Positions 1 through 64,000 of a DNA stretch of 64,000 nucleotides are shown in pieces. Numbering within the stretch: the stretch's first letter is position 1; every line of letters begins with the position of its first letter. The stretch spans positions 1 through 64,000 of the forward strand of contig NZ_LYBV02000034.1 of NCBI RefSeq assembly GCF_001660705.2. Direction: 5' to 3'. Made by a program: the position numbers and the translations under genes. This stretch comes from Saccharicrinis aurantiacus. GTDB lineage: Bacteria > Bacteroidota > Bacteroidia > Bacteroidales > Marinilabiliaceae. A model generated the notes under the pieces. It saw only the letters and a program-made list of their open reading frames with translations. It ran no database searches and had not been told where the DNA came from.

Positions 1-84
1 GCCATAATTGACTATCGTTAAATAGTTTCAATCACTTTCAAGATGTCGTTTTTGCTACTCTCAGCTCTTCATTAAAAGCGGCTG

Positions 85-117
85 CAAAGATAACTGATTT
101 AATTTCTTAATTCCAAA
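85..117 (-). promoter_or_regulatory. Leftward promoter, proximal copy of a tandem pair
   Basis: On the minus strand a TATCTTTG box (85-92) matches the Bacteroidota -7 consensus TAnnTTTG. A TTTG -33 box lies at 114-117, 21 nt away. It is followed by GCAGCCGCTTTT and reads out of the left end of the window. The same layout recurs at 241-272, including the flank ATTCCAAATA on the plus strand. Tandem promoters with a GC-rich discriminator are typical of stable-RNA operons, so an rRNA operon may lie to the left; that is inference. Positions 1-84 would be its leader. Confidence 0.55.
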
Positions 118-240
118 TATTTCTGGAAATAATTTTAAATCTTTTTTGACACCTAAAAACCGCTTATATAAAGGGTTTTTAATCCATTTTTTGTTTCTCA
201 AAATGTCCGTTGTAATCCTGCCTTGCGTTCAAAGCGGCTG

Positions 241-272
241 CAAAAGTGAGGAGTTTTTTTCATAATTCCAAA
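241..272 (-). promoter_or_regulatory. Leftward promoter, distal copy of a tandem pair
   Basis: The minus strand shows CACTTTTG at 241-248, one mismatch from TAnnTTTG, and TTTG at 269-272, 20 nt upstream. The start region again reads GCAGCCGCTTT, as in the copy at 85-117. The two copies share the box spacing and both flanks, but the sequence between them differs, so they look like duplicated promoters for one leftward transcript. No gene was seen in 1-534 on either strand. Confidence 0.45.
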
Positions 273-474
273 TACTACTTCAACGTTTTTTTAGGCAAGA
301 ATACGAAGATAATAACTAAAGAATAGTTTATCAATGTTTTAAGTCGAAAAAGTTTTTTCTCTTTTTTTGAACCTCAGAAAAAACGACGCTTATATAGTAT
401 AGAGAATGGTATTCTATACTAAATAAGAACTAGGTTGTGTCTTACTCGGTATAATTTCAGATTTAACTCATATC

Positions 475-518
475 AAACACAGATCAAACTCACGTTAACG
501 TGAGTTTGATCTGTGTTT
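475..518. repeat. Perfect 44-bp palindrome with no spacer
   Basis: Positions 475-496 and 497-518 are exact reverse complements, meeting at the centre CACGTTAACGTG. Beyond one mismatch (474/519) the symmetry continues for five more pairs, to 469 and 524. There is no loop and no adjacent T tract, so it is not a standard intrinsic terminator. It lies between the leftward tandem promoters and the candidate RNA at 606-730. It could be a large operator, a cruciform site or a remnant of a mobile element end; the sequence does not decide. Confidence 0.8.
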
Positions 519-605
519 AATATGGCTTTTATTTGTGTTTTTACCAAAGCCGACTCCTCGTAGTATACTTTGTGGTTTTTACAGAACGTATACGAAGAGA
601 TGCGT

Positions 606-730
606 TAATGATTGGAGCGGCATCCTTTGTGAGCCCGTTATGGCGAAGCAAAGATATAGCGGAAAGCATGACCCGAGAAAAGGGATTTGTGCTGATAATA
701 GAATAGTATTAGGAGGGGAACGCCCAATGT
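606..730 (+). ncRNA. Candidate structured RNA (Flavo-1-like, unverified)
   Basis: The core AGCGGAAAGCATGACCCG and the opening TTGGAGCGGCATCCTTTG resemble a non-coding element that I recall as widely dispersed in Bacteroidota genomes, perhaps the Rfam Flavo-1 class. Visible pairing: ATCCTTTG (622-629) with CAAAGAT (649-655), enclosing GCC (633-635) with GGC (642-644). CCC/GGG pairs are also possible in the 3' half. A 65-codon reading frame across this stretch (535-732) looks incidental. The family name comes from memory and needs a covariance-model search. Confidence 0.35.
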
Positions 731-782
731 AAAAACAAAAAAGCTCGTAATCAGTTAATTAGTATATGTTTTATTTATTAAT

Positions 783-1796
783 ATGAGGTTACTACTTATT
801 ATTACGGCTCTTTTTATATTTATACATGTATCTGCACAAGAAAACAAAGTTAAAATAGACAGCTCTTACATAAGGAAGTACAACGATAAGTTTATTTTAA
901 AAGTTGGGATTAAAAATGCAGGTGAATCATTTGGTGTGCGAGGCAATAGCGTTAATTATGATTTAAAACCGAATACCGAATTAAAAACAAAGGTTTGGTT
1001 TAACTACAGGTTTATCGCCTTCTCACTTGGGTTTGCACCAAATTATTTAGGTGGAAATAATGATGATGATAGAAAAGGTAAGTCTGAGCTTAAGTCGATA
1101 GGCCTGAACTTAATATTTCCGCATTGGGTGCAGCATTTTGGCTATTCAAAAACTAAGGGGTACTATATAAGTAACACAAGTGATATTATTGAAGACTGGG
1201 ACAAGTATAAAGGTGCATACATACAGTTTCCGGAATTGCTTGTGGAGAACTTCTCGGGATATACGGCTTATAAGTTTAATAAAAACTACTCTGTTAAGGC
1301 AGTTAGCGACCAAACGGAACACCAAATAAAGAGCTGCGGAAGTTTGATGGCCTTTTTACTTTATAGATATTACTCTATTGACAATAAAGCCACCATTACA
1401 GCATCGAATAGCACTCAAAAGTCACAGAACTTTGAAACCACCGCCCAACTTGGATATTTTTACACTTATGTGTGGCATCGTAATTTTTATATCTCGGCTG
1501 GAGCTGCCGCAGGATTGGGTTTTATCAATAGTCAACTTTTAACTAGAACTATTGAGGAAGAAATTAATTCTCATAATTTAGACCCATTGGCTCGGCTTGA
1601 AGCTCAGTGTGCCATGGGGTATAATAGTAATCGCTTTTTTGGAGGTATACAAATAACAGGTAGCATACAAAAGCACCCTCAAGGTAAAAGTACTGCTTCG
1701 ATAGAAGACAACTCACTTGATTTGCAGGTGTTTTTGGGTTATAGATTTGGCATGATTAAGGGTATTAATCATCTGTTTGATAAGTATGGACTATAA
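783..1796 (+). CDS. DUF4421 family protein, probable outer-membrane barrel
   Basis: The protein has 337 residues, with an N-terminal signal peptide (about residues 1-18, ending VSAQ). After it comes the DSSYIRKYNDKFILKVG segment typical of the Bacteroidota DUF4421 family. The remainder alternates short aromatic-rich stretches that fit beta strands (for example YFYTYVWHRNFYISAGAAAG) and ends in a strand-like LGYRFGMIKGI. The family is thought to form a small outer-membrane barrel, but its function is unknown. It stands alone: it is divergent from the leftward promoters and convergent with the nif cluster. The ATG at 783 directly precedes the signal peptide. Confidence 0.75.
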   Translation: MRLLLIITALFIFIHVSAQENKVKIDSSYIRKYNDKFILKVGIKNAGESFGVRGNSVNYDLKPNTELKTKVWFNYRFIAFSLGFAPNYLGGNNDDDRKGKSELKSIGLNLIFPHWVQHFGYSKTKGYYISNTSDIIEDWDKYKGAYIQFPELLVENFSGYTAYKFNKNYSVKAVSDQTEHQIKSCGSLMAFLLYRYYSIDNKATITASNSTQKSQNFETTAQLGYFYTYVWHRNFYISAGAAAGLGFINSQLLTRTIEEEINSHNLDPLARLEAQCAMGYNSNRFFGGIQITGSIQKHPQGKSTASIEDNSLDLQVFLGYRFGMIKGINHLFDKYGL

Positions 1797-1931
1797 TACA
1801 GCCCCTACTGAATAGTATAAGAAAAAGTCTGCACACCTGTTGTCGCCACCCCTGCGACGTAGTACACAAGAATACAGACTTTCTCGGAGGGTTTGGCAAA
1901 TTGCAATTTTGCAGATAGCAATTTACCTTGC

Positions 1932-1961
1932 GTAACCTTATCATTAATTGCCAAAGGTTAC
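1932..1961. terminator. Hairpin between DUF4421 gene and end of nif cluster
   Basis: GTAACCTT (1932-1939) pairs with AAGGTTAC (1954-1961) around a 14-nt loop, followed on the plus strand by TTAATTTTT. It could terminate the DUF4421 transcript from the left, the nif-cluster transcript from the right, or both. A second long-range pair lies just upstream: AAAGTCTG near 1824 and CAGACTTT near 1874. Confidence 0.45.
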
Positions 1962-1971
1962 TTAATTTTTA

Positions 1972-2346
1972 TTAGGCTGATACTGCTACTTTTATTTGAG
2001 TATCGGTCCATTGTTTTACTTCGCGCAGAGCATCTACCAACTTAGCTACCTCATCGGCAGTAGGTATTAAGGCATTACACCCACATCCTTGATCGAGAAT
2101 TTTAACCTGATCGCGCACTTTAGGTGGAATTATGCGATTAAAGCACAATGCTTTTAACATTTCACTAAGGCCATGGCCATATAGCGGAATATTGTTCTTT
2201 GTTAGCACACTACTTAATAAGTATTCGGCAGATAATACCGCTACATTTGCTGTTAAAGCCTCACCAAAGCGGTTACTCTCAACAAGGGATATTGTATTGT
2301 GATAATAATCAAATCCCACATCATATATTTCTCTATATGTTTCCAT
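1972..2346 (-). CDS. HEPN-like small helical protein at the end of the nif cluster
   Basis: The protein has 124 residues, is predicted all-helical, and has no signal peptide or membrane segment. The stretch EALTANVAVLSAEYLLSSVL followed by GHGLSEMLKAL resembles HEPN-fold proteins (paired helices, then an H-x-L element). The R-x4-6-H nuclease motif of HEPN toxins is not evident. Two adjacent cysteines (GCGC) lie near residue 88. It starts 77 nt downstream of nifV with no terminator between them, so it is probably cotranscribed. It might be a nitrogenase accessory or nucleotide-binding protein, but I do not recognise a named nif gene. The function is unknown. Confidence 0.6.
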   Translation of the reverse strand: METYREIYDVGFDYYHNTISLVESNRFGEALTANVAVLSAEYLLSSVLTKNNIPLYGHGLSEMLKALCFNRIIPPKVRDQVKILDQGCGCNALIPTADEVAKLVDALREVKQWTDTQIKVAVSA

Positions 2347-2423
2347 TTTGTATGTTTATTTTATACTCAATAGACATAACCAAGAGAATTTCTCACGCTC
2401 AGGTAAATCCATTGACCATGTTA

Positions 2424-3530
2424 TTATAGTTTGAGAATTAAATCGCGTAATTCAGTTTGATTAATACCAGCCTTCTTCTCGCTTGCCAAACGTTTTACCT
2501 CTGGTAAAATTTCTTTACCCCGTTCGGGTGATACATTAATACCCATCTGCTCTAGCATATTGACTACAGATGCTACGCCAGAATGCTTTCCTATAACAAA
2601 CTCGGAAGTTTTGCCCACTTCACTAGGATGGAAGGCATGGTAGGTCATTGTATTTTTTAAAAGCGAACGACAATGAATCCCTGACTCATGACTGGTTACC
2701 AACTCGCCCGTTACTGGTTTGGTTTTACTTACATATCTTTTTGAGACATGCTCAACATACTTACAAATATCTTGCAATTGAGCAAGGTTGATGCCCATAT
2801 CTTTATTTAAAGAGAACTTTGAAGCTGCGGCCACCTCTTCGAGCGGTGCATTACCAGCGCGCTCTCCCAATCCGTTTATTGTAACATCAACAGATTGAAT
2901 ACCTGCCTGAAGCGCAGCAATAGTATTAGCCGTAGCCATGCCTAAATCATTATGTGCATGAAATTCGAAATCTACATCGGGAAATAATTGAGTGGTTTCG
3001 TTAACCATCTCCCCCACCGAATAAGGATTCATAATACCTACTGTATCTGCTAAACGCACCCTCTTTACTCCGTAATGTGCAGCATTAGAAATATACTGAT
3101 GCAAAAATTGTGTATTGGCTCTTGATGCATCTTGCGCACCTATACCTACAAATTCAAAATGATTAGAGGCCAATCCGATCATGGTTTTCATTTGCTTGAG
3201 CACCCAATCATAGTTTTTACCAAGAGCTGCTAATTGCAAATCGCTCACCGGAAAAGAAATACTAATACGCTTAACACCTGTGCGCTTGGCGGCCATAATA
3301 TCGCCAACTGTAGCTCTTGACCAACAAAGGGCATCGAATTTAAAGCCCTGGTTAAGTATTGTCTTTATATCTTTTTCTTCTTGGCGCGAGATGGATGGAG
3401 TACCTACCTCCGCCTCTACAATACCAATTTCATCTAACATTTGAGCTATTCTAATTTTCTCTTCTAAAGAAAAAACAACTCCTGCGGCTTGCTCGCCATC
3501 GCGTAAAGTAGTATCAATTAGATTTTGCAT
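2424..3530 (-). CDS. nifV: Homocitrate synthase NifV
   Basis: The 368-residue enzyme belongs to the DRE-TIM metallolyase family. It condenses acetyl-CoA with 2-oxoglutarate to make homocitrate, the organic ligand of the iron-molybdenum cofactor. The N-terminal motif DTTLRDGEQAAGV (residues 6-18) and the metal-binding HAHNDLGMA element are clear, as is the GERAGNAPLEEV stretch. The length suits NifV rather than 2-isopropylmalate synthase, which carries an extra C-terminal regulatory domain. Its place in the nif cluster settles the assignment. A 410-bp gap with a structured repeat separates it from the ferredoxin gene upstream. Confidence 0.93.
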   Translation of the reverse strand: MQNLIDTTLRDGEQAAGVVFSLEEKIRIAQMLDEIGIVEAEVGTPSISRQEEKDIKTILNQGFKFDALCWSRATVGDIMAAKRTGVKRISISFPVSDLQLAALGKNYDWVLKQMKTMIGLASNHFEFVGIGAQDASRANTQFLHQYISNAAHYGVKRVRLADTVGIMNPYSVGEMVNETTQLFPDVDFEFHAHNDLGMATANTIAALQAGIQSVDVTINGLGERAGNAPLEEVAAASKFSLNKDMGINLAQLQDICKYVEHVSKRYVSKTKPVTGELVTSHESGIHCRSLLKNTMTYHAFHPSEVGKTSEFVIGKHSGVASVVNMLEQMGINVSPERGKEILPEVKRLASEKKAGINQTELRDLILKL

Positions 3531-3590
3531 AGTTTTTTGTTTAGATAGATTAGCTAAAATTATATTCTAGATTATATAGCATTACATATT

Positions 3591-3801
3591 GGGCTTTCAG
3601 CCCAAACCCGACTTCATTTCTTGTCTTGAAACAAGAAACAGAAGCAAAGAAATTCAAGACTGCTTTACAAATAACTTTCTTATTTAGTTACGCTTAAGTG
3701 CGGCTGGCGGATCTTCGAGCACAGCTCTCAGCTAGCCAGTCTTACTAAAGCTTTAACTAAAACAAAAGCTCTTTGTAAAGAGGTCATTTACCGTGGTGCT
3801 T
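3591..3801 (+). repeat. Structured dispersed element, copy 1 (full length)
   Basis: This element fills much of the 410-bp gap between the ferredoxin gene and nifV. Modules in order: mini-hairpin GGGCT/AGCCC (3591-3603); hairpin with stem TTTCTTGT/ACAAGAAA (3617-3638) closed by CTTC/GAAG; its loop CTTGAA (3625-3630) is complementary to TTCAAG at 3653-3658, a pseudoknot-type pairing. A second hairpin follows, GGCTGGC (3702-3708) with GCCAGTC (3735-3741), with inner GAGC/GCTC (3717-3727). A tail similar to copy 3 runs to about 3801. The element is on the strand opposite to the genes. Nothing else was seen in 3531-3940. Confidence 0.7.
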
Positions 3802-3940
3802 AAACAACTATGGTGAAGTTAAAACCACCTGCAAATAGTAGCATTAGCTTAAGAGTATGAAATTGTTAAGTTTAAGTGCATATTATTAGGAAAACATTGA
3901 GCTAGCACTTCCCCAACAATATGCACTACCCTTAAATATG

Positions 3941-4246
3941 CTAATCTGAAATTAAATACTCTTCAACTGCGTTACCTTCTTCTAAGGCATCTAAAATTTC
4001 ATCAATTTTATCCTCAGTAATTTCGCCATACCAAAAGTTATTTGGGTGAACCACCATAATAGGTCCTTGGCTACATACATTTAAACAGGCTGTGCTTGTT
4101 ACTGCGGCATCAATACCTCTATCGTTGCACTCTTCCATGATGTATGGAATAAAATCGCCAGCTCCATTTTTGTTACAGAATCCTTTTGCATCGCCTGCAA
4201 CACGATACGAATTACAAACTAAGATGTGATACTCTGGTTTTTTCAT
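3941..4246 (-). CDS. Thioredoxin-like [2Fe-2S] ferredoxin
   Basis: The 101-residue protein matches the Clostridium pasteurianum-type thioredoxin-fold [2Fe-2S] ferredoxin along its whole length, for example HILVCNSYR, CSQGPIMVVHP and WYGEITEDKIDEIL. The four expected ligand cysteines are C11, C24, C54 and C58. The position of the fifth, non-ligand cysteine of the clostridial protein is Tyr14 here. In clostridia this ferredoxin is linked to nitrogenase, so its position between nifB and nifV suggests a redox role in nitrogen fixation or cofactor assembly (inference). It is separated from nifB by a 701-bp gap rich in repeats. Confidence 0.88.
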   Translation of the reverse strand: MKKPEYHILVCNSYRVAGDAKGFCNKNGAGDFIPYIMEECNDRGIDAAVTSTACLNVCSQGPIMVVHPNNFWYGEITEDKIDEILDALEEGNAVEEYLISD

Positions 4247-4361
4247 AATGATTGTTTAAGATTCAAGACTAAAGCATAAAATACTTTACTTGATGATGTT
4301 ATAAATTTGTTTAATTGTCTTCTTGTATTATTTATTACCAATGTTGTCCTAATTAAATTTT

Positions 4362-4430
4362 CACTCAAGCCGTGAAGGCTTCTACTTTTTTCTACAGTCA
4401 AAAAAGTAGACAAAAAGACCGTCGACTGCA
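4362..4430 (+). repeat. Structured dispersed element, copy 4 (5' module only)
   Basis: Only the first modules of the family are present. The mini-hairpin is AAGCC/GGCTT (4367-4381). The main hairpin stem is CTACTTTTTT/AAAAAAGTAG (4382-4409). Loop bases CAGTC (4395-4399) pair with downstream GACTG (4424-4428). The stem and loop sequences differ from the other copies, yet both pairings are kept. It lies in the gap between nifB and the ferredoxin gene; no gene is supported in 4247-4674. Confidence 0.55.
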
Positions 4431-4674
4431 CCCATTTCACTCAAAAAACTTTAATGGTGCTGAAACAATTAAGAATACTCAATTCTTAATCGTCCCGATA
4501 TTTTAAACTCGTACTTTTTCGTGCCTCAAAGCACTCAAACAGAAAACAATTTTTAACCGTCATTTCAATCCAGTTTTTTGGTTCACTGGCTGAGGTCGAT
4601 ACTAAACAAGGCGTGTAGCACATTATATAAATACGTTTAGGACGAGATTGATATATTACTAAACATTGAAGCAC

Positions 4675-4930
4675 TCCCTAAAGCATTTGCCTGGCCCACG
4701 CGAGTTTCACCTCATCCCCTAGAACCTTTTATGAACCCCCATGGGTTTAGAGCTGTCCCCTACATATTTTGCCTCATCACACTAAAGGTTTTTGCCATCC
4801 CCTAGGGTATTAATAGCTTCCCCGAGAGGTTTGTAATCGTCCCCGAGGTAATTGACACCACCCCCGAGCACATTGGTTAATTCCCCTAGGTATTTAACCC
4901 GTCCCCTAGAAATATGTGCAGTCCCCTAGC
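4675..4930. repeat. 13-unit phased array, 20-21 bp period, core CCCC(T/G)AG
   Basis: Core starts are at 4675, 4695, 4716, 4737, 4757, 4778, 4799, 4820, 4841, 4862, 4883, 4903 and 4923. Spacing is always 20 or 21 bp. Eight units carry the exact or near-exact core TCCCC(T/G)AG; the units at 4675, 4695, 4737, 4757 and 4778 are degenerate. The 13 bases between cores differ from unit to unit and are AT-rich. The mix of 20 and 21 bp spacing breaks any reading frame, so it is not a peptide repeat. It ends 18 bp from the nifB stop codon. In the nif transcript the core reads CTAGGGGA. About two helical turns per unit would put every core on one face of the DNA. Confidence 0.85.
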
Positions 4931-4947
4931 GGCTTTCAGCTGTTTTA

Positions 4948-6219
4948 TCAACCACAACCCGTTCCTGTTCCTGAACATGATGCCCCACATTTGAAGGCTT
5001 CTGCTTTGGTAATGGTTCTTAAATCTTCACCCTTATAAATAGCATCCATTCCTTGGTCGATAAGTCCAGACATCTCTACTACCTTAATACCCGACTTACC
5101 TAATATTTTAGATGGCTTAGGTCCTATACCTCCAACCAATATTGCTCGGCAATCACTTAAAGTATCTCCTAACTCTACCCATCTATCATCACCATTGCCT
5201 CGTGGTGGTGTTACTCTTTGGTTTACGAGCTTGTATCCGTTTGGTGTTTCTTTAAAAATATATAGTCGATCAGCTTCACCTAGATGTTGATTCACCAAAA
5301 TACCTTCGTTACTAGCCACCGCTACATATGGGCGTTCTTCCTTTTCTCCACCACCACAGCCAACAGTCATTTTTGCCGCTTCTGATAAAAGCTCCATGGC
5401 CTCAGTACTATCTTTTCCTAAAAGACCTGCTGCATCAGCCCTACAACGGCTACAGTGCGTCATTGGAGGTAAAAATGCGCCAATTTCTTTACGGATGGCT
5501 TTCATGGTTGCTGCTTCAGGCTCTGTTAAATCAGAGAAAGGCGTATCCTCAACTGGAATTAATGGAATGGTATTCATTAAATCAACACCCATTTTTGCTA
5601 AACCTTCGGCAAGCTCTGGTAAATGATCTTCGTTAATACCTGGTATTACAATGGCATTGGCTTTAACTGTTATGCCTGCTGCTTTTAGCTTTTCAATGGC
5701 TTCGAGCTGTTTGCCTAATAATATAGTGGCGCCTTCTAAACCGAAATATCCTTTTTTATCGAAACGAACCCAACGGTATACTTTTGATAATATTTCAGGA
5801 TCGAGTGCATTTATGGTAATGGTAACATGACTTACTTCTAACTCTGCAAGCTCATCAATATAAGGTCCTATTCCTAAACCATTAGATGATACACACAAAA
5901 TCATATCATCATAAGTTTTTCGAACCAATCGAAGTGTTTCCATGGTTTCATTAGGATTGGCAAATGGATCTCCAGGACCTGCAATACCAACAACTGAAAG
6001 GTTTGGCATTTTCTCTTTCAGTCCTTTTAAGTAAACCATTGATTGCTCTGGCGATAATATATTTGAAGTAACTCCTGGTCTGCTTTCGTTTACACAATCG
6101 AATTTACGGTTACAGTAGTTACAGCTAATATTACATTTAGGAGCTACCGGAAGATGAACTCTGGCATATTGTCCTTTCGCTTCTTTATTGAAACATGGGT
6201 GTTTTTTAAAATCGATCAT
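4948..6219 (-). CDS. nifB: Nitrogenase cofactor biosynthesis protein NifB
   Basis: NifB is the radical-SAM enzyme that builds the NifB-co precursor (an 8Fe core with carbide) for nitrogenase cofactor. The SAM cluster motif CNISCNYC gives C29, C33 and C36 when counted from the ATG at 6219. The C-terminal third (from about RPYVAVASNEG) is a NifX/NafY-like cofactor-binding domain, and the protein ends in a Gly/Cys-rich tail (CGASCSGTGTGCG). Nine upstream codons are open from a TTG at 6246, but they run into the AAGTATCAAG repeat and the domain starts at MIDFKKHPCF, so 6219 is preferred. No separate nifX was seen in the window. Confidence 0.95.
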   Translation of the reverse strand: MIDFKKHPCFNKEAKGQYARVHLPVAPKCNISCNYCNRKFDCVNESRPGVTSNILSPEQSMVYLKGLKEKMPNLSVVGIAGPGDPFANPNETMETLRLVRKTYDDMILCVSSNGLGIGPYIDELAELEVSHVTITINALDPEILSKVYRWVRFDKKGYFGLEGATILLGKQLEAIEKLKAAGITVKANAIVIPGINEDHLPELAEGLAKMGVDLMNTIPLIPVEDTPFSDLTEPEAATMKAIRKEIGAFLPPMTHCSRCRADAAGLLGKDSTEAMELLSEAAKMTVGCGGGEKEERPYVAVASNEGILVNQHLGEADRLYIFKETPNGYKLVNQRVTPPRGNGDDRWVELGDTLSDCRAILVGGIGPKPSKILGKSGIKVVEMSGLIDQGMDAIYKGEDLRTITKAEAFKCGASCSGTGTGCG

Positions 6220-6230
6220 AGCTCTTTGTT

Positions 6231-6465
6231 TAGTATCAAGTATCAAGTAGTAAGTATCAAGATGATTTACAACTTGTGACTTCAGTTTGATATAGCTTGA
6301 TGTTTTTTTATTAGTATCAAGTATCTGGTCTCAAGTATCAAGAAGATTTACTGCTCGAATACTTAGTTTTTCATAGCTTGATATATTCTCTCTTTCGGTA
6401 TCGTAATTAAGTATCAAGTTGATTTAGATCCTGTAAATAATCTTGTGTCTTGATACTTGATACTT
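6231..6465. repeat. AAGTATCAAG hairpin element between nifN and nifB
   Basis: The element carries repeated AGTATCAAG units on its left side (6232-6260, again at 6313-6341 and 6410-6418) and the inverted form CTTGATACTT at its right end (6449-6465). It fills the gap from 3 bp beyond the nifN stop codon to 12 bp before the nifB start codon. The signature AAGATGATTTAC near 6259 and GTAAATAATCTTGTGTCTTG near 6433 recurs in the copies at 7888-8036 and 9703-9774. Confidence 0.65.
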
Positions 6466-6467
6466 CC

Positions 6468-7880
6468 TTATATATATTTGTATCCTATTTCAGAGTGCTC
6501 TTGTTTGTATTCCATCATGGCGTTGCCAATTTTATCAAACAGCTCTTGAGCACCTTTGTAGGCAATGTGTTTTAATCGTGATCCGCCCATTCTATCGTGA
6601 ATTGGGAATCCTACTCTTATAATTGGTATTTCTAACTCACGAGCGATATAATAGCCTTTGCTGTTACCAACCAAAAAGTCGGGTTTCATATCAATACAGA
6701 GTTCGTTAATTTTTTCGTAATCTAAATCGCCCATTACCTGTATGGTTTTACCATGAGTAGGCGCACATTTTTCAATTTCGGGCTGTAGCGTTCCACTGTT
6801 TCCTCCTGATGCAGCAAGTATTACTTCTACTCCTATTTCATCCAAGAAACCCGTCATGGCAACTACTAAATCCTCTTCGCCATAGACCACTGCTTTTTTG
6901 CCAAACACGTATTTATGTCCATCGGCGTAAGCATCAATTAATCGGCCGCGTTCCATTTGGTACCTCATCGGCACTTCGTTACCACTTATCTCGCTTAGCG
7001 CCTTAAAAAGCTCATCGCTTTGCGTGATGCCTACCGGAACATTAACGGTGTATTTTTTAACTCCAAACTCTTTGGATAAATACTCGGCACCTGTTACAGC
7101 AAGGTTTTTATTTTTAAGTCGACCTACTAAATTTCCTTTATTAAGGATAGGACCAAACTCAATGGATGCTTTTGCACCTCCTAATAATTTCAAATCTTCA
7201 ACAGGAGTACCTCCATCCGGAATACGATGATAAGTATCCCACACTGGGTTATCTAAAGTCTCAGAGTAATCAGGAACCATTATATAATCAATGCCAAAAT
7301 CAGTAAGAATATCCTTTAACATCCTTAAATCTTCAGTAGATATAAAGCCAGGGAAGATGGCAACCTTCTCATTGGCTTCAACCTTGGTGGCAAATGTTTT
7401 GGTGATGGCTGCCACTGTTTCGTGAAACCCATCCATATGCGAACCCTGATAACTTGGCGTTGATGAGTATACAAACTCGGGTATACTTTTATCATCGGCA
7501 TTGGCTGCTTTGTAGTTTCGGAGTGCTTGTCCGATATCATCGCCAATGGTTTCGCTCAAACAAGTGGTACAAACCCCAACCACCTCTGGTTTATATTGAG
7601 CTATTACATTTTGAATAGCCGCGCTGAGATTGCCTTCTCCGCCGAATATAGTTGATTCCTCACTAAAATTTGAAGAGGCAATATCAACAGGCTCCTTGTA
7701 ATGACTGATTAAATATCGTCGGATGTAAGTGGCACACCCTTGTCCCCCATGAATTACAGGCACACAGCCTTTAATTCCTTTATATGCTATACTTCCGCCC
7801 AATGGCGAACACACTTTACATGCGTTACGCGTGGCTACGAAGTTTTTTCTTTCTTTTAATACTGGTATTTTGTCGGCCAT
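6468..7880 (-). CDS. nifN: Nitrogenase cofactor scaffold subunit NifN
   Basis: The 470-residue protein is homologous to NifK and partners NifE to form the scaffold on which the iron-molybdenum cofactor matures. Visible cluster-region motifs are NACKVCSPLGG (C21, C24), HGGQGCATY and TTCLSETIGDD. The order nifE-nifN and the sequence differences from NifK in this cluster support NifN. The start MADKIPVLKERKNFV is unambiguous and lies 8 bp from the repeat element upstream. Confidence 0.93.
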   Translation of the reverse strand: MADKIPVLKERKNFVATRNACKVCSPLGGSIAYKGIKGCVPVIHGGQGCATYIRRYLISHYKEPVDIASSNFSEESTIFGGEGNLSAAIQNVIAQYKPEVVGVCTTCLSETIGDDIGQALRNYKAANADDKSIPEFVYSSTPSYQGSHMDGFHETVAAITKTFATKVEANEKVAIFPGFISTEDLRMLKDILTDFGIDYIMVPDYSETLDNPVWDTYHRIPDGGTPVEDLKLLGGAKASIEFGPILNKGNLVGRLKNKNLAVTGAEYLSKEFGVKKYTVNVPVGITQSDELFKALSEISGNEVPMRYQMERGRLIDAYADGHKYVFGKKAVVYGEEDLVVAMTGFLDEIGVEVILAASGGNSGTLQPEIEKCAPTHGKTIQVMGDLDYEKINELCIDMKPDFLVGNSKGYYIARELEIPIIRVGFPIHDRMGGSRLKHIAYKGAQELFDKIGNAMMEYKQEHSEIGYKYI

Positions 7881-7887
7881 CTTTTTT

Positions 7888-8036
7888 AAGTATCAAGATT
7901 CAAGATTCAAGTATCAAGATGATTTACAGCTTGCTTTGAAACTTGAAAGGATTAAAACTTAGAACCAAGGCTGTGTATCAAGAGATATTTACATCATGCA
8001 AATAGTCTTATGTCTTGATACTTGCTACTTGATACT
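7888..8036. repeat. AAGTATCAAG hairpin element between nifE and nifN
   Basis: The left side holds AAGTATCAAG (7888), two degenerate copies and another AAGTATCAAG followed by ATGATTTAC near 7909-7926. The right side holds GTCTTGATACTTGCTACTTGATACT (8012-8036 region). The right end overlaps the nifE stop codon (8035-8037) and the left end lies 8 bp from the nifN start, so the element fills the whole intercistronic gap. Confidence 0.6.
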
Positions 8037-9369
8037 ACTTCTTATCTATAAACTTCCACACAGGACTACAAACCGAGGCGTATACTTCTTTGGCGAAGTT
8101 GAGCATGCCAATGTAACCGGCAAGTGCTTCTTTACGTTCGTGATTGTGATCGCAAAATCCTAGTCCTAACTTATAGGCTATCGGTCGTTCTTTAACGCCA
8201 CCTATAAACAGATCGGCTCCCGTTTGCTTTACAAAATCGGATAGCTCATTTGGATTTGAGTCATCAACGATTACGGTTCCTTTATCACAGATTTTCTGTA
8301 ACAAGTTATAATCGTCTTTATTACCCGTTTGAGAACCTACAACTACCGTTTTCATACCTAATAAACGCAGTGCTTTAACTAGGCTAATGGCTTTAAAGGC
8401 ACCGCCAACGTATATGGCTGCTTTTTTTCCTTCAAGCTTTTCGCGATACGGTTGTAATGCCGGAATTAATATTGCCAACTCTTCTGAGACTAGTGCTCTG
8501 GCATTGGCCATTAATTCAGGATCGTTAAAATGTGTGGCCACTTCATAAAGTGCATCCGACATATCTTCAATACCAAAGTAGGATACCTTTTTAAATGGTA
8601 TACCATACTGACTTTCCATTTCTTTGGCTACGTGCATCATACTACCTGAGCACTGTACCACATTTAGGGATGCTTTATGAGATCGACGTACTTGTTGCAC
8701 ACGGCCATCGCCTGTAAGGCAAGCAATAATCTCAACACCTATTTTTTTATAATATTCGGCCAATATCCAAAGCTCACCCGCTAAGTTAAAATCGCCCAAT
8801 ATATTTATACTGTATTTAGGTGGAACATAATCCTCATCGGTTCCCACCAAATTCATTAATGCGTCGCAGGCTGCTTTGTAACCATCTTTTTTGGTTCCCT
8901 TAAAGCCTTCGCTCATTACAGGAAGTACTTCAACGCCTGTTTCTTTTTTTAGCTGACGCGCAACGGCCTCAACATCATCTCCAATAACACCAACAATACA
9001 TGTGCTGTATATAAAAACAGCCTCGGGTTTATACGAAGCAATTAATTCTGTTAGCGCATTGTATAATTTTTTTTCTCCACCAAAAACCACATCCTTCTCA
9101 CGTAAATCAGTTGAAAAACTCAAACGGTGCAACTGTGGACCAGACGACATAGCGCCTCTGATATCCCAAGTATATGCTGCACAACCTATAGGACCATGTA
9201 CAATATGTAGCGCATCTGCAATAGGATATAAAACTACCCTTGAGCCACAAAAAACACATGCTCTCTGACTTACTGAACCTGCTGCTGATTTCTTTTCACA
9301 GGCTAAATCGTGTTGGTCTTCGCCTATGGTAACAATCTGGGATGTTCTATCTTTTATATATTTTGACAT
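8035..9369 (-). CDS. nifE: Nitrogenase cofactor scaffold subunit NifE
   Basis: The 444-residue NifD homologue is the partner of NifN in the cofactor-maturation complex. Motifs: QRACVFCGSRVVLYP (C38, C41), HIVHGPIGCAAYTW (C63) and YSTCIVGVIGDDVEAV. The segment CSGSMMHVAKEMESQYGIPF aligns with the cofactor-ligand region of NifD. It is shorter than NifD and lacks the NifD insertion. It is followed by nifN after a hairpin element and preceded by a 409-bp gap downstream of nifK that contains a branched fold. Confidence 0.94.
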   Translation of the reverse strand: MSKYIKDRTSQIVTIGEDQHDLACEKKSAAGSVSQRACVFCGSRVVLYPIADALHIVHGPIGCAAYTWDIRGAMSSGPQLHRLSFSTDLREKDVVFGGEKKLYNALTELIASYKPEAVFIYSTCIVGVIGDDVEAVARQLKKETGVEVLPVMSEGFKGTKKDGYKAACDALMNLVGTDEDYVPPKYSINILGDFNLAGELWILAEYYKKIGVEIIACLTGDGRVQQVRRSHKASLNVVQCSGSMMHVAKEMESQYGIPFKKVSYFGIEDMSDALYEVATHFNDPELMANARALVSEELAILIPALQPYREKLEGKKAAIYVGGAFKAISLVKALRLLGMKTVVVGSQTGNKDDYNLLQKICDKGTVIVDDSNPNELSDFVKQTGADLFIGGVKERPIAYKLGLGFCDHNHERKEALAGYIGMLNFAKEVYASVCSPVWKFIDKK

Positions 9370-9516
9370 AAGCGTTTAAATAGAAAGATTGATTTAATTA
9401 GACTATCAGACCTTAGTAAGAGATAAAAGACTGTGCTTAAACCTCTATTTTAAAATCTTTTATTTAAAATATGCTGCAACATATTTTATTGTGAGAGTAA
9501 TTTGTATTTATAAGGA

Positions 9517-9631
9517 AAGATTGGCGGGGTAATTCTAATCGCTATTAAAGCACAAAGAATTAGAAAATATATATACCACCTATTTATTTTGAATTTCGGC
9601 GTTCCGATAATTCAACTACCCCGCTAATCTT
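9517..9631 (+). other. Candidate three-stem folded element between nifK and nifE
   Basis: A 15-bp closing stem joins 9517-9531 with 9617-9631 (core GCGGGGTA/TACCCCGC). It encloses two hairpins: TTCTAAT/ATTAGAA (9533-9539 with 9559-9565), and GAATTtCGG with CCGataATTC (9591-9613). One closing pair is G-U on the plus strand and would be C-A on the minus strand, which slightly favours a plus-strand RNA, antisense to the nif transcript. A further dyad AGGCA/TGCCT around GAACATGTTC follows at 9633-9659. No coding frame is supported in 9370-9778. Confidence 0.5.
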
Positions 9632-9702
9632 AAGGCAACGAACATGTTCAACGCTGCCTAACCTCTGGCAAACACAAATCTTTATATTAAGATATAAGAC
9701 AC

Positions 9703-9774
9703 AAGTATCAAGTATAAAGATGATTTACAATATGTAAAGAAGTCTTATGTCTTTATACTTAGTACTTGATACTT
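9703..9774. repeat. AAGTATCAAG hairpin element downstream of nifK
   Basis: AAGTATCAAGTATAAAGA (9703-9720) pairs with TCTTTATAC (9750-9758) and TACTTGATACTT (9763-9774), with a short bulge. Inside, TTTAC/GTAAA (9724-9738) forms a small tip. This is the simplest member of the three-copy family. It ends 4 bp from the nifK stop codon, so in the transcript it begins immediately after nifK. Confidence 0.65.
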
Positions 9775-9778
9775 ATTC

Positions 9779-11161
9779 TTACATTACTAATTCTACTTTT
9801 TCTTCTTCGCAATTTTCGTCTTGATATTGCATCAATAGATCCAACATTTTTTCGAGGATGCGGATACCACCCATATAACCTAATGTTGGGAAATAAGAGT
9901 GACCTACACGATCAACAATTGGGAATCCCATTCTTAAGAAAGGAATCTTCTCATCGCGAGCGATATACTTACCATAGGTGTTACCTATTAGTAAATCAAC
10001 ACCCTCTTGTTTAATCCATTGGTGAATTTGGAACATATCCGCATTAGCACCATTTTTGAATTTCACTTGGTCGATTTTATCACCAAATATTTCTTTCATT
10101 CTCTTCTCGAATGATTTACCTGGAGTACCTGAAACTACATAAGCAGGAACCATATCAAGATCTAATAGGAACTCACACATAGCGAATAACTGATCTGGAT
10201 CGCCAAATAAAGCAACACGCTTACCATAAAAGTATTGGTGCATATCCGTAATCATATCCACTAAACGACCACGCTCATCATTTATCGCCTCAGGAACCGA
10301 AACAGCTCCGGCTTGTGATAAAGCAGAAATAAAACGGTCAGTAGCTTTAACTCCGATAGGTAAATCCAATAAATCGAATGGTACCTTGCAAGCATTGTCT
10401 AAAGCAACGGCTGCTCCTTTTGTGCCATACTCACCTAAGGCTAAAGTTTTCATGCTATCGCCCATGCTCACAAGCTCAGGAATAGTAGTTCCTCCTTTAG
10501 GATACATTTCGAACTTACCAGTCATTGGTGCATCTAATACATCAGAAGTATCAGGAGCCAATACGGTTTTAACACCCATTAAACCAGTAATTCTTTTTAA
10601 CTCACGCATATCTGAAGGCTCAACCCAACCAGCTAATATATTAACCTGGCGTTTAGCCTCATCTGTTTTCATGGCAAAATACTTAACAATACCTTCTAAC
10701 ATATTGTGGTATCCTGTAACATGAGAACCAACGTAACTAGGAGTTGGAGCTTGTATTACGTGCTTTCCTTCTGGTACTTTACCATCGTTACGAGCCTTAG
10801 CAACAATCTGACCAAGGTCATCACCAATTGTTTCTGATAAACAAGTAGAGTGAACTGCGATAATTTCAGGATCGTATACTGAGAATATAGTACCGATAGC
10901 TTGTAAAAGGTTTGCTTGTCCACCAAATACTGAAGAACCCTCAGTAAACGATGATGTAGCAGCCATTACTGGCTCTTTATAGTGACGGGTTAAAGCTGAA
11001 CGGTGATATGAACAACACCCTTGTGATCCGTGGCTATGTGGTAAACATCCGTGGATACCTAAAGCCGCATACATGGCACCTACCGGCTGACAAGTTTTAG
11101 CCGGGTTTACTGTTAGTGCCTTTCTATCTATTTCTTTTTCTGTAGTATGTCGAAGTAACAT
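9779..11161 (-). CDS. nifK: Nitrogenase molybdenum-iron protein beta chain NifK
   Basis: This is the 460-residue beta subunit of dinitrogenase. P-cluster cysteines are visible as C24 (TCQPVGA), C49 (HGSQGCCSY) and C107 (STCLSETIGDD), and the conserved serine segment is TPSYVGSHVTGY. The N-terminus is short compared with proteobacterial NifK, which is known for the group II/III enzymes of anaerobes. A second cysteine follows C49, where Azotobacter has valine. A 331-bp gap containing a structured repeat separates it from nifD, which is unusual for the two structural genes. Confidence 0.96.
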   Translation of the reverse strand: MLLRHTTEKEIDRKALTVNPAKTCQPVGAMYAALGIHGCLPHSHGSQGCCSYHRSALTRHYKEPVMAATSSFTEGSSVFGGQANLLQAIGTIFSVYDPEIIAVHSTCLSETIGDDLGQIVAKARNDGKVPEGKHVIQAPTPSYVGSHVTGYHNMLEGIVKYFAMKTDEAKRQVNILAGWVEPSDMRELKRITGLMGVKTVLAPDTSDVLDAPMTGKFEMYPKGGTTIPELVSMGDSMKTLALGEYGTKGAAVALDNACKVPFDLLDLPIGVKATDRFISALSQAGAVSVPEAINDERGRLVDMITDMHQYFYGKRVALFGDPDQLFAMCEFLLDLDMVPAYVVSGTPGKSFEKRMKEIFGDKIDQVKFKNGANADMFQIHQWIKQEGVDLLIGNTYGKYIARDEKIPFLRMGFPIVDRVGHSYFPTLGYMGGIRILEKMLDLLMQYQDENCEEEKVELVM

Positions 11162-11230
11162 AATGAATCTTTTTAAATATTAGTAATCAGATTTAAGAAT
11201 AAACCTTCTTATAGTAGCTGAAGTATTTTC

Positions 11231-11384
11231 CTCAAGCCGGAAGGCTCTTCATTTTTGGCTTGACCCAAAAACGAAGCAAAAAAGTCAAGACTGCCATAAA
11301 ACCACTTTTTTTACTTTCGTAAAGCTTAAGTGCGGCCGGGTGATCTTCGAACAAGTTCTCAGCTTCCCGGTCTTACTAAAGCTT
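11231..11384 (+). repeat. Structured dispersed element, copy 2
   Basis: Modules: mini-hairpin AGCC/GGCT (11235-11246); hairpin CTTC-TTTTTGG/CCAAAAA-GAAG (11247-11276) whose loop CTTGAC (11259-11264) pairs with GTCAAG (11284-11289); second hairpin GGCCGGG (11334-11340) with CCCGGTC (11366-11372), inner GAAC/GTTC (11349-11358). Compared with copies 1 and 3, the stem bases change on both sides so that pairing is kept. It sits in the 331-bp gap between nifD and nifK, where no gene is seen. Confidence 0.7.
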
Positions 11385-11492
11385 CTCTTCATTAAAAAAA
11401 GCGTTTTTCTGGAGGTCAGATCCTCACATTACAAACCTTGCAAGATTGAGAATACTAAAGCTCTGAGGTTTAAATCTTATCCCTCTAAATGA

Positions 11493-13130
11493 CTAAGCGT
11501 TAATAGTCATGCTACCTACAATCTCTGGCTCCGATTTCCAAGGAGTATCTACTAGTTTCCATACATCGGTAACTAACATACGTTCCATTTCCTTAAAGAA
11601 GTTAATGGCTCCACCAAAGGCAGTATAAGGACCACCATAATCGTAACTATGTAGCTGCTTTAAAGGCACACCTGATTTTTGTACCACATATTTCTCTTTA
11701 ATACCAGCACAGAAGATATCTGGCTTATAGAATTCAATTAATTTTTCAGTTTCATGGTGAGAAACATCATCAATTACCAATGAATTCTTTTCCATTTCTG
11801 GCATCATTCCTTCGTAATCGCTAAACTGGTAACCTTCTTTCTCAAGCTTGGCTTTTTTAGCAATTAGGTCTTCGCGCCATAATTCTTCTTTCTCTGTTTT
11901 CTCAATAGTAAGATCTTCGATATTACGAGTATCAGCATCAATTTTAATACTAGGAATCACTTTACGTCCTTCGTAGTCATCGCGGTGAGCAAACTCGTAT
12001 CCTGCAGAAACAGTATGCATACCTAACTCTTTGAATAACTCTTGATAATGGTGAGCACGAGATCCACCTACAAACATCATAGCTAATTTGCCTTCTGTTT
12101 TTGGCTTAATGGCATCCATTACCACTTGCACTTTAGCAGCTTCGCGAGCAATAACTTCTTCAACTTTTGCTGTTAATTCAGCATCATCAAAGAACTCTGC
12201 CACTTTACGAAGTGTTTTTGAAGTAGCTTCAGCTCCAATAAAGTTGGCTTTGATCCAAGGAATACCGTATTTCTCTTCCATCATCTCAGCAATGTAGTTG
12301 ATAGAACGGTGACACATTACAATATTTAAATCAACTGTATGTGAGTACTCCATACTTTTAATGGTAGAGTTACCTGAGAAAGTAGAGATTAACTCAATAC
12401 CAACTTCTTCGAACAATGCTTCTAATTCGAAAGCATCACCACCAATGTTGTACTCCCCTAATAAGTTCATTTGGAACTTACCTTTACGTGGACGGTCATT
12501 TAAACCTACTACGTTTTTAAATACACCGTTGTTGGCAATATGGTGACCCGCTGACTGTGATACTCCTCGGTAACCCTCACAAGAAAAACCAAAAATATTG
12601 ATTCCTAATTCTTCTTTCATTTCGCGAGATACAGCGTGAACATCATCACCAATTAAACCTACCGGACAAGTTGAGAAAATACCGATTGCTTTTGGGTTAA
12701 ATAAAGCATGCGCTTCGCGAACGGCTTGCTTTAATTTAATTTCACCACCAAATACAATGTTCTCGTCTTGCATATCAGTAGAGAAAGAATACATGATGAA
12801 GTTATCTTCGCCCTCTGCTGCTCTGGTTTGGTTACGACGTGTTAACCAAGCGTAGAAACTACATCCGATTGGTCCGTGTACTAAGTTAATGATATCTCTT
12901 GTTGGCCCTAATACCACACCTTTACAACCTGCATAAGTACAACCACGTTGTGTAATAATTCCAGGAATAGTACGTACGTTAGCTTGAACTTCTTGATCCA
13001 CTTCTGGATCGTTGGCTACCATACCTTTTTTACGCTTCTTAGCAATTTTGCTAGGGTACTTGCTAACTATATCTTCTATTAATGGAGTAGGATCTGGTAA
13101 TCCTGCTGAAAAATCTTTCTTTTTAACCAT
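11493..13130 (-). CDS. nifD: Nitrogenase molybdenum-iron protein alpha chain NifD
   Basis: This 545-residue subunit carries the active-site cofactor. P-cluster ligands are C64, C90 and C155. The cofactor ligands are C273 (VMCHRSINY) and H494 (LHSYDYGG), and the substrate-channel histidine is in QSAGHHIAN (residues 196-197). A charged stretch of about 50 residues (roughly 390-445) interrupts the fold where the Azotobacter protein has none; such insertions are known from clostridial and Chlorobium NifD. The cofactor set fits a molybdenum nitrogenase rather than Vnf or Anf, since no delta-subunit gene (vnfG/anfG) follows. Confidence 0.96.
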   Translation of the reverse strand: MVKKKDFSAGLPDPTPLIEDIVSKYPSKIAKKRKKGMVANDPEVDQEVQANVRTIPGIITQRGCTYAGCKGVVLGPTRDIINLVHGPIGCSFYAWLTRRNQTRAAEGEDNFIMYSFSTDMQDENIVFGGEIKLKQAVREAHALFNPKAIGIFSTCPVGLIGDDVHAVSREMKEELGINIFGFSCEGYRGVSQSAGHHIANNGVFKNVVGLNDRPRKGKFQMNLLGEYNIGGDAFELEALFEEVGIELISTFSGNSTIKSMEYSHTVDLNIVMCHRSINYIAEMMEEKYGIPWIKANFIGAEATSKTLRKVAEFFDDAELTAKVEEVIAREAAKVQVVMDAIKPKTEGKLAMMFVGGSRAHHYQELFKELGMHTVSAGYEFAHRDDYEGRKVIPSIKIDADTRNIEDLTIEKTEKEELWREDLIAKKAKLEKEGYQFSDYEGMMPEMEKNSLVIDDVSHHETEKLIEFYKPDIFCAGIKEKYVVQKSGVPLKQLHSYDYGGPYTAFGGAINFFKEMERMLVTDVWKLVDTPWKSEPEIVGSMTINA

Positions 13131-13151
13131 GTTTTTACAATTTAACGGTTA

Positions 13152-13529
13152 TTAATCAACTGCTTTGCTACCTGTAGTTCCCGTTCTTACCTGCACCACA
13201 TCGTTAACAGGCATTACGAATATTTTACCACAGCCATGAGGCTCGCCTTGATTGGCTTCAATTATTGCATCTACAGCTGGTTGCACATACGAATCGTTTA
13301 CTACAACCTCTAAAACTCTTTGTGCACGAAGTCGTGGTTCTTTTCCTAAATGCTCTAAAGCTTCAGGTCTATCGTTTTTCACTCCTTCTAGTATTTTGGC
13401 TTCCCAAAGACCTTTTCCTCGTCCGAATACTTTCCCCGATGCAGTCATCGACGTAATATCAGCGGCTAATAAGGCCTTTTTCGTTGCATTCATCTTATCG
13501 ATGTTTATTATTGCCATTACTGTTTTCAT
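13152..13529 (-). CDS. nifI2: PII-like nitrogenase regulator NifI2
   Basis: The 125-residue PII-superfamily protein has the extended T-loop region of the NifI2 branch (residues about 35-70) and the C-terminal GKIFVMPVNDVVQVRTG motif. In methanogens NifI1 and NifI2 form a complex that binds and inhibits dinitrogenase when nitrogen is plentiful, relieved by 2-oxoglutarate. It starts 44 bp after nifI1 and ends 21 bp before nifD, consistent with one operon. Confidence 0.93.
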   Translation of the reverse strand: MKTVMAIINIDKMNATKKALLAADITSMTASGKVFGRGKGLWEAKILEGVKNDRPEALEHLGKEPRLRAQRVLEVVVNDSYVQPAVDAIIEANQGEPHGCGKIFVMPVNDVVQVRTGTTGSKAVD

Positions 13530-13573
13530 AATTTCTTTTTTTGATAGATGAGTAGATAAATCCTGAATGTGAA

Positions 13574-13900
13574 TTAAAGCTCTTTAACCCCTCTTGAGAT
13601 GGTGTAAGCCTCTTCAACTGGAGTGATAAATATTTTACCATCACCAAAAGCTCCTTTTTCTCCTGAGCGAGCAGCTTCCATAAGCGTATTCACTGCAAAA
13701 TCTTTATCCTCATCTTTCACAACCATTACAAGTTGTTCTTTTGGCAACTCATCGTAAGTAACATCACCAATTTTAATTCCTCGCTGCTTACCACGACCAA
13801 CAACTGGTGTTTTTGTAACAGCTATGTATCCAGCTTCGAATAGAGCTTTAAGTACTGCGCTTGATTTTTCTGGACGTATAATTGCTTTTATCATTAACAT
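13574..13900 (-). CDS. nifI1: PII-like nitrogenase regulator NifI1
   Basis: The 108-residue PII-family protein starts MLMIKAIIRPEKSS and has the NifI1-type T-loop (VGRGKQRGIKIGDVTYDELPK) and C-terminal GDGKIFITPVEEAYTISRG. It acts with NifI2 in post-translational switch-off of nitrogenase; the mechanism is known from methanogens. The location between nifH and nifD is diagnostic of group II/III nif clusters. A start at the second methionine is also possible. Confidence 0.93.
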   Translation of the reverse strand: MLMIKAIIRPEKSSAVLKALFEAGYIAVTKTPVVGRGKQRGIKIGDVTYDELPKEQLVMVVKDEDKDFAVNTLMEAARSGEKGAFGDGKIFITPVEEAYTISRGVKEL

Positions 13901-13999
13901 AACTAAGATCTTTTTAAAAGTTTAAGAGACTAGTGGGAATTGCCTCTAATTGAAATGAATATTTAATTCTGACAGATATAAATTGACTATCGAAATAGA

Positions 14000-14884
<885 letters not shown>

Positions 14885-14888
14885 TTAT

Positions 14889-14904
14889 TTCACAAGATGT
14901 GCCA
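14889..14904 (-). promoter_or_regulatory. Candidate sigma-54-like promoter of the nif cluster
   Basis: The minus strand reads TGGCACATCTTGTGAA. This keeps the -24 TGGCAC element and the right spacing, but has GA in place of the -12 GC. A second TGGCACA occurs on the same strand about 20 bp nearer to nifH, overlapping an AAGATTTG box that is one mismatch from the housekeeping TAnnTTTG. Either could drive nifH. No gene for a nif activator is present in the window to help decide. Confidence 0.3.
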
Positions 14905-15018
14905 CAATGAGAAAAGTCATGCTTTTGAAGTAAACAAACAGCCGCACTAAACCCACATAATCAACAACTTAAAAACAAACGCATTTTTTGGCACGCCTTT
15001 TTTAAGGATGTTTATTTC

Positions 15019-15071
15019 CTACATATATGTAGAAAGGAGTCTTTTAACGATCACTTGTGTAGAAACACACA
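15019..15071. promoter_or_regulatory. Palindromes upstream of nifH, including TGT-N10-ACA
   Basis: CTACATATATGTAG (15019-15032) is a perfect 14-bp palindrome. TGTGTAGAAACACACA (15056-15071) fits the TGT-N10-ACA pattern of NifA upstream activator sites, about 150-170 bp upstream of the candidate -24/-12 element. The pattern is short and can arise by chance. The rest of 14905-15461 (nifH to the lipoprotein gene) shows no gene. Confidence 0.3.
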
Positions 15072-15356
15072 TACAAGCCTAGTAATGTACCACTTACACA
15101 TCTCCCCTGCAATATTCCCTTACAATTGAGTAGGAAAAGTACCGAAATGGAGTAGCTAATTAAGCCTAAGAAAAGAGGCTATTCATGATTAAATTTCTTA
15201 CTAAAGGGGATTGAATAAAAAATAAAGTAGTTTCTAATTTAAAGATACTGTACTCCCGCACTAAGTAATTGCAATTTTAAAGCATCACAAATCCTATCTT
15301 GAAGTAAAAAACGTACACTTTAATTTTTGTGCGGATACAAAATCAATACAATATAG

Positions 15357-15370
15357 GGTGCATATGCACC
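15357..15370. promoter_or_regulatory. Palindrome GGTGCATATGCACC upstream of lipoprotein gene
   Basis: A perfect 14-bp palindrome lies 91 bp upstream of the lipoprotein start codon and just downstream of a TTTAATTTTTG stretch (about 15319-15329) that resembles, with one extra base, a TAnnTTTG box. Its size and position fit a repressor site. Confidence 0.35.
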
Positions 15371-15461
15371 AATAGCGTTATTTCCAATTCTAGGATCATA
15401 TATTATATCTCGATTTTATTTATGTTTAAGATTCAATCAAATAATCTAAAAACAATCTACA

Positions 15462-16208
15462 ATGAAAAAACTCAATTTTTTACTATTGCTTTCTGCAATT
15501 CTCATCTTCACTTTCATGAACTCTTGTACTGAAGAAGATACACCTGAACCAGACAAAACTGAACAAGGTGATGGTGAACAACAAGATGATGATGGTGACG
15601 ATAATAAAGACGATGGAACTGAAGACAATGACGAAACTGATGATGATGACGATGATGCACAAGAACCCTTTGAACCCGTAATAATAACTGTTGAAGCTGA
15701 GACAGTCGATTTAGTAGAAGACTGGAAATTAAGAACAGACATAGAAGGCTTTACTGGTGATGGCTATATTATATGGGAAGGGCCTGATTTATTTTGGAAA
15801 GGAAACCCGGGTGGTGTAGCTCAACTTTCGTATGAAATAGATGTGCCAAAAGCAGGAACTTATCAGTTCAACTGGAGGTCGCAAATTGGAAAAGGAGATA
15901 AGTGGGACGAACACAATGACACTTGGCTAAAGTTACCCGATGCTGATGATTTCTTTGCTCAAAGAGATGCATCAATAGTATATCCTAAAGGATCAGGAAA
16001 AACCCCAAACCCACAGGGTGAAAATGGAAATGGCTTTTTTAAGCTATATATGAATAAGACAACATGGGAATTTACAGCAGGAACTTCTGATGGAAACTTC
16101 CATTCCATATATGCTACTTTCGATGAACCTGGTAAATACACCATAATAATTGCACCAAGATCATCTTATCATGCCATAGATTCTTTCAAACTTACACTTC
16201 AGGAATAA
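15462..16208 (+). CDS. Lipoprotein with acidic linker and CBM-like domain
   Basis: The 248-residue protein has a lipobox (FMNSC, Cys22) after a hydrophobic signal. Next is an Asp/Glu-rich low-complexity linker (about residues 23-67) and then one beta-rich domain. The domain has features of carbohydrate-binding modules of the CBM6/35 type: an opening VEAETVDLVEDW, a Y-x-I-D-VPKAGTYQFNWRS strand pair, and a closing HAIDSFKLTL. No catalytic domain is attached. It is probably anchored on the outer membrane and displays a sugar-binding or adhesive module. The stand-alone gene is convergent with focA. Confidence 0.6.
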   Translation: MKKLNFLLLLSAILIFTFMNSCTEEDTPEPDKTEQGDGEQQDDDGDDNKDDGTEDNDETDDDDDDAQEPFEPVIITVEAETVDLVEDWKLRTDIEGFTGDGYIIWEGPDLFWKGNPGGVAQLSYEIDVPKAGTYQFNWRSQIGKGDKWDEHNDTWLKLPDADDFFAQRDASIVYPKGSGKTPNPQGENGNGFFKLYMNKTTWEFTAGTSDGNFHSIYATFDEPGKYTIIIAPRSSYHAIDSFKLTLQE

Positions 16209-16241
16209 ACAACAGATAATATTCATGATATATAAAAACAA

Positions 16242-16269
16242 CAAAAGCGACCCCTTGGAGTCGCTTTTG
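16242..16269. terminator. Bidirectional terminator between lipoprotein gene and focA
   Basis: CAAAAGCGAC (16242-16251) and GTCGCTTTTG (16260-16269) form a 10-bp stem with an 8-nt loop. The A/T-rich ends give a T tract on either strand. It lies 33 bp after the lipoprotein stop and 21 bp after the focA stop. Confidence 0.85.
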
Positions 16270-16290
16270 CTTGTATAAATATCTTAGTTT

Positions 16291-17076
16291 CTATTTCGTT
16301 TTTTCATAAGCGTACCAATAAATGGTTCCTACAAAAAAGGCTCCACCAATGATATTACCAATAGTGGCTGGTATCAGGTTTTTGACAATAAAGGTATACC
16401 AAGAAATATCAGCCCCTTCGAACATGGCTAATGGAATAAAGAACATATTAGCAATGGAGTGCTCAAATCCTAAAGCCACAAAAGTCATTACTGGCCACCA
16501 AATACCCATAATTTTTCCGCTTGTGTGTTGTGCCGACATACCCATCCACAACGCTAAACATACTAACCAATTGGCTCCAATACCTTTTAGTAATGTTTTA
16601 TAAAATGGATTTGATGTCTTTGCTATCGCTATGTTTTGTGCATACTCGCCCCAAGGTTCAGCGCTAATTACTCCAGTTAAATGTGCAATAAAGTAGGCCA
16701 CAAATAAACATCCCACAAAATTGCCAATATATACTAATGCCCAATTACGCAGTGGAGCATTCCAAGCTTGGCGCCCGCTTAATACATTTGGAATAAAATA
16801 GGCATTATTGCCTGTAAATAATTCTGCACCCGCCATTACTACCATCATAAGTCCAACAGGGAAAGCAGCACCTAATAAAAATTTTGAGATTCCTGGGTTT
16901 TCAACAGCAATACCAGGAATGCCACCACCTAAAAGAATGGCTAACATTGCACCAATGGCAATATAGGCTCCACCTAGGAAACTTAGTGTTAATATCTTTT
17001 TTGCAGAATAATTGTCTTTGGCAATAGCCATTTTACTGGCAACCTCTATTATTTGAGGAGGTGTATTTAAACTCAT
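16291..17076 (-). CDS. focA: Formate/nitrite transporter family channel (FocA-like)
   Basis: The 261-residue membrane protein has about six hydrophobic segments. Family features include FPVGLMMVVMAGAELFTGN, the IGNFVGC segment and GFEHSIANMFFIPLAM with the central histidine. FNT channels move formate or nitrite. Placement 23 bp downstream of pflA, next to pflB, argues for formate export during pyruvate fermentation. Nitrite transport cannot be excluded by sequence alone. Confidence 0.88.
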   Translation of the reverse strand: MSLNTPPQIIEVASKMAIAKDNYSAKKILTLSFLGGAYIAIGAMLAILLGGGIPGIAVENPGISKFLLGAAFPVGLMMVVMAGAELFTGNNAYFIPNVLSGRQAWNAPLRNWALVYIGNFVGCLFVAYFIAHLTGVISAEPWGEYAQNIAIAKTSNPFYKTLLKGIGANWLVCLALWMGMSAQHTSGKIMGIWWPVMTFVALGFEHSIANMFFIPLAMFEGADISWYTFIVKNLIPATIGNIIGGAFFVGTIYWYAYEKTK

Positions 17077-17099
17077 TTGTTTGTTTATTTTCTGAGGTA

Positions 17100-17849
17100 C
17101 TAGTTTATTTTAATCTCTTTGAAGTAAGGTGTTAGTAGATCCTTCACTTTTTCAATTTGTTCTGGTGTGTTTTCTTTGGCGTCCTTCAATTGATATTCCT
17201 CTCCTAAACTCTCCCACTTGTGAACGCCCAAATGATGGTAAGGCTGAATCTCAATTTTCTCAAGATATTGGTAATCCTTAAAAGTTTCACCAAGCTTAAC
17301 GAGCTCTTCTGGATTATCGGTAATGCCTGGAATTAAAACATAGCGTAACCAAAAAGGTTTTTTCGATTTTTCGCGATGCTCCGTTAACTTTAATACATGG
17401 TCAAGTTGTTTGGCTCCTGTTAAAGCGCGATAGCCTTCTTCGTTGGTATGTTTGATATCAATCATCAACAAATCGGCATAATTATCAATCAATTCTTTGG
17501 CACTGCTATTTAACACCGAACCATTGGTATCAATATTGGTATGAATTCCTTCCGCTTTAAGCGCTTTAAAAAAAGGAATGAGTGATTTGGCTTGTAGTAA
17601 AGGCTCGCCACCCGAAACGGTAACTCCACCTAACTTACCAAAGTAGGACTTCATATTAACTGCTCGCTTTACCAATTGAATTATTGGTTGTTCCTCTGCT
17701 ATTTTTCGTGATATTGTATCCGGATTATGGCAGTAAAGGCATTTTAAGTTACATCCCTGTAAAAAAACCACCATTCGAATTCCGGGTCCATCGTGTGTTC
17801 CGAATGATTCGATTGAATGTACGTTGAGCGTATCTGTATCTTTAATCAT
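17100..17849 (-). CDS. pflA: Pyruvate formate-lyase activating enzyme
   Basis: This radical-SAM enzyme generates the glycyl radical on PflB. The motif CNLKCLYC (C-x3-C-x2-C) follows GTHDGPGIRMVVFLQG, and GGVTVSGGEPLLQ is the glycine-rich SAM-binding segment. The frame is open to 17897 and could add 16 residues, but those codons run into the mini-hairpin of the structured repeat; MIKDTDTLNVHSIESFGT at 17849 is the family-like start. It is followed closely by focA. Confidence 0.92.
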   Translation of the reverse strand: MIKDTDTLNVHSIESFGTHDGPGIRMVVFLQGCNLKCLYCHNPDTISRKIAEEQPIIQLVKRAVNMKSYFGKLGGVTVSGGEPLLQAKSLIPFFKALKAEGIHTNIDTNGSVLNSSAKELIDNYADLLMIDIKHTNEEGYRALTGAKQLDHVLKLTEHREKSKKPFWLRYVLIPGITDNPEELVKLGETFKDYQYLEKIEIQPYHHLGVHKWESLGEEYQLKDAKENTPEQIEKVKDLLTPYFKEIKIN

Positions 17850-17883
17850 AGTAGTTTTTTTTATAGATTTATTCTGATCTATT

Positions 17884-18094
17884 GGCGCTTCGCCCAAACC
17901 CGACTTACTTTTTTTTCTTGATGAAAAAAACTAAGGAAAAAACATCAAGGCTACTTTTTAAATTACTTTCTTATTTTAATAAAGCTTAAGTGCGGCTGGG
18001 TGATCTTCGAGCACAGCTCTCAGCTTCCCAGTCCTACTAAAGCTTTCTTAAAAACAAAAGCCATTTAAAAAAAGGCCACCTTATCGTGGCGCCT
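17884..18094 (+). repeat. Structured dispersed element, copy 3 (full length)
   Basis: Modules: mini-hairpin GGCG/CGCC (17884-17894); hairpin with CTTA/TAAG and a T/A-run stem (17904-17935) whose loop CTTGATG (17917-17923) pairs with CATCAAG (17943-17949); second hairpin GGCTGGG (17994-18000) with CCCAGTC (18027-18033), inner GAGC/GCTC (18009-18019); and a tail with AGGCCAC/GTGGC (18073-18094). It lies in the 327-bp gap between pflB and pflA, in the same orientation as the three copies in the nif cluster. Confidence 0.7.
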
Positions 18095-18117
18095 AACAAA
18101 ATTTCATAATACAGTAA

Positions 18118-18145
18118 GACCTGTTGATTCGAAAATCAACAGGTC
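18118..18145 (-). terminator. Strong hairpin downstream of pflB
   Basis: GACCTGTTGATT (18118-18129) and AATCAACAGGTC (18134-18145) form a perfect 12-bp stem with loop CGAA, 31 bp after the pflB stop. The tract that follows on the minus strand is AT-rich but not a pure T run, so partial termination or mRNA-end protection is possible. Confidence 0.65.
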
Positions 18146-18176
18146 ATTATATTTATTGTACTCTATTCAATGTTTA

Positions 18177-20405
18177 TTACATAGAATCGTGGAACGAACG
18201 AGATAATACCTCTTGTTGCTGTTCGCGAGATAAACGGATGAAGTTTACTGCGTAACCCGAAACACGGATTGTTAACTGAGGATATTCTTCTGGATGCGCC
18301 ATAGCGTCTTCTAATAACTCACGGTTTAATACATTCACGTTAAGGTGCTGTGCATTTTTACCGAAGTAACCATCTAAAGCAGCCACTAAGTTATTGATAC
18401 GATCTTCTTCATTTGAACCTAAAGATTTAGGAACAATAGAGAAAGTATTTGAAATACCATCTTGAGAATCTTCGTACTTAATTTTAGCTACTGAGTTTAA
18501 TGATGCAATAGCACCGTGTGTATCACGTCCGTGCATTGGGTTTGCTCCAGGAGCAAATGCAATACCTTTAGCTCTACCATCAGGTGTAGCACCCGTTTTT
18601 TTACCGTATGATACGTTCGATGTAATTGTAAGAACTGATAATGTTGGGTTAGCACCTTTGTAAACAGCTAATTTTTTAAGCTCATCGCTAAAGTGACCAA
18701 CAATATCACGTGCAATAATATCAACACGGTCATCATCGTTACCATATTTAGGGAAATCACCTTCAATCTGGAAATCAACAGTTAAACCATCTTCGTTACG
18801 AACAGGCTTCACTTTTGCGTGCTTAATTGCAGATAATGAATCGGCAACAATTGACAAACCAGCAATACCATAAGCCAAGTTAATTCTTGGGTTAGTATCA
18901 ATTAATGCCATTTGAGCTTTTTCGTAGTAGTACTTATCGTGCATGTAGTGGATAATGTTCATCGACTCATTGTAAACACGAGCTACTTCTTTCATGGCAA
19001 CATTAAAGTTAGCCATTACTTTATCGTAATCTAAATACTCATCTTCAGTTAACGATGGTACACCATCAATCATTTGCGTACCTGTGTTCTCACACTTACC
19101 TGAGTTAAGCGCTAATAAAAGCGTTTTAGCTAAGTTAGTACGAGCTCCAAAGAATTGGATATGCTTTCCTAACTCTTGGAAAGATACACAACAAGCAATA
19201 CCATAATCATCGCTATCGCGATTACAACGCATTAAGTCGTCGTTCTCGTATTGGATAGATGAAGTATCAATAGAAACTTTAGCACAATAATCTTTAAATC
19301 CTTGAGGAAGACTATTTGACCAAAGAATAGTGATATTTGGCTCAGGAGATGGTCCTAAGTTATAAAGCGTGTTTAAGAAACGGAATGAAGTTTTAGTTAC
19401 TTTACTACGTCCGTCAACTAACATACCACCAATTGACTCAGTTACCCAAGTTGGATCACCAGCAAAAATTTGCTCGTATGCTTCCATTCTTAAGTGACGA
19501 ACCATACGTAATTTCATTACGAATTGATCGATATACTCTTGCGCTTCTTCTTCAGAAATAATACCAGCTTCAACATCGCGGTTGATGTAGATATCAAGGA
19601 ATGAAGAAACACTACCCAATGACATTGCTGCACCATCTTGCTCTTTTACAGCAGCAAGATAAGCCATGTAAGTCCACTGTACAGCTTCTTGACCATTTTC
19701 AGCAGGACGAGATAAGTCTAAACCATACTCGTTACCCATTTCAATCATTTGAGCTAATGATCTTAACTGCTCAGTTACTTCTTCGCGTAAACGAATAGTA
19801 GCGTCAGTCATAGGACCAGTGATTGCCTCTAGATCTGCTTTTTTGTTTTCAATTAATGTATTGATACCATATAAAGCAACACGACGGTAATCCCCAATTA
19901 TTCTACCACGAGCATAATTATCTGGCAAACCAGTTAAAAATCCTAGTGATCTAAATTTTCTAATTTCAGAAGTATAAGCATCAAATACACCATCGTTATG
20001 TGTTTTAGTATATTTTGAAAATGCTTCAGTAACCATAGCAGATGGTTTTAAGCCATGCTCAGAAAGTGCTTTCTGAACCACTTTAAATCCACCGTAAGGT
20101 TTCATAGATCTTTTCAGTAATTCATCAGTTTGTAAACCAACAATTACTTCATTGTCTTTATCAATATATCCAGCGGGAAATGCATTTACAGTAGAAACTC
20201 TTTCTGTGTCTACACCTAGTAAACCATTATTATCACGCTCTTTTTTAAGAGCCGCTAAACAAATGTCCCAAAGTTTTTGGGTCTTCTTGCTAGCTCCTTT
20301 TAGGAAAGAATGATCTCCAGTATAAGGATTGATGTTTAACTTAACAAAGTCTCTTACATCGATGGCTTTATTCCAATTTCCTTCTTTGAACTTTTGTAAT
20401 TCCAT
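18177..20405 (-). CDS. pflB: Formate C-acetyltransferase (pyruvate formate-lyase)
   Basis: This 742-residue glycyl-radical enzyme converts pyruvate and CoA to acetyl-CoA and formate. The catalytic pair C405-C406 is in YGIACCVSF, and the radical glycine G717 in RVSGYAVNF near the C-terminus. Full family length with no gaps. It needs PflA, encoded downstream. The enzyme is destroyed by oxygen once activated, which fits anaerobic growth. It has its own promoter at 20426-20433. Confidence 0.96.
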
Positions 20406-20425
20406 AAGTGATATCTAAATTTTGT

Positions 20426-20433
20426 GCAAAAGT
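20426..20433 (-). promoter_or_regulatory. Promoter of pflB (TACTTTTG box)
   Basis: The minus strand reads TACTTTTG, a perfect TAnnTTTG -7 box, 21 bp before the pflB start codon. TTTC lies 19 nt upstream at the place of the -33 TTTG. Confidence 0.6.
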
Positions 20434-20535
20434 ACTGCTTATTATTGGTTTGTGAAATCCCAACTTGTTGTGATTGTGCTTAATAATAAAGGACTTCCGG
20501 GTGTTTTATTTTGTATTTTTATGTCTTTCAGGCAG

Positions 20536-20557
20536 TTTAGGTAGGCAAATACCTAAA
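20536..20557. promoter_or_regulatory. 22-bp dyad TTTAGGTA-N6-TACCTAAA upstream of pflB
   Basis: Two perfect 8-bp half-sites flank a 6-bp spacer, the geometry of CRP/FNR-family operators, although the half-site is not the FNR TTGAT. It sits about 105 bp upstream of the pflB -7 box and also downstream of the gene at 20665. It may be an operator or a weak terminator. The rest of 20406-20664 shows nothing else. Confidence 0.4.
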
Positions 20558-20664
20558 TGTGAATAAAGGTTAAATTTTAAAAAACATGTTTTATAAAAGG
20601 ATTTATTACTTGTTAAAGTACATTTGAAGTTATAATATAAAAGCGCACCTACCCATATTTGAAG

Positions 20665-21021
20665 CTAATTCATGTTCTTTTTTTCAATATTTGAAAGCTT
20701 TTTAAGGAGTTTCTTTTCTTCCAATTCTTGCTCATAATCTTTAACAAAAGTGCTAATCAGAATTTTTAATTCATCGAGGTCTATAGAGGATAGTACCATT
20801 TTTATACTCGTTCGAGGAAATGGAATTTGAATTTTCTTCATATAGGAGTTGTTCCTGAATTTATCTTCTTCCTTAAAAGCATTAATCTGATTTATATAAC
20901 TCTTAAAATCTTTAACGATATCTAGATTTGAGAAATCCATACTGAATTGATTAAACTCAAAATGAATTTTACTACAATTGCTACAAGTAAAAATATGTCC
21001 ATGAAGTGTTTTAATATCCAT
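20665..21021 (-). CDS. Small DUF6686-like protein
   Basis: The 118-residue soluble protein has HGHIFTCSNCSKIHFEFNQF near the N-terminus. One CxxC pair and the following aromatic pattern resemble the Bacteroidota family DUF6686. The C-terminal 30 residues are lysine/glutamate-rich and probably helical (DYEQELEEKKLLKKL). There is only one CxxC, so any metal site would need another partner or a dimer. No function is known. It is flanked by the kds-operon terminator on the right and the pflB upstream region on the left. Confidence 0.5.
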   Translation of the reverse strand: MDIKTLHGHIFTCSNCSKIHFEFNQFSMDFSNLDIVKDFKSYINQINAFKEEDKFRNNSYMKKIQIPFPRTSIKMVLSSIDLDELKILISTFVKDYEQELEEKKLLKKLSNIEKKNMN

Positions 21022-21106
21022 AAAAATATATTTTTAAGGATAACAACTAGATAATCATATAGTTTAAGGATAAATCCTGCTTAACCACTATGTTTTTAAA
21101 AGAAAA

Positions 21107-21134
21107 AGGCTTCCTCAAATTAATGAAGAAGCCT
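21107..21134 (-). terminator. Terminator of the 8-amino-Kdo operon
   Basis: AGGCTTC (21107-21113) pairs with GAAGCCT (21128-21134). On the minus strand it is followed by TTTTTCTTTTAAAAA. It lies 27 bp after the stop of the last operon gene. Confidence 0.8.
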
Positions 21135-21161
21135 AAATATTTTATTACACCTTGTAAGCAC

Positions 21162-21836
21162 TTAGATCATAGGCTCGCAAATAGTCTCAATTTTATTTCT
21201 ATCGTTCAGGTATTTTGTATAATCCGTAACAAACTCAATACGAGTTTCAATGGTTTTATTCATATCTCCGGTTAAACCAATAACTACTTCTGATATTTCA
21301 CGAACACCGCCATTACCACCAGCACTTCCTGTTCGATAATCACAGCTCTTATTATCTACCAAAAATTGATTGAATAGGGGGTTTGCTTTTCTGTTTATTT
21401 GAAAGGCAACACCACAGCTACGTGCCAATTCAACATCTAAAATATCATCAAAAACAAAGGCTATTTCATCTGGTTGTAAGTTATAGTCATTACAGATACG
21501 CTTTAAAGCTTTGACTTTAAATTTACATTGATGAAATACAGCATTCATTCGCTCACGCTTAGCCAAAAACTGTGCAATACGGTTTTCTTCGCCAGTTACC
21601 ACAAAGGTATGTGGCAATGCGCCATTATTAAGCCAGTAATTCAGTTTAACCATATTAATACCCATGGCATCAATCTCAGAGAAGTTACTACCCTCATCAC
21701 TTACTTTTGAGCCATTGTTAAAAACACCATCCCAATCAAAAATGAATGCTTTTACCTTCTTAAGCTTTTCTTGTAATTCATCCACTGGAGTGATGAATGT
21801 GCCACCGATATTTTCGAACTGTTGTTGTATAGTCAT
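21162..21836 (-). CDS. KdsC-like HAD-family phosphatase
   Basis: The 224-residue protein opens its HAD fold with FIFDWDGVF (catalytic aspartates), continues with TGEENRIAQFLAKR and VFDDILDVELARSCG, and closes with GGNGGVREISEVV, matching the C-terminal substrate loop of Kdo-8-phosphate phosphatase (KdsC). It is longer than usual KdsC (about 180 residues), with an extended N-terminus and C-terminal tail. The position at the end of a kds/kdn operon supports hydrolysis of Kdo-8-phosphate, the step before oxidation by KdnB. Confidence 0.75.
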   Translation of the reverse strand: MTIQQQFENIGGTFITPVDELQEKLKKVKAFIFDWDGVFNNGSKVSDEGSNFSEIDAMGINMVKLNYWLNNGALPHTFVVTGEENRIAQFLAKRERMNAVFHQCKFKVKALKRICNDYNLQPDEIAFVFDDILDVELARSCGVAFQINRKANPLFNQFLVDNKSCDYRTGSAGGNGGVREISEVVIGLTGDMNKTIETRIEFVTDYTKYLNDRNKIETICEPMI

Positions 21837-21921
21837 GCTAATGATGCTTTAGATATGAGATATGAAATAAGAGACTATATGCTTATACAATATAGCTCCA
21901 ATACAAAATCTACAAAGGTTT

Positions 21922-22683
21922 TTACTTGCTTAATGTTTTTACGTATTCGTTGGCTTTTATAAGATCTTCTTCAGTGTCTATACACATGGTTTCATCATTT
22001 TCGGTTACAACACAACGTACTGGAATTCCGTTTTCAATCCATCGCAATTGCTCAAGCGATTCTGCCAACTCTAAAGAAGAGGGCTTGAGCTTCACAATTT
22101 TTTTAAGCGCATCGATATGATAAGCATAAATACCCAAGTGCAAATAAAAATCGTGATTATTCAACCATTCAGACTGTTCGTGGTTACGGATAAAAGGAAT
22201 AGGAGAACGACTAAATAATATGGCATCGTTCTTTTCGTTTAAAATTACTTTTGCTTCACCAATATCGTTAACCTGATCGATTGAGTCGGCCTTTTTAATT
22301 AAAGTAGCCAACTGAACTGTTTTATCCTCAAAAGCTTGTTTAATATCAATCAACTGTTGCGCCTCAAAAAAGGGTTCATCACCCTGAATATTAATGACTA
22401 CATCAACTTTTAATCCATATTTTAGTTCTATGGCTTCAGCAGCTTCAGCACATCTATCGGTCCCACTTTGATGATCTTCAGCTGTCATTACCGCTTTACC
22501 TCCAAAAGCTTCAACAGCATCAATAATTCGTTGATCATCTGTAGCCACAAAAACATCGTCTAATCCCTTTTTACAATTTTCGTATACCCATTGTACCATT
22601 GGCTTATCGCCGATTAAGGCTAATGGTTTACCGGGCAAACGACTTGATGCGTATCGACTAGGAATAATTCCAACTATATTCAT
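21922..22683 (-). CDS. kdsB: CMP-Kdo/Kdo8N synthetase (KdsB family)
   Basis: The 253-residue cytidylyltransferase has an N-terminal nucleotide-binding loop IIPSRYASSRLPGKPL, the VNIQGDEPF motif and the PFIRN-HLGIYAY segment. It activates the eight-carbon sugar acid as its CMP ester for lipid A core assembly. With kdnA and kdnB in the same operon, the true substrate is probably the 8-amino form; Shewanella KdsB is known to prefer Kdo8N. A strong hairpin (22711-22740) lies between kdnB and this gene. Confidence 0.93.
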   Translation of the reverse strand: MNIVGIIPSRYASSRLPGKPLALIGDKPMVQWVYENCKKGLDDVFVATDDQRIIDAVEAFGGKAVMTAEDHQSGTDRCAEAAEAIELKYGLKVDVVINIQGDEPFFEAQQLIDIKQAFEDKTVQLATLIKKADSIDQVNDIGEAKVILNEKNDAILFSRSPIPFIRNHEQSEWLNNHDFYLHLGIYAYHIDALKKIVKLKPSSLELAESLEQLRWIENGIPVRCVVTENDETMCIDTEEDLIKANEYVKTLSK

Positions 22684-22710
22684 AATACTAGTTAATTAGT
22701 TTAAAGACAG

Positions 22711-22740
22711 AAGGCAGAAGCGATTATACACTTCTGCCTT
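22711..22740 (-). other. Intercistronic hairpin between kdnB and kdsB
   Basis: AAGGCAGAAG (22711-22720) and CTTCTGCCTT (22731-22740) form a perfect 10-bp stem around a 10-nt loop. A small AGGC/GCCT hairpin (22749-22760) follows. With genes of one pathway on both sides it is more likely an mRNA-processing or attenuation structure than a full terminator. Confidence 0.55.
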
Positions 22741-22766
22741 CATTCTTCAGGCTTTAGCCTAATTTA

Positions 22767-23852
22767 TTACATTTTACGGAATAAATCCTTAATCATATCT
22801 TTGGTAATATGCTTTTCCCACTCAGGACCAAAAGCATTATTCCACATATGCTCAAGTGCCCAACTTACTTCAACCATTTGGTCTAATTCAGTTTCGGTAC
22901 ACTCTTTTGTTATTCCTTCAGGAATGGTAACACCATGAAGTGTTTGCATTTCCTTAAACTCTTTATATTCGTTTGGATAATATTTCTCCAATTGATTGAA
23001 AACAATACAATTTCCAACACCGTGATGTACTTTTAATACAACAGCTAAACCGTACGATAAAGCATGACAAACACCAACCTGAGCATAAGTAATACTATTA
23101 CCGCCCATGATTGAAGCTACCATCATTTTTTCGTCTGCCACCAAACGATCCATATCTTTGTTTAAGAAAACTTCTTTACAAAGCTCGTTCGATTTTTCAG
23201 CAAATGCTTTACCCATTTCGGTAATCCAAGTTCCGTTTAACGATTCTGCATTATGAATATAACAATCCATACCTGTATAAAAGCGCTGGTTTGTTGGAAC
23301 AGAAGCTAAAATTTCAGGATCAAAAACTACTTCGTTTGGAATGGTATAATCACATTTGATACCTAATTTCTTTTCAGGTCCACTTAAAACAGCCGTCATT
23401 GAAACCTCAGCACCTGTACCAGAAACTGTAGGCACACAAATGGTATATATACCTTCGTTTTTGATTAAATCTAAACCTTGAAAATCAGCCGAATCACCAG
23501 GATTGGTTACCATTAAGCCTACAGCTTTGGCATAATCCATAGTAGTTCCACCACCAATACCAACAATGGTTGCAGGTAAATAAGAGTCGTGTGCTAAAAT
23601 TAAATCACGGTACGAATTAACAAATGTAGTTTTTGGCTCCTCTGATGTATCAATCCAAATAATTAAATCATCTTCAGTAGATGGGATTTTACTCATCAAA
23701 GGTTTTCCACTAAAATAATTATCGATAATAAAAACCGACCAATTATTCTTTTCGTTTTTTTGCTTATCAATAAGTTCACCCAAGTGGTTGATACTTCCTT
23801 TACCGAAAGCATATTTTCCTGGATTTACAAAACTTCTAAAATCGTATAACAT
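22767..23852 (-). CDS. kdnB: Kdo 8-oxidase KdnB (iron-dependent alcohol dehydrogenase family)
   Basis: The 361-residue iron-containing alcohol dehydrogenase-type protein has the nucleotide-binding GIGGGTTMDYAKAVG and metal-ligand segments GMDCYIHNAESL and KVHHGVGN. In Shewanella KdnB oxidises Kdo at C8 so that KdnA can aminate it. The adjacent KdnA and the Kdo pathway genes make this assignment much stronger than the generic family. It is 18 bp downstream of kdnA. Confidence 0.85.
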   Translation of the reverse strand: MLYDFRSFVNPGKYAFGKGSINHLGELIDKQKNEKNNWSVFIIDNYFSGKPLMSKIPSTEDDLIIWIDTSEEPKTTFVNSYRDLILAHDSYLPATIVGIGGGTTMDYAKAVGLMVTNPGDSADFQGLDLIKNEGIYTICVPTVSGTGAEVSMTAVLSGPEKKLGIKCDYTIPNEVVFDPEILASVPTNQRFYTGMDCYIHNAESLNGTWITEMGKAFAEKSNELCKEVFLNKDMDRLVADEKMMVASIMGGNSITYAQVGVCHALSYGLAVVLKVHHGVGNCIVFNQLEKYYPNEYKEFKEMQTLHGVTIPEGITKECTETELDQMVEVSWALEHMWNNAFGPEWEKHITKDMIKDLFRKM

Positions 23853-23870
23853 CTCAATATAAATTGATGA

Positions 23871-25052
23871 TTAACCTAAAACTTTATCAAATGCGTTACA
23901 AATGGCTTTTAATTGCTCCTCAGTATAAAGAACTTTAATCTGAATAGATACTAATCGCCCTACAACATCTGTTGATTGTGGCATCTCTAAAGAAGCATAA
24001 TCAGGTGTGTTTTTGTTCGATTGCATAGCCACTTTTCCTGCAAATTTATTTTGCTTTAAGTGAGTCCAGTTTTTAATAAAGTGATAATTATTATGGAACC
24101 AATATGCTGAAGGAACACCTTCTGCAGCTAATTCACCGGCTACTTTTTCAGCTTCTTCTTGCGTTGGTAAAAAGATATTTAAGAATGTAGCCGAATCACC
24201 ATCTTCATCAGGAAGTGGATGTAAAGTTACTTTAGAAAACTTAGAGATATAATCTTTTAGAACTTTTTTGTTTCTACGCTGATTCTCAAGTATCGTATCA
24301 ATTTTACGGAACTGTGCTAAACCAACGGCTGCATGTAATTCACTAATACGATAATTAGTACCCATTATTGGATGCTCCTCTGCACCACGGTTATCTCCAA
24401 TATGGCTATGTCCGTGATCACTCCACATGTGAGCTGTGTTATAAACATCTTCATCATTCGTAATAACAGCACCACCTTCGCCAGCTGTAATTAATTTAAA
24501 GAAGTCGAAAGAGTAACAAGCTACTTTACCAAAAGTACCTAACATTCGACCTTTAAAAGAACCACCTAAAGCTTGCGCTGTATCTTCAATTAAGATTAAG
24601 TTATGCTTTTCACAAACCGCAACAATCTCATCAATTTGAGCCATTGAACCTAACATATGGATAAGCATTACAGCTTTTGTTCGTGGTGTAATGGCATCTT
24701 CAATACCCTTTGCTGTTAAACAAAGTGTTTCGTCTATTTCACCGAATACAGGAACTGCACCACAGTTAATTACTGCCTCTACAGGAGCAATAAAAGTAAA
24801 TGGAGGACAAATTACTTCGTCTTCAGCACCAATACCTACAGCGGCTAAAGAAACAGCATCGGCAGCAGTACCACTTGATGTTAAATGGCAATATTTTGAG
24901 CCATGAAATTCTGCAAATTCTTTCTCTAGAGTTTTAGCTTTCCATACGCCATTTCTATCAGCATCGTGGTTATAGCGAAATAGAACTCCATTATCGAGAA
25001 CGTCTAAAATTTGTTCGCGTTCTTCTTTACCAAATAATTCTGTACCCGGCAT
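23871..25052 (-). CDS. kdnA: 8-amino-3,8-dideoxy-octulosonate aminotransferase KdnA
   Basis: The 393-residue PLP aminotransferase is of the DegT/DnrJ/EryC1 class. The PLP pocket shows LTSSGTAADAVSL, the EDTAQALGG segment and the Schiff-base lysine in SFDFFKLITAGEGG. Next to kdnB it completes the conversion of Kdo to Kdo8N, a lipopolysaccharide sugar known from Shewanella. The start MPGTELFGKEEREQ matches the family N-terminus. Confidence 0.87.
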   Translation of the reverse strand: MPGTELFGKEEREQILDVLDNGVLFRYNHDADRNGVWKAKTLEKEFAEFHGSKYCHLTSSGTAADAVSLAAVGIGAEDEVICPPFTFIAPVEAVINCGAVPVFGEIDETLCLTAKGIEDAITPRTKAVMLIHMLGSMAQIDEIVAVCEKHNLILIEDTAQALGGSFKGRMLGTFGKVACYSFDFFKLITAGEGGAVITNDEDVYNTAHMWSDHGHSHIGDNRGAEEHPIMGTNYRISELHAAVGLAQFRKIDTILENQRRNKKVLKDYISKFSKVTLHPLPDEDGDSATFLNIFLPTQEEAEKVAGELAAEGVPSAYWFHNNYHFIKNWTHLKQNKFAGKVAMQSNKNTPDYASLEMPQSTDVVGRLVSIQIKVLYTEEQLKAICNAFDKVLG

Positions 25053-25097
25053 AATATATATTGTTTAATTATGATTCAAAAATGGTGTTATGCGCAA

Positions 25098-25153
25098 CAA
25101 CCATTGATTACTCAATGGTTGCTGGTATAAGGTTCCGTTTATCAATGTAAACG
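25098..25153 (-). other. Two hairpins in the leader of kdnA
   Basis: CAACCATTGA/TCAATGGTTG (25098-25121, 4-nt loop) and CGTTTA/TAAACG (25136-25153, 6-nt loop) stand between the aldolase-CBS gene and kdnA. Neither is followed by a T tract. They may affect expression of the two kdn genes relative to kdsA. Confidence 0.5.
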
Positions 25154-25170
25154 AGAATAAGAGCTAATAA

Positions 25171-26193
25171 TTACAATACCTCTAATTTAACAAGGTCTTG
25201 AATATCTAACATACCTACTGGTTTGTTTGCAGATACAGCAATTAAGTTATCAACTTCTTTAGCTTTAAATAAATCAACAGCTACATTAAGCTTATCTTCA
25301 ATATCAACAACTAAAGGTGCTTTCATTTCAAAGTCAGACATTTTCATTGAAAGTACTTTTTCGCCTTGCTCAGTCATGCCTCTACGTAAATCACCATCAG
25401 TGAAAATACCCGCTAAATTGCCTTGAGCATCTACAACCGAAACAGCTCCTGTTCCAAACTTCGACATTTCAACAGTAGCATCAGTTACTTTGCAATCTAA
25501 AGTAACGGTAGGATTCTTTTGGCTAACAGCCTCTCCAACTTTCATAGTCATCTGACGCGTATGGTTCACAAATTGTTGTGTTCCTAAATCAGTAAAACTA
25601 TTGTTGTTTAAGTTTTTCATGATCTTCCATGGAATAGTGATGTTTTGAACACCTAATTCCAAAGCATTGTTGATGTGCTCAGGGTAACGAACTGAAGAGA
25701 ACATGATTTTTGAGTCATATCCGTACTGCTCAACTAAACCTACACATTTGTCAACTAATGATAAAGCATCATAACCTTGATCTTGCATACGACCCACTAG
25801 TACACAAACGTAAGTTGCTCCTGCAGCCATAGCCATATAAGCTTGTTGCAAGTTATATACCAAGTGGATGTTTACCAACATATCCTCGTCGCGAAGCATT
25901 TTACATGCTTTAACCGCTTCTAAAGATGCTGGGATTTTAAATACGGTTTTCTTTTTATCTAAACCTAAAGCCAATAAACGTTTTGCTTCTGCAACAACTT
26001 CTTCAGCAGTGTCTCCTAATGCTTCAATCATAAGCACAGGAACCATTTTTGATAATTTTACAATGGCAGCATCGATATCAGTGATACCATGACGGTGCAT
26101 GAATGTTGGTGTTGTTGTTAAACCATCGATAAAACCTAATTTAAAAGCTTCTTCGATTTCGTTAATATCGGCCGAATCAAGATATAATTCCAT
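25171..26193 (-). CDS. Fructose-6-phosphate-aldolase-like domain fused to a KdsD-type CBS pair
   Basis: Residues 1-215 form a TalC/FSA-type transaldolase barrel: MELYLDSADI gives Asp6, FKIPAS gives the Schiff-base Lys86, and MFSSVRYP keeps the serine. Expected residues differ: TTNPS is TTTPT (Asn28 to Thr), and the Tyr131 and Thr109 positions appear changed. Residues about 225-340 are two CBS motifs with GIFTDGDLRR, as in arabinose-5-phosphate isomerase KdsD. The gene follows kdsA in a Kdo operon that has no SIS-type kdsD. I infer a role in supplying or regulating arabinose 5-phosphate for KdsA; ordinary transaldolase-like activity is the alternative. Confidence 0.8.
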   Translation of the reverse strand: MELYLDSADINEIEEAFKLGFIDGLTTTPTFMHRHGITDIDAAIVKLSKMVPVLMIEALGDTAEEVVAEAKRLLALGLDKKKTVFKIPASLEAVKACKMLRDEDMLVNIHLVYNLQQAYMAMAAGATYVCVLVGRMQDQGYDALSLVDKCVGLVEQYGYDSKIMFSSVRYPEHINNALELGVQNITIPWKIMKNLNNNSFTDLGTQQFVNHTRQMTMKVGEAVSQKNPTVTLDCKVTDATVEMSKFGTGAVSVVDAQGNLAGIFTDGDLRRGMTEQGEKVLSMKMSDFEMKAPLVVDIEDKLNVAVDLFKAKEVDNLIAVSANKPVGMLDIQDLVKLEVL

Positions 26194-26229
26194 AACTATA
26201 TTTGTATAATATGATGTTTCTTATTTAGA

Positions 26230-27054
26230 TTATCTGTATTGTTTTTCAATATTATGAAGCTCAATTAATGGCTTCATAAACTCCTCAAGCTGATCTAAAG
26301 GATATTGACTTGCTGCATCGCATAAAGCTTTTGCAGGCTCAGGGTGTGCCTCAATGAAAATACCATCGATACCAGCAGCTACACCTGCACGTGCAATTGG
26401 CCCTAGATATTGACGTGTTCCACCATTCGGATCAGAACTAGGAATACCATATCTACGGATACAATGTGTAATATCAAAAATAACAGGATAACCTGTTTGA
26501 TTTAATTCATAAAAACTTCTTGGGTCAACAATTAAATCATTGTATCCAAAAGTATATCCACGCTCAGTAAGCATAATTTGGTTATTACCAAAACTTTCTA
26601 CCTTCTGAACTGGTTTTATCATGTTTTCAGGAGCTAAAAACTGGCCATGCTTAATGTTAATTGGCTTTTGTGTTTTTGCAGCCTCCGATACCAATGAAGT
26701 TTGCATACATAAATAAGCTGGTATCTGAATAACATCTAATACATCAGCAGCAGCTTTAATTTCTGTAGCTTGGTGAACATCGGAAATAACCGGTACATCA
26801 AATTCGTTTTTGATTTTATCCAAAGTTTTTAAACCTTCCTGCAAACCAGGACCATGGTAAAACTCAACTGAACTACGGTTATCTTTAATATATGATGATT
26901 TAAAAATGAAAGGAAGATTTAATCTTTCTGCCATTTCTTTTAACTTCTCAGCTGTTTTCATCATGATTGATTCATCCTCAACCACACATGGGCCTGAGAT
27001 TAAAAACAACTGATCTTTGCCAAAGCTTTGTTGGCCAATTTTAATATTTTTCAT
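26230..27054 (-). CDS. kdsA: Kdo-8-phosphate synthase KdsA
   Basis: The 274-residue aldolase condenses phosphoenolpyruvate with D-arabinose 5-phosphate. Family motifs include LISGPCVVEDE, the FKSSYIKDNRSS loop, KHGQFLAPENM and the FIEAHPEP segment. It is the first gene of the six-gene operon kdsA - aldolase/CBS - kdnA - kdnB - kdsB - phosphatase. Two TACTTTTG boxes lie upstream. Confidence 0.95.
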   Translation of the reverse strand: MKNIKIGQQSFGKDQLFLISGPCVVEDESIMMKTAEKLKEMAERLNLPFIFKSSYIKDNRSSVEFYHGPGLQEGLKTLDKIKNEFDVPVISDVHQATEIKAAADVLDVIQIPAYLCMQTSLVSEAAKTQKPINIKHGQFLAPENMIKPVQKVESFGNNQIMLTERGYTFGYNDLIVDPRSFYELNQTGYPVIFDITHCIRRYGIPSSDPNGGTRQYLGPIARAGVAAGIDGIFIEAHPEPAKALCDAASQYPLDQLEEFMKPLIELHNIEKQYR

Positions 27055-27130
27055 TTTTATAAATGAGATTTTTTAAAACTCCATTTCACTAGGTTTGTTT
27101 TATTCGAATTAAAACGCACCCATTAATCTG

Positions 27131-27138
27131 CAAAAGTA
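27131..27138 (-). promoter_or_regulatory. Promoter of the 8-amino-Kdo operon, proximal
   Basis: The minus strand reads TACTTTTG, a perfect TAnnTTTG box, 77 bp upstream of the kdsA start. No clear TTTG -33 box is seen. Confidence 0.5.
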
Positions 27139-27236
27139 CTAAAATGTTTAGTTAAAACATTGACCTTTACCCATAATCATTTATTATTGCGCAGTACTAT
27201 AGTGAACAATTTGTACTACTCACTATCGAAGCGGGG

Positions 27237-27244
27237 CAAAAGTA
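27237..27244 (-). promoter_or_regulatory. Promoter of the 8-amino-Kdo operon, distal
   Basis: A second minus-strand TACTTTTG stands 183 bp upstream of kdsA, followed by GCCCCGC. The rest of the divergent 27055-27426 region has only the plus-strand hrpB promoter. Confidence 0.45.
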
Positions 27245-27396
27245 AAAATTATTAGCCTAAAACATACCGATTTGGTAATTGCTTTTTATTTTCTCATTAC
27301 TAGACAATCATATTAATATTAATACGTATTTATTTTTTAATATTTTTTAGCGACTCGCACCATAGACTATTATCACAGAAACAAAATTAAGATTAC

Positions 27397-27404
27397 TACC
27401 TTTG
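27397..27404 (+). promoter_or_regulatory. Promoter of hrpB
   Basis: TACCTTTG matches TAnnTTTG and is followed by CGC. It lies 23 bp before the ATG at 27427, so the leader is short. Confidence 0.5.
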
Positions 27405-27426
27405 CGCTTTATAAAAAAAATTCTAA

Positions 27427-29895
27427 ATGTTTGATGTTTCTTCTGTTGATTTACCCGTTGTTGAAATTGTTGATGAGGTAAAAGATAATCTGCAAAATAA
27501 AAATGTACTTATTGTTAACGCACCTCCTGGAGGGGGCAAAAGCACATTACTTCCCTTGGCTTTAATGCACGAAGATTGGTTGGGTGATAAGAAAATTATC
27601 ATGCTTGAACCACGAAGATTGGCCGCTAAAACAATTGCTATGCGGATGGCCGATTTGTTAGGAGAATCTGTTGGAGAAAGCATAGGTTACAGAATTAGAT
27701 TTGAAAATAGAGTAAGCAAAAACACAAAAATAGAAGTTGTAACCGAAGGGATATTAACTCGAATGTTACAAAGCGATAATGCCCTTGAGGAAGTGGGCAT
27801 GGTTATTTTTGATGAGTTTCATGAACGCAGTTTATTTGCTGATGTAGCATTGGCTTTAACTAGAGAATGTCAGCAGGTATTGCGTGAAGATCTGCGCATC
27901 TTAATTATGTCGGCTACTTTGGATGTGCCCATGTTGGCCGAAAAACTAGATTCTAAGGTTGTTATAAGTCAAGGTCGCCAATATCCGGTTGAGATAAAGA
28001 ATATTGGTGATACAGACATTACCTTATTGCCTGAATCGGTGGCACAAGTTGTGGTTGATGCCATAAAAAATGACGAAGGAGATATATTGGTTTTTCTTCC
28101 TGGCGAAGGAGAAATAAGAAAGTGCGAAGGCATTCTGCGCAACACTTTAAGCAGAGACATACAAATTCATCCCCTTTTTGGGATGCTAAACCCGGGAAAG
28201 CAGTTTGCTGCAATTATGCCCGATAGGCAAGGCAGACGCAAAGTTGTGCTGGCCACTTCAATCGCAGAAACTAGTTTAACTATAGAAGGTGTTAAAGTTG
28301 TTGTAGATTGTGGCTTTGGACGAACCTTGCAATTTGATACAGCCACTGGTTTATCGCGATTGGTAACTGTTGAAATCACCAAAGATGCCGCTGACCAAAG
28401 AGCTGGAAGAGCCGGACGTTTGGGCCCAGGGAAGTGTTATCGCATGTGGAGCAAAGCAACGGATCTCCGCTTAAGAGCACATCGTATCCCTGAAATTCAG
28501 CAAGCCGATTTAACCTCGTTGGTTTTAGAAATGGCCGTATGGGGTGTTGATAATATTGAAGAATTAGTTTGGTTAACACCTCCTCCTGCCACAGCAGTTA
28601 AGCAGGCAAGCGAATTACTACATCAGCTCGAGGCTGTTGAGGATGGAGCGATAACAGCTCACGGAAAAGAAATTAACAAATTACCTTGCCACCCGCGCAT
28701 AGCGCATATGCTTTTAATGGCCGAAGATGAAGGACTTTCTAAATTAGCTACCGACATTGCAGCTTTACTTGAAGAGCGCGATCCGTTAGAGCGCGGAACA
28801 GGTATTGATATCAATTTGCGCATTGAAGCCTTACGTAAAAATAGAAAAGGCACTTTGAGTAATCGCAAATTGCAACGCATAGAAAAAGTAGCACAGCAAT
28901 ATCGGAAGATGCTAAAACTAGAGGCTGATAATTCTGCACCTGATGAATTTGAGACTGGCTTATTGTTGGTACACGCCTACCCAGAGCGTATTGCTTTTGC
29001 CAAACCTGGCAACAATGCTCAGTTTAAAATGGCCAATGGAGCCATTGCTGCTGCCGGACACAAAGATGAATTGGCACATGAACCATGGTTAGCAGTTGCG
29101 CATGTAAATATGCGCGATAACATGGGGAAGATATTTTTAGCATCGGCTTTAAATCCTAAGGATTTAGCTAGTATGGTTAAAGAAAAAGATTTGGTAGAAT
29201 GGGATACCAAACGAGGTGGTTTTAAGGCAGTGCGTAATACTTGTATTGGTCAGATTATTTTGCAAAGTAAACCTTTACAGGACTACGATAGATCACAAAA
29301 GGTAGATGCCATTGCAAAGGCCATATCTAAAGAAGGCGAACATTTATTAAACTTCACACCCGAAATTCAGCAATGGCAAAACAGAGTGATGAGTTTGCGT
29401 ATTTGGAACAAGGATAAAATCTGGCCAGATGTGAGTACTGAGCACTTAGTAAAAACCACGCATAAATGGTTGGCTCCGTATTTAGAGAATATTAAAAAGC
29501 CAGAGGATTTAAAAAAGATAAATTTAAAAGAGGTATTACAACATAACCTCGATTACAATTTACAACAAAAGCTTGATAAGTTAGCTCCTGAAACCATTAA
29601 AGTACCGACTGGATCGAACATAAGAATAAAATATGGAAGTAAAGGTGAAGCGCCTATTTTAGCTGTTCGCTTGCAAGAGGTATTTGGCTTACAACAAACG
29701 CCAATGGTTAATAATGGTAGTATAAGTATGTTGATGCATTTGTTATCGCCAGGATATAAACCCGTGCAGATAACTGGTGATTTGGCAAGCTTTTGGAGCA
29801 ATGCTTATTTTGAAGTAAAAAAGGAATTGAAGTCGCGCTACCCAAAGCATCATTGGCCTGATAATCCTTTAGAGGCAAAGCCTGTGAGAAAATAA
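27427..29895 (+). CDS. hrpB: ATP-dependent helicase HrpB
   Basis: The 822-residue DEAH/RHA-family helicase has Walker A PPGGGKST (residues 33-40), the DEFHERS box near residue 129, SATLD motif III and QRAGRAGRLGPG motif VI, then the HrpB C-terminal domain. The length matches the family. The cellular role of bacterial HrpB is not well established; RNA metabolism is presumed. It is convergent with the gene that ends at 29899, with only 3 bp between stop codons and no visible terminator. Confidence 0.93.
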   Translation: MFDVSSVDLPVVEIVDEVKDNLQNKNVLIVNAPPGGGKSTLLPLALMHEDWLGDKKIIMLEPRRLAAKTIAMRMADLLGESVGESIGYRIRFENRVSKNTKIEVVTEGILTRMLQSDNALEEVGMVIFDEFHERSLFADVALALTRECQQVLREDLRILIMSATLDVPMLAEKLDSKVVISQGRQYPVEIKNIGDTDITLLPESVAQVVVDAIKNDEGDILVFLPGEGEIRKCEGILRNTLSRDIQIHPLFGMLNPGKQFAAIMPDRQGRRKVVLATSIAETSLTIEGVKVVVDCGFGRTLQFDTATGLSRLVTVEITKDAADQRAGRAGRLGPGKCYRMWSKATDLRLRAHRIPEIQQADLTSLVLEMAVWGVDNIEELVWLTPPPATAVKQASELLHQLEAVEDGAITAHGKEINKLPCHPRIAHMLLMAEDEGLSKLATDIAALLEERDPLERGTGIDINLRIEALRKNRKGTLSNRKLQRIEKVAQQYRKMLKLEADNSAPDEFETGLLLVHAYPERIAFAKPGNNAQFKMANGAIAAAGHKDELAHEPWLAVAHVNMRDNMGKIFLASALNPKDLASMVKEKDLVEWDTKRGGFKAVRNTCIGQIILQSKPLQDYDRSQKVDAIAKAISKEGEHLLNFTPEIQQWQNRVMSLRIWNKDKIWPDVSTEHLVKTTHKWLAPYLENIKKPEDLKKINLKEVLQHNLDYNLQQKLDKLAPETIKVPTGSNIRIKYGSKGEAPILAVRLQEVFGLQQTPMVNNGSISMLMHLLSPGYKPVQITGDLASFWSNAYFEVKKELKSRYPKHHWPDNPLEAKPVRK

Positions 29896-29898
29896 AAC

Positions 29899-32800
29899 TT
29901 AGGCAAGTGGACGAATGCCCATAACCAAAATATCATCTACTTGCTCAACATCACCCATCCAATCTTCAAACTGTTTGTGTAAAATAGCCTTTTGATCATC
30001 AAAAGGAAGCCCATATATCGTTAATAACAAATGCCTAAATCGACGGTATTTAAATTTCTTACCTTCTTCGCCCCCAAACTGATCTGCATATCCATCAGAA
30101 AACAAATAAATAACATCCTTTTCCTTTAAGTCAATTTGATGACAAGTATATGCAATGCCAATTTCTTCAGGGTGACCAATTGGTATTCGATCTCCCTTAT
30201 AGGTAATAATTTCATCCTCTCTAACCAAGTACAACGGACTAATCGCTCCTGCAAAGGTAATCTGTTTTTTACTTTTGTTAATAACACATAGTGCGATATC
30301 CATACCATCATTTACTTGCATATCATCAGATTGACTATGCTTTTTAAAGGTATTGTTAACTTCTTTATTAAGAATATTCAGTATTTGATCAGGTGTACTA
30401 TCTGGATAAACATTTACAATATTTCGGAGCATATTATTGGCTATAATTGATAAGAAAGCCCCAGGAACACCATGTCCTGTACAATCAACAGAAGCAACAT
30501 AAATTAAATCATTTTCATTATGCAGCCAATAAAAGTCACCACTAACCACATCTTTTGGTCTATAATAGACAAACGAATCTTTTAACGAAGAAAGAAACTC
30601 TTTACGTGAAGGGAGAATAGATTCTTGAATACGCTTTGCATAATGAATACTATCTGTTAGGTGTTGATTCATTTGAGATAACACCTCTTTCTGAGCCTCT
30701 ACATTCTCCTTACCTACCGTTCTATTTTCTAGAGCTTTATACGCCCTTTTATATTTTCGTAACCTATAATTAATTACAATTTGAATTAAGAATACGAATG
30801 CGATTAAGTAAAAAGCATAGGCATAACTTGTTAACCAAATTGGCGATATCACCGTAATAGATAATTCAGTAGGCTCTTTACTCCAGACTAAATCATTGTT
30901 TGAACCACGAACTAAAAGTCTGTATTTCCCTGGCGGGATATTAGAAATATTAATTTCTCTTTTATCTGTTATTGGTCGCCAATCTTCATCAAAACCCTCG
31001 AGAAAAACTTGAAATTTATTCTTTGTAGGATTCGTAAACTCAAGAGCTGCAAGTTGTATAGACAATATTGATCCCCTCCTATATTTTATTGAAATCTCTT
31101 CATCAATATTATGATATTTTTCAACTCGCCTACCTTTATGATAAACATTAACAGATCCTACTCTAACTATTGGTTCGTGTTTATTAAACCTTAATGAATC
31201 AGGCTGAACGTAACAAAGTCCATTCATTCCCCCAAAGTAAATAGTCCCATCTTCTCCAGTAACAATTGCACCCTTATTAAATATATATCCCGGTAAACCT
31301 TCTGAAGTATCAAAATTCAAGATCTTTCCCTTAGCATCAAGCCTTGAAATACCTTTATTTGTAGTAAGCCAAAGGTTATCGTTTTTGTCAAACTCCATGG
31401 CCTTGATAAAATCATTAGACAAACCATCTTGCTCAAAGAAACTAACTACTGTACTATCTGATTTATTGTATTTAAGTAATCCTGAACTTGTACCAAACCA
31501 TATATTGTCATATTTGTCTTCGATAATCGATAGCACATAGGTATTATCTAATTCATTCGCATTAATATTACTCGGTACGATACGATTAAAGCGGCTCATA
31601 TCATCAGTATTATTAATATCTATATAATTAATGCCTTGACTGGTTCCAAGCCAGAGGATTTTATTGTCATCTTCATAAAGATCTATAATTTCATCACTAC
31701 ACAGGTTAGACTGACCAATTCTATCTGAAAAATAATTATATATATGCTCATTTTCATACTTATATAAGCCAAATTGAGTAGCAAACCAAATCGCTCCATT
31801 AGAATCCTCAAGGATATCATTCACTTGATTATCCTTTAAAAGAGATAATAATTTCTTATCATTTGTACTTAAAAAGTCGATAATGGAATTGCTTTTTCTG
31901 GAATAAATAAAGACCCCAACTTCAGTCCCTAACCAAATATTACCTAATGAATCCTCGTATATGGCAAGCACAACATCTTTATTTACCTCATTAAGTGCTT
32001 TATCAACAGCTATGTTATTAAATTCACCACTCAACAAATTAATTGTAGTAATACCCTTGCCTCCTGTACCTAACCACAACAAACCATCCCTGTCACTATA
32101 AATACTTTTAATATCATAATTACTAAGCTTCTTTAAACCATCACTTTTCTCACATAGACTTTTGAATTTTCTTTGTTTAAAATCAACTTTTATTAAGCCA
32201 TTTCTTGTTGTTCCTACCCATAACAAGCCCGAATTATCTTCAATAACAGAGGTAACTTCTAATCCACTGCATATTTCATTTGTCACATATGGATTTGAAT
32301 TATAAGAATACGAATACTTATCATGATCATAGTCAAGCAAATAAAGACCCGAATTTGTTCCAACCCACACATCATCATTAGACCTTTGGATTATTGCATT
32401 AACAATACTTTTTGGTCCTTCTGGTGTCTTAATCTTATAGCTATAAGATTCTCCATTGTCGGCAAATTTCAAATGATGCAAACCATTACCAGTGGCGATA
32501 ATAAAACTTTTATCTTTTAATTCTTTGAAGAATGTAGCGGTACTAAAGTCAAAATCTTCGTTGTCTACGATAGGAATTCTTTCATTTAAGAAACTTTCGC
32601 TAGTTAGATCAAACCTAAGAAGTCCACCCGGAGAGCCTATCCAGATGTTACTGTTATTATGAAAATGTAGTGATGATTTTAACTTACTAGAGCTAAACAG
32701 ATTATTCGAAGGTATATCATAGGATTCAATATTCTTTGTTGTAGTATTTAATGAGACCAAATAATTATCTGTTTTAAACCATATGATGGAATCTGATTGA

Positions 32801-33249
32801 TTACATAAGCCATAAATATTATTTTCGGGTATATATTTATCAAAGTTTACATATGAGTTAAACCTCTGAAAAGAACCTTTCTTACGGTTCCACATGTTAA
32901 GGCCGTTATTTAGTGTTCCAACCCATATATTACCATTCAAGTCTTCGGAAATACATCTTATGAAGTTACCTGATATAGACCGTTTGATATTTTTATTATT
33001 ACGAAACTTAGTAAACTGACGACCATTATACCTATTTAAACCATCGTTTGTACCTACCCAAATATAGCCCCTCGAATCTTGGCAAATATCAGTAATACTA
33101 TTACCCGATAACCCATCCTTAATTGTAAAAAAAGTACAATCTGGTTTCTCAACATTCACTCCTACTAATTTGCTCGTGAGGAGGATGAATAAGGATAATA
33201 AAAGGTACTTCTTTATAAGAAAAAAAATGGAGTGGATTCGATAATACAT
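29899..33249 (-). CDS. Beta-propeller receptor with Y_Y_Y domain and SpoIIE phosphatase output
   Basis: A signal-like hydrophobic N-terminus is followed by about 14 Reg_prop repeats (pattern D-x-x-G-x-IWVGT-x-x-GL), forming a large periplasmic propeller. Next come a Y_Y_Y domain (about residues 735-800) and a transmembrane segment (about 805-825). A short coiled coil carries the linker HYAKRIQESILPS, then a PP2C/SpoIIE-type phosphatase (DVVSGDFYWL, CTGHGVPGAF, FSDGYADQFGG). The architecture parallels Bacteroidota hybrid two-component sensors but with a Ser/Thr phosphatase as output. The ligand is unknown. The frame is open to 33288; 33249 is chosen because MYYRIHSIFFLIKKYLLL begins the signal. 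Confidence 0.88.
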   Translation of the reverse strand: MYYRIHSIFFLIKKYLLLSLFILLTSKLVGVNVEKPDCTFFTIKDGLSGNSITDICQDSRGYIWVGTNDGLNRYNGRQFTKFRNNKNIKRSISGNFIRCISEDLNGNIWVGTLNNGLNMWNRKKGSFQRFNSYVNFDKYIPENNIYGLCNQSDSIIWFKTDNYLVSLNTTTKNIESYDIPSNNLFSSSKLKSSLHFHNNSNIWIGSPGGLLRFDLTSESFLNERIPIVDNEDFDFSTATFFKELKDKSFIIATGNGLHHLKFADNGESYSYKIKTPEGPKSIVNAIIQRSNDDVWVGTNSGLYLLDYDHDKYSYSYNSNPYVTNEICSGLEVTSVIEDNSGLLWVGTTRNGLIKVDFKQRKFKSLCEKSDGLKKLSNYDIKSIYSDRDGLLWLGTGGKGITTINLLSGEFNNIAVDKALNEVNKDVVLAIYEDSLGNIWLGTEVGVFIYSRKSNSIIDFLSTNDKKLLSLLKDNQVNDILEDSNGAIWFATQFGLYKYENEHIYNYFSDRIGQSNLCSDEIIDLYEDDNKILWLGTSQGINYIDINNTDDMSRFNRIVPSNINANELDNTYVLSIIEDKYDNIWFGTSSGLLKYNKSDSTVVSFFEQDGLSNDFIKAMEFDKNDNLWLTTNKGISRLDAKGKILNFDTSEGLPGYIFNKGAIVTGEDGTIYFGGMNGLCYVQPDSLRFNKHEPIVRVGSVNVYHKGRRVEKYHNIDEEISIKYRRGSILSIQLAALEFTNPTKNKFQVFLEGFDEDWRPITDKREINISNIPPGKYRLLVRGSNNDLVWSKEPTELSITVISPIWLTSYAYAFYLIAFVFLIQIVINYRLRKYKRAYKALENRTVGKENVEAQKEVLSQMNQHLTDSIHYAKRIQESILPSRKEFLSSLKDSFVYYRPKDVVSGDFYWLHNENDLIYVASVDCTGHGVPGAFLSIIANNMLRNIVNVYPDSTPDQILNILNKEVNNTFKKHSQSDDMQVNDGMDIALCVINKSKKQITFAGAISPLYLVREDEIITYKGDRIPIGHPEEIGIAYTCHQIDLKEKDVIYLFSDGYADQFGGEEGKKFKYRRFRHLLLTIYGLPFDDQKAILHKQFEDWMGDVEQVDDILVMGIRPLA

Positions 33250-33375
33250 GTCGACTAAAATAATCATTTGTTTATCAAATACAATCACAAATAAAGAAAA
33301 CTAAACAAGTGAAGTATTATTAAAATAAGAAACTAAAAGTTCAACTTTTAAGAGTAAGACTTAAAAAAAGTTGCA

Positions 33376-33383
33376 CAAATATA
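33376..33383 (-). promoter_or_regulatory. Promoter of the propeller/SpoIIE receptor gene
   Basis: The minus strand reads TATATTTG followed by TGCAAC, a perfect TAnnTTTG box, about 130 bp before the chosen start codon. The remaining bases of 33289-33499 contain nothing else recognisable. Confidence 0.5.
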
Positions 33384-33499
33384 ATGTATTTTGTTAAACT
33401 AAACGTTAAAAATAGAATAATAAGATAAATCGTAAATACACTATATAAATAAGAATAGGTTAATTCGAATTGCAGCTATCGAAACGTAGCAAAATAAAA

Positions 33500-33527
33500 A
33501 GAGGTCACCATTATTTTGGTGACCTCT
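33500..33527 (-). terminator. Terminator of gltA
   Basis: AGAGGTCACCA (33500-33510) and TGGTGACCTCT (33517-33527) form a perfect 11-bp stem with a 6-nt loop. It is followed on the minus strand by TTTTTATTTTG. It begins 6 bp after the gltA stop codon. Confidence 0.92.
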
Positions 33528-33533
33528 ATATTA

Positions 33534-34841
33534 TTAATTCTTTACTTGATCTTCAAACCATTGTAGGTTTTGCGATTTTGGTCTCTCAATTGGCAAACCA
33601 TACAATCTATCCCATATTAACTGGGTCAATACTCCCAGCGAACGAGATACCCCAAATAGAACAGTATAAATACGATATTCATCAATACCAAAACTTGTTA
33701 GTAGAGAACCTGATATGGCATCGACATTAGGCCAAGGATTCTGAACTTTTCCTGTTGACTTTAATACTTCAGGAACTACATTATAAATTTTATTCGCAAG
33801 TTTTATATATGGTGTATCAGGTATATACTTATTGGCAAAGTCGAGTTGAACCTGAAACCTTGGATCTGTTTTACGTAAAACAGCATGGCCATAACCTGGT
33901 ATTACTTGTCCTTTAGCAATAGTTTCTTCAGCATACTTTTTAATTTGCTCTTCTGAAGGATCATCAGTTCCTATTTCTCTTTTTAACTTATTCAGCCAAT
34001 GCATCACATCTTGATTTGCCATTCCATGCAATGGACCAGCCAGACCATTCATTCCAGCAGCGAAACTATAGTAAGGATTTGAAAGTGCTGAACCTACTAG
34101 GTGAGTTGCATGAGCTGAAACATTCCCACCCTCATGATCAGAATGTATGACCATATATAAGCGCATCAACCTTTTGGCCTCCTCGCTACTATGACCCATC
34201 ATATGTGCAAGATTACCTGCCCAATCAAGACTAGGATCTGCAGCAATATGATTACCATTATGGAATACTCTTCTATATATATAAGCAGCAATAACAGGCA
34301 AGCGCGCAATCAAATCCATTACTCCTTCATACATTGGATCCCAATAATCCTTTTTATCCATGCCGGTTAAATGCGCCTTTCTAAACTGTGATTCTGTCGA
34401 CATCGCTAAAATTGCGTTATTAAACTGAATCATCGGGTGGGCGTCTATTGGTAGAGCTTCAATAACATTGAAAACATGAGATGGTATTGATTGAGCCCTT
34501 TGAGCCCACTGATTACTTACATATTTTACATCTTCATTTGTAGGGAGCTCTCCAGTTAACATCAAATAGAAAATCCCTTCAGGTAAAGGTTCTCCATCAT
34601 CATGCATACGCGGAAGTTTCTCTTTTAGTTCATTTATAGAATACCCTCTAAATCTAATTCCTTCTTCCGGATCAAGCTTTGAAGTACAAGTAAGTAGACC
34701 TACAATACCTTTCATTCCAGTTAAAACTTGGCCCATAGTAATCTCTTGAATCACTGTATCACCATGTTCCTTCACTAATTTACGTACGCTTTCAACCTCA
34801 GGAGTTGCAATATCTAATAACTTTTTCTTCAAATAATCCAT
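33534..34841 (-). CDS. gltA: Citrate synthase, mitochondrial-like type
   Basis: The 435-residue enzyme condenses oxaloacetate and acetyl-CoA. The catalytic segments are HSDHEGGNVSAH, PGYGHAVLRKTDPR and WPNVDAISG. These segments, and NGLAGPLHGMANQ, resemble the eukaryotic mitochondrial enzyme much more than the E. coli GltA type. The first 40 residues (MDYLKKKLLDIATPE) lack a targeting signal, as expected. It lies downstream of eno and is separated from it by a terminator, so the two are separate units. Confidence 0.94.
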   Translation of the reverse strand: MDYLKKKLLDIATPEVESVRKLVKEHGDTVIQEITMGQVLTGMKGIVGLLTCTSKLDPEEGIRFRGYSINELKEKLPRMHDDGEPLPEGIFYLMLTGELPTNEDVKYVSNQWAQRAQSIPSHVFNVIEALPIDAHPMIQFNNAILAMSTESQFRKAHLTGMDKKDYWDPMYEGVMDLIARLPVIAAYIYRRVFHNGNHIAADPSLDWAGNLAHMMGHSSEEAKRLMRLYMVIHSDHEGGNVSAHATHLVGSALSNPYYSFAAGMNGLAGPLHGMANQDVMHWLNKLKREIGTDDPSEEQIKKYAEETIAKGQVIPGYGHAVLRKTDPRFQVQLDFANKYIPDTPYIKLANKIYNVVPEVLKSTGKVQNPWPNVDAISGSLLTSFGIDEYRIYTVLFGVSRSLGVLTQLIWDRLYGLPIERPKSQNLQWFEDQVKN

Positions 34842-34941
34842 AGAATTTTTTTTGGTGCTATTATCTGGGTATTTATATAACCTTTATCACCACATTAAAC
34901 GCAAAAACATGACTTTTGTTCTGAAAAAAAGCAACAAAAAA

Positions 34942-34963
34942 AGGCCACTCTATTGAGTGGCCT
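34942..34963 (-). terminator. Terminator of eno
   Basis: AGGCCACTC (34942-34950) and GAGTGGCCT (34955-34963) form a stem with loop TATT. It is followed on the minus strand by TTTTTTTGTTGCTTTTTTTC, a textbook intrinsic terminator, 22 bp after the eno stop. Confidence 0.95.
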
Positions 34964-34985
34964 CCAAATTAGTTTAATGTACTAA

Positions 34986-36367
<1,382 letters not shown>

Positions 36368-36406
36368 ATATAATATTAAGAATTTAATAATCCACAGGAT
36401 ATATTA

Positions 36407-36919
36407 CTATTCTTTTGTAGTTTCATCAGCAGAAGTTTCTGTTGTTTCTTCTTTTGTATCTTCAACTACAGGAGCGTCAGTTGTAACAGTAGCTGCTTTT
36501 TTACTACGTCTACGACGTGTTTTCTTCTCAGCACCGCCTGATTTACCTTCTAACATGTTCTCATTGTAGTCAACTAACTCAATAATACACATTTCGGCAT
36601 TATCACCTAAACGATTTCCTAATTTTAAGATTCTGGTGTAACCACCTGGTCTCTCACCAACTTTTCCTGCTACTTCTCTAAATAGCTCAGAAACGGCATA
36701 TTTATCACCTAGGTGACTAAAAACGAGTCTACGTTGTGCTGTAGTATCTTCTTTAGATTTAGTGATAAGTGGCTCAACGTACATACGTAAAGCTTTTGCT
36801 TTAGCAACAGTAGTTTTAATTCTCTTATGCATGATAAGAGAAGACGCCATGTTTGCTAACATTGCTTTACGGTGAGCGCTCTTTCTACCTAAATGATTGA
36901 ACTTTTTTCTATGTCTCAT
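36407..36919 (-). CDS. rplQ: Ribosomal protein bL17
   Basis: The 170-residue protein has the usual L17 core in residues 1-120 ([20 protein letters not shown]). A lysine/arginine-rich segment ([12 protein letters not shown]) and an acidic, threonine-rich tail (about residues 145-170) follow. Tails of this kind occur in Bacteroidota L17 and make the protein longer than the E. coli form (127 residues). It is the last gene of the super-operon, 5 bp after rpoA. Confidence 0.97.
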
Positions 36920-36924
36920 CGCAA

Positions 36925-37917
36925 TTATTCCTTGTCTAATTTGTACTTAGTAATATCCATACCGAAGCTTAAATTCATAACCTGTAAAAGGTCATCAAGC
37001 TCTGTAAGAGATTTCTTACCGAAGTTACGGAACTTTAATAGATCGTTACGTTGGAACTGTACAAGCTCTCCTAATGTTTCAACATCAGCAGCCTTTAAAC
37101 AGTTAAGTGCACGTACCGAAAGGTCCATGTCTACTAACTTCGTTTTTAATAGTTGACGCATATGAAGAACTTCTTCATCAAACTCTTCGTTACCAAATTT
37201 CTCGTCAGAATCAAGCGTTATACGCTCATCTGAGAATAACATAAAGTGGTAAATAAGAATTTTAGCAGCTTCTTTTAATGCATCTTTTGGATGGATAGAA
37301 CCGTCTGTTTCTATTTCAATAACTAATTTTTCGTAATCAGTCTTTTGCTCAACACGATAGTTTTCAATCGCATATTTTACATTACGGACTGGAGTGTATA
37401 TAGAGTCTATCGCAATAACACCTAGTTCTGAATCTACTAAACGATTTTCTTCTGATGGTACATATCCTCTACCTTTATTGATAGTGATTTCCATTTTGAA
37501 GTCAACGTCAGTATTCATCTTGCAGATTACAAGCTCTGGATTTAATACTTCAAATCCAGTCATGAAGTTATTTAACTCACCTGCTTTTAACTCATCCTTC
37601 CCCGAGATACTAATAGTTACTTTTTCACTATCAACATCTTCTACAATTTGTTTAAATCTAACTTGCTTAAGGTTAAGAATAATGTCGGCAGCATCGTTAA
37701 TTACTCCAGGAATTGTTGAAAATTCATGATCAACTCCTTCGATCTTAACAGATGTAATTGCGAAACCTTCTAATGAGGATAACAATATTCTTCTTAAGGC
37801 GTTTCCAACGGTAATACCATATCCTGGTTCTAGCGGACGAAATTCGAAGCGACCGAATTGATTGTCCGCTTCAAGCATGATTACTTTATCAGGTTTCTGG
37901 AATGCTAATATGGCCAT
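36925..37917 (-). CDS. rpoA: RNA polymerase alpha subunit
   Basis: The 330-residue alpha subunit has an N-terminal assembly domain ([23 protein letters not shown]) and the C-terminal helix-hairpin-helix domain ([19 protein letters not shown]). It follows rpsD after 9 bp, the usual order of the alpha operon. Confidence 0.98.
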
Positions 37918-37926
37918 AAGAATTAA

Positions 37927-38532
37927 TTATTTAGAATACAATTCAACGATCAATTGTTCTTTAATGTTTTCTGGAATATCTTCTCTAGTTGGTGTATTTA
38001 AGAATTTACCAACTAATGCATTTTGGTCAAACTCTAACCATGAGAAGTCATGAACAGACGAAGCTGCAACAGAATCAGCAATTACTTCAAGAGATTTTGA
38101 TTTCTCTCTAACTGCGATTACTTGATCAGCTTTTACAGAATATGATGGAATGTTTACAACTTTTCCATCAACAGTTATATGCTTATGAGACACCAATTGA
38201 CGTGCTGCAGCTCTTGTTGGAGCAATACCTAAACGGTAAACTACGTTATCTAAACGTGACTCTAACAATTCTAGTAAAACTTCACCAGTAATACCTTTAG
38301 CACGTGATGCTTTTTTAAACAAATTACTAAATTGCTTTTCTAATACACCATAAGTGTATTTAGCTTTTTGCTTTTCTTTTAACTGGAGACCGTATTCACT
38401 AGTCTTTCTACGACGGTTATTACCGTGCTGTCCAGGAGGATAGTTTTTTCTTTCGAAATACTTATCCGAACCATATATTGCCTCACCGAATTTACGGGCA
38501 ACTTTTGTTTTTGGTCCAATAAATCTAGCCAT
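37927..38532 (-). CDS. rpsD: Ribosomal protein uS4
   Basis: The 201-residue small-subunit assembly protein has an S4 RNA-binding domain in its middle ([27 protein letters not shown]). The N-terminal part ([21 protein letters not shown]) has no zinc-binding cysteines. S4 is the autoregulator of the alpha operon in E. coli. Here a 141-bp gap with hairpins separates it from rpsK, much longer than its neighbours' spacers. Confidence 0.98.
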
Positions 38533-38673
38533 TCTTCTAAATTTTTGTTATTAAATTTCTGTTTTCGAATTATGAATATGAAGGCCGCGTTATTATAGAG
38601 AGGAGGTTCTATATATAATCATTCACAACTCAAAATCCAAGAACTCAATTTATGGTTAATAACTAGTTAATAA
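38533..38673 (-). promoter_or_regulatory. Candidate uS4 leader in the rpsK-rpsD gap
   Basis: In the transcript a hairpin TATAGA/TCTATA (38594-38613) presents the loop ACCTCCTC, which contains the anti-Shine-Dalgarno core CCUCC. GCGGCCTTC and AT-rich dyads surround it. Leader RNAs for S4 have been reported in Bacteroidota, but I cannot match the consensus from memory. An internal promoter is the alternative. Confidence 0.4.
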
Positions 38674-39063
38674 TTATACTCTACGTCTTTTTGGAGGACG
38701 ACAACCATTATGTGGTTGTGGTGTGATATCAACAATTTCACTTACTTCAATACCATTTGAATGTAATGAACGAATTGCAGATTCACGACCATTACCTGGT
38801 CCTTTCACATATACTTTCACTTTTCTTAAACCTGCATCATGAGCAACTTTTGCACAATCGGCAGCAGCTGTTTGAGCAGCATAAGGAGTGTTCTTTTTAG
38901 AACCTCTAAAACCCATTTTACCAGCACTTGACCAAGAAATAACTTGACCAGTTTTGTTAGTTAATGAGATAATAATATTATTGAAAGATGAGTGAATATG
39001 TGCTTCTCCTTGAGCCTCAACTTTAACGACTCTTTTTTTCTGACTAGCTGTCTTCTTTGCCAT
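38674..39063 (-). CDS. rpsK: Ribosomal protein uS11
   Basis: The 129-residue protein of the 30S platform has the typical stretch [20 protein letters not shown] and the basic C-terminus [11 protein letters not shown]. It is 7 bp downstream of rpsM. Confidence 0.98.
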
Positions 39064-39070
39064 ATCTCAA

Positions 39071-39448
39071 TTATTTAGTTGCCTTTTTCTTATTAGCAAC
39101 AGTTTTCTTCTTCCCTTTACGAGTACGTGCGTTATTCTTTGTAGATTGACCACGTAGGGGTAAACCAATACGATGACGAATTCCACGGTAACAACCGATA
39201 TCCATCAAACGCTTAATGTTAAGTTGTACTTCTGATCTAAGTTCACCTTCGATCTTATATTCTTCAGAAATAATTTCACGAACTTTTGCAGTTTGTTCGT
39301 CAGTCCACTCACTAACCTTTAAGTCAGCTGCAACCTCAGCAGCGCCAAGGATCTTTTGAGCACTTGAACGCCCAATACCAAAAATATATGTTAATGATAC
39401 CTCTCCTCTTTTGTCAGTAGGTATATCAACCCCAGCAATTCTAGCCAT
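39071..39448 (-). CDS. rpsM: Ribosomal protein uS13
   Basis: The 125-residue 30S head protein starts [22 protein letters not shown] and has the [14 protein letters not shown] motif and a lysine-rich C-terminal tail that reaches the decoding site. It lies 12 bp downstream of rpmJ. Confidence 0.98.
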
Positions 39449-39460
39449 AATGTTATAATT

Positions 39461-39577
39461 TTATCCTTGACGTTGTTTAAACTTTGGATTTTTTTTGTTA
39501 ATCACGTATAAGCGACCTTTGCGTTTTACAATCTTGCAGTCGGCGCTTCTCTTCTTAACAGATGCTCTAACCTTCAT
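39461..39577 (-). CDS. rpmJ: Ribosomal protein bL36, zinc-free form
   Basis: This 38-residue gene is read directly from the sequence: [14 protein letters not shown] at the start and NPKFKQRQG at the end. The usual zinc-ribbon residues (three Cys and one His) are reduced to a single Cys14, so this is a C-minus form that cannot bind zinc in the standard way. It lies between infA and rpsM as in most bacteria. Confidence 0.95.
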
Positions 39578-39589
39578 TTTATTATAGAA

Positions 39590-39811
39590 TTAATTTTTAT
39601 ATCTATACGATATTCTTCCCTTAGTTAAATCATAAGGAGACATTTCTACCTTTACCTTATCTCCAGGAAGAATTTTTATATAGTGCATTCTCATTTTACC
39701 TGAGATATGCGCTGTAATAACATGACCATTTTCTAACTCAACCCTAAACATTGCGTTAGAAAGTGATTCAATAATAGTTCCATCTTGTTCTATAGAGGCT
39801 TGTTTAGCCAT
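39590..39811 (-). CDS. infA: Translation initiation factor IF-1
   Basis: The 73-residue OB-fold protein has [20 protein letters not shown] and the [19 protein letters not shown] motif. It is 17 bp downstream of map and 12 bp upstream of rpmJ. Confidence 0.97.
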
Positions 39812-39828
39812 AATAAATATCCTTTTTA

Positions 39829-40614
39829 TTAATTTTCAGACTGCAAAGGTAATATTTCTTCGATAAAATTAAAATTTGATAATATATCTGCACCATTTTT
39901 TCTCACAGCAACTGAATGCTCGTAGTGTGCAGATGCTTTTTTATCGATTGTTCTGATGGTCCAACCATCATTTTCCTGAACAATATTTCTCTTACCTAAA
40001 TTAATCATCGGTTCGATTGCAATTACCATGCCTTCTTTTAACATAGGGCCTGCTCCGCGTTTTCCATAGTTAGGAACCTCTGGTGCTTCATGTAAATTTT
40101 TTCCAATCCCATGGCCTACCATTTCTCTAACTACTGAATATCCACGTTCTTCTGCATGATCTTGAATAGCAAATCCAATATCTCCTAATCTATTACCCAC
40201 AACAGCTTCTTCGATTCCCTTATAAAGGGCTTCTTTTGTTGTAAATAGAAGTTTTTTTAAAGTACTATCAATCTCTCCAACACCAAAAGTGTAGGCTGAA
40301 TCACCGTAGTAACCATTTTTTAAAACTCCACAATCCACAGAAATAATATCTCCTTCCTTCAAAGGAGTATTATTAGGAATCCCATGTACCACATTTTCGT
40401 TTAGAGAGGTACAAAGAGTATTGGGAAACCCCTGGTAATTTAAAAAACCAGGAATTCCACCATTATCTCTAATATATTCTTCAGCAACTTTATCTAATTC
40501 TAAAGAGGTAACACCTGGTTTTATCAACCTTGCTACTTCAGCTAAAGCTCTCGCAACAATGCTATTACTCTCTCGAAGAAATTCTATTTCCTCATCAGTC
40601 TTAAGATATATCAT
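39829..40614 (-). CDS. map: Methionine aminopeptidase
   Basis: The 261-residue type-I enzyme removes N-terminal methionine. Metal-ligand segments visible are [16 protein letters not shown] (Asp), [12 protein letters not shown] (His), AIEPMI (Glu) and YEHSVAV. There is no N-terminal zinc finger. It lies between secY and infA. Confidence 0.96.
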
Positions 40615-40630
40615 TGCAATTAATAGATCT

Positions 40631-41956
40631 CTAGTAAACAGCAGGACCTCCGCCTGTACGCCCTTTAATTCTACCAGACTTCATTAAACCATCATAATGT
40701 CTCATTAATAAATGACTTTCGATTTGCTGTAAGGTATCTAATACAACACCAACAAGAATCAACAATGAAGTTCCTCCAAAGAATTGAGCGAACATACGAT
40801 CTACACCTGCTATCATTGCAAACGCAGGAAGTATTGCTATTAAAGCAAGAAAAACAGAACCTGGTAAAGTAATTTTTGACATTACTGAATCCAAAAACTC
40901 TACAGTTTTTTTACCTGGCTTAATACCTGGTATAAAACCTCCATTTTTCTTCATATCCTCAGCCATCTGAGTAGGATTTATTGTAATTGCTGTATAAAAA
41001 TAGGTAAAGGCAATAATTAATAATGCAAAGATTAAATTATAACCCCAACCTGTAAAATCAGCAAATACTGATGCAAATCCTGTAGCTGTTTCGCTATCAA
41101 CGAAACCTGCGAATGTTACAGGGATAAACATAATTGCTTGTGCAAAAATGATAGGCATTACCCCTGCAGCATTAACCTTTAAAGGTATATACTGACGAAC
41201 ACCACCATATTGTTTATTCCCTACAATACGTTTTGCGTATTGTACAGGAATACGGCGAGTTCCTTGTACTAATAAAATTGTTCCTGCGAAAACAAAGAAA
41301 AGAATCACGAGCTCAATTAGCAACATTACTAAACCTCCGCCTTCTTCAAGACGAGATACAAATTCAGCTACTGCTGCATAAGGTAACCTTGCAATAATAC
41401 CAATCATAATGATTAACGAGATTCCGTTACCAATACCTTTTTCAGTAATTCTTTCACCTAACCACATCACAAACATGGTACCAGCTGTTAAAATTATAAC
41501 TGAAGATATTTGGAACATTATTCCTGGAGATGCAATAGCTACTTCTGGTAAATTAGCTAAATATGCAGGTGATTGAAACAAAAGTATGATTACTGTTAGA
41601 TAACGTGTTATCTGGTTAATCTTACGTCTACCGCTTTCACCTTCTCGCTGTAATCTTTGAAAATAAGGTACAGCAATACCTAATAGTTGAATTACAATAG
41701 ATGCAGATATGTAAGGCATAATTCCTAATCCAAATACCGAGGCATTAGAAAAGGCTCCTCCAGAAAACATATCTAAAAGTCCCATAACTCCTTCACGAGT
41801 TTGGCTTTCAAGTGCACTTAATTTTGTCGGATCAATACCAGGTAATACAACGTATGATCCTAAGCGGTAAATTAATACCAAACCAATAGTTGTTAAAATA
41901 CGAGATTTTAAATCCTCAATCTTCCAAATGTTGCGAATTGTTTCGATCAGTTTCAT
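40631..41956 (-). CDS. secY: Preprotein translocase subunit SecY
   Basis: The 441-residue protein-conducting channel subunit has about ten transmembrane segments. The N-terminal FRIGSYV-like LVLIYRLGSYVVLPGID, the plug-region MFSGGAFSNASVFGLGIMPYI and the cytosolic loop RRIPVQYAKR are present. It follows rplO after 4 bp. Confidence 0.97.
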   Translation of the reverse strand: MKLIETIRNIWKIEDLKSRILTTIGLVLIYRLGSYVVLPGIDPTKLSALESQTREGVMGLLDMFSGGAFSNASVFGLGIMPYISASIVIQLLGIAVPYFQRLQREGESGRRKINQITRYLTVIILLFQSPAYLANLPEVAIASPGIMFQISSVIILTAGTMFVMWLGERITEKGIGNGISLIIMIGIIARLPYAAVAEFVSRLEEGGGLVMLLIELVILFFVFAGTILLVQGTRRIPVQYAKRIVGNKQYGGVRQYIPLKVNAAGVMPIIFAQAIMFIPVTFAGFVDSETATGFASVFADFTGWGYNLIFALLIIAFTYFYTAITINPTQMAEDMKKNGGFIPGIKPGKKTVEFLDSVMSKITLPGSVFLALIAILPAFAMIAGVDRMFAQFFGGTSLLILVGVVLDTLQQIESHLLMRHYDGLMKSGRIKGRTGGGPAVY

Positions 41957-41960
41957 TGAT

Positions 41961-42407
41961 TTACAGTTTTACAACGGTTCCCTCAACTGCTTCAATTGCA
42001 GTTACCGCTGATTTAGAAAAGGCGTGAGCTTTTACTTCAATTTTTGCAGTAATAGTACCATTACCAAGAATCTTAACTCTGTCATTCTTGTTAATAAAAC
42101 CAGCTTCAATTAGTGTTTCAACGTCAATTACAGATAGTCCCTTCTTTTCAGCAAGAGTTTGTAATGATTCAACATTTACCGCCTTGTATTCTACACGGTT
42201 AATATTTTTGAATCCAAACTTAGGAACACGTCTCTGTAAAGGCATTTGACCACCTTCGAAACCGCTCTTTTTAGAATAACCAGATCTAGACTTGGCACCT
42301 TTGTGCCCACGGGTAGATGTACCACCACGACCTGAACCTTGTCCTCTACCAATTCTTTTTCTAGTCTTGGTTGAGCCTTCAGCAGGTTTTAAATTACTTA
42401 AGTCCAT
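41961..42407 (-). CDS. rplO: Ribosomal protein uL15
   Basis: The 148-residue protein has the glycine/arginine-rich N-terminal extension (KRIGRGQGSGRGGTSTRGHKG) that threads through 23S rRNA and a globular C-terminal half. It is placed between rpmD and secY as expected. Confidence 0.98.
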   Translation of the reverse strand: MDLSNLKPAEGSTKTRKRIGRGQGSGRGGTSTRGHKGAKSRSGYSKKSGFEGGQMPLQRRVPKFGFKNINRVEYKAVNVESLQTLAEKKGLSVIDVETLIEAGFINKNDRVKILGNGTITAKIEVKAHAFSKSAVTAIEAVEGTVVKL

Positions 42408-42434
42408 ATCGAATGTTGTCTTAAATCGTTAATA

Positions 42435-42611
42435 TTATTTTTCTACACTAACCAGGTGTTTCACCTTTTCAACCATACCAAGAATTTGAGGTGTTGCCTC
42501 AAATTCTTTAGTTGCGTTAATTTTAGTTAGCCCAAGAGCAGTCAAAGTTCTTTTTTGACGTTCGGTTGAACCGATTTTGCTCTTTAATTGAGTTACTTTA
42601 ATTTTAGCCAT
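42435..42611 (-). CDS. rpmD: Ribosomal protein uL30
   Basis: This 58-residue gene is read directly from the sequence. It starts MAKIKVTQLKSKIGS and ends VEKVKHLVSVEK, with the conserved TLTALGLTKIN core. It lies 10 bp after rpsE and 27 bp before rplO. Confidence 0.96.
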   Translation of the reverse strand: MAKIKVTQLKSKIGSTERQKRTLTALGLTKINATKEFEATPQILGMVEKVKHLVSVEK

Positions 42612-42621
42612 CTTACGCTTG

Positions 42622-43140
42622 TTAACCGTTAAATACTTTGTCTAACGAAACGCCTCTTTGCTGTGCTACAGTTTTAGCATCTCTTAATTCACTAAGAGCA
42701 TTAATTGTAGCTTTTACAAGATTATGTGGGTTTGAAGAACCTTTTGACTTAGCCAAAACGTCTGTTACACCAACACTCTCTAGTACAGCACGCATCGCAC
42801 CACCAGCCTTAACTCCGGTACCATGTGAAGCTGGTTTCATGAAAACACTTGCACCACCAAATCTGCAATATTGCTCGTGAGGAATTGTACCATGTAAAAC
42901 TGGTACTTTAACTAAGTTTTTCTTAGCTGCCTCAATACCTTTTGCAATTGCACTGGTAACTTCGCCTGCTTTACCTAAACCCCAACCTACAATACCGTTC
43001 TCGTTTCCAACTACGACAATAGCAGAAAAACTGAAAGTTCTACCACCTTTGGTAACTTTTGTTACACGGTTGATGGCAACTAAACGGTCCTTTAATTCAA
43101 GGTCGTTATTACTTTTTACTTTTTGATTATCTCCTGCCAT
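42622..43140 (-). CDS. rpsE: Ribosomal protein uS5
   Basis: The 172-residue protein has the double-stranded RNA-binding N-terminal domain ([21 protein letters not shown]) and the C-terminal [15 protein letters not shown] helix region, involved in decoding fidelity and mRNA unwinding. It is 5 bp downstream of rplR. Confidence 0.98.
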
Positions 43141-43145
43141 AGTTA

Positions 43146-43502
43146 TTAAAATTTAAGACCTGCTTCACGAGCAGCGTCAGCTAATTGTTTAACTCTACCA
43201 TGATATAAATATCCACCACGATCAAAAACAACTGTTTCGATACCAGCACCTTTAGCTTTGTCAGCAATTGCTTTACCAACTAGGCCAGCTTGATCACCTT
43301 TAGTAACTTTTTGTGCAGCCACTTCTTTTTCAAGAGATGAGGCAGCAACAATAGTCTTTCCAGTAACATCATCGATAAGCTGAACAGAAATTTGTTTGTT
43401 GCTTCTGAAAACCGACATACGAGGTTTTTCAGCAGTACCAGAGATTTTCCCTCTGATACTCTTTTTTATTTTTAGTCTTCTTTCTACTTTAGAAAAAGCC
43501 AT
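43146..43502 (-). CDS. rplR: Ribosomal protein uL18
   Basis: The 118-residue 5S rRNA-binding protein has [20 protein letters not shown] and the C-terminal [20 protein letters not shown] motif. Confidence 0.98.
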
Positions 43503-43521
43503 AATTCAAATTTTAATCAGA

Positions 43522-44073
43522 TTAAACTTTTGCAGATTTACCAGCCTTACGTCTGATTTGTTCACCCACAAAACGAACACCTTTACCTTTATAAGGCTCT
43601 GGTTTACGTAGAGAGCGGATTTTTGCACAAACCTGACCAAGCAATTGCTTGTCTGCAGACTCTAATGTAATAATCGGATTACTCTTTCTGTCGGTTACAG
43701 CCTCTACTTTAATTTCAGAAGGCAACTGCATGTGTATTGGGTGAGAGTATCCTAATGAAAGTTCAAGAATTTGTCCTTGGTTAGTAGCTCTATAACCTAC
43801 ACCAACTAATTCCATTTTCTTAACAAAACCTTTAGATACACCCTCTACCATATTGTTAATAAGAGAGCGATATAATCCGTGTTGTGCTTTTTGCTCACCT
43901 GAATCGTTCGCACGTGTTAACACAACTTGGTTATCTTCAATTTCAACTGTTAACTTGGGATTAACTTCTTGAGTTAATTCTCCTTTTGGTCCCTTAACGG
44001 TTACTACGTTGTCTTTGCTTGTTACAGTAACACCGGCAGGGATCATCACAGGTTGTTTTCCTATCCTTGACAT
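43522..44073 (-). CDS. rplF: Ribosomal protein uL6
   Basis: The 183-residue protein starts MSRIGKQPVMIPAGV. The frame stays open to 44115, but the conserved start at 44073 is preceded, 7 nt upstream, by a perfect AGGAGG. That is a strong Shine-Dalgarno sequence, which is unusual in this phylum and decides the start. The C-terminal PEPYKGKGVRF motif is present. Confidence 0.97.
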   Translation of the reverse strand: MSRIGKQPVMIPAGVTVTSKDNVVTVKGPKGELTQEVNPKLTVEIEDNQVVLTRANDSGEQKAQHGLYRSLINNMVEGVSKGFVKKMELVGVGYRATNQGQILELSLGYSHPIHMQLPSEIKVEAVTDRKSNPIITLESADKQLLGQVCAKIRSLRKPEPYKGKGVRFVGEQIRRKAGKSAKV

Positions 44074-44089
44074 AATAAATCCTCCTTTG

Positions 44090-44485
44090 TTAGTAAACGA
44101 AACATAAAACTTCACCGCCTACTTGTTCTTTTCTTGCTTCTTTATCAGTCATTACACCTTTTGAAGTTGAAAGAATGGCGATACCTAAACCGTTAAGTAC
44201 TCTTGGAATAGTTTTGTACCCAGTATACTTACGTAAACCTGGAGTACTGACTCTTTTAAGAGTTTTGATTGCAGAAGTCTTTGATTTTGGATCGTACTTC
44301 AATGCAATTTTGATGATTCCTTGCTTGTCATCTTCTACAAATTTGTAGTTAAGAACATAACCTTTGTCGTATAACAACTTAGTTATCTCTTTTTTAAGAT
44401 TTGATGCCGGAATCTCAACAACTTTGTGATTTGCCATGATGGCATTTCTAACTCTCGTTAGAAAATCTGCTATTGGATCTGTCAT
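44090..44485 (-). CDS. rpsH: Ribosomal protein uS8
   Basis: The 131-residue protein starts [15 protein letters not shown] and ends with the [25 protein letters not shown] motif region. S8 is the spc-operon autoregulator in E. coli; no equivalent site was recognised here. Confidence 0.98.
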
Positions 44486-44551
44486 TTTAAAAAAGTTTAA
44501 ATTAATCCCGAATCCCGGGACAATATTTATACTTGAAACCTAAATTAATTC

Positions 44552-44821
44552 TTACCAGCTGGCTTTTCTTACTCCAGGGATTAAACCTGCAGCAGCCATT
44601 TCACGGAATTGAATTCTGCTCAAACCGAATTGTCTCATGTATCCTTTCGGACGACCTGTGATCTTACAACGGTTGTGCATGCGTACTGGAGACGCATTCT
44701 TAGGTAACTTTTGTAACCCTTCATAGTCTCCAGCCTCTTTCAATGCCGCTCTTTTCTCAGCGTATTTGGCAACAAGTTTAGCTCTTTTTACTTCGCGAGC
44801 TTTCATTGATTCCTTTGCCAT
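44552..44821 (-). CDS. rpsN: Ribosomal protein uS14, zinc-free form
   Basis: The 89-residue form has no CxxC pairs and the C-terminal [21 protein letters not shown]. It belongs to the longer, zinc-independent class of S14. Together with the zinc-free L36, it indicates a low-zinc ribosome. Confidence 0.98.
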
Positions 44822-44823
44822 AT

Positions 44824-45381
44824 CTAACTCTTTTTTACGTTTTTAAATGGTAACCCGAAGCCTTTTAATAAAGCAAAAGCTTCCTCATCGGTATTTCCAG
44901 AGGTCACAAAGGTAATATTCATCCCCAAAATCTTACTAACATTGTCAATATTTATTTCAGGAAAGATAATTTGCTCCTCGATACCTAAGGTATAATTTCC
45001 ACGACCATCAAGTTTGCTGTTAATTCCTTTAAAATCACGAATACTTGGTAAAGAAACGCGAATTAATCTTTCAAGGAATTCATACATGTTTTCTTTTCTT
45101 AATGTTACTCTAACTCCAATTGGCATTTTCTTACGCAATTTGAAGTTCGAGACATCTTTCTTAGAAAGTGTAGGAACAGCTTTTTGACCTGTAATGGCAG
45201 TAAGCTCATTAATTGCAATATCAATCATTTTTTTGTCAGCTACTGCTTGACCTAAACCTTGATTGATTACAATTTTTTCTAATTTAGGAACTTGCATTAC
45301 ACTTTTGTAATCAAATTCTTTCATTAATGCAGGAACAACTTGTTCCTTATACATCGTTTTTAAACTAGTGGTATTGCTCAT
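44824..45381 (-). CDS. rplE: Ribosomal protein uL5
   Basis: The 185-residue 5S rRNA-binding protein has [26 protein letters not shown] and the [19 protein letters not shown] segment. Its start codon overlaps the rplX stop by one base (TAATG), suggesting translational coupling. Confidence 0.98.
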
Positions 45382-45701
45382 TACTTGATCTCCTCCCCTG
45401 ATTTTTTAGCGAATCTTACTAATTTTCCTTCTTCGTTAGCTTTACGACCTATACGTGTAGCTGTACCTTGTGAAGGATCTTTAAGATTCAAGTTAGAAAC
45501 GTGGATAGGAGCTTCTTGCTTAACAATTCCGCCCTGAGGGTTATCAGCGTTAGGCTTAGCATGTTTTGAAACCATGTTAATACCTTCCACGATAGCTCTA
45601 TTCTTAGCTGTAATAACTTCTAGAACTTTCCCTTCTTGTCCTTTATATTCTCCGGCGTTAACTATAACGGTATCGCCTTTTTTGATATGTAACTTTCCCA
45701 T
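45381..45701 (-). CDS. rplX: Ribosomal protein uL24
   Basis: The 106-residue KOW-motif protein ([22 protein letters not shown]) initiates 50S assembly. Its stop overlaps the start of rplE. Confidence 0.98.
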
Positions 45702-45720
45702 TGCTATCTTCTTTAATAAA

Positions 45721-46086
45721 TTATAGCACTTCAGGAGCCAGTGAAACGATTTTCATAAATCCTTCACGTAACTCTCTGGCAACAGGGCCGAAGATACGTG
45801 TTCCTCTAATTTCGCCAGCTGTATTTAATAATACACATGCGTTATCGTCGAAACGGATATAAGAACCGTCAGCTCTTCTGATTTCTTTTTTTGTACGAAC
45901 AACTACTGCCTTTGTAACAGTACCTTTCTTCATTTCAGTAGAAGGAGTGGCACTTTTAACAGTTACAACGATACGGTCTCCGATAGAAGCGTATCGTTTT
46001 TTAGTACCACCAAGTACTCTAATGCAGAGTACTTCTTTGGCGCCACTATTATCGGCAACAGCCAATCTGGATTCTTGCTGTATCAT
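45721..46086 (-). CDS. rplN: Ribosomal protein uL14
   Basis: The 121-residue protein starts [19 protein letters not shown]. It contains the signature [13 protein letters not shown] and the C-terminal [12 protein letters not shown]. Confidence 0.98.
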
Positions 46087-46088
46087 GA

Positions 46089-46349
46089 TTACTTAGCTCT
46101 TTCGATAATTTCTACTACTCTCCAACGCTTAGTTTTACTAAGTGGTCGAGTTTCCATAATTTTCACAGTATCGCCTGCATTGCAGTCGTTTTTCTCATCA
46201 TGTGCGTGAAACTTTTTAGTTTTCTTCACGAACTTACCATAGATGGGGTGCTTTTCACGGATTTCTACTGCTACTACAATAGATTTATCCATTTTGCTAC
46301 TTGCAACAACACCGACACGCTCTTTTCTTAAGTTTCTTTTTTCCATCAC
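46089..46349 (-). CDS. rpsQ: Ribosomal protein uS17
   Basis: The 86-residue OB-fold protein has [19 protein letters not shown] and the [20 protein letters not shown] motif. Two adjacent ATG codons leave the exact start open by one residue. Confidence 0.97.
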
Positions 46350-46354
46350 TTAAA

Positions 46355-46552
46355 CTATTTTTCGGTTGTTTGCTTTTGTTGCAAAATTGTTTGCATACGA
46401 GCAATATTTTTACGTAAGCTTCTTATCTGCATTGGGTTCTCCAATGGAGATATGCTATGATTGAGTTCTAAACGTACAAGTTCGCCGCGCTCGGTCTCAA
46501 TCTTCTCGATGATCTCTTCGATCGTCAATTCTTTAATTTCCGAAGTCTTCAT
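46355..46552 (-). CDS. rpmC: Ribosomal protein uL29
   Basis: The 65-residue two-helix protein sits at the exit tunnel, with the RLELNHSISPLENPMQIRSLRKNIAR region typical of L29. It is tightly packed between rplP (2 bp) and rpsQ (5 bp). Confidence 0.97.
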   Translation of the reverse strand: MKTSEIKELTIEEIIEKIETERGELVRLELNHSISPLENPMQIRSLRKNIARMQTILQQKQTTEK

Positions 46553-46554
46553 AC

Positions 46555-46986
46555 TTATGCGTTTTGTGATTCAACATAGTCTCGTCTTACAACGAATTTA
46601 GTAGTAACAGGCAATTTTTGAGCTGCTAAACGCAATGCTTCTTTTGCTGTTTCATATGGAACACCGTCACACTCGATAATAATTCTACCAGGTGTAACTG
46701 GGGCAACAAAACCTTCTGGAGCACCTTTACCTTTACCCATACGAACCTCTGCAGGTTTTTTAGTAATTGGCTTATCAGGAAATACTCTAATCCAGATTTG
46801 TCCTTGACGTTGCATATAACGGGTTACTGCGATACGTGCCGCCTCAATTTGGCGACCAGTAAGCCATTTTGTTTGTAAGGCTTTAATACCAAAAGATCCG
46901 AATGCTAGTTGCGCGCCACGTTGAGCTTCGCCTTTCATTCTACCTTTTTGCCTTCTTCTGTATTTAACTTTCTTTGGTTGTAACAT
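46555..46986 (-). CDS. rplP: Ribosomal protein uL16
   Basis: The 143-residue protein near the A site starts [19 protein letters not shown]. It contains [21 protein letters not shown] and the KLPVTTKFV strand. Confidence 0.98.
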
Positions 46987-47015
46987 CTTTCTAACCTATT
47001 TACATTAGTTGATGA

Positions 47016-47717
47016 CTACTTTCTTCTCTTCTTGAAGTTTCCACCTTTACGACCGTTATCTTTGGTAGCGAAGTTTGGAGATAAATCTGGTTTCCCGTAG
47101 ATTTCACCTTTACAAATCCAAACTTTAATACCTAATAACCCCGTTTTAGTAAGAGCTTCAGCTTGAGCGTAATCAATATTTGCACGGAATGTATGAAGAG
47201 GAGTACGTCCTTCTTTATACATTTCTGAACGAGCCATTTCAGCTCCATTCAAACGGCCTGATACTTGAATTTTGATACCTTCTGCTCCCATTCTCATGGT
47301 TGCTGCGATAGCCATTTTAACGGCACGACGGAAAGCGATACGGCCTTCTAATTGACGTGCAATGTTATTTGCTACGATGATTGCATCTAATTCTGGTCTC
47401 TTAACCTCAAAAATGTTGATTTGAACCTCCTTGTCGGTGATCTTTTTCAACTCTTCTTTTAGTTTATCAACCTCCTGGCCACCTTTACCAATAATGATAC
47501 CCGGACGAGCCGTGTGAACAGTAATAGTGATCAGTTTAAGCGTACGTTCAATAACAATTCTCGAAATACTAGCTTTTGCTAGACGCGCGTTTAAGTATTT
47601 ACGGATTTTAGTATCTTCTAATAACTTATCACCGTAATTCTTTCCGCCAAACCAGTTAGAATCCCATCCTCTGATGATTCCTAATCGGTTACTAATTGGA
47701 TTTACTTTTTGTCCCAT
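47016..47717 (-). CDS. rpsC: Ribosomal protein uS3
   Basis: The 233-residue protein has an N-terminal KH domain ([22 protein letters not shown]) and a C-terminal S3 domain ending in a basic tail (GGNFKKRRK). The start [14 protein letters not shown] is canonical. Confidence 0.98.
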
Positions 47718-47725
47718 CTAGCTAA

Positions 47726-48136
47726 TTAATTTTCTTGTTTTTCAACGTTGCTATCAATATAAATGGTTACATGGTTTGATCTTTTTCTGATGCGATGAGC
47801 ACGCCCTTGTGGAGCTGGTCTCAATCTTTTTAACATTCTTGCTGAATCAACGTTAATTGATTTTACAACAAGGTTAGCATCTTCCATGCGTACCCCCTCA
47901 TTTTTCTCCTTCCAGTTTGCAATAGCAGATAGAAGTAACTTTTCTACTCGACGAGAAGCTTCTTTTGATGAAAACTTCAATAAGTCAAGAGCTAAATTTA
48001 CTTCTTTACCTCTGATCATATCTGCAACCAGGCGCATTTTACGCGGAGAAGTAGGCACATTGCGAAGTGAAGCAAAGCTTACTTGCTTTTTGGCTTCCTT
48101 ATTTTTTTCTGCTGCGAGTCTTTTTCTTGCACCCAT
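47726..48136 (-). CDS. rplV: Ribosomal protein uL22
   Basis: The 136-residue protein has the tunnel-lining beta hairpin near [20 protein letters not shown] and the [17 protein letters not shown] segment. It has a short basic N-terminal extension ([18 protein letters not shown]). Confidence 0.98.
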
Positions 48137-48173
48137 TTTTAATTCTCTTTATTAAAAATTACTTTTTAGGTTA

Positions 48174-48440
48174 CTATTTCTTATTCTTTCCGTGACCTCT
48201 ATAGGTACGTGTTGGAGAAAATTCACCTAATTTGTGACCTACCATATTCTCGGTCACGTAAACAGGAATAAACTTATTTCCGTTGTGCACTGCGATAGTA
48301 TGTCCTACAAAATCAGGAGATATCATCGATGCTCTTGCCCATGTCTTAATTACTGATTTTTTACCAGACTCGTTTTGTGTTGCCACTTTACGGTCAAGTT
48401 TATAATCGATAAAAGGGCCTTTTTTTAGTGATCTACTCAT
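48174..48440 (-). CDS. rpsS: Ribosomal protein uS19
   Basis: The 88-residue 30S head protein starts [19 protein letters not shown] and contains the [18 protein letters not shown] motif. Confidence 0.98.
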
Positions 48441-48452
48441 TAGTCCTTCAGA

Positions 48453-49277
48453 TTACTTTTTACGTCTTTCAACAATGTACTTACTAGAAGCTTTCTTCTT
48501 ATCACGAGTTTTAAACCCTTTAGCAAGAACTCCAGTACGAGATCTTGGGTGACCTCCAGACTGACGTCCTTCACCACCACCCATTGGGTGATCAACTGGG
48601 TTCATCGCTACACCACGAACGCGAGGACGACGACCTAACCAACGAGAACGACCTGCTTTACCAGATCTCTCTAAGGCGTGATCAGAATTTCCTACAGCTC
48701 CGATTGTAGCACGACATGTGATAAGAACCATTCTTGTTTCACCTGAAGGTAACTTTACGATAGCGAATTTACCATCGCGAGCAGCCAATTGAGCAAATGT
48801 ACCTGCACTACGTGCCATAATTCCACCCTGTCCTGGGCGCAACTCAATGTTGTGAATAATCGTTCCTAATGGAATCTCGCTTAGTAATAGAGTATTTCCA
48901 ACGTCTGGAGTAACTCCAGCACCTGAATTTACTTCTTGACCAACTTCAAGACCATTTGGAGCGAGAATATAACGCTTCTCACCGTCAGCATAATTTAACA
49001 ACGCGATTCTTGCGCTACGATTTGGATCGTACTGAATAGAATCAACGATTGCTTTCACACCGTCTTTATTTCTCTTGAAATCGATTACCCTGTAACGTCT
49101 CTTATGTCCCCCACCGATGTAACGCATCGTCATTTTTCCGGTGTTATTTCTACCGCCGGACTTTTTTATGGGTTCCAGTAAGGACTTCTCTGGTGTACTT
49201 GAGGTAATCGTATCAAATGCACCAATAACTTTGTGTCTCTGCCCCGGTGTTGTGGGCTTTAGCTTTCTTACTGCCAT
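48453..49277 (-). CDS. rplB: Ribosomal protein uL2
   Basis: The 274-residue protein of the peptidyl-transferase region has the [19 protein letters not shown] and [15 protein letters not shown] motifs; the latter holds the conserved histidine. Confidence 0.98.
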
Positions 49278-49282
49278 TTTAA

Positions 49283-49573
49283 TTAAATATTGCTATAAAA
49301 ATCAATCTTATCTCCTTCAACCAAGGTAACAATTGCTTTTTTGAACGCAGCAGTTTTACCTGCTTGCACACCACTTTTTGTATAGCGAGTTTTTACTTTA
49401 CCAGCATATACCATAGTGTTTACATCTTCAACAGTTACATTGTACATTTCCTCAACCGCAGCTTTAATTTGTAGTTTGTTAGCGCTTTTGGCTACTACAA
49501 ATCCGAAACGATTTAATTTATCGCTCTGTTCGTTGAGTTTTTCAGTAACTAATGGCTTAATTAATATTTGCAT
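49283..49573 (-). CDS. rplW: Ribosomal protein uL23
   Basis: The 96-residue exit-tunnel protein, the docking site for SRP and trigger factor, has [12 protein letters not shown] and the [21 protein letters not shown] segment. Confidence 0.98.
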
Positions 49574-49597
49574 TTTTAAATCTCCTTAAGCTTTTAA

Positions 49598-50218
49598 TTA
49601 AATATTACCTATTCCTTCAACTGAACTTTCAACAAGAACAATAGTTCCGGCTTTCATAATACTATAAGTATTCAATTCAGCTAATGTTGCTACTTCCGAC
49701 TTAGGAATGTTACGTGATGCTAAATAAACGTTTTTGTTAGCTTCATTGAAGATAACTAATGAACGTTTTCCATCAACTTTAAGATCTTTACGGATCTGAG
49801 CAAATTCTTTTGTCTTAGCTGATTCCATGTTGAAATCCTCTACTACAATAATCCCGCCAGTTTTTGCTTTGTATGATAAAGCTGACTTACGAGCCAACTC
49901 TTTTAACTTCGCATTTAACTTAAATCCGTAGTTACGTGGACGTGGACCAAAAGCTCTACCACCACCTCTAAATACAGGTGACTTAATGCTACCAGCACGT
50001 GCTGTACCAGTACCTTTTTGCTTTTTGATTTTACGTGTACTACCTACAATCTCAGCTCTCTCTTTTGACTTGTGGGTTCCTTGACGTTGATTTGCTAGGA
50101 ACTGTTTTACATCAAGATAGATCGCGTGATCATTAGGCTCAATACCGAATACTGAATCAGATAATTCAACAGTTTTTCCGGTCTCTTCTCCTTTTATACT
50201 TAATACCTTTAGTTCCAT
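49598..50218 (-). CDS. rplD: Ribosomal protein uL4
   Basis: The 206-residue protein has the extended tunnel loop ([21 protein letters not shown]). Its start overlaps the rplC stop by one base (TAATG). In E. coli L4 represses its own operon; see the hairpin at 50867-50905. Confidence 0.98.
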
Positions 50219-50835
50219 TACATTTCAACAATTACATATGAACCTTTTGCTCCTGGAACTGAACCTTTAACGATAATAAGGTTGTTCTCTGGAACCACTT
50301 TCAATACTCTAAGGCTTTCTACCTTTACTCTATCGCCACCCATACGGCCAGCCATGCGCATTCCTTTAAATACACGAGCAGGGTAAGATGCTGCACCAAT
50401 AGAACCTGGAGCTCTAAGACGGTTGTGTTGTCCATGGGTTGCACCACCAACACCACCAAAACCGTGACGCTTAACTACACCTTGAAAACCTTTTCCTTTA
50501 GAAGTACCAACTACATCAACAAATGAATCTTCAGTGAAGATTTCAACTGTTACTTCGTCTCCTAAATTAAACTCTTGTTCGAAACCTTTGAATTCAACAA
50601 CACTTCTCTTTGGTGTTACGCCGGCCTTTTTAAAGTGACCTAACACTGGCTGAGGAGTATTCTTCTCTCTTTTGTCGTCGAACGCCAGCTGCACAGCCTC
50701 ATACCCGTCAGTTTCCACAGTTTTAATTTGTGTAACTACGTTTGGGCCTGCTTCGATAACAGTGCATGGTATGTTTTTCCCATCGGCACTGAAAACGGAA
50801 GTCATTCCGATTTTTTTTCCAATTAATCCTGGCAT
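50218..50835 (-). CDS. rplC: Ribosomal protein uL3
   Basis: The 205-residue protein starts [15 protein letters not shown]. It has the [18 protein letters not shown] loop that reaches the peptidyl-transferase centre. Confidence 0.98.
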
Positions 50836-50866
50836 TGTTACTAAATATTAAATATTAAATAATCGA

Positions 50867-50905
50867 TTCAAGTAACTCGTACTTTCGGCTGACGAGTTAC
50901 TCGAA
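50867..50905 (-). promoter_or_regulatory. Hairpin leader between rpsJ and rplC
   Basis: AGTAACTCGT (50871-50880) pairs with ACGAGTTACT (50892-50901), extended by TTC/GAA across one mismatch. The loop is 11 nt (ACTTTCGGCTG). It occupies the only sizeable spacer (85 bp) in the S10 block. It may be an attenuator or an L4-type autoregulatory site; a T tract does not follow directly. Confidence 0.5.
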
Positions 50906-50920
50906 CTTATTTGTTTATTC

Positions 50921-51226
50921 TCAGACTTTAATTTCAACTTCTACTCCACTAGGAAGTTCTAACTTCATTAAAGCATCGATAGTTTTAGCTGTTGAGCTAT
51001 AGATATCGATTAAACGCTTGTATGAAGAAAGTTGGAATTGCTCTCTTGATTTTTTGTTTACGAACGTTGAACGTAACACTGTAAATACTCTTTTGTGAGT
51101 TGGTAATGGAATTGGACCACTTACAACAGCACCAGTAGTTTTTACTGTCTTAACGATTTTCTCAGCTGACTTGTCAACTAAGTTATGATCGTAAGACTTT
51201 AATTTGATTCTTATTTTTTGACTCAT
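50921..51226 (-). CDS. rpsJ: Ribosomal protein uS10
   Basis: The 101-residue protein starts [18 protein letters not shown] and has the [17 protein letters not shown] motif. It follows fusA after 12 bp; no tuf gene intervenes, unlike the E. coli str operon. Confidence 0.98.
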
Positions 51227-51238
51227 CTTGAGATCTAA

Positions 51239-53350
51239 TTATAATAATTCTACTTTTCCTTCAGCTTCTTTTACTACTTCTTGAGCAATGGCTTTAGAAA
51301 CTCCTTCGAAGTGTGAGAACACCATTGATGAAGTTGCACGACCAGATGAAATAGTACGTAAAGCAGTTACATATCCGAACATTTCGGCTAGAGGCACTTT
51401 AGCTTTTACTACACGAGCACCAGCTTTAGATTCCATTCCTTCTACTTGGCCACGACGCTTGTTAAAGTCACCGATGATATCTCCCATATACTCTTCAGGA
51501 GTAACAACTTCAACTTTCATTAATGGCTCAAGTAAAACTGGCTTAGCTTTCATACATGCTTGTTTGAAGGCTTGACGACCAGCAATCTCAAATGATAATT
51601 GATCAGAATCGACAGGGTGGAAAGATCCGTCTGTAAGTGTTACTTTAAGACTATCAACAACAAAACCAGCTAATACACCGTTTATCATTGCATCTTTAAA
51701 ACCTTTCTCAACTGAAGGAACATATTCTTTAGGTACATTACCACCTTTGATAGTACTTACGAACTCTAATCCTTCTTTACCTTCATCGGCAGGACCAACA
51801 GTTACGTGAATATCAGCAAACTTACCACGACCACCAGACTGCTTTTTAAACACCTCACGATGATCAACAGTTTGAGTAATTGTTTCTTTGTAAGTTACCT
51901 GTGGACGACCTTGGTTACACTCTACTTTGAACTCACGCTTCAAACGATCAATGATAATTTCAAGGTGAAGCTCACCCATACCACTAATTACAGTTTGACC
52001 GCTATCCTCGTCAGTTTGAACACGGAATGTTGGATCTTCCTCAGCTAATTTACCAAGAGCTACACCCATTTTATCCATATCCTTTTGCGACTTAGGCTCT
52101 ACAGCCACACCAATTACAGGCTCTGGAAAATCCATAGACTCTAAAGTAATTGGGTTTTTCTCGTCACAAAGAGTATCTCCAGTACGAATATCTTTAAAAC
52201 CAACTCCAGCACAAATATCACCTGCTTCAATTACATCTTGAGGCATTTGCTTGTTTGCTTTCATTTGGTATAAACGTGAAATACGTTCTTTTTTCTGTGT
52301 ACGTGAATTTAACGCATATGAACCAGCCTCTAATTTACCAGAGTAAATACGCATAAATGCTAAACGACCTACGAATGGGTCAGTAGCAATTTTAAATGCT
52401 AAAGCAGAAAATGGCGCTTCAGCATCATGCGGACGGCTAGTTTCTTCACCTGTATCTAAATCTGTACCTGTAATTGCAGGAACATCAGTAGGAGCAGGTA
52501 AGAATGCCATAACGTAATCCAATAAACGTTGAACACCTTTATTTTTAAAGGCAGAACCACATAACATTGGAGTAATTGTTCTTTCGATAGTAGCTACACG
52601 AATAGCCTCAAGCATTTCTTCCTTAGTGATAGAATCTGGATCTTCGAAATAACGCTCCATCAACTCTTCATTAGACTCAGCAACAGCTTCAACAAGTTTG
52701 TCTCTATACTCTTTTGCTTCCTCTTTTAAGTTTTCAGGAATTTCTTGGAACTCATAACGAGAACCCATTTGCGCATCGTCAAACCAAACTACAGCTTTAT
52801 TTTCGATAAGGTCAACAACCCCTTCGAAAGTTTCTTCAGCTCCAATAGGAATTTGAAGAGGAATAGGATTAGCTCCTAACATCTCCTTAACTTGCTTAAC
52901 TACCTCAAAGAAATTAGCACCAGAACGGTCCATTTTATTAACAAAACCGATACGTGGTACACCATATTTATCTGCTTGTCTCCAAACAGTCTCTGATTGA
53001 GGCTCAACACCACCTACTGCACAGAAAACTGCAACAGCACCATCAAGCACACGTAATGAACGCTCTACCTCTACAGTAAAATCAACGTGTCCTGGAGTAT
53101 CAATGATGTTTACTTTATATGACTCATTATTATAGTTCCAGTTAGTAGTAACAGCAGCAGAAGTAATTGTAATACCTCTTTCTTGCTCTTGCTCCATCCA
53201 GTCCATTGTAGCCGCACCATCGTGTACCTCACCAATTTTGTGAGTAATACCAGTGTAAAACAAGATACGCTCTGTAGTCGTAGTTTTACCGGCATCGATG
53301 TGAGCCATAATACCAATATTTCTGGTATATTTTAAATCTGTACTTGCCAT
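51239..53350 (-). CDS. fusA: Translation elongation factor G
   Basis: The 703-residue GTPase drives translocation and, with RRF, ribosome recycling. Motifs are [14 protein letters not shown] (G1), DTPGHVDF (G3), NKMDRSG (G4) and SAFKNKG (G5). It is full length and has a classical operon position between rpsG and rpsJ. Confidence 0.98.
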
Positions 53351-53380
53351 TTTATTTAATTCTTAAAGATTAGTAAGATA

Positions 53381-53857
53381 TTAGAATCTAAAGTGAGCAA
53401 ACGCTCTATTAGCCTCTGCCATCCTGTGCATATCTTCTTTCTTTTTGAAGGCTCCACCTTCATTGTTATAAGCCGCAACAATTTCAGCAGACATTTTTTC
53501 TGCCATAGATTTACCACTACGCTTACGAGCAAAAAGAATCAAGTTTTTCATTGCAACTGAAACTTTTCTAGATGGGCGAATCTCAGTAGGAACCTGAAAT
53601 GTAGCACCACCAACTCTACGAGACTTAACCTCGACAGCAGGAGTGATATTTTCTAAACCTTTTTTCCACATTTCCAAAGGAGTCTTTCCTTCTTTCTCAG
53701 CTTTTTCAGCCATGCGATCTAAGGCATCGTAAAAAATACCATAAGCGGTAGATTTTTTACCATCAATCATTAAGTTATTAATGAATTGTGTAACCAAAGT
53801 ATCATTAAACTTTGGATCTGGAAGCAATATTCGCTTCTTTGGTTTCCCTTTTCTCAT
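53381..53857 (-). CDS. rpsG: Ribosomal protein uS7
   Basis: The 158-residue 30S head assembly protein starts [19 protein letters not shown] and has [21 protein letters not shown] and the C-terminal [15 protein letters not shown]. Confidence 0.98.
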
Positions 53858-53989
53858 CTTTCTTGTTTATTAGTTTCTTATTGGCTGTTAATATCTGTGC
53901 CTATGTCTTCAAAAGTGATACATCACCTTTTACTCAACCGTTTCAATTCAACTACCAATAAACAAAACTTAATGTCAAACATTAATTAA

Positions 53990-54373
53990 TTACTTCTTAG
54001 CATCTTTCGGACGCTTAGTTCCGTATTTAGAACGACGCTGAGTACGACCCTCTACACCTGAAGCATCTAAAGCCCCACGAACTAAGTGATAACGAACCCC
54101 TGGAAGATCTTTTACTCTACCTCCACGTACTAATACAATAGAGTGCTCTTGTAAATTGTGACCCTCTCCTGGAATGTAAGCATTCACTTCTTTCCCGTTT
54201 GTCAAACGAACCCTAGCAACTTTTCTCATTGCCGAGTTTGGTTTCTTAGGTGTAGTTGTGTACACCCTTACACAAACGCCTCTTCGTTGCGGACAAGCAT
54301 CTAGCGCTCTAGACTTACTTTTCTCAACTAACTGAGTACGGCCTTTGCGAACTAACTGTTGAATTGTTGGCAT
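53990..54373 (-). CDS. rpsL: Ribosomal protein uS12
   Basis: The 127-residue decoding-centre protein starts [20 protein letters not shown]. The residues linked to streptomycin resistance in other species lie in [13 protein letters not shown] and the [15 protein letters not shown] loop; both are wild-type here. It is the first gene of the super-operon. Confidence 0.98.
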
Positions 54374-54488
54374 ATAACTATATTTGTTTAAATAAAATTT
54401 TCATTATCAACGCTTTTCAGCGACTTCCCATCTTAATAAAACATACTGATTTACAGTAGTTTTTACACATTTAGACAAAAAAGCGATG

Positions 54489-54496
54489 CAAAAGTA
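54489..54496 (-). promoter_or_regulatory. Promoter of the str operon (rpsL)
   Basis: The minus strand reads TACTTTTG, a perfect TAnnTTTG box followed by GCATCGC, 115 bp upstream of rpsL. The rest of the 612-bp divergent gap 54374-54985 (to fabD) shows no gene. Confidence 0.6.
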
Positions 54497-54876
54497 CTAA
54501 TTTTCAATTAATAAACACCATACATGTGCTTGTTTTTTCAAATTATTGTCGGATTTAACAAATTATAATATCTACGGAATGAGCAAGATAGACCTCAGAA
54601 TAATCACAACTGCAAGTTTTAGGGTACATATTCTATATGATTATTGAAAAAAAGCTTCAAATATCAATAGTTCAATAGTTTCTTTTAAAAAACCTAAGAA
54701 TAAATTACACTATCATATGCCAACTTATAACTTTAGGGCAATTGATGCATATTGACATCATGATATACAAACACAAGTAAGTTTACTTTAAAATATACAT
54801 GAATATTATAGGTTAAAGCAAAATGTTAACATTCTGATAATCTATAATAAATAAAAACAGCCTACACAATATTTAT

Positions 54877-54884
54877 TATATTTG
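54877..54884 (+). promoter_or_regulatory. Promoter of fabD
   Basis: TATATTTG followed by CGCC matches the -7 consensus, 102 bp upstream of the fabD start codon. Confidence 0.5.
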
Positions 54885-54985
54885 CGCCAAATTCTTTTAT
54901 TAACTAGAATAAAAAAAGAACTTTTGTTCTTTAAAACTGCACGTATATTCAAATTATACTCTGTGCTAAACACATTAAAAACACA

Positions 54986-55870
54986 ATGAAAGCATTTGTA
55001 TTTCCTGGGCAAGGTGCCCAATTCGTTGGTATGGGAAAAGACCTATACGAGAATTCAGAAATGGCTAAAGAACTTCTTGAAAAAGCCAATGATATTTTAG
55101 GTTTCAGAATTACTGACCTGATGTTTGCTGGCACTGATGAAGACTTAAAGCAAACAAAAGTTACACAACCTGCTATATTTTTACACTCAGTTTTATTAGC
55201 TAAAACAATGGGTGAAGATTTTAAACCTGAAATGGTTGCTGGTCACTCATTAGGTGAATTTAGCGCATTAGTTGCTGCAGAAGCAATGTCGTTTGAAGAT
55301 GGTTTAAAATTAGTTTCACAACGTGCTCAAGCAATGCAAAAAGCATGTGAAGCTGAACCTTCTACTATGGCTGCAATTATTGGATTAGAAGATTCTGTAG
55401 TTGAAGAAGTATGTGCAAGTATTGACGAAGTTGTTGTAGCTGCAAACTACAACTGCCCAGGACAACTTGTAATCTCTGGTTCTTTTGCTGGTATAGATAA
55501 AGCTTGCGAGGTTTTAACTGAGAAAGGTGCAAAGAGAGCTCTAAAACTTCCTGTAGGAGGAGCATTTCACTCACCATTAATGGAACCTGCTAGAGTTGAA
55601 TTAGCAGCTGCGATTGAAGCAACGGAAATAAAAAATCCGGTGTGCCCAATCTATCAAAATGTTAATGCAGAGGCAAACACCGATGCTGCTACAATAAAAG
55701 AAAACCTAGTAGCACAATTAACGGGTGCTGTAAAGTGGACTCAAACTGTTCAGAATATGATTGCTGATGGCGCTGATTCATTTACTGAAGTAGGTCCTGG
55801 AAAAGCATTGCAAGGTATGATTAAAAAAGTTGACCGTAAAATGGCTGTTGCCGGAGTTAGCAGTTTATAA
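54986..55870 (+). CDS. fabD: Malonyl-CoA:ACP transacylase
   Basis: The 294-residue enzyme loads malonyl groups onto acyl-carrier protein for fatty-acid synthesis. Motifs are FPGQGAQFVGMGKDLYE, the nucleophile in GHSLGEFSALV, and GAFHSPLM with the catalytic histidine. It is a single-gene unit with its own promoter and a strong terminator. Confidence 0.96.
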   Translation: MKAFVFPGQGAQFVGMGKDLYENSEMAKELLEKANDILGFRITDLMFAGTDEDLKQTKVTQPAIFLHSVLLAKTMGEDFKPEMVAGHSLGEFSALVAAEAMSFEDGLKLVSQRAQAMQKACEAEPSTMAAIIGLEDSVVEEVCASIDEVVVAANYNCPGQLVISGSFAGIDKACEVLTEKGAKRALKLPVGGAFHSPLMEPARVELAAAIEATEIKNPVCPIYQNVNAEANTDAATIKENLVAQLTGAVKWTQTVQNMIADGADSFTEVGPGKALQGMIKKVDRKMAVAGVSSL

Positions 55871-55893
55871 AAATATACCTTTTACAAAGGTTT

Positions 55894-55925
55894 AAAGCCG
55901 GAGGTAAGCACCTTCGGCTTTTTTG
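55894..55925 (+). terminator. Terminator of fabD
   Basis: AAAGCCG-AGGT pairs with ACCT-CGGCTTT (55894-55905 with 55910-55921) around a 4-nt loop and runs into TTTTTTT. It starts 24 bp after the stop codon. The rest of 55871-56185 holds only the dps terminator. Confidence 0.95.
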
Positions 55926-56070
55926 TATCCCTATTTCGTAAACTAAAATACAAACCTATTTAGATATAATTCACAGTAAACTCACATCTACCTATAAATA
56001 AGAGGCAGTTACGCTTCGTTTACCCATAAATTCAAATACATTTAACTGGAAGATAGTTTGCTAAATGAAA

Positions 56071-56098
56071 AACCCGAAAACATATTTGTCATCGGGTT
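56071..56098 (-). terminator. Terminator candidate downstream of dps
   Basis: AACCCGA (56071-56077) and TCGGGTT (56092-56098) form a 7-bp stem with a 14-nt loop, followed on the minus strand by TTTTTCATTTAG. It lies 88 bp after the dps stop. Confidence 0.6.
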
Positions 56099-56185
56099 AT
56101 ATTCATCACTTAAGTAGAATCAATATTTCTAATAAAGAAGCTCATTGATAATTACCTACATAAAAATAACTAACAATTCTAATAC

Positions 56186-56650
56186 TTAACCTAAGTAAGC
56201 ACTATACATCCATACTAATTTTTCCTGTTCTCGGATGTAATCGCTCATTAAAGCTCCTGTTCCCTCATCGCCGGCATCTCCTGCAGCCTCAAGAATATTA
56301 CGTTGCTTTGTAATCAAAATAGAGAACGATTCCAACAAACTTTTAATAGCCTCAGTACCGTCAGTAATATTATGAGCTGCTTTTATATCGCTTACTTTAA
56401 GGTATTCTTCAAAGGTATGTGTAGGCACACCTCCTAAGGTTAATACTCTTTCTGCAACCTCATCAACTTTGATTACTAGGTCGTCGTATTGCTCTTCAAA
56501 CTTTGCATGTAATTCAAAAAAATTGGCTCCCTTAATATTCCAATGAAACCCTCTTACATTCATATAGAATAATTGATAATTAGAAAGTAAATCATTTAAC
56601 TCTCTTACTAATGCTATTGCCTTCTCACTATTTAATCCAATCTTATTCAT
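56186..56650 (-). CDS. dps: Dps/ferritin-like DNA-protection protein
   Basis: The 154-residue four-helix protein has the Dps ferroxidase residues in YMNVRGFHWNIKGANFFELHAKFEEQYDDL and in EVAERVLTLGG (helix 1 and helix 2 ligands). Dps dodecamers bind iron with hydrogen peroxide and protect DNA. The basic N-terminal DNA-binding tail is minimal, so iron storage or peroxide removal may be its main job. A CATATTTG box just upstream (56692-56699) is one base off the -7 consensus. Confidence 0.88.
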   Translation of the reverse strand: MNKIGLNSEKAIALVRELNDLLSNYQLFYMNVRGFHWNIKGANFFELHAKFEEQYDDLVIKVDEVAERVLTLGGVPTHTFEEYLKVSDIKAAHNITDGTEAIKSLLESFSILITKQRNILEAAGDAGDEGTGALMSDYIREQEKLVWMYSAYLG

Positions 56651-56778
56651 AATCTCAATATTTTAAGTGTTTTATTTTCTTTGAACACTACAAATATGAG
56701 GCTCTTCATAATATCAATCAAACTGATTTTATCTATGCGGTAATAGATAATATTTATATTCACAACAGCAAACCTATG

Positions 56779-57333
56779 TTACTTACTAATTTCTTCGAGT
56801 ACCTTTACCTTGAAACTTAATTCTAAATACAGGTTAGTATCCTCATTTAACTTACCCACAATTCCACCTTCAATTGTGCTTTTATTAGCATCATAGTTAA
56901 ATTCGGTAATGCCAAATTGCGCACCCTCATCCGACTGAATATTCAATACTCTATTATCCTTTAATTTCTTAACCATACTAAAATTTAATTCAACCAGGCT
57001 ATCTTTTCTTGCGTCTTGAATAATAAAGAAATCTGTTGTGCAAAAGAAGTTTGCCATATTTAATACTGAAGATCGATTGTAAACATTAAACTCTTTTATA
57101 AAAACAGCATCTTCAACATATTTAATAACGGTATTGTCTCCTAAATCGGAATACTCTAAATTAAATGATTCATCAATAACAGTTCCATCACTCAAAAGCC
57201 CACGAACAACCCCTTTAACATAGCCATTCTTACTTTCTATTTGATCTTTTTTGACATAATCGCCTTTTTTACAAGACATAACACCACCACACAGTACTAC
57301 CAACAAAGCAGCTACTAATTTATTAACACTCAT
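56779..57333 (-). CDS. Putative lipoprotein of unknown function
   Basis: Counting from the ATG at 57333, the protein has 184 residues. The signal peptide ends in a lipobox VMSC (Cys21), followed by KKGDYVKKDQ. The mature part is beta-rich, without recognised domains. The frame is open to 57369, but the extra 12 codons contain charged residues that would spoil the signal peptide. A minus-strand TATATTTG promoter box lies at 57408-57415. Neighbours (dps, aspartase-like gene) give no functional hint. Confidence 0.7.
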   Translation of the reverse strand: MSVNKLVAALLVVLCGGVMSCKKGDYVKKDQIESKNGYVKGVVRGLLSDGTVIDESFNLEYSDLGDNTVIKYVEDAVFIKEFNVYNRSSVLNMANFFCTTDFFIIQDARKDSLVELNFSMVKKLKDNRVLNIQSDEGAQFGITEFNYDANKSTIEGGIVGKLNEDTNLYLELSFKVKVLEEISK

Positions 57334-57407
57334 ACAATAACGATTTTCTGCGCCTTGAACTAAGGCCATTTACAAATTGACTTTTGTAATTTTCACGAAG
57401 GGGTGCA

Positions 57408-57415
57408 CAAATATA
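57408..57415 (-). promoter_or_regulatory. Promoter of the lipoprotein gene
   Basis: Minus-strand TATATTTG followed by TGCACCCC; perfect TAnnTTTG box, 74 bp upstream of the chosen start codon. Confidence 0.55.
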
Positions 57416-57571
57416 TTACAAATTATTAAAGTTAAAATGCAATGATAATGTAATACCAAAAACATCATCAAATGATTGATATAAGAAGTAATGAATTTTA
57501 GGATCACACGATTATAGAAGATTTATTAGACCTAGATTTAAAAGTCTTACTATTTTTATGCAAAATAAACC

Positions 57572-59011
57572 ATGATAATGCGAAAGGAATACGATTTTAT
57601 TGGAACCGTTGATATCCCAAATGATGCTTTATATGGCATACATTCAGTAAGAGCACAGGATAACTTTCCGGATAACACATGCTTTCATAAAGAATGGTAT
57701 CAGGCTGTAGGAACTGTTAAGGAAGCTTGCTACGTATCTTATAAGAACTTTAAAATTGCTACACAGTCAAAATTTGGAGATGCACACAAACATCCGTTTA
57801 TGAACGATGCAACTATTGATGCACTTATTAAAGGAGCAAAAGATGTGGCACTCGGAAAACACTACAATAACTTCATTGTTCCTGCCATGCAAGGAGGTGC
57901 TGGCACAAGTATCAATTTAAACATTAATGAAATAATCACTAATGTAGCACTTGGCTCATTGGGGTATAAAATTGGTGATTACTCACAGATTGACCCCATA
58001 GAATCGGCTAATATCTTTCAATCAACCAACGATATTATTCCGACCGCACTAAAAGTAGCCTCAATGCAACTACTAAACGATTTGGATAAATGCATTGATG
58101 GATCATTACGCTGCCTGGAGAAAATTGAAAGTGCAACCAGAAATAGGCTTCGGATTGCATATACTCAAATGCAGGCAGCCGTGCCTAGTTCATACAACAA
58201 ATTATTTAGTGCCTATAACAACGCATTATCTCGAGATTGGTGGCGCGTTAGTAAATGTAATGAGCGAATTAAAGAAGTGAACCTTGGTGGTGGTGCCATA
58301 GGTACTGGCATGAGTATCCCATCCTATTTTATTATTGAAGCTACAAAACAACTTCAACGAATAACAGGATTACCCCTGACTCGATCAGAAAACCTAATGG
58401 ATACAACCTCAAATTTAGATGTATATGTTGAGGTACATGCCACACTTAAATCACACGCAGTAAACCTTGAAAAGATGGTTGCTGATTTAAGACTTTTAAG
58501 TTCTGACTTATTTATTGATCAAGAGCTCACTATTGCACAAAAACAAGTGGGAAGTTCCATTATGCCAGGCAAGATAAACCCGGTAATTAGTGAGTTTGTA
58601 ATTTCTGCCGCACATAAGATTTATGCGAACGATTTGCTAATTTCAAATTTATGCGGTCAAGGATGCCTAGAATTAAATGCATACATTCCTACAATAGGTC
58701 ATGCTTTAATCGATAGCTTAAAACTATTAATTGCCTGTAATAAAACCATCACGCAAAATTTGCTTAAGGATATACAATTCAAAAAAAATGACACTATAGA
58801 GACAGTATTGAAAAATCCTTCAATTACAACGGCACTCAGCCCTTACATTGGCTATCACAAAGCTGCTGAGTTGGCGCAATACATGAAAACAAAAAACACT
58901 TCTATTTTAGATGCAAATAAAGTCTTAAAAGCTATCTCAGACAGCAAGCTGAACGAAATCTTACAACCAGCGTTCTTATTAAAGTTAGGTTATAGAATTG
59001 ACGACTTATAA
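57572..59011 (+). CDS. Aspartate ammonia-lyase family enzyme near hydF
   Basis: The 479-residue protein belongs to the aspartase/fumarase superfamily. The N-terminal GTVDIPNDALYGIHSVRAQDNF and the catalytic loop GSSIMPGKINPV are clear, as is QGGAGTSINLNINEI. Aspartase-like genes recur beside [FeFe]-hydrogenase maturation genes in anaerobes, so a role in supplying ammonia or another small molecule for H-cluster assembly is possible (inference), besides ordinary aspartate breakdown. It is followed after 19 bp by the ACT gene. Starts at 57572 or 57578 are both possible. Confidence 0.85.
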   Translation: MIMRKEYDFIGTVDIPNDALYGIHSVRAQDNFPDNTCFHKEWYQAVGTVKEACYVSYKNFKIATQSKFGDAHKHPFMNDATIDALIKGAKDVALGKHYNNFIVPAMQGGAGTSINLNINEIITNVALGSLGYKIGDYSQIDPIESANIFQSTNDIIPTALKVASMQLLNDLDKCIDGSLRCLEKIESATRNRLRIAYTQMQAAVPSSYNKLFSAYNNALSRDWWRVSKCNERIKEVNLGGGAIGTGMSIPSYFIIEATKQLQRITGLPLTRSENLMDTTSNLDVYVEVHATLKSHAVNLEKMVADLRLLSSDLFIDQELTIAQKQVGSSIMPGKINPVISEFVISAAHKIYANDLLISNLCGQGCLELNAYIPTIGHALIDSLKLLIACNKTITQNLLKDIQFKKNDTIETVLKNPSITTALSPYIGYHKAAELAQYMKTKNTSILDANKVLKAISDSKLNEILQPAFLLKLGYRIDDL

Positions 59012-59030
59012 ATAAACTAAAAACTGGATT

Positions 59031-59423
59031 ATGGCTGGTGAAACAAATTTAAGCAAACTCCTAAAAGGAATGACTCCTAAGCTAAACGAAGGCTCTTATG
59101 TTTTTGTAACTGTTACCGATCCTTCGGTAGTTGAGAGAAGTGATACTTTATGCGAATTTAAAGAAGCCGAAAGCACCACTCTCATTATAAAACAACAAAA
59201 AGCAGATGAGCTTTTGTTAAAATACGACTATGTAGCTTCTTGGATTAGTCTTGAAATTCATTCTTCTTTAGATGCAGTAGGGTTAACAGCAGCCTTCTCT
59301 AATGCTTTAGCCGAACACAATATAAGTTGCAACGTAGTGGCCGCATATTATCACGACCATATATTTGTTAATAAAAACGATGCTGAGGAGGCTATGAATA
59401 TCCTGAGTAAATTCTCAGACTAA
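59031..59423 (+). CDS. ACT-domain small protein
   Basis: The 130-residue protein has the tandem-ACT character of a stand-alone family: GSYVFVTVTDPSV, SWISLEIHSSLDAVGLTAAFSNALAEHNISCNVVAAYYHDHIFV. The second half is a clear ACT fold, with the glycine-containing helix start DAVGLTAAF. ACT domains often bind amino acids. Cotranscription with the aspartase-like gene suggests sensing of aspartate or a related ligand (inference). It is convergent with hydF, 7 bp apart. Confidence 0.75.
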   Translation: MAGETNLSKLLKGMTPKLNEGSYVFVTVTDPSVVERSDTLCEFKEAESTTLIIKQQKADELLLKYDYVASWISLEIHSSLDAVGLTAAFSNALAEHNISCNVVAAYYHDHIFVNKNDAEEAMNILSKFSD

Positions 59424-59430
59424 TCAACTA

Positions 59431-60648
59431 TTACAAGTAATTCAGAGAACCCTCGTCTATTTCTACAAAAGGAGCAACAGCTCTTTCGTAAATACCTAGT
59501 ACAAATGCAATGGTCATTCCGTAGTTAGTAATAGGCACACCGGCATCAATAGCAGGCTTTAATCGCATTGCTAGTTGCTTTCGCGATATCATACATCCCC
59601 CACATTGAATCACAATAGAATAATCCTCTATTGGATGTGGCAAATTATCAAAACCTGCAACTACATCAAATTCGTGATACTTACCCGTATAATTTGAAAT
59701 CCATCGAGGTATTTTCGAACGTGCTATATCATTGCATGAGACATGATGGGTACATGACTCTAGCAGTAGAACTCTATCTCCATCCTTTAGATCATCAATT
59801 TTTGGCGTACCCTGTAAATATCTCGTAAAATCACCTTTATAACGCGCAAGCATAATACTAAAACTAGTTAAAGGAATTTCTTTTGGGATAGATGCATCTG
59901 CCTTAAGGAACACTTGACTATCTGTAACTGCTAAATTAGGTTTAATCCCTGTTCTTTTTAAAAATGCATCAACCTCCCTCTCTTTTAAAACAATACAAAC
60001 AGCATCGTTATCAATAATATCGCGTATAGCCTGAACCTGAGGTAGAATCATTCGCCCCTCCGGAGCTTCTATATCAATTGGTGTAATTAACAACACAATA
60101 TCGCCATAACTTATTATATCTCCCAACAAGGAAGGGTGCGTAAAAGCTGTCTCAGGAATTGCTTTAGTAATCGCTTTTATTAATTCCTCGGTATCATCCT
60201 CTTTATTAAAAACTATAAAATTAGCATGGTTTGTATTACCAATTGCTTTCATAATATCAGCATTTGGCGAGCTTACATCACTCTTGCTGTATATAATAAC
60301 ATAAGGAATATCGTTTTCTTCGAAGGTTTTAATTATCTGAGCCTCGGCATCATCAAACCTATTATTACTAACCAACAAAATACCCAAGTCTACAAGCTTG
60401 ATAGATTTTTGAGTTTTCTGAACTCGCTTTTTACCCAATTCACCAACATCATCATAACCCGCAGTATCAATAATGGTAACAGGACCAAAACCCGTAATTT
60501 CCATTGTTTTCTTTACCGGGTCAGTAGTTGTTCCTGCCTGATCAGACACAATGGCGATTTCTTGGTTAGCAAGTAAATTTATTAAGGTACTCTTGCCATA
60601 ATTTCTCCTTCCAAAAATACCAATATGAGGGTGCTTATCTCTAGCCAT
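59431..60648 (-). CDS. hydF: [FeFe]-hydrogenase maturation GTPase HydF
   Basis: HydF is the scaffold on which the 2Fe subcluster is assembled before transfer to HydA. The GTPase domain has P-loop GRRNYGKST, DTAG and the SKSD base-recognition motif. The C-terminal cluster-binding domain has CTH (in LLESCTHHVSC) and CGGC (in VIQCGGCMISR). The open frame begins at a TTG (60663), but MARDKHPHIGIFGRRN at 60648 is the family start. HydE, HydG and the hydrogenase itself are not in the window. Confidence 0.94.
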   Translation of the reverse strand: MARDKHPHIGIFGRRNYGKSTLINLLANQEIAIVSDQAGTTTDPVKKTMEITGFGPVTIIDTAGYDDVGELGKKRVQKTQKSIKLVDLGILLVSNNRFDDAEAQIIKTFEENDIPYVIIYSKSDVSSPNADIMKAIGNTNHANFIVFNKEDDTEELIKAITKAIPETAFTHPSLLGDIISYGDIVLLITPIDIEAPEGRMILPQVQAIRDIIDNDAVCIVLKEREVDAFLKRTGIKPNLAVTDSQVFLKADASIPKEIPLTSFSIMLARYKGDFTRYLQGTPKIDDLKDGDRVLLLESCTHHVSCNDIARSKIPRWISNYTGKYHEFDVVAGFDNLPHPIEDYSIVIQCGGCMISRKQLAMRLKPAIDAGVPITNYGMTIAFVLGIYERAVAPFVEIDEGSLNYL

Positions 60649-60660
60649 CGCTTTTTTATG

Positions 60661-60668
60661 CAAAGTTA
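60661..60668 (-). promoter_or_regulatory. Promoter box close to the hydF start
   Basis: The minus strand reads TAACTTTG, a TAnnTTTG match. It ends only 12 bp before the ATG at 60648, so transcription would begin almost at the start codon. Either the mRNA has a very short leader or this box is fortuitous. Confidence 0.35.
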
Positions 60669-60794
60669 TAAAAGCATTAAGTTAATTGGTAAAAAAAAGA
60701 GAAGGAAGATAAGCTAGAAGCTTAATACACATTGATATTTACATATTAATTCACGTAATTGCTAGAATAGCTTCGCACAATAGAACTGGAGAGA

Positions 60795-63014
60795 TTGATG
60801 ATTGAAATTGAAGAACTTATTTTCGCACTAAACGAGTTAGAAAGTATTGTAGTGATTACGGATACCAATGGTATGGTGCGCTATGTTAACAATGCTTTTA
60901 TTGAAAAGTATGGTTATACAAGAAGTGAAATCATCGGACAATCTACCAAACTATTAAATGCAAGCTACCACAAACCCGCATTTTATAAGGATATGTGGGA
61001 CACTTTAAATACTGGCGAGACTTGGGAAGGCATTTTTCTTAATAAATCGAAAAACGGCAGGCTAATTTGGGAACGAGCAAAAATATCACCCATTAAAAGA
61101 GATGGCAAATTAGAGGGGTTTATTGCCATCAAAGAAGATATCACTTACAAAAAACAACTTGAGGAAGAATTCCGCAAAGAAAAATTCTTATTAGATGAGC
61201 TTTTTGAAAATACTCCTTTTGGAATAGTCATTTTTGAGCCAAAGAACAATAAGAAATCTTTTGAAGAACTACTTGTTCTTAAGGCAAACCCAAAGGCAAA
61301 TGAAATATTTCAGCAAAAGTCATTAACAGGTTTTAGCTTAAACAATTTCTTACCCGACTTTAAGTTTATAAAAGATCGTAATGTTAATAGGCTATCGCAT
61401 AGAAGTTCCATCGAAGAGTACTTTAAAAGTATTAATAAATATTTAAAGATTATAAGTTTCCCTCTTGACAAAGATGGCTACTGTATGTTTATACATGATA
61501 TTACGGATTATAAAAACATCATTAAAGCGAAAGCAAAGAGTGAACTACGCTATGCAAAGCTGGTTGAGGATGCACCTGCATTAATTAGGCGATTTGATAT
61601 TAATGGCATTTTGAGTTATGTGAATTCATATTATGCTACCTACCTCAATTCTGATACAAAATCCTTATTAGGTGCCAATTTATATAGCTTATTAGAAGAC
61701 GAAGAAAGGCGTGTCTTTAAGAAAAACATAGATTTACTTTCTACAATCAATCCCATTATAGAATACGAACAACATTTTATTGATAATGATGGAAAGGAAC
61801 ATTGGATTAAATGGATAGATAGAGCACTGTTTGATTTACAGTCAAATATTGTAGAATATCAATCCATTGGAATGGACTTTACAAACCTTAAACAAACAGA
61901 ACTATTGCTAGAAGAACAGAAAAACAGATTGGATGCCATTTTTGAGAATTCACTAATGGGGATTTGCGTAATTAGTAATCAAGGAAATTTAATTACCAGC
62001 AACCAAAGGTTAGCTACAATGCTTGGTTTTACGCACATGAAAGACTTTATTGGTAAAAACTATTTAGATTTTGTAGCAAATAAAAGTATACATGACGATA
62101 TAAAAGAAAATTTTAAAACCGTTTTTTCAGGCAGTGTAAGTAGCTTCAACACTCAACGTCAATATAGAAGCATCGATAATAAATTGTTTTGGGGGGATAT
62201 TTATATTACACCTATCTCTTTCGAAAATGGTAGAGTAACAGAGGCCGTAGGCATGGTGGTTGATATATCAATGCGTAAAAAAGCAGAAGAAGAACTCAAA
62301 GAGAATGAAGAGAAGTTAAGACAACTAAATCTCACTAAAGACAAACTATTCTCTGTTATAGCACATGATATTAGAAACCCTTTTAATGCAATATTAGGCT
62401 TTGCTAATATTCTTGAAAGTAGTATTGAAGATTTATCTACAATTGAGATTAAAGAATTTGCACACAAAATTGTTAACGCAAGCGAACAAACTTTTAAACT
62501 ACTCGAAGATTTACTTACTTGGGCTAAATCACAACTAGGACAACTTAAAGTTTACAAAGAAACCTTTTATCCTTCTGCTGTAGTGGATGAGTGTATTCTA
62601 TCACTAGAAGCTTTAAGTAAATCAAAAGATATAAATATAAACGCGACAATTACAAAAGGTTTAATTTTAAACAGCGACTTAACAATGTTTAAATTTATAA
62701 TGCGAAACTTGTTGCACAATGCTATAAAATATTCTCATAATGGAAGTAAGGTACTCTGTGTAATTGAAGAATTTGATGAACAGAACATTGAACTCAGAGT
62801 AAAAGATTATGGCGTTGGAATAAAAGCTAAAAAGTTGAAAAATCTATTTGATATTAATGAACTAGTCTCTTCAAGAGGAACTGCTGAAGAAAAAGGCACA
62901 GGATTAGGACTATCGATGGTAAAAGAAATGACGGAATTAAATGGCGGATACATCACTGTAAAAAGTCAAGTAACAAAGGGAAGTGAGTTCTCTGTCATTC
63001 TTCCCAAGGGCTAA
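60795..63014 (+). CDS. Soluble multi-PAS sensor histidine kinase
   Basis: The 739-residue kinase has no membrane segment. PAS domains lie roughly at residues 10-125 (VVITDTNGMVRYVNNAFIEKYGY), 130-240, 250-375 and 380-500, followed by a short coiled coil. The HisKA domain has the H-box VIAHDIRNPFNAILGF. The HATPase domain shows the N-box NLLHNAIKYSHNG and GTGLGLSMVKE. The partner regulator is not in the window. It is probably a cytoplasmic sensor of redox or small molecules; the ligand is unknown. Stop codons overlap with the convergent gene. Confidence 0.9.
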   Translation: MMIEIEELIFALNELESIVVITDTNGMVRYVNNAFIEKYGYTRSEIIGQSTKLLNASYHKPAFYKDMWDTLNTGETWEGIFLNKSKNGRLIWERAKISPIKRDGKLEGFIAIKEDITYKKQLEEEFRKEKFLLDELFENTPFGIVIFEPKNNKKSFEELLVLKANPKANEIFQQKSLTGFSLNNFLPDFKFIKDRNVNRLSHRSSIEEYFKSINKYLKIISFPLDKDGYCMFIHDITDYKNIIKAKAKSELRYAKLVEDAPALIRRFDINGILSYVNSYYATYLNSDTKSLLGANLYSLLEDEERRVFKKNIDLLSTINPIIEYEQHFIDNDGKEHWIKWIDRALFDLQSNIVEYQSIGMDFTNLKQTELLLEEQKNRLDAIFENSLMGICVISNQGNLITSNQRLATMLGFTHMKDFIGKNYLDFVANKSIHDDIKENFKTVFSGSVSSFNTQRQYRSIDNKLFWGDIYITPISFENGRVTEAVGMVVDISMRKKAEEELKENEEKLRQLNLTKDKLFSVIAHDIRNPFNAILGFANILESSIEDLSTIEIKEFAHKIVNASEQTFKLLEDLLTWAKSQLGQLKVYKETFYPSAVVDECILSLEALSKSKDININATITKGLILNSDLTMFKFIMRNLLHNAIKYSHNGSKVLCVIEEFDEQNIELRVKDYGVGIKAKKLKNLFDINELVSSRGTAEEKGTGLGLSMVKEMTELNGGYITVKSQVTKGSEFSVILPKG

Positions 63015-64000
63015 AAAGCCTCTGAAAGTCTAAAATACACATTACTATTCTCACGCCCCATTGCTAAATCTAGTGCTGCGTTAATTTTCAGCTTCTTAAA
63101 CATTTTAAACCTAACTCCAGTTCCAATAGATGGAAGGAAATTGGCATTATTAATATGCCATACTTGATCAAACAACAAACCAACTCCACCAAAAGCAACC
63201 ACACCCCATCTTTTAGAGAACATCCATCGCATTTCTGATTGATAGGTTACAATAGAATTATCCATATAACGCCCACTTACATAACCTCTCAAAATTGCCG
63301 ACCCACCAGGCGAGGCCTTCTCGTGCAAGGGCATTTCTCCAAAACCAATTTGTGAATAAATTCTATTGGCAAATATAATTGGCTTGGGTGTATTTATTGG
63401 AAAGTAATTAGTAAGTCCTATTGTAATTTTTTGATAGGCCTCTATATTGTCATCTAATTCTACCAATCCCTGAACTGTACCTTCTAAAAACCAGGCTTTC
63501 GTTGGAAAATAGATATCATCACGTGTATCAAATGAAACTTTTAATCCAGGCGTTACATACCAATTATAATTTACTTTTTCACTCTCATCTGATTCAGAAC
63601 CAAATTCACTCAAGTAATTTGCATTCACAATCGGTCCGAAATAAAAATCAGGTACAATACTATACAAACCAGAAAAGCTGGAAGAAAATCCACGAAAGTG
63701 TAATTTGGAGTATTGCGAATTCTCTGGATCAAGATGCACATTCATGTAACCAACATAACCATCGAACCAAAATTTATTTTTATTTAAATAGTTAGTACTC
63801 TTTATACCGGTAATTAATGATCCTCGTAAATTTACCATTATAAGGCCTTGAATAGTAGATGGGTGCGTCTCCTCACTTAAACCAGGCAATTTATATATAA
63901 CGACTGGCACAATGGCAATTCCGGTACCAAAGGATGGATTAAACGTAGGAGCAGGTAATATGCCAACATCTTTTTGAATCGCATCCGTTACCAAGGAGTC
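63011..64000 (-). CDS. Omp85/BamA-like outer-membrane barrel protein (truncated by window)
   Basis: This is the C-terminal 330 residues of a surface-antigen (D15/Omp85-type) barrel: PTFNPSFGTGIAIVPVV at the visible start, VSFDTRDDIYFPTKAWFLE, GGSAILRGYVSGRYMDN (the conserved RGY substrate loop) and a C-terminal strand SNVYFRLSEAF ending in phenylalanine. The frame continues past the right edge, so the start lies outside. The function may be a Bacteroidota-specific transporter or assembly factor rather than BamA itself. It overlaps the histidine-kinase gene by 4 bp, tail to tail. Confidence 0.8.
   Translation of the reverse strand, partial: DSLVTDAIQKDVGILPAPTFNPSFGTGIAIVPVVIYKLPGLSEETHPSTIQGLIMVNLRGSLITGIKSTNYLNKNKFWFDGYVGYMNVHLDPENSQYSKLHFRGFSSSFSGLYSIVPDFYFGPIVNANYLSEFGSESDESEKVNYNWYVTPGLKVSFDTRDDIYFPTKAWFLEGTVQGLVELDDNIEAYQKITIGLTNYFPINTPKPIIFANRIYSQIGFGEMPLHEKASPGGSAILRGYVSGRYMDNSIVTYQSEMRWMFSKRWGVVAFGGVGLLFDQVWHINNANFLPSIGTGVRFKMFKKLKINAALDLAMGRENSNVYFRLSEAF

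Follow-up and report, generated by a model that had tools for sequence, protein, structure and literature searches.

The intergenic DNA behind nifB in Saccharicrinis aurantiacus carries an array of 13 short cores of the form CCCC[TG]AG, repeated at steps of 20 or 21 bp (positions 4675–4934, no strand assigned, best period 20.7 bp). Positions are those of the window, the whole 64,000-nt stretch of contig NZ_LYBV02000034.1 that was analysed. The array is one of several in its genome, and arrays with other cores and closely similar spacing occur in the intergenic DNA of related genomes. Our preferred reading, which we hold tentatively and a little short of an even call, is that the array is a dispersed non-coding intergenic element comprising ~4–16 putative protein-binding sites, set 20.5–21 bp apart on one face of the helix.

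Organization of the array

A dynamic chain search connects 13 CCCC[TG]AG cores over 4675–4929, with successive steps of 21, 20, 21, 20, 21, 21, 21, 21, 21, 21, 20 and 20 bp (eight of 21 bp and four of 20 bp). The chain score of 40 compares with a mean of 7.0 and a maximum of 17 for dinucleotide shuffles, none of 2,000 scoring as high. Rival step pairs from 14/15 to 29/30 give chain scores of 5–12 in the same array, while 21/22 gives 26. The 13-unit array that had been described from a sequence-only reading is therefore confirmed at its place by the chain score against shuffles. It is not called by Tandem Repeats Finder.

Eight of the 13 cores match the consensus at all seven letters and one more at six, with five letters matched in unit 1 (4675), unit 2 (4696) and unit 4 (4737). 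Unit 6 has decayed to CACACTA (4778–4784, plus strand), with two of seven letters kept, and the phase is unbroken across it. The best-kept stretch (4799–4929, plus strand) consists of seven successive perfect cores, at 4799, 4820, 4841, 4862, 4883, 4903 and 4923.

Core and helical spacing are what the array mainly conserves, as the sequence-only reading had held, with an identity of 0.68 in the core and 0.35 in the spacer. The companion statement that the bases between cores are unrelated is mostly correct; the exceptions are unit columns 12 and 13, which are almost always T (1.41 and 1.0 bits of information over the 12 full units), and the spacer identity itself, which is 0.35 compared with 0.27 expected. 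The array is non-coding, because the 20-bp steps break the reading frame. Nor is it CRISPR-like, as it has a 7-bp core and gaps of 13–14 bp, compared with CRISPR repeats of >20 bp and spacers of similar length.

Further arrays in the same genome

The window core is arrayed at two further places. One, at C24:111.3 kb, lies 18 bp past an acyltransferase/AMP-ligase stop codon; the other is at C67:326.5 kb. The gene-proximal end unit is common to all three arrays (window, G000:C24 and G000:C67); in the window this is the unit on the nifB side (TCCCCTAGCGG..CAGC, 4922–4942, plus strand). Inspection of the three copies by eye reveals no common outer end and no inverted repeat. A second array family in the genome is based upon the core TGGGGATT (TGGGG) and has four copies, for which a weak candidate TTAG(T/C)CG-like pair was noted by eye. 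L187 and L278 each have a single array with an unrelated core; a weaker array at L190 passes the lag scan and fails the spectrum test (both described below). The copy number is thus three for the window core and four for the TGGGG core, with the others occurring once in the sampled part of the genome.

The TGGGG array at L098/L100 lies between two segments of ~50 bp (~1400–1450 and 1660–1710) that are alike by eye. These segments are present without the array at C48, C32 and C16, and are perhaps a second dispersed element or a recombination site.

A preferred period across the family

An array-blind scan was made of the intergenic DNA of 14 genomes of the family (226 kb) for matches at any lag from 6 to 70. 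It covers the DNA outside reading frames of ≥150 aa, with short genes remaining, and its lags may be off by one. Eighteen of the 35 matches fall at lags of 20–22 or 40–43, compared with 3.8 expected under even lags (p = 3 × 10⁻⁹). When the places that had been fetched for known arrays are removed, 13 of 30 matches remain at these lags (p = 5 × 10⁻⁶). One lag-22 match (G015, L238) looks like a satellite of 7-bp units, and its omission brings the counts to 17 of 35 (p = 2 × 10⁻⁸), and to 12 of 30 if the seeded places are also dropped (p = 3 × 10⁻⁵). The remaining matches are scattered, or come from 7-bp satellites or from one locus that resembles a CRISPR. No match was obtained from the samples of five of the 14 genomes (G003, which is of the same genus, G042, G046, G105 and G104). 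In a sample at the level of the order, comprising 20 pieces from other families with 46 kb of intergenic DNA, there are 13 matches, of which two are at 20–22/40–43 and three at 23, and the Escherichia coli K-12 control gave two in 44 kb, at lags of 7 and 43. A CRISPR-like array with a period of 65–67 bp and the repeat GTTGTGGTTTGAATCTAATAAGCAATAAGATATAC was observed in G019 (L215, 5370–6700).

Triplets of CCCC were counted in 71 genomes, giving 418 matches at 20/21 bp, 165 at 23/24 bp and 80 at 17/18 bp; omitting the outlier G026 the numbers are 257, 144 and 78. In the relatives the triplet pattern at 20/21 bp picked out arrays with several different cores. A spacing of 20–21 bp is preferred, yet arrays of 23 bp are real and the period is not perfectly fixed. 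In genomes G041, G027, G103, G058 and G019 there are arrays of C4-NN-G4 sites at multiples of 21 bp. All the site spacings of the CCCC..GGGG arrays are multiples of 21 at eight of nine loci, and the ninth (L072) has two overlapping matches 1 bp apart; L073 has one stray CCCC..GGGG site 1,000 bp off.

The period spectrum was tested for 35 hand-picked arrays, nearly all of which came from matches already near 20–23 bp. Thirty of the 32 significant arrays lie at 20.1–21.1 bp, a clustering that is not independent of how the arrays were picked; the array-blind lag scan and the threshold scans 3′ of nifB and tonB are the fairer measure. The three that failed the test are L190, L166 at 18783 and, narrowly, L216. 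There is no special harmonic at 10.5 bp within the units, harmonics 1–4 being about equal in A/T content.

The cores differ from array to array, even inside one genome, and the arrays look species-restricted. An array with a period of 23.1 bp in G077, a member of the same order and another family (L248, 9630–9770), suggests that phased arrays also occur outside the family, there with a unit that is slightly longer.

Different cores at one site

The site downstream of exbD-tonB was chosen since arrays were already known there in G054, G102 and G027. Thirty of 65 tonB matches were fetched, in at least two of which (L149 and L150) the scanned stretch falls within the gene, at a contig end. Five of the 30 loci exceed the threshold of 8.5 in a lag scan of the 3′ sequence, every one at a lag of 20 or 40–41. 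These are G054 and G102, which have one core, together with G027, G058 and G104, making four unrelated cores. With the three known loci removed G058 (31.9) and G104 (8.6) pass, and G016 (7.7) is just short. The convergent neighbour in G054 is a TauE-type gene, and the array in G027 is made of nearly perfect repeats. Because three of the arrays were known before the site was selected, the tonB site illustrates turnover of the core and is no proof of recurrence.

Uneven conservation within the units

One array is present at three loci in G041, with 83.6–85.3% identity over 238–258 bp and no match reported into the flanks. In a gapless alignment of 238 bp the C4/G4 columns are variable at 2 of 93 positions, compared with 35 of 121 in the spacer (p = 4 × 10⁻⁸). 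The central two columns of the sites are variable at 13 of 24 positions, nearly all being A/T. From the alignment the pattern looks like that of a protein recognition site with two halves, and unlike uniform decay. The four-copy TGGGG family has 1 of 25 core positions variable compared with 25 of 132 elsewhere, which is a trend (p = 0.08). The window core CCCC[TG]AG may be viewed as an asymmetric form of C4-NN-G4. A palindrome rule for all units, attractive by eye, was dropped on a combined p = 0.11; four of 33 hand-typed unit consensuses have p < 0.05.

These data bear most directly on the strongest rival to the binding-site reading, namely that the arrays are neutral minisatellites carried on MITE-like elements, in which units of ~21 bp (or 23 or 41 bp) are duplicated and dispersed and then decay without function. 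The BrickBuilt and MITEPgRS repeats of Porphyromonas gingivalis may be neutral in the same way, and offer a precedent. We take this to be a real possibility. It accommodates the presence of near-perfect arrays (such as that 3′ of tonB in G027) beside strongly decayed ones, the apparent restriction of arrays to species, the copying of entire arrays and the coexistence of 23-bp arrays. It fits less well with the G041 copies, where the C4/G4 columns are far steadier than the spacers and have fast-changing centres between them, or with the difference in identity between core and spacer in the window array. Moreover, chance duplication alone leaves the accumulation of lags at 20–22 and 40–43 unexplained, and likewise the phase that outlasts decayed units. 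An ordinary decayed duplication, the alternative that the sequence-only reading had set against its own proposal, is weakened by the uneven decay of the window array and the three G041 copies.

Position relative to genes, and possible RNA structure

Both neighbouring genes are known for 33 arrays, counting paralogous copies separately. Nineteen lie between tandem genes, eight between convergent genes and six between divergent genes; the intergenic background of 544 regions comprises 352 tandem, 67 convergent and 125 divergent. Convergent placement is therefore seen for 8 of 33 arrays compared with 67 of 544 regions (p = 0.04), and 15 of the 19 arrays between tandem genes are nearer to the 3′ end of the upstream gene (p = 0.01). 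The arrays thus have a moderate tendency to be located at gene 3′ ends.

The closeness of many arrays to 3′ ends would also be expected of an untranslated RNA element, in which a protein bound to evenly set hairpins or G tracts would stabilise transcripts or end them. Hairpins of 5–6 bp could be formed by some units, and the nifB-sense strand of the window array folds slightly above the shuffle mean (z = −1.46). However, that value is not clearly above shuffles, and neither is that of the other strand (z = +0.68). Self-complementarity is not general among the unit consensuses, C4-WW-G4 arrays are identical when read from both strands, and a single-stranded RNA has no obvious reason to keep the helical period of DNA. 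We consider an RNA element improbable. G tracts that are set 16–17 nt apart are a poor fit for G-quadruplexes, and given this separation the formation of such structures by the G tracts of the array, which had been suggested earlier, is unlikely. A search of the whole window against Rfam 15 gave none for the array and a sole match above gathering score, to the Flavo-1 RNA family (600–677, plus strand); at 43.1 bits compared with a gathering score of 42 this is near the threshold.

Transposase genes and replicons

Y1/RAYT-like genes are present in the genome of the window. Among 27 Y1_Tnp loci from seven genomes the window core is found only as single matches, at L273 and L280, and forms no array. 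The core TGGGGATT occurs near Y1 loci once at L273 and four times at L283, where it is inside a short-unit satellite. Arrays with other cores at lags of 20–22 or 43 are present at four of the 27 loci, accounting for 6 of 12 matches in 41 kb. This density is about twice that of the family sample (18 matches in 226 kb), which by estimate is within chance, so that there is no clear excess and no clear support for a RAYT link.

Two phased arrays with further cores lie beside Y1-transposase-like genes in G019, one having a lag of 42–43 (L270, 2130–2330) and the other a lag of 22–23 and a dyad of the CCGAGCGGTAC type (L287, 2110–2310). In the window's genome a RAYT-like gene is located amid large palindromic repeats of the CACACGAG..CTCGTGCGG type (L278, 1190–2640), and this looks like a REP/RAYT system.

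Iterons are likewise direct repeats of ~20–22 bp in helical phase, and on this ground the array might be taken for what is left of a chromosomally integrated origin of replication from a plasmid or phage. This is very improbable. The window array is surrounded by nifB, a ferredoxin gene and a nifV-type gene with no replication initiator seen, a plasmid search gave no match at E 0.01, the sole match of the C4WWG4 pair in a viral contig falls within an open frame, and several unlike cores are dispersed through one genome.

The genes around the array

The names given earlier to the two flanking genes, nifB and ferredoxin, hold in a profile search. nifB (4948–6246, minus strand), the stop codon of which is ~13 bp from the array, scores above the cut-off of TIGR01290. 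The gene downstream of the array (3941–4246, minus strand) encodes a thioredoxin-like 2Fe-2S ferredoxin, being barely above the cut-off of PF01257 and below those of the NCBIfam ferredoxin models. The next gene is a nifV-type homocitrate synthase (TIGR02660, 435.8 bits, below the cut-off of 462.9).

A nifB-like match is present in 23 of 71 genomes of the family, and 22 of these were examined, including the window's own; G110 (39% identity) was left out. An array follows nifB in one of the 22, which is the window's own genome. The sequences 3′ of nifB in the other 21, G047 included, contain no array when read by eye, that of G002 being read from L030 since L105 is cut by the contig end. A lag scan of the 420 bp after nifB at 21 loci gave a best lag of 20–22 or 40–43 above threshold at the window's own locus only. 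Five further loci are above threshold with best lags of 7, 8, 13, 15 and 29. Lags of 20–22 are also above threshold in G013, G022 and G031, where they are outscored by another lag (7, 8, 29), and in G047 the best lag of 22 is sub-threshold (z = 7.3). The place of the array, with nifB on one side and the ferredoxin gene on the other, might suggest a site that regulates the nif operon. This is scarcely credible with no array 3′ of nifB in the 21 other genomes and arrays of the same core adjoining unrelated genes, and on the same grounds the description of the array as a nif element is not sustained.

Heptamer repeats (AGTATCA/CTTGATA) are found among the nif genes of the window at 6230–6465, 7893–7920 and 8014–8036, and include an 81-bp duplication. 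Short-unit satellites adjoin nifB in further genomes of the family too (L030, G013 and G022).

DISCUSSION

In the binding-site reading that we prefer, a putative dimeric DNA-binding protein would read each core, with C4 and G4 as its half-sites (C4-WW-G4 in the clearest arrays). The protein would assemble over consecutive sites on one face of the helix, and the extended complex might then bend or wrap the DNA behind genes. The arrays would spread as whole blocks, the core turning over among lineages while the phase stays. Since the arrays tend towards gene 3′ ends, and by analogy with BIMEs, the effect is likely to be architectural, such as the handling of supercoils, insulation or termination behind transcribed genes, rather than the control of one operon.

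A number of observations count against this reading. One sequence-specific protein cannot explain the unlike cores within one genome. There is no general palindromy and no 10.5-bp harmonic, 23-bp arrays exist, five of the 14 genomes are without a match, three of the 35 hand-picked arrays fail the spectrum test, six of the 33 arrays lie between divergent genes, there is a lag-43 match in E. coli, and the core bias of the TGGGG family is weak.

A broader proposition is that the arrays are a lineage-wide class of element, in which the helical spacing is itself the conserved information and the core can be exchanged across species and loci. The arrays, with sites facing one side at every second helical turn, would then be read by a hypothetical architectural system governing supercoiling or the folding of chromatin behind the genes of Bacteroidota. 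We regard this as rather unlikely as it stands. To our knowledge the organization of Bacteroidota chromosomes has been little studied. In-phase binding would make the arrays a bacterial code for DNA architecture in which spacing outlives sequence, and this would give a possible function to the 22-, 23- and 41-nt minisatellites of P. gingivalis, which have been described within mobile repeats. Should the arrays be neutral instead, the preference for duplications of 20–21 bp needs a mechanism of its own.

Comparison with known systems

Plasmid iterons are short direct-repeat sites about two helical turns apart. The present arrays differ, in that no initiator is seen by the window array and the chromosomal copies are scattered. 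Operators of the CsoR/RcnR type have C-tract and G-tract halves, and are single promoter sites. The C4-WW-G4 core resembles these, whereas the arrays described here are repeated.

The BIME and REP sequences of enterobacteria are moved by RAYT transposases, and like the present arrays they are extragenic repeats that often occur at gene 3′ ends or where two genes converge. A role in DNA supercoiling has been proposed for them (PMC3733652). REP are described as palindromic repeats of 20–40 bp with tags at one end (PMC3733652), unlike the window array, and the window core forms no array at the 27 Y1 loci.

A literature search covering few subscription journals gave no title or abstract opening on 20–21-bp phased arrays in the family. 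Repeats of 7 bp (TAACTGA) are reported in PMC4679880. The closest counterparts are in P. gingivalis, where PMC4596501 describes two kinds of element. BrickBuilt is a dispersed intergenic MITE/minisatellite with 23-nt direct tandem repeats, and MITEPgRS/464 has 41-nt tandem repeats and IS-related terminal inverted repeats. The words 'helical' and 'helix' have no occurrence in the main text of that paper. As described there, BrickBuilt is like the present arrays in being intergenic and dispersed, with direct repeats and a limited host range in the same phylum, and its unit has one conserved half and one that is less so. Its copies are many, compared with three for the window core and four for the TGGGG core. 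Its unit is 23 nt, compared with 20.5–21 bp in the window and most arrays examined (20/21, or 41 per two units); 23-bp arrays exist in the relatives. It differs in having a leader and tail with IS5-like terminal inverted repeats, none of which was found by eye at the three copies of the window core. The 41 nt of MITEPgRS equals the two-unit period (20 + 21) that several of the arrays have in the genome of the window, a comparison made by length and description only. Relative to elements of the BrickBuilt and MITEPgRS kind, the constrained phase and the exchangeable core are what is new.
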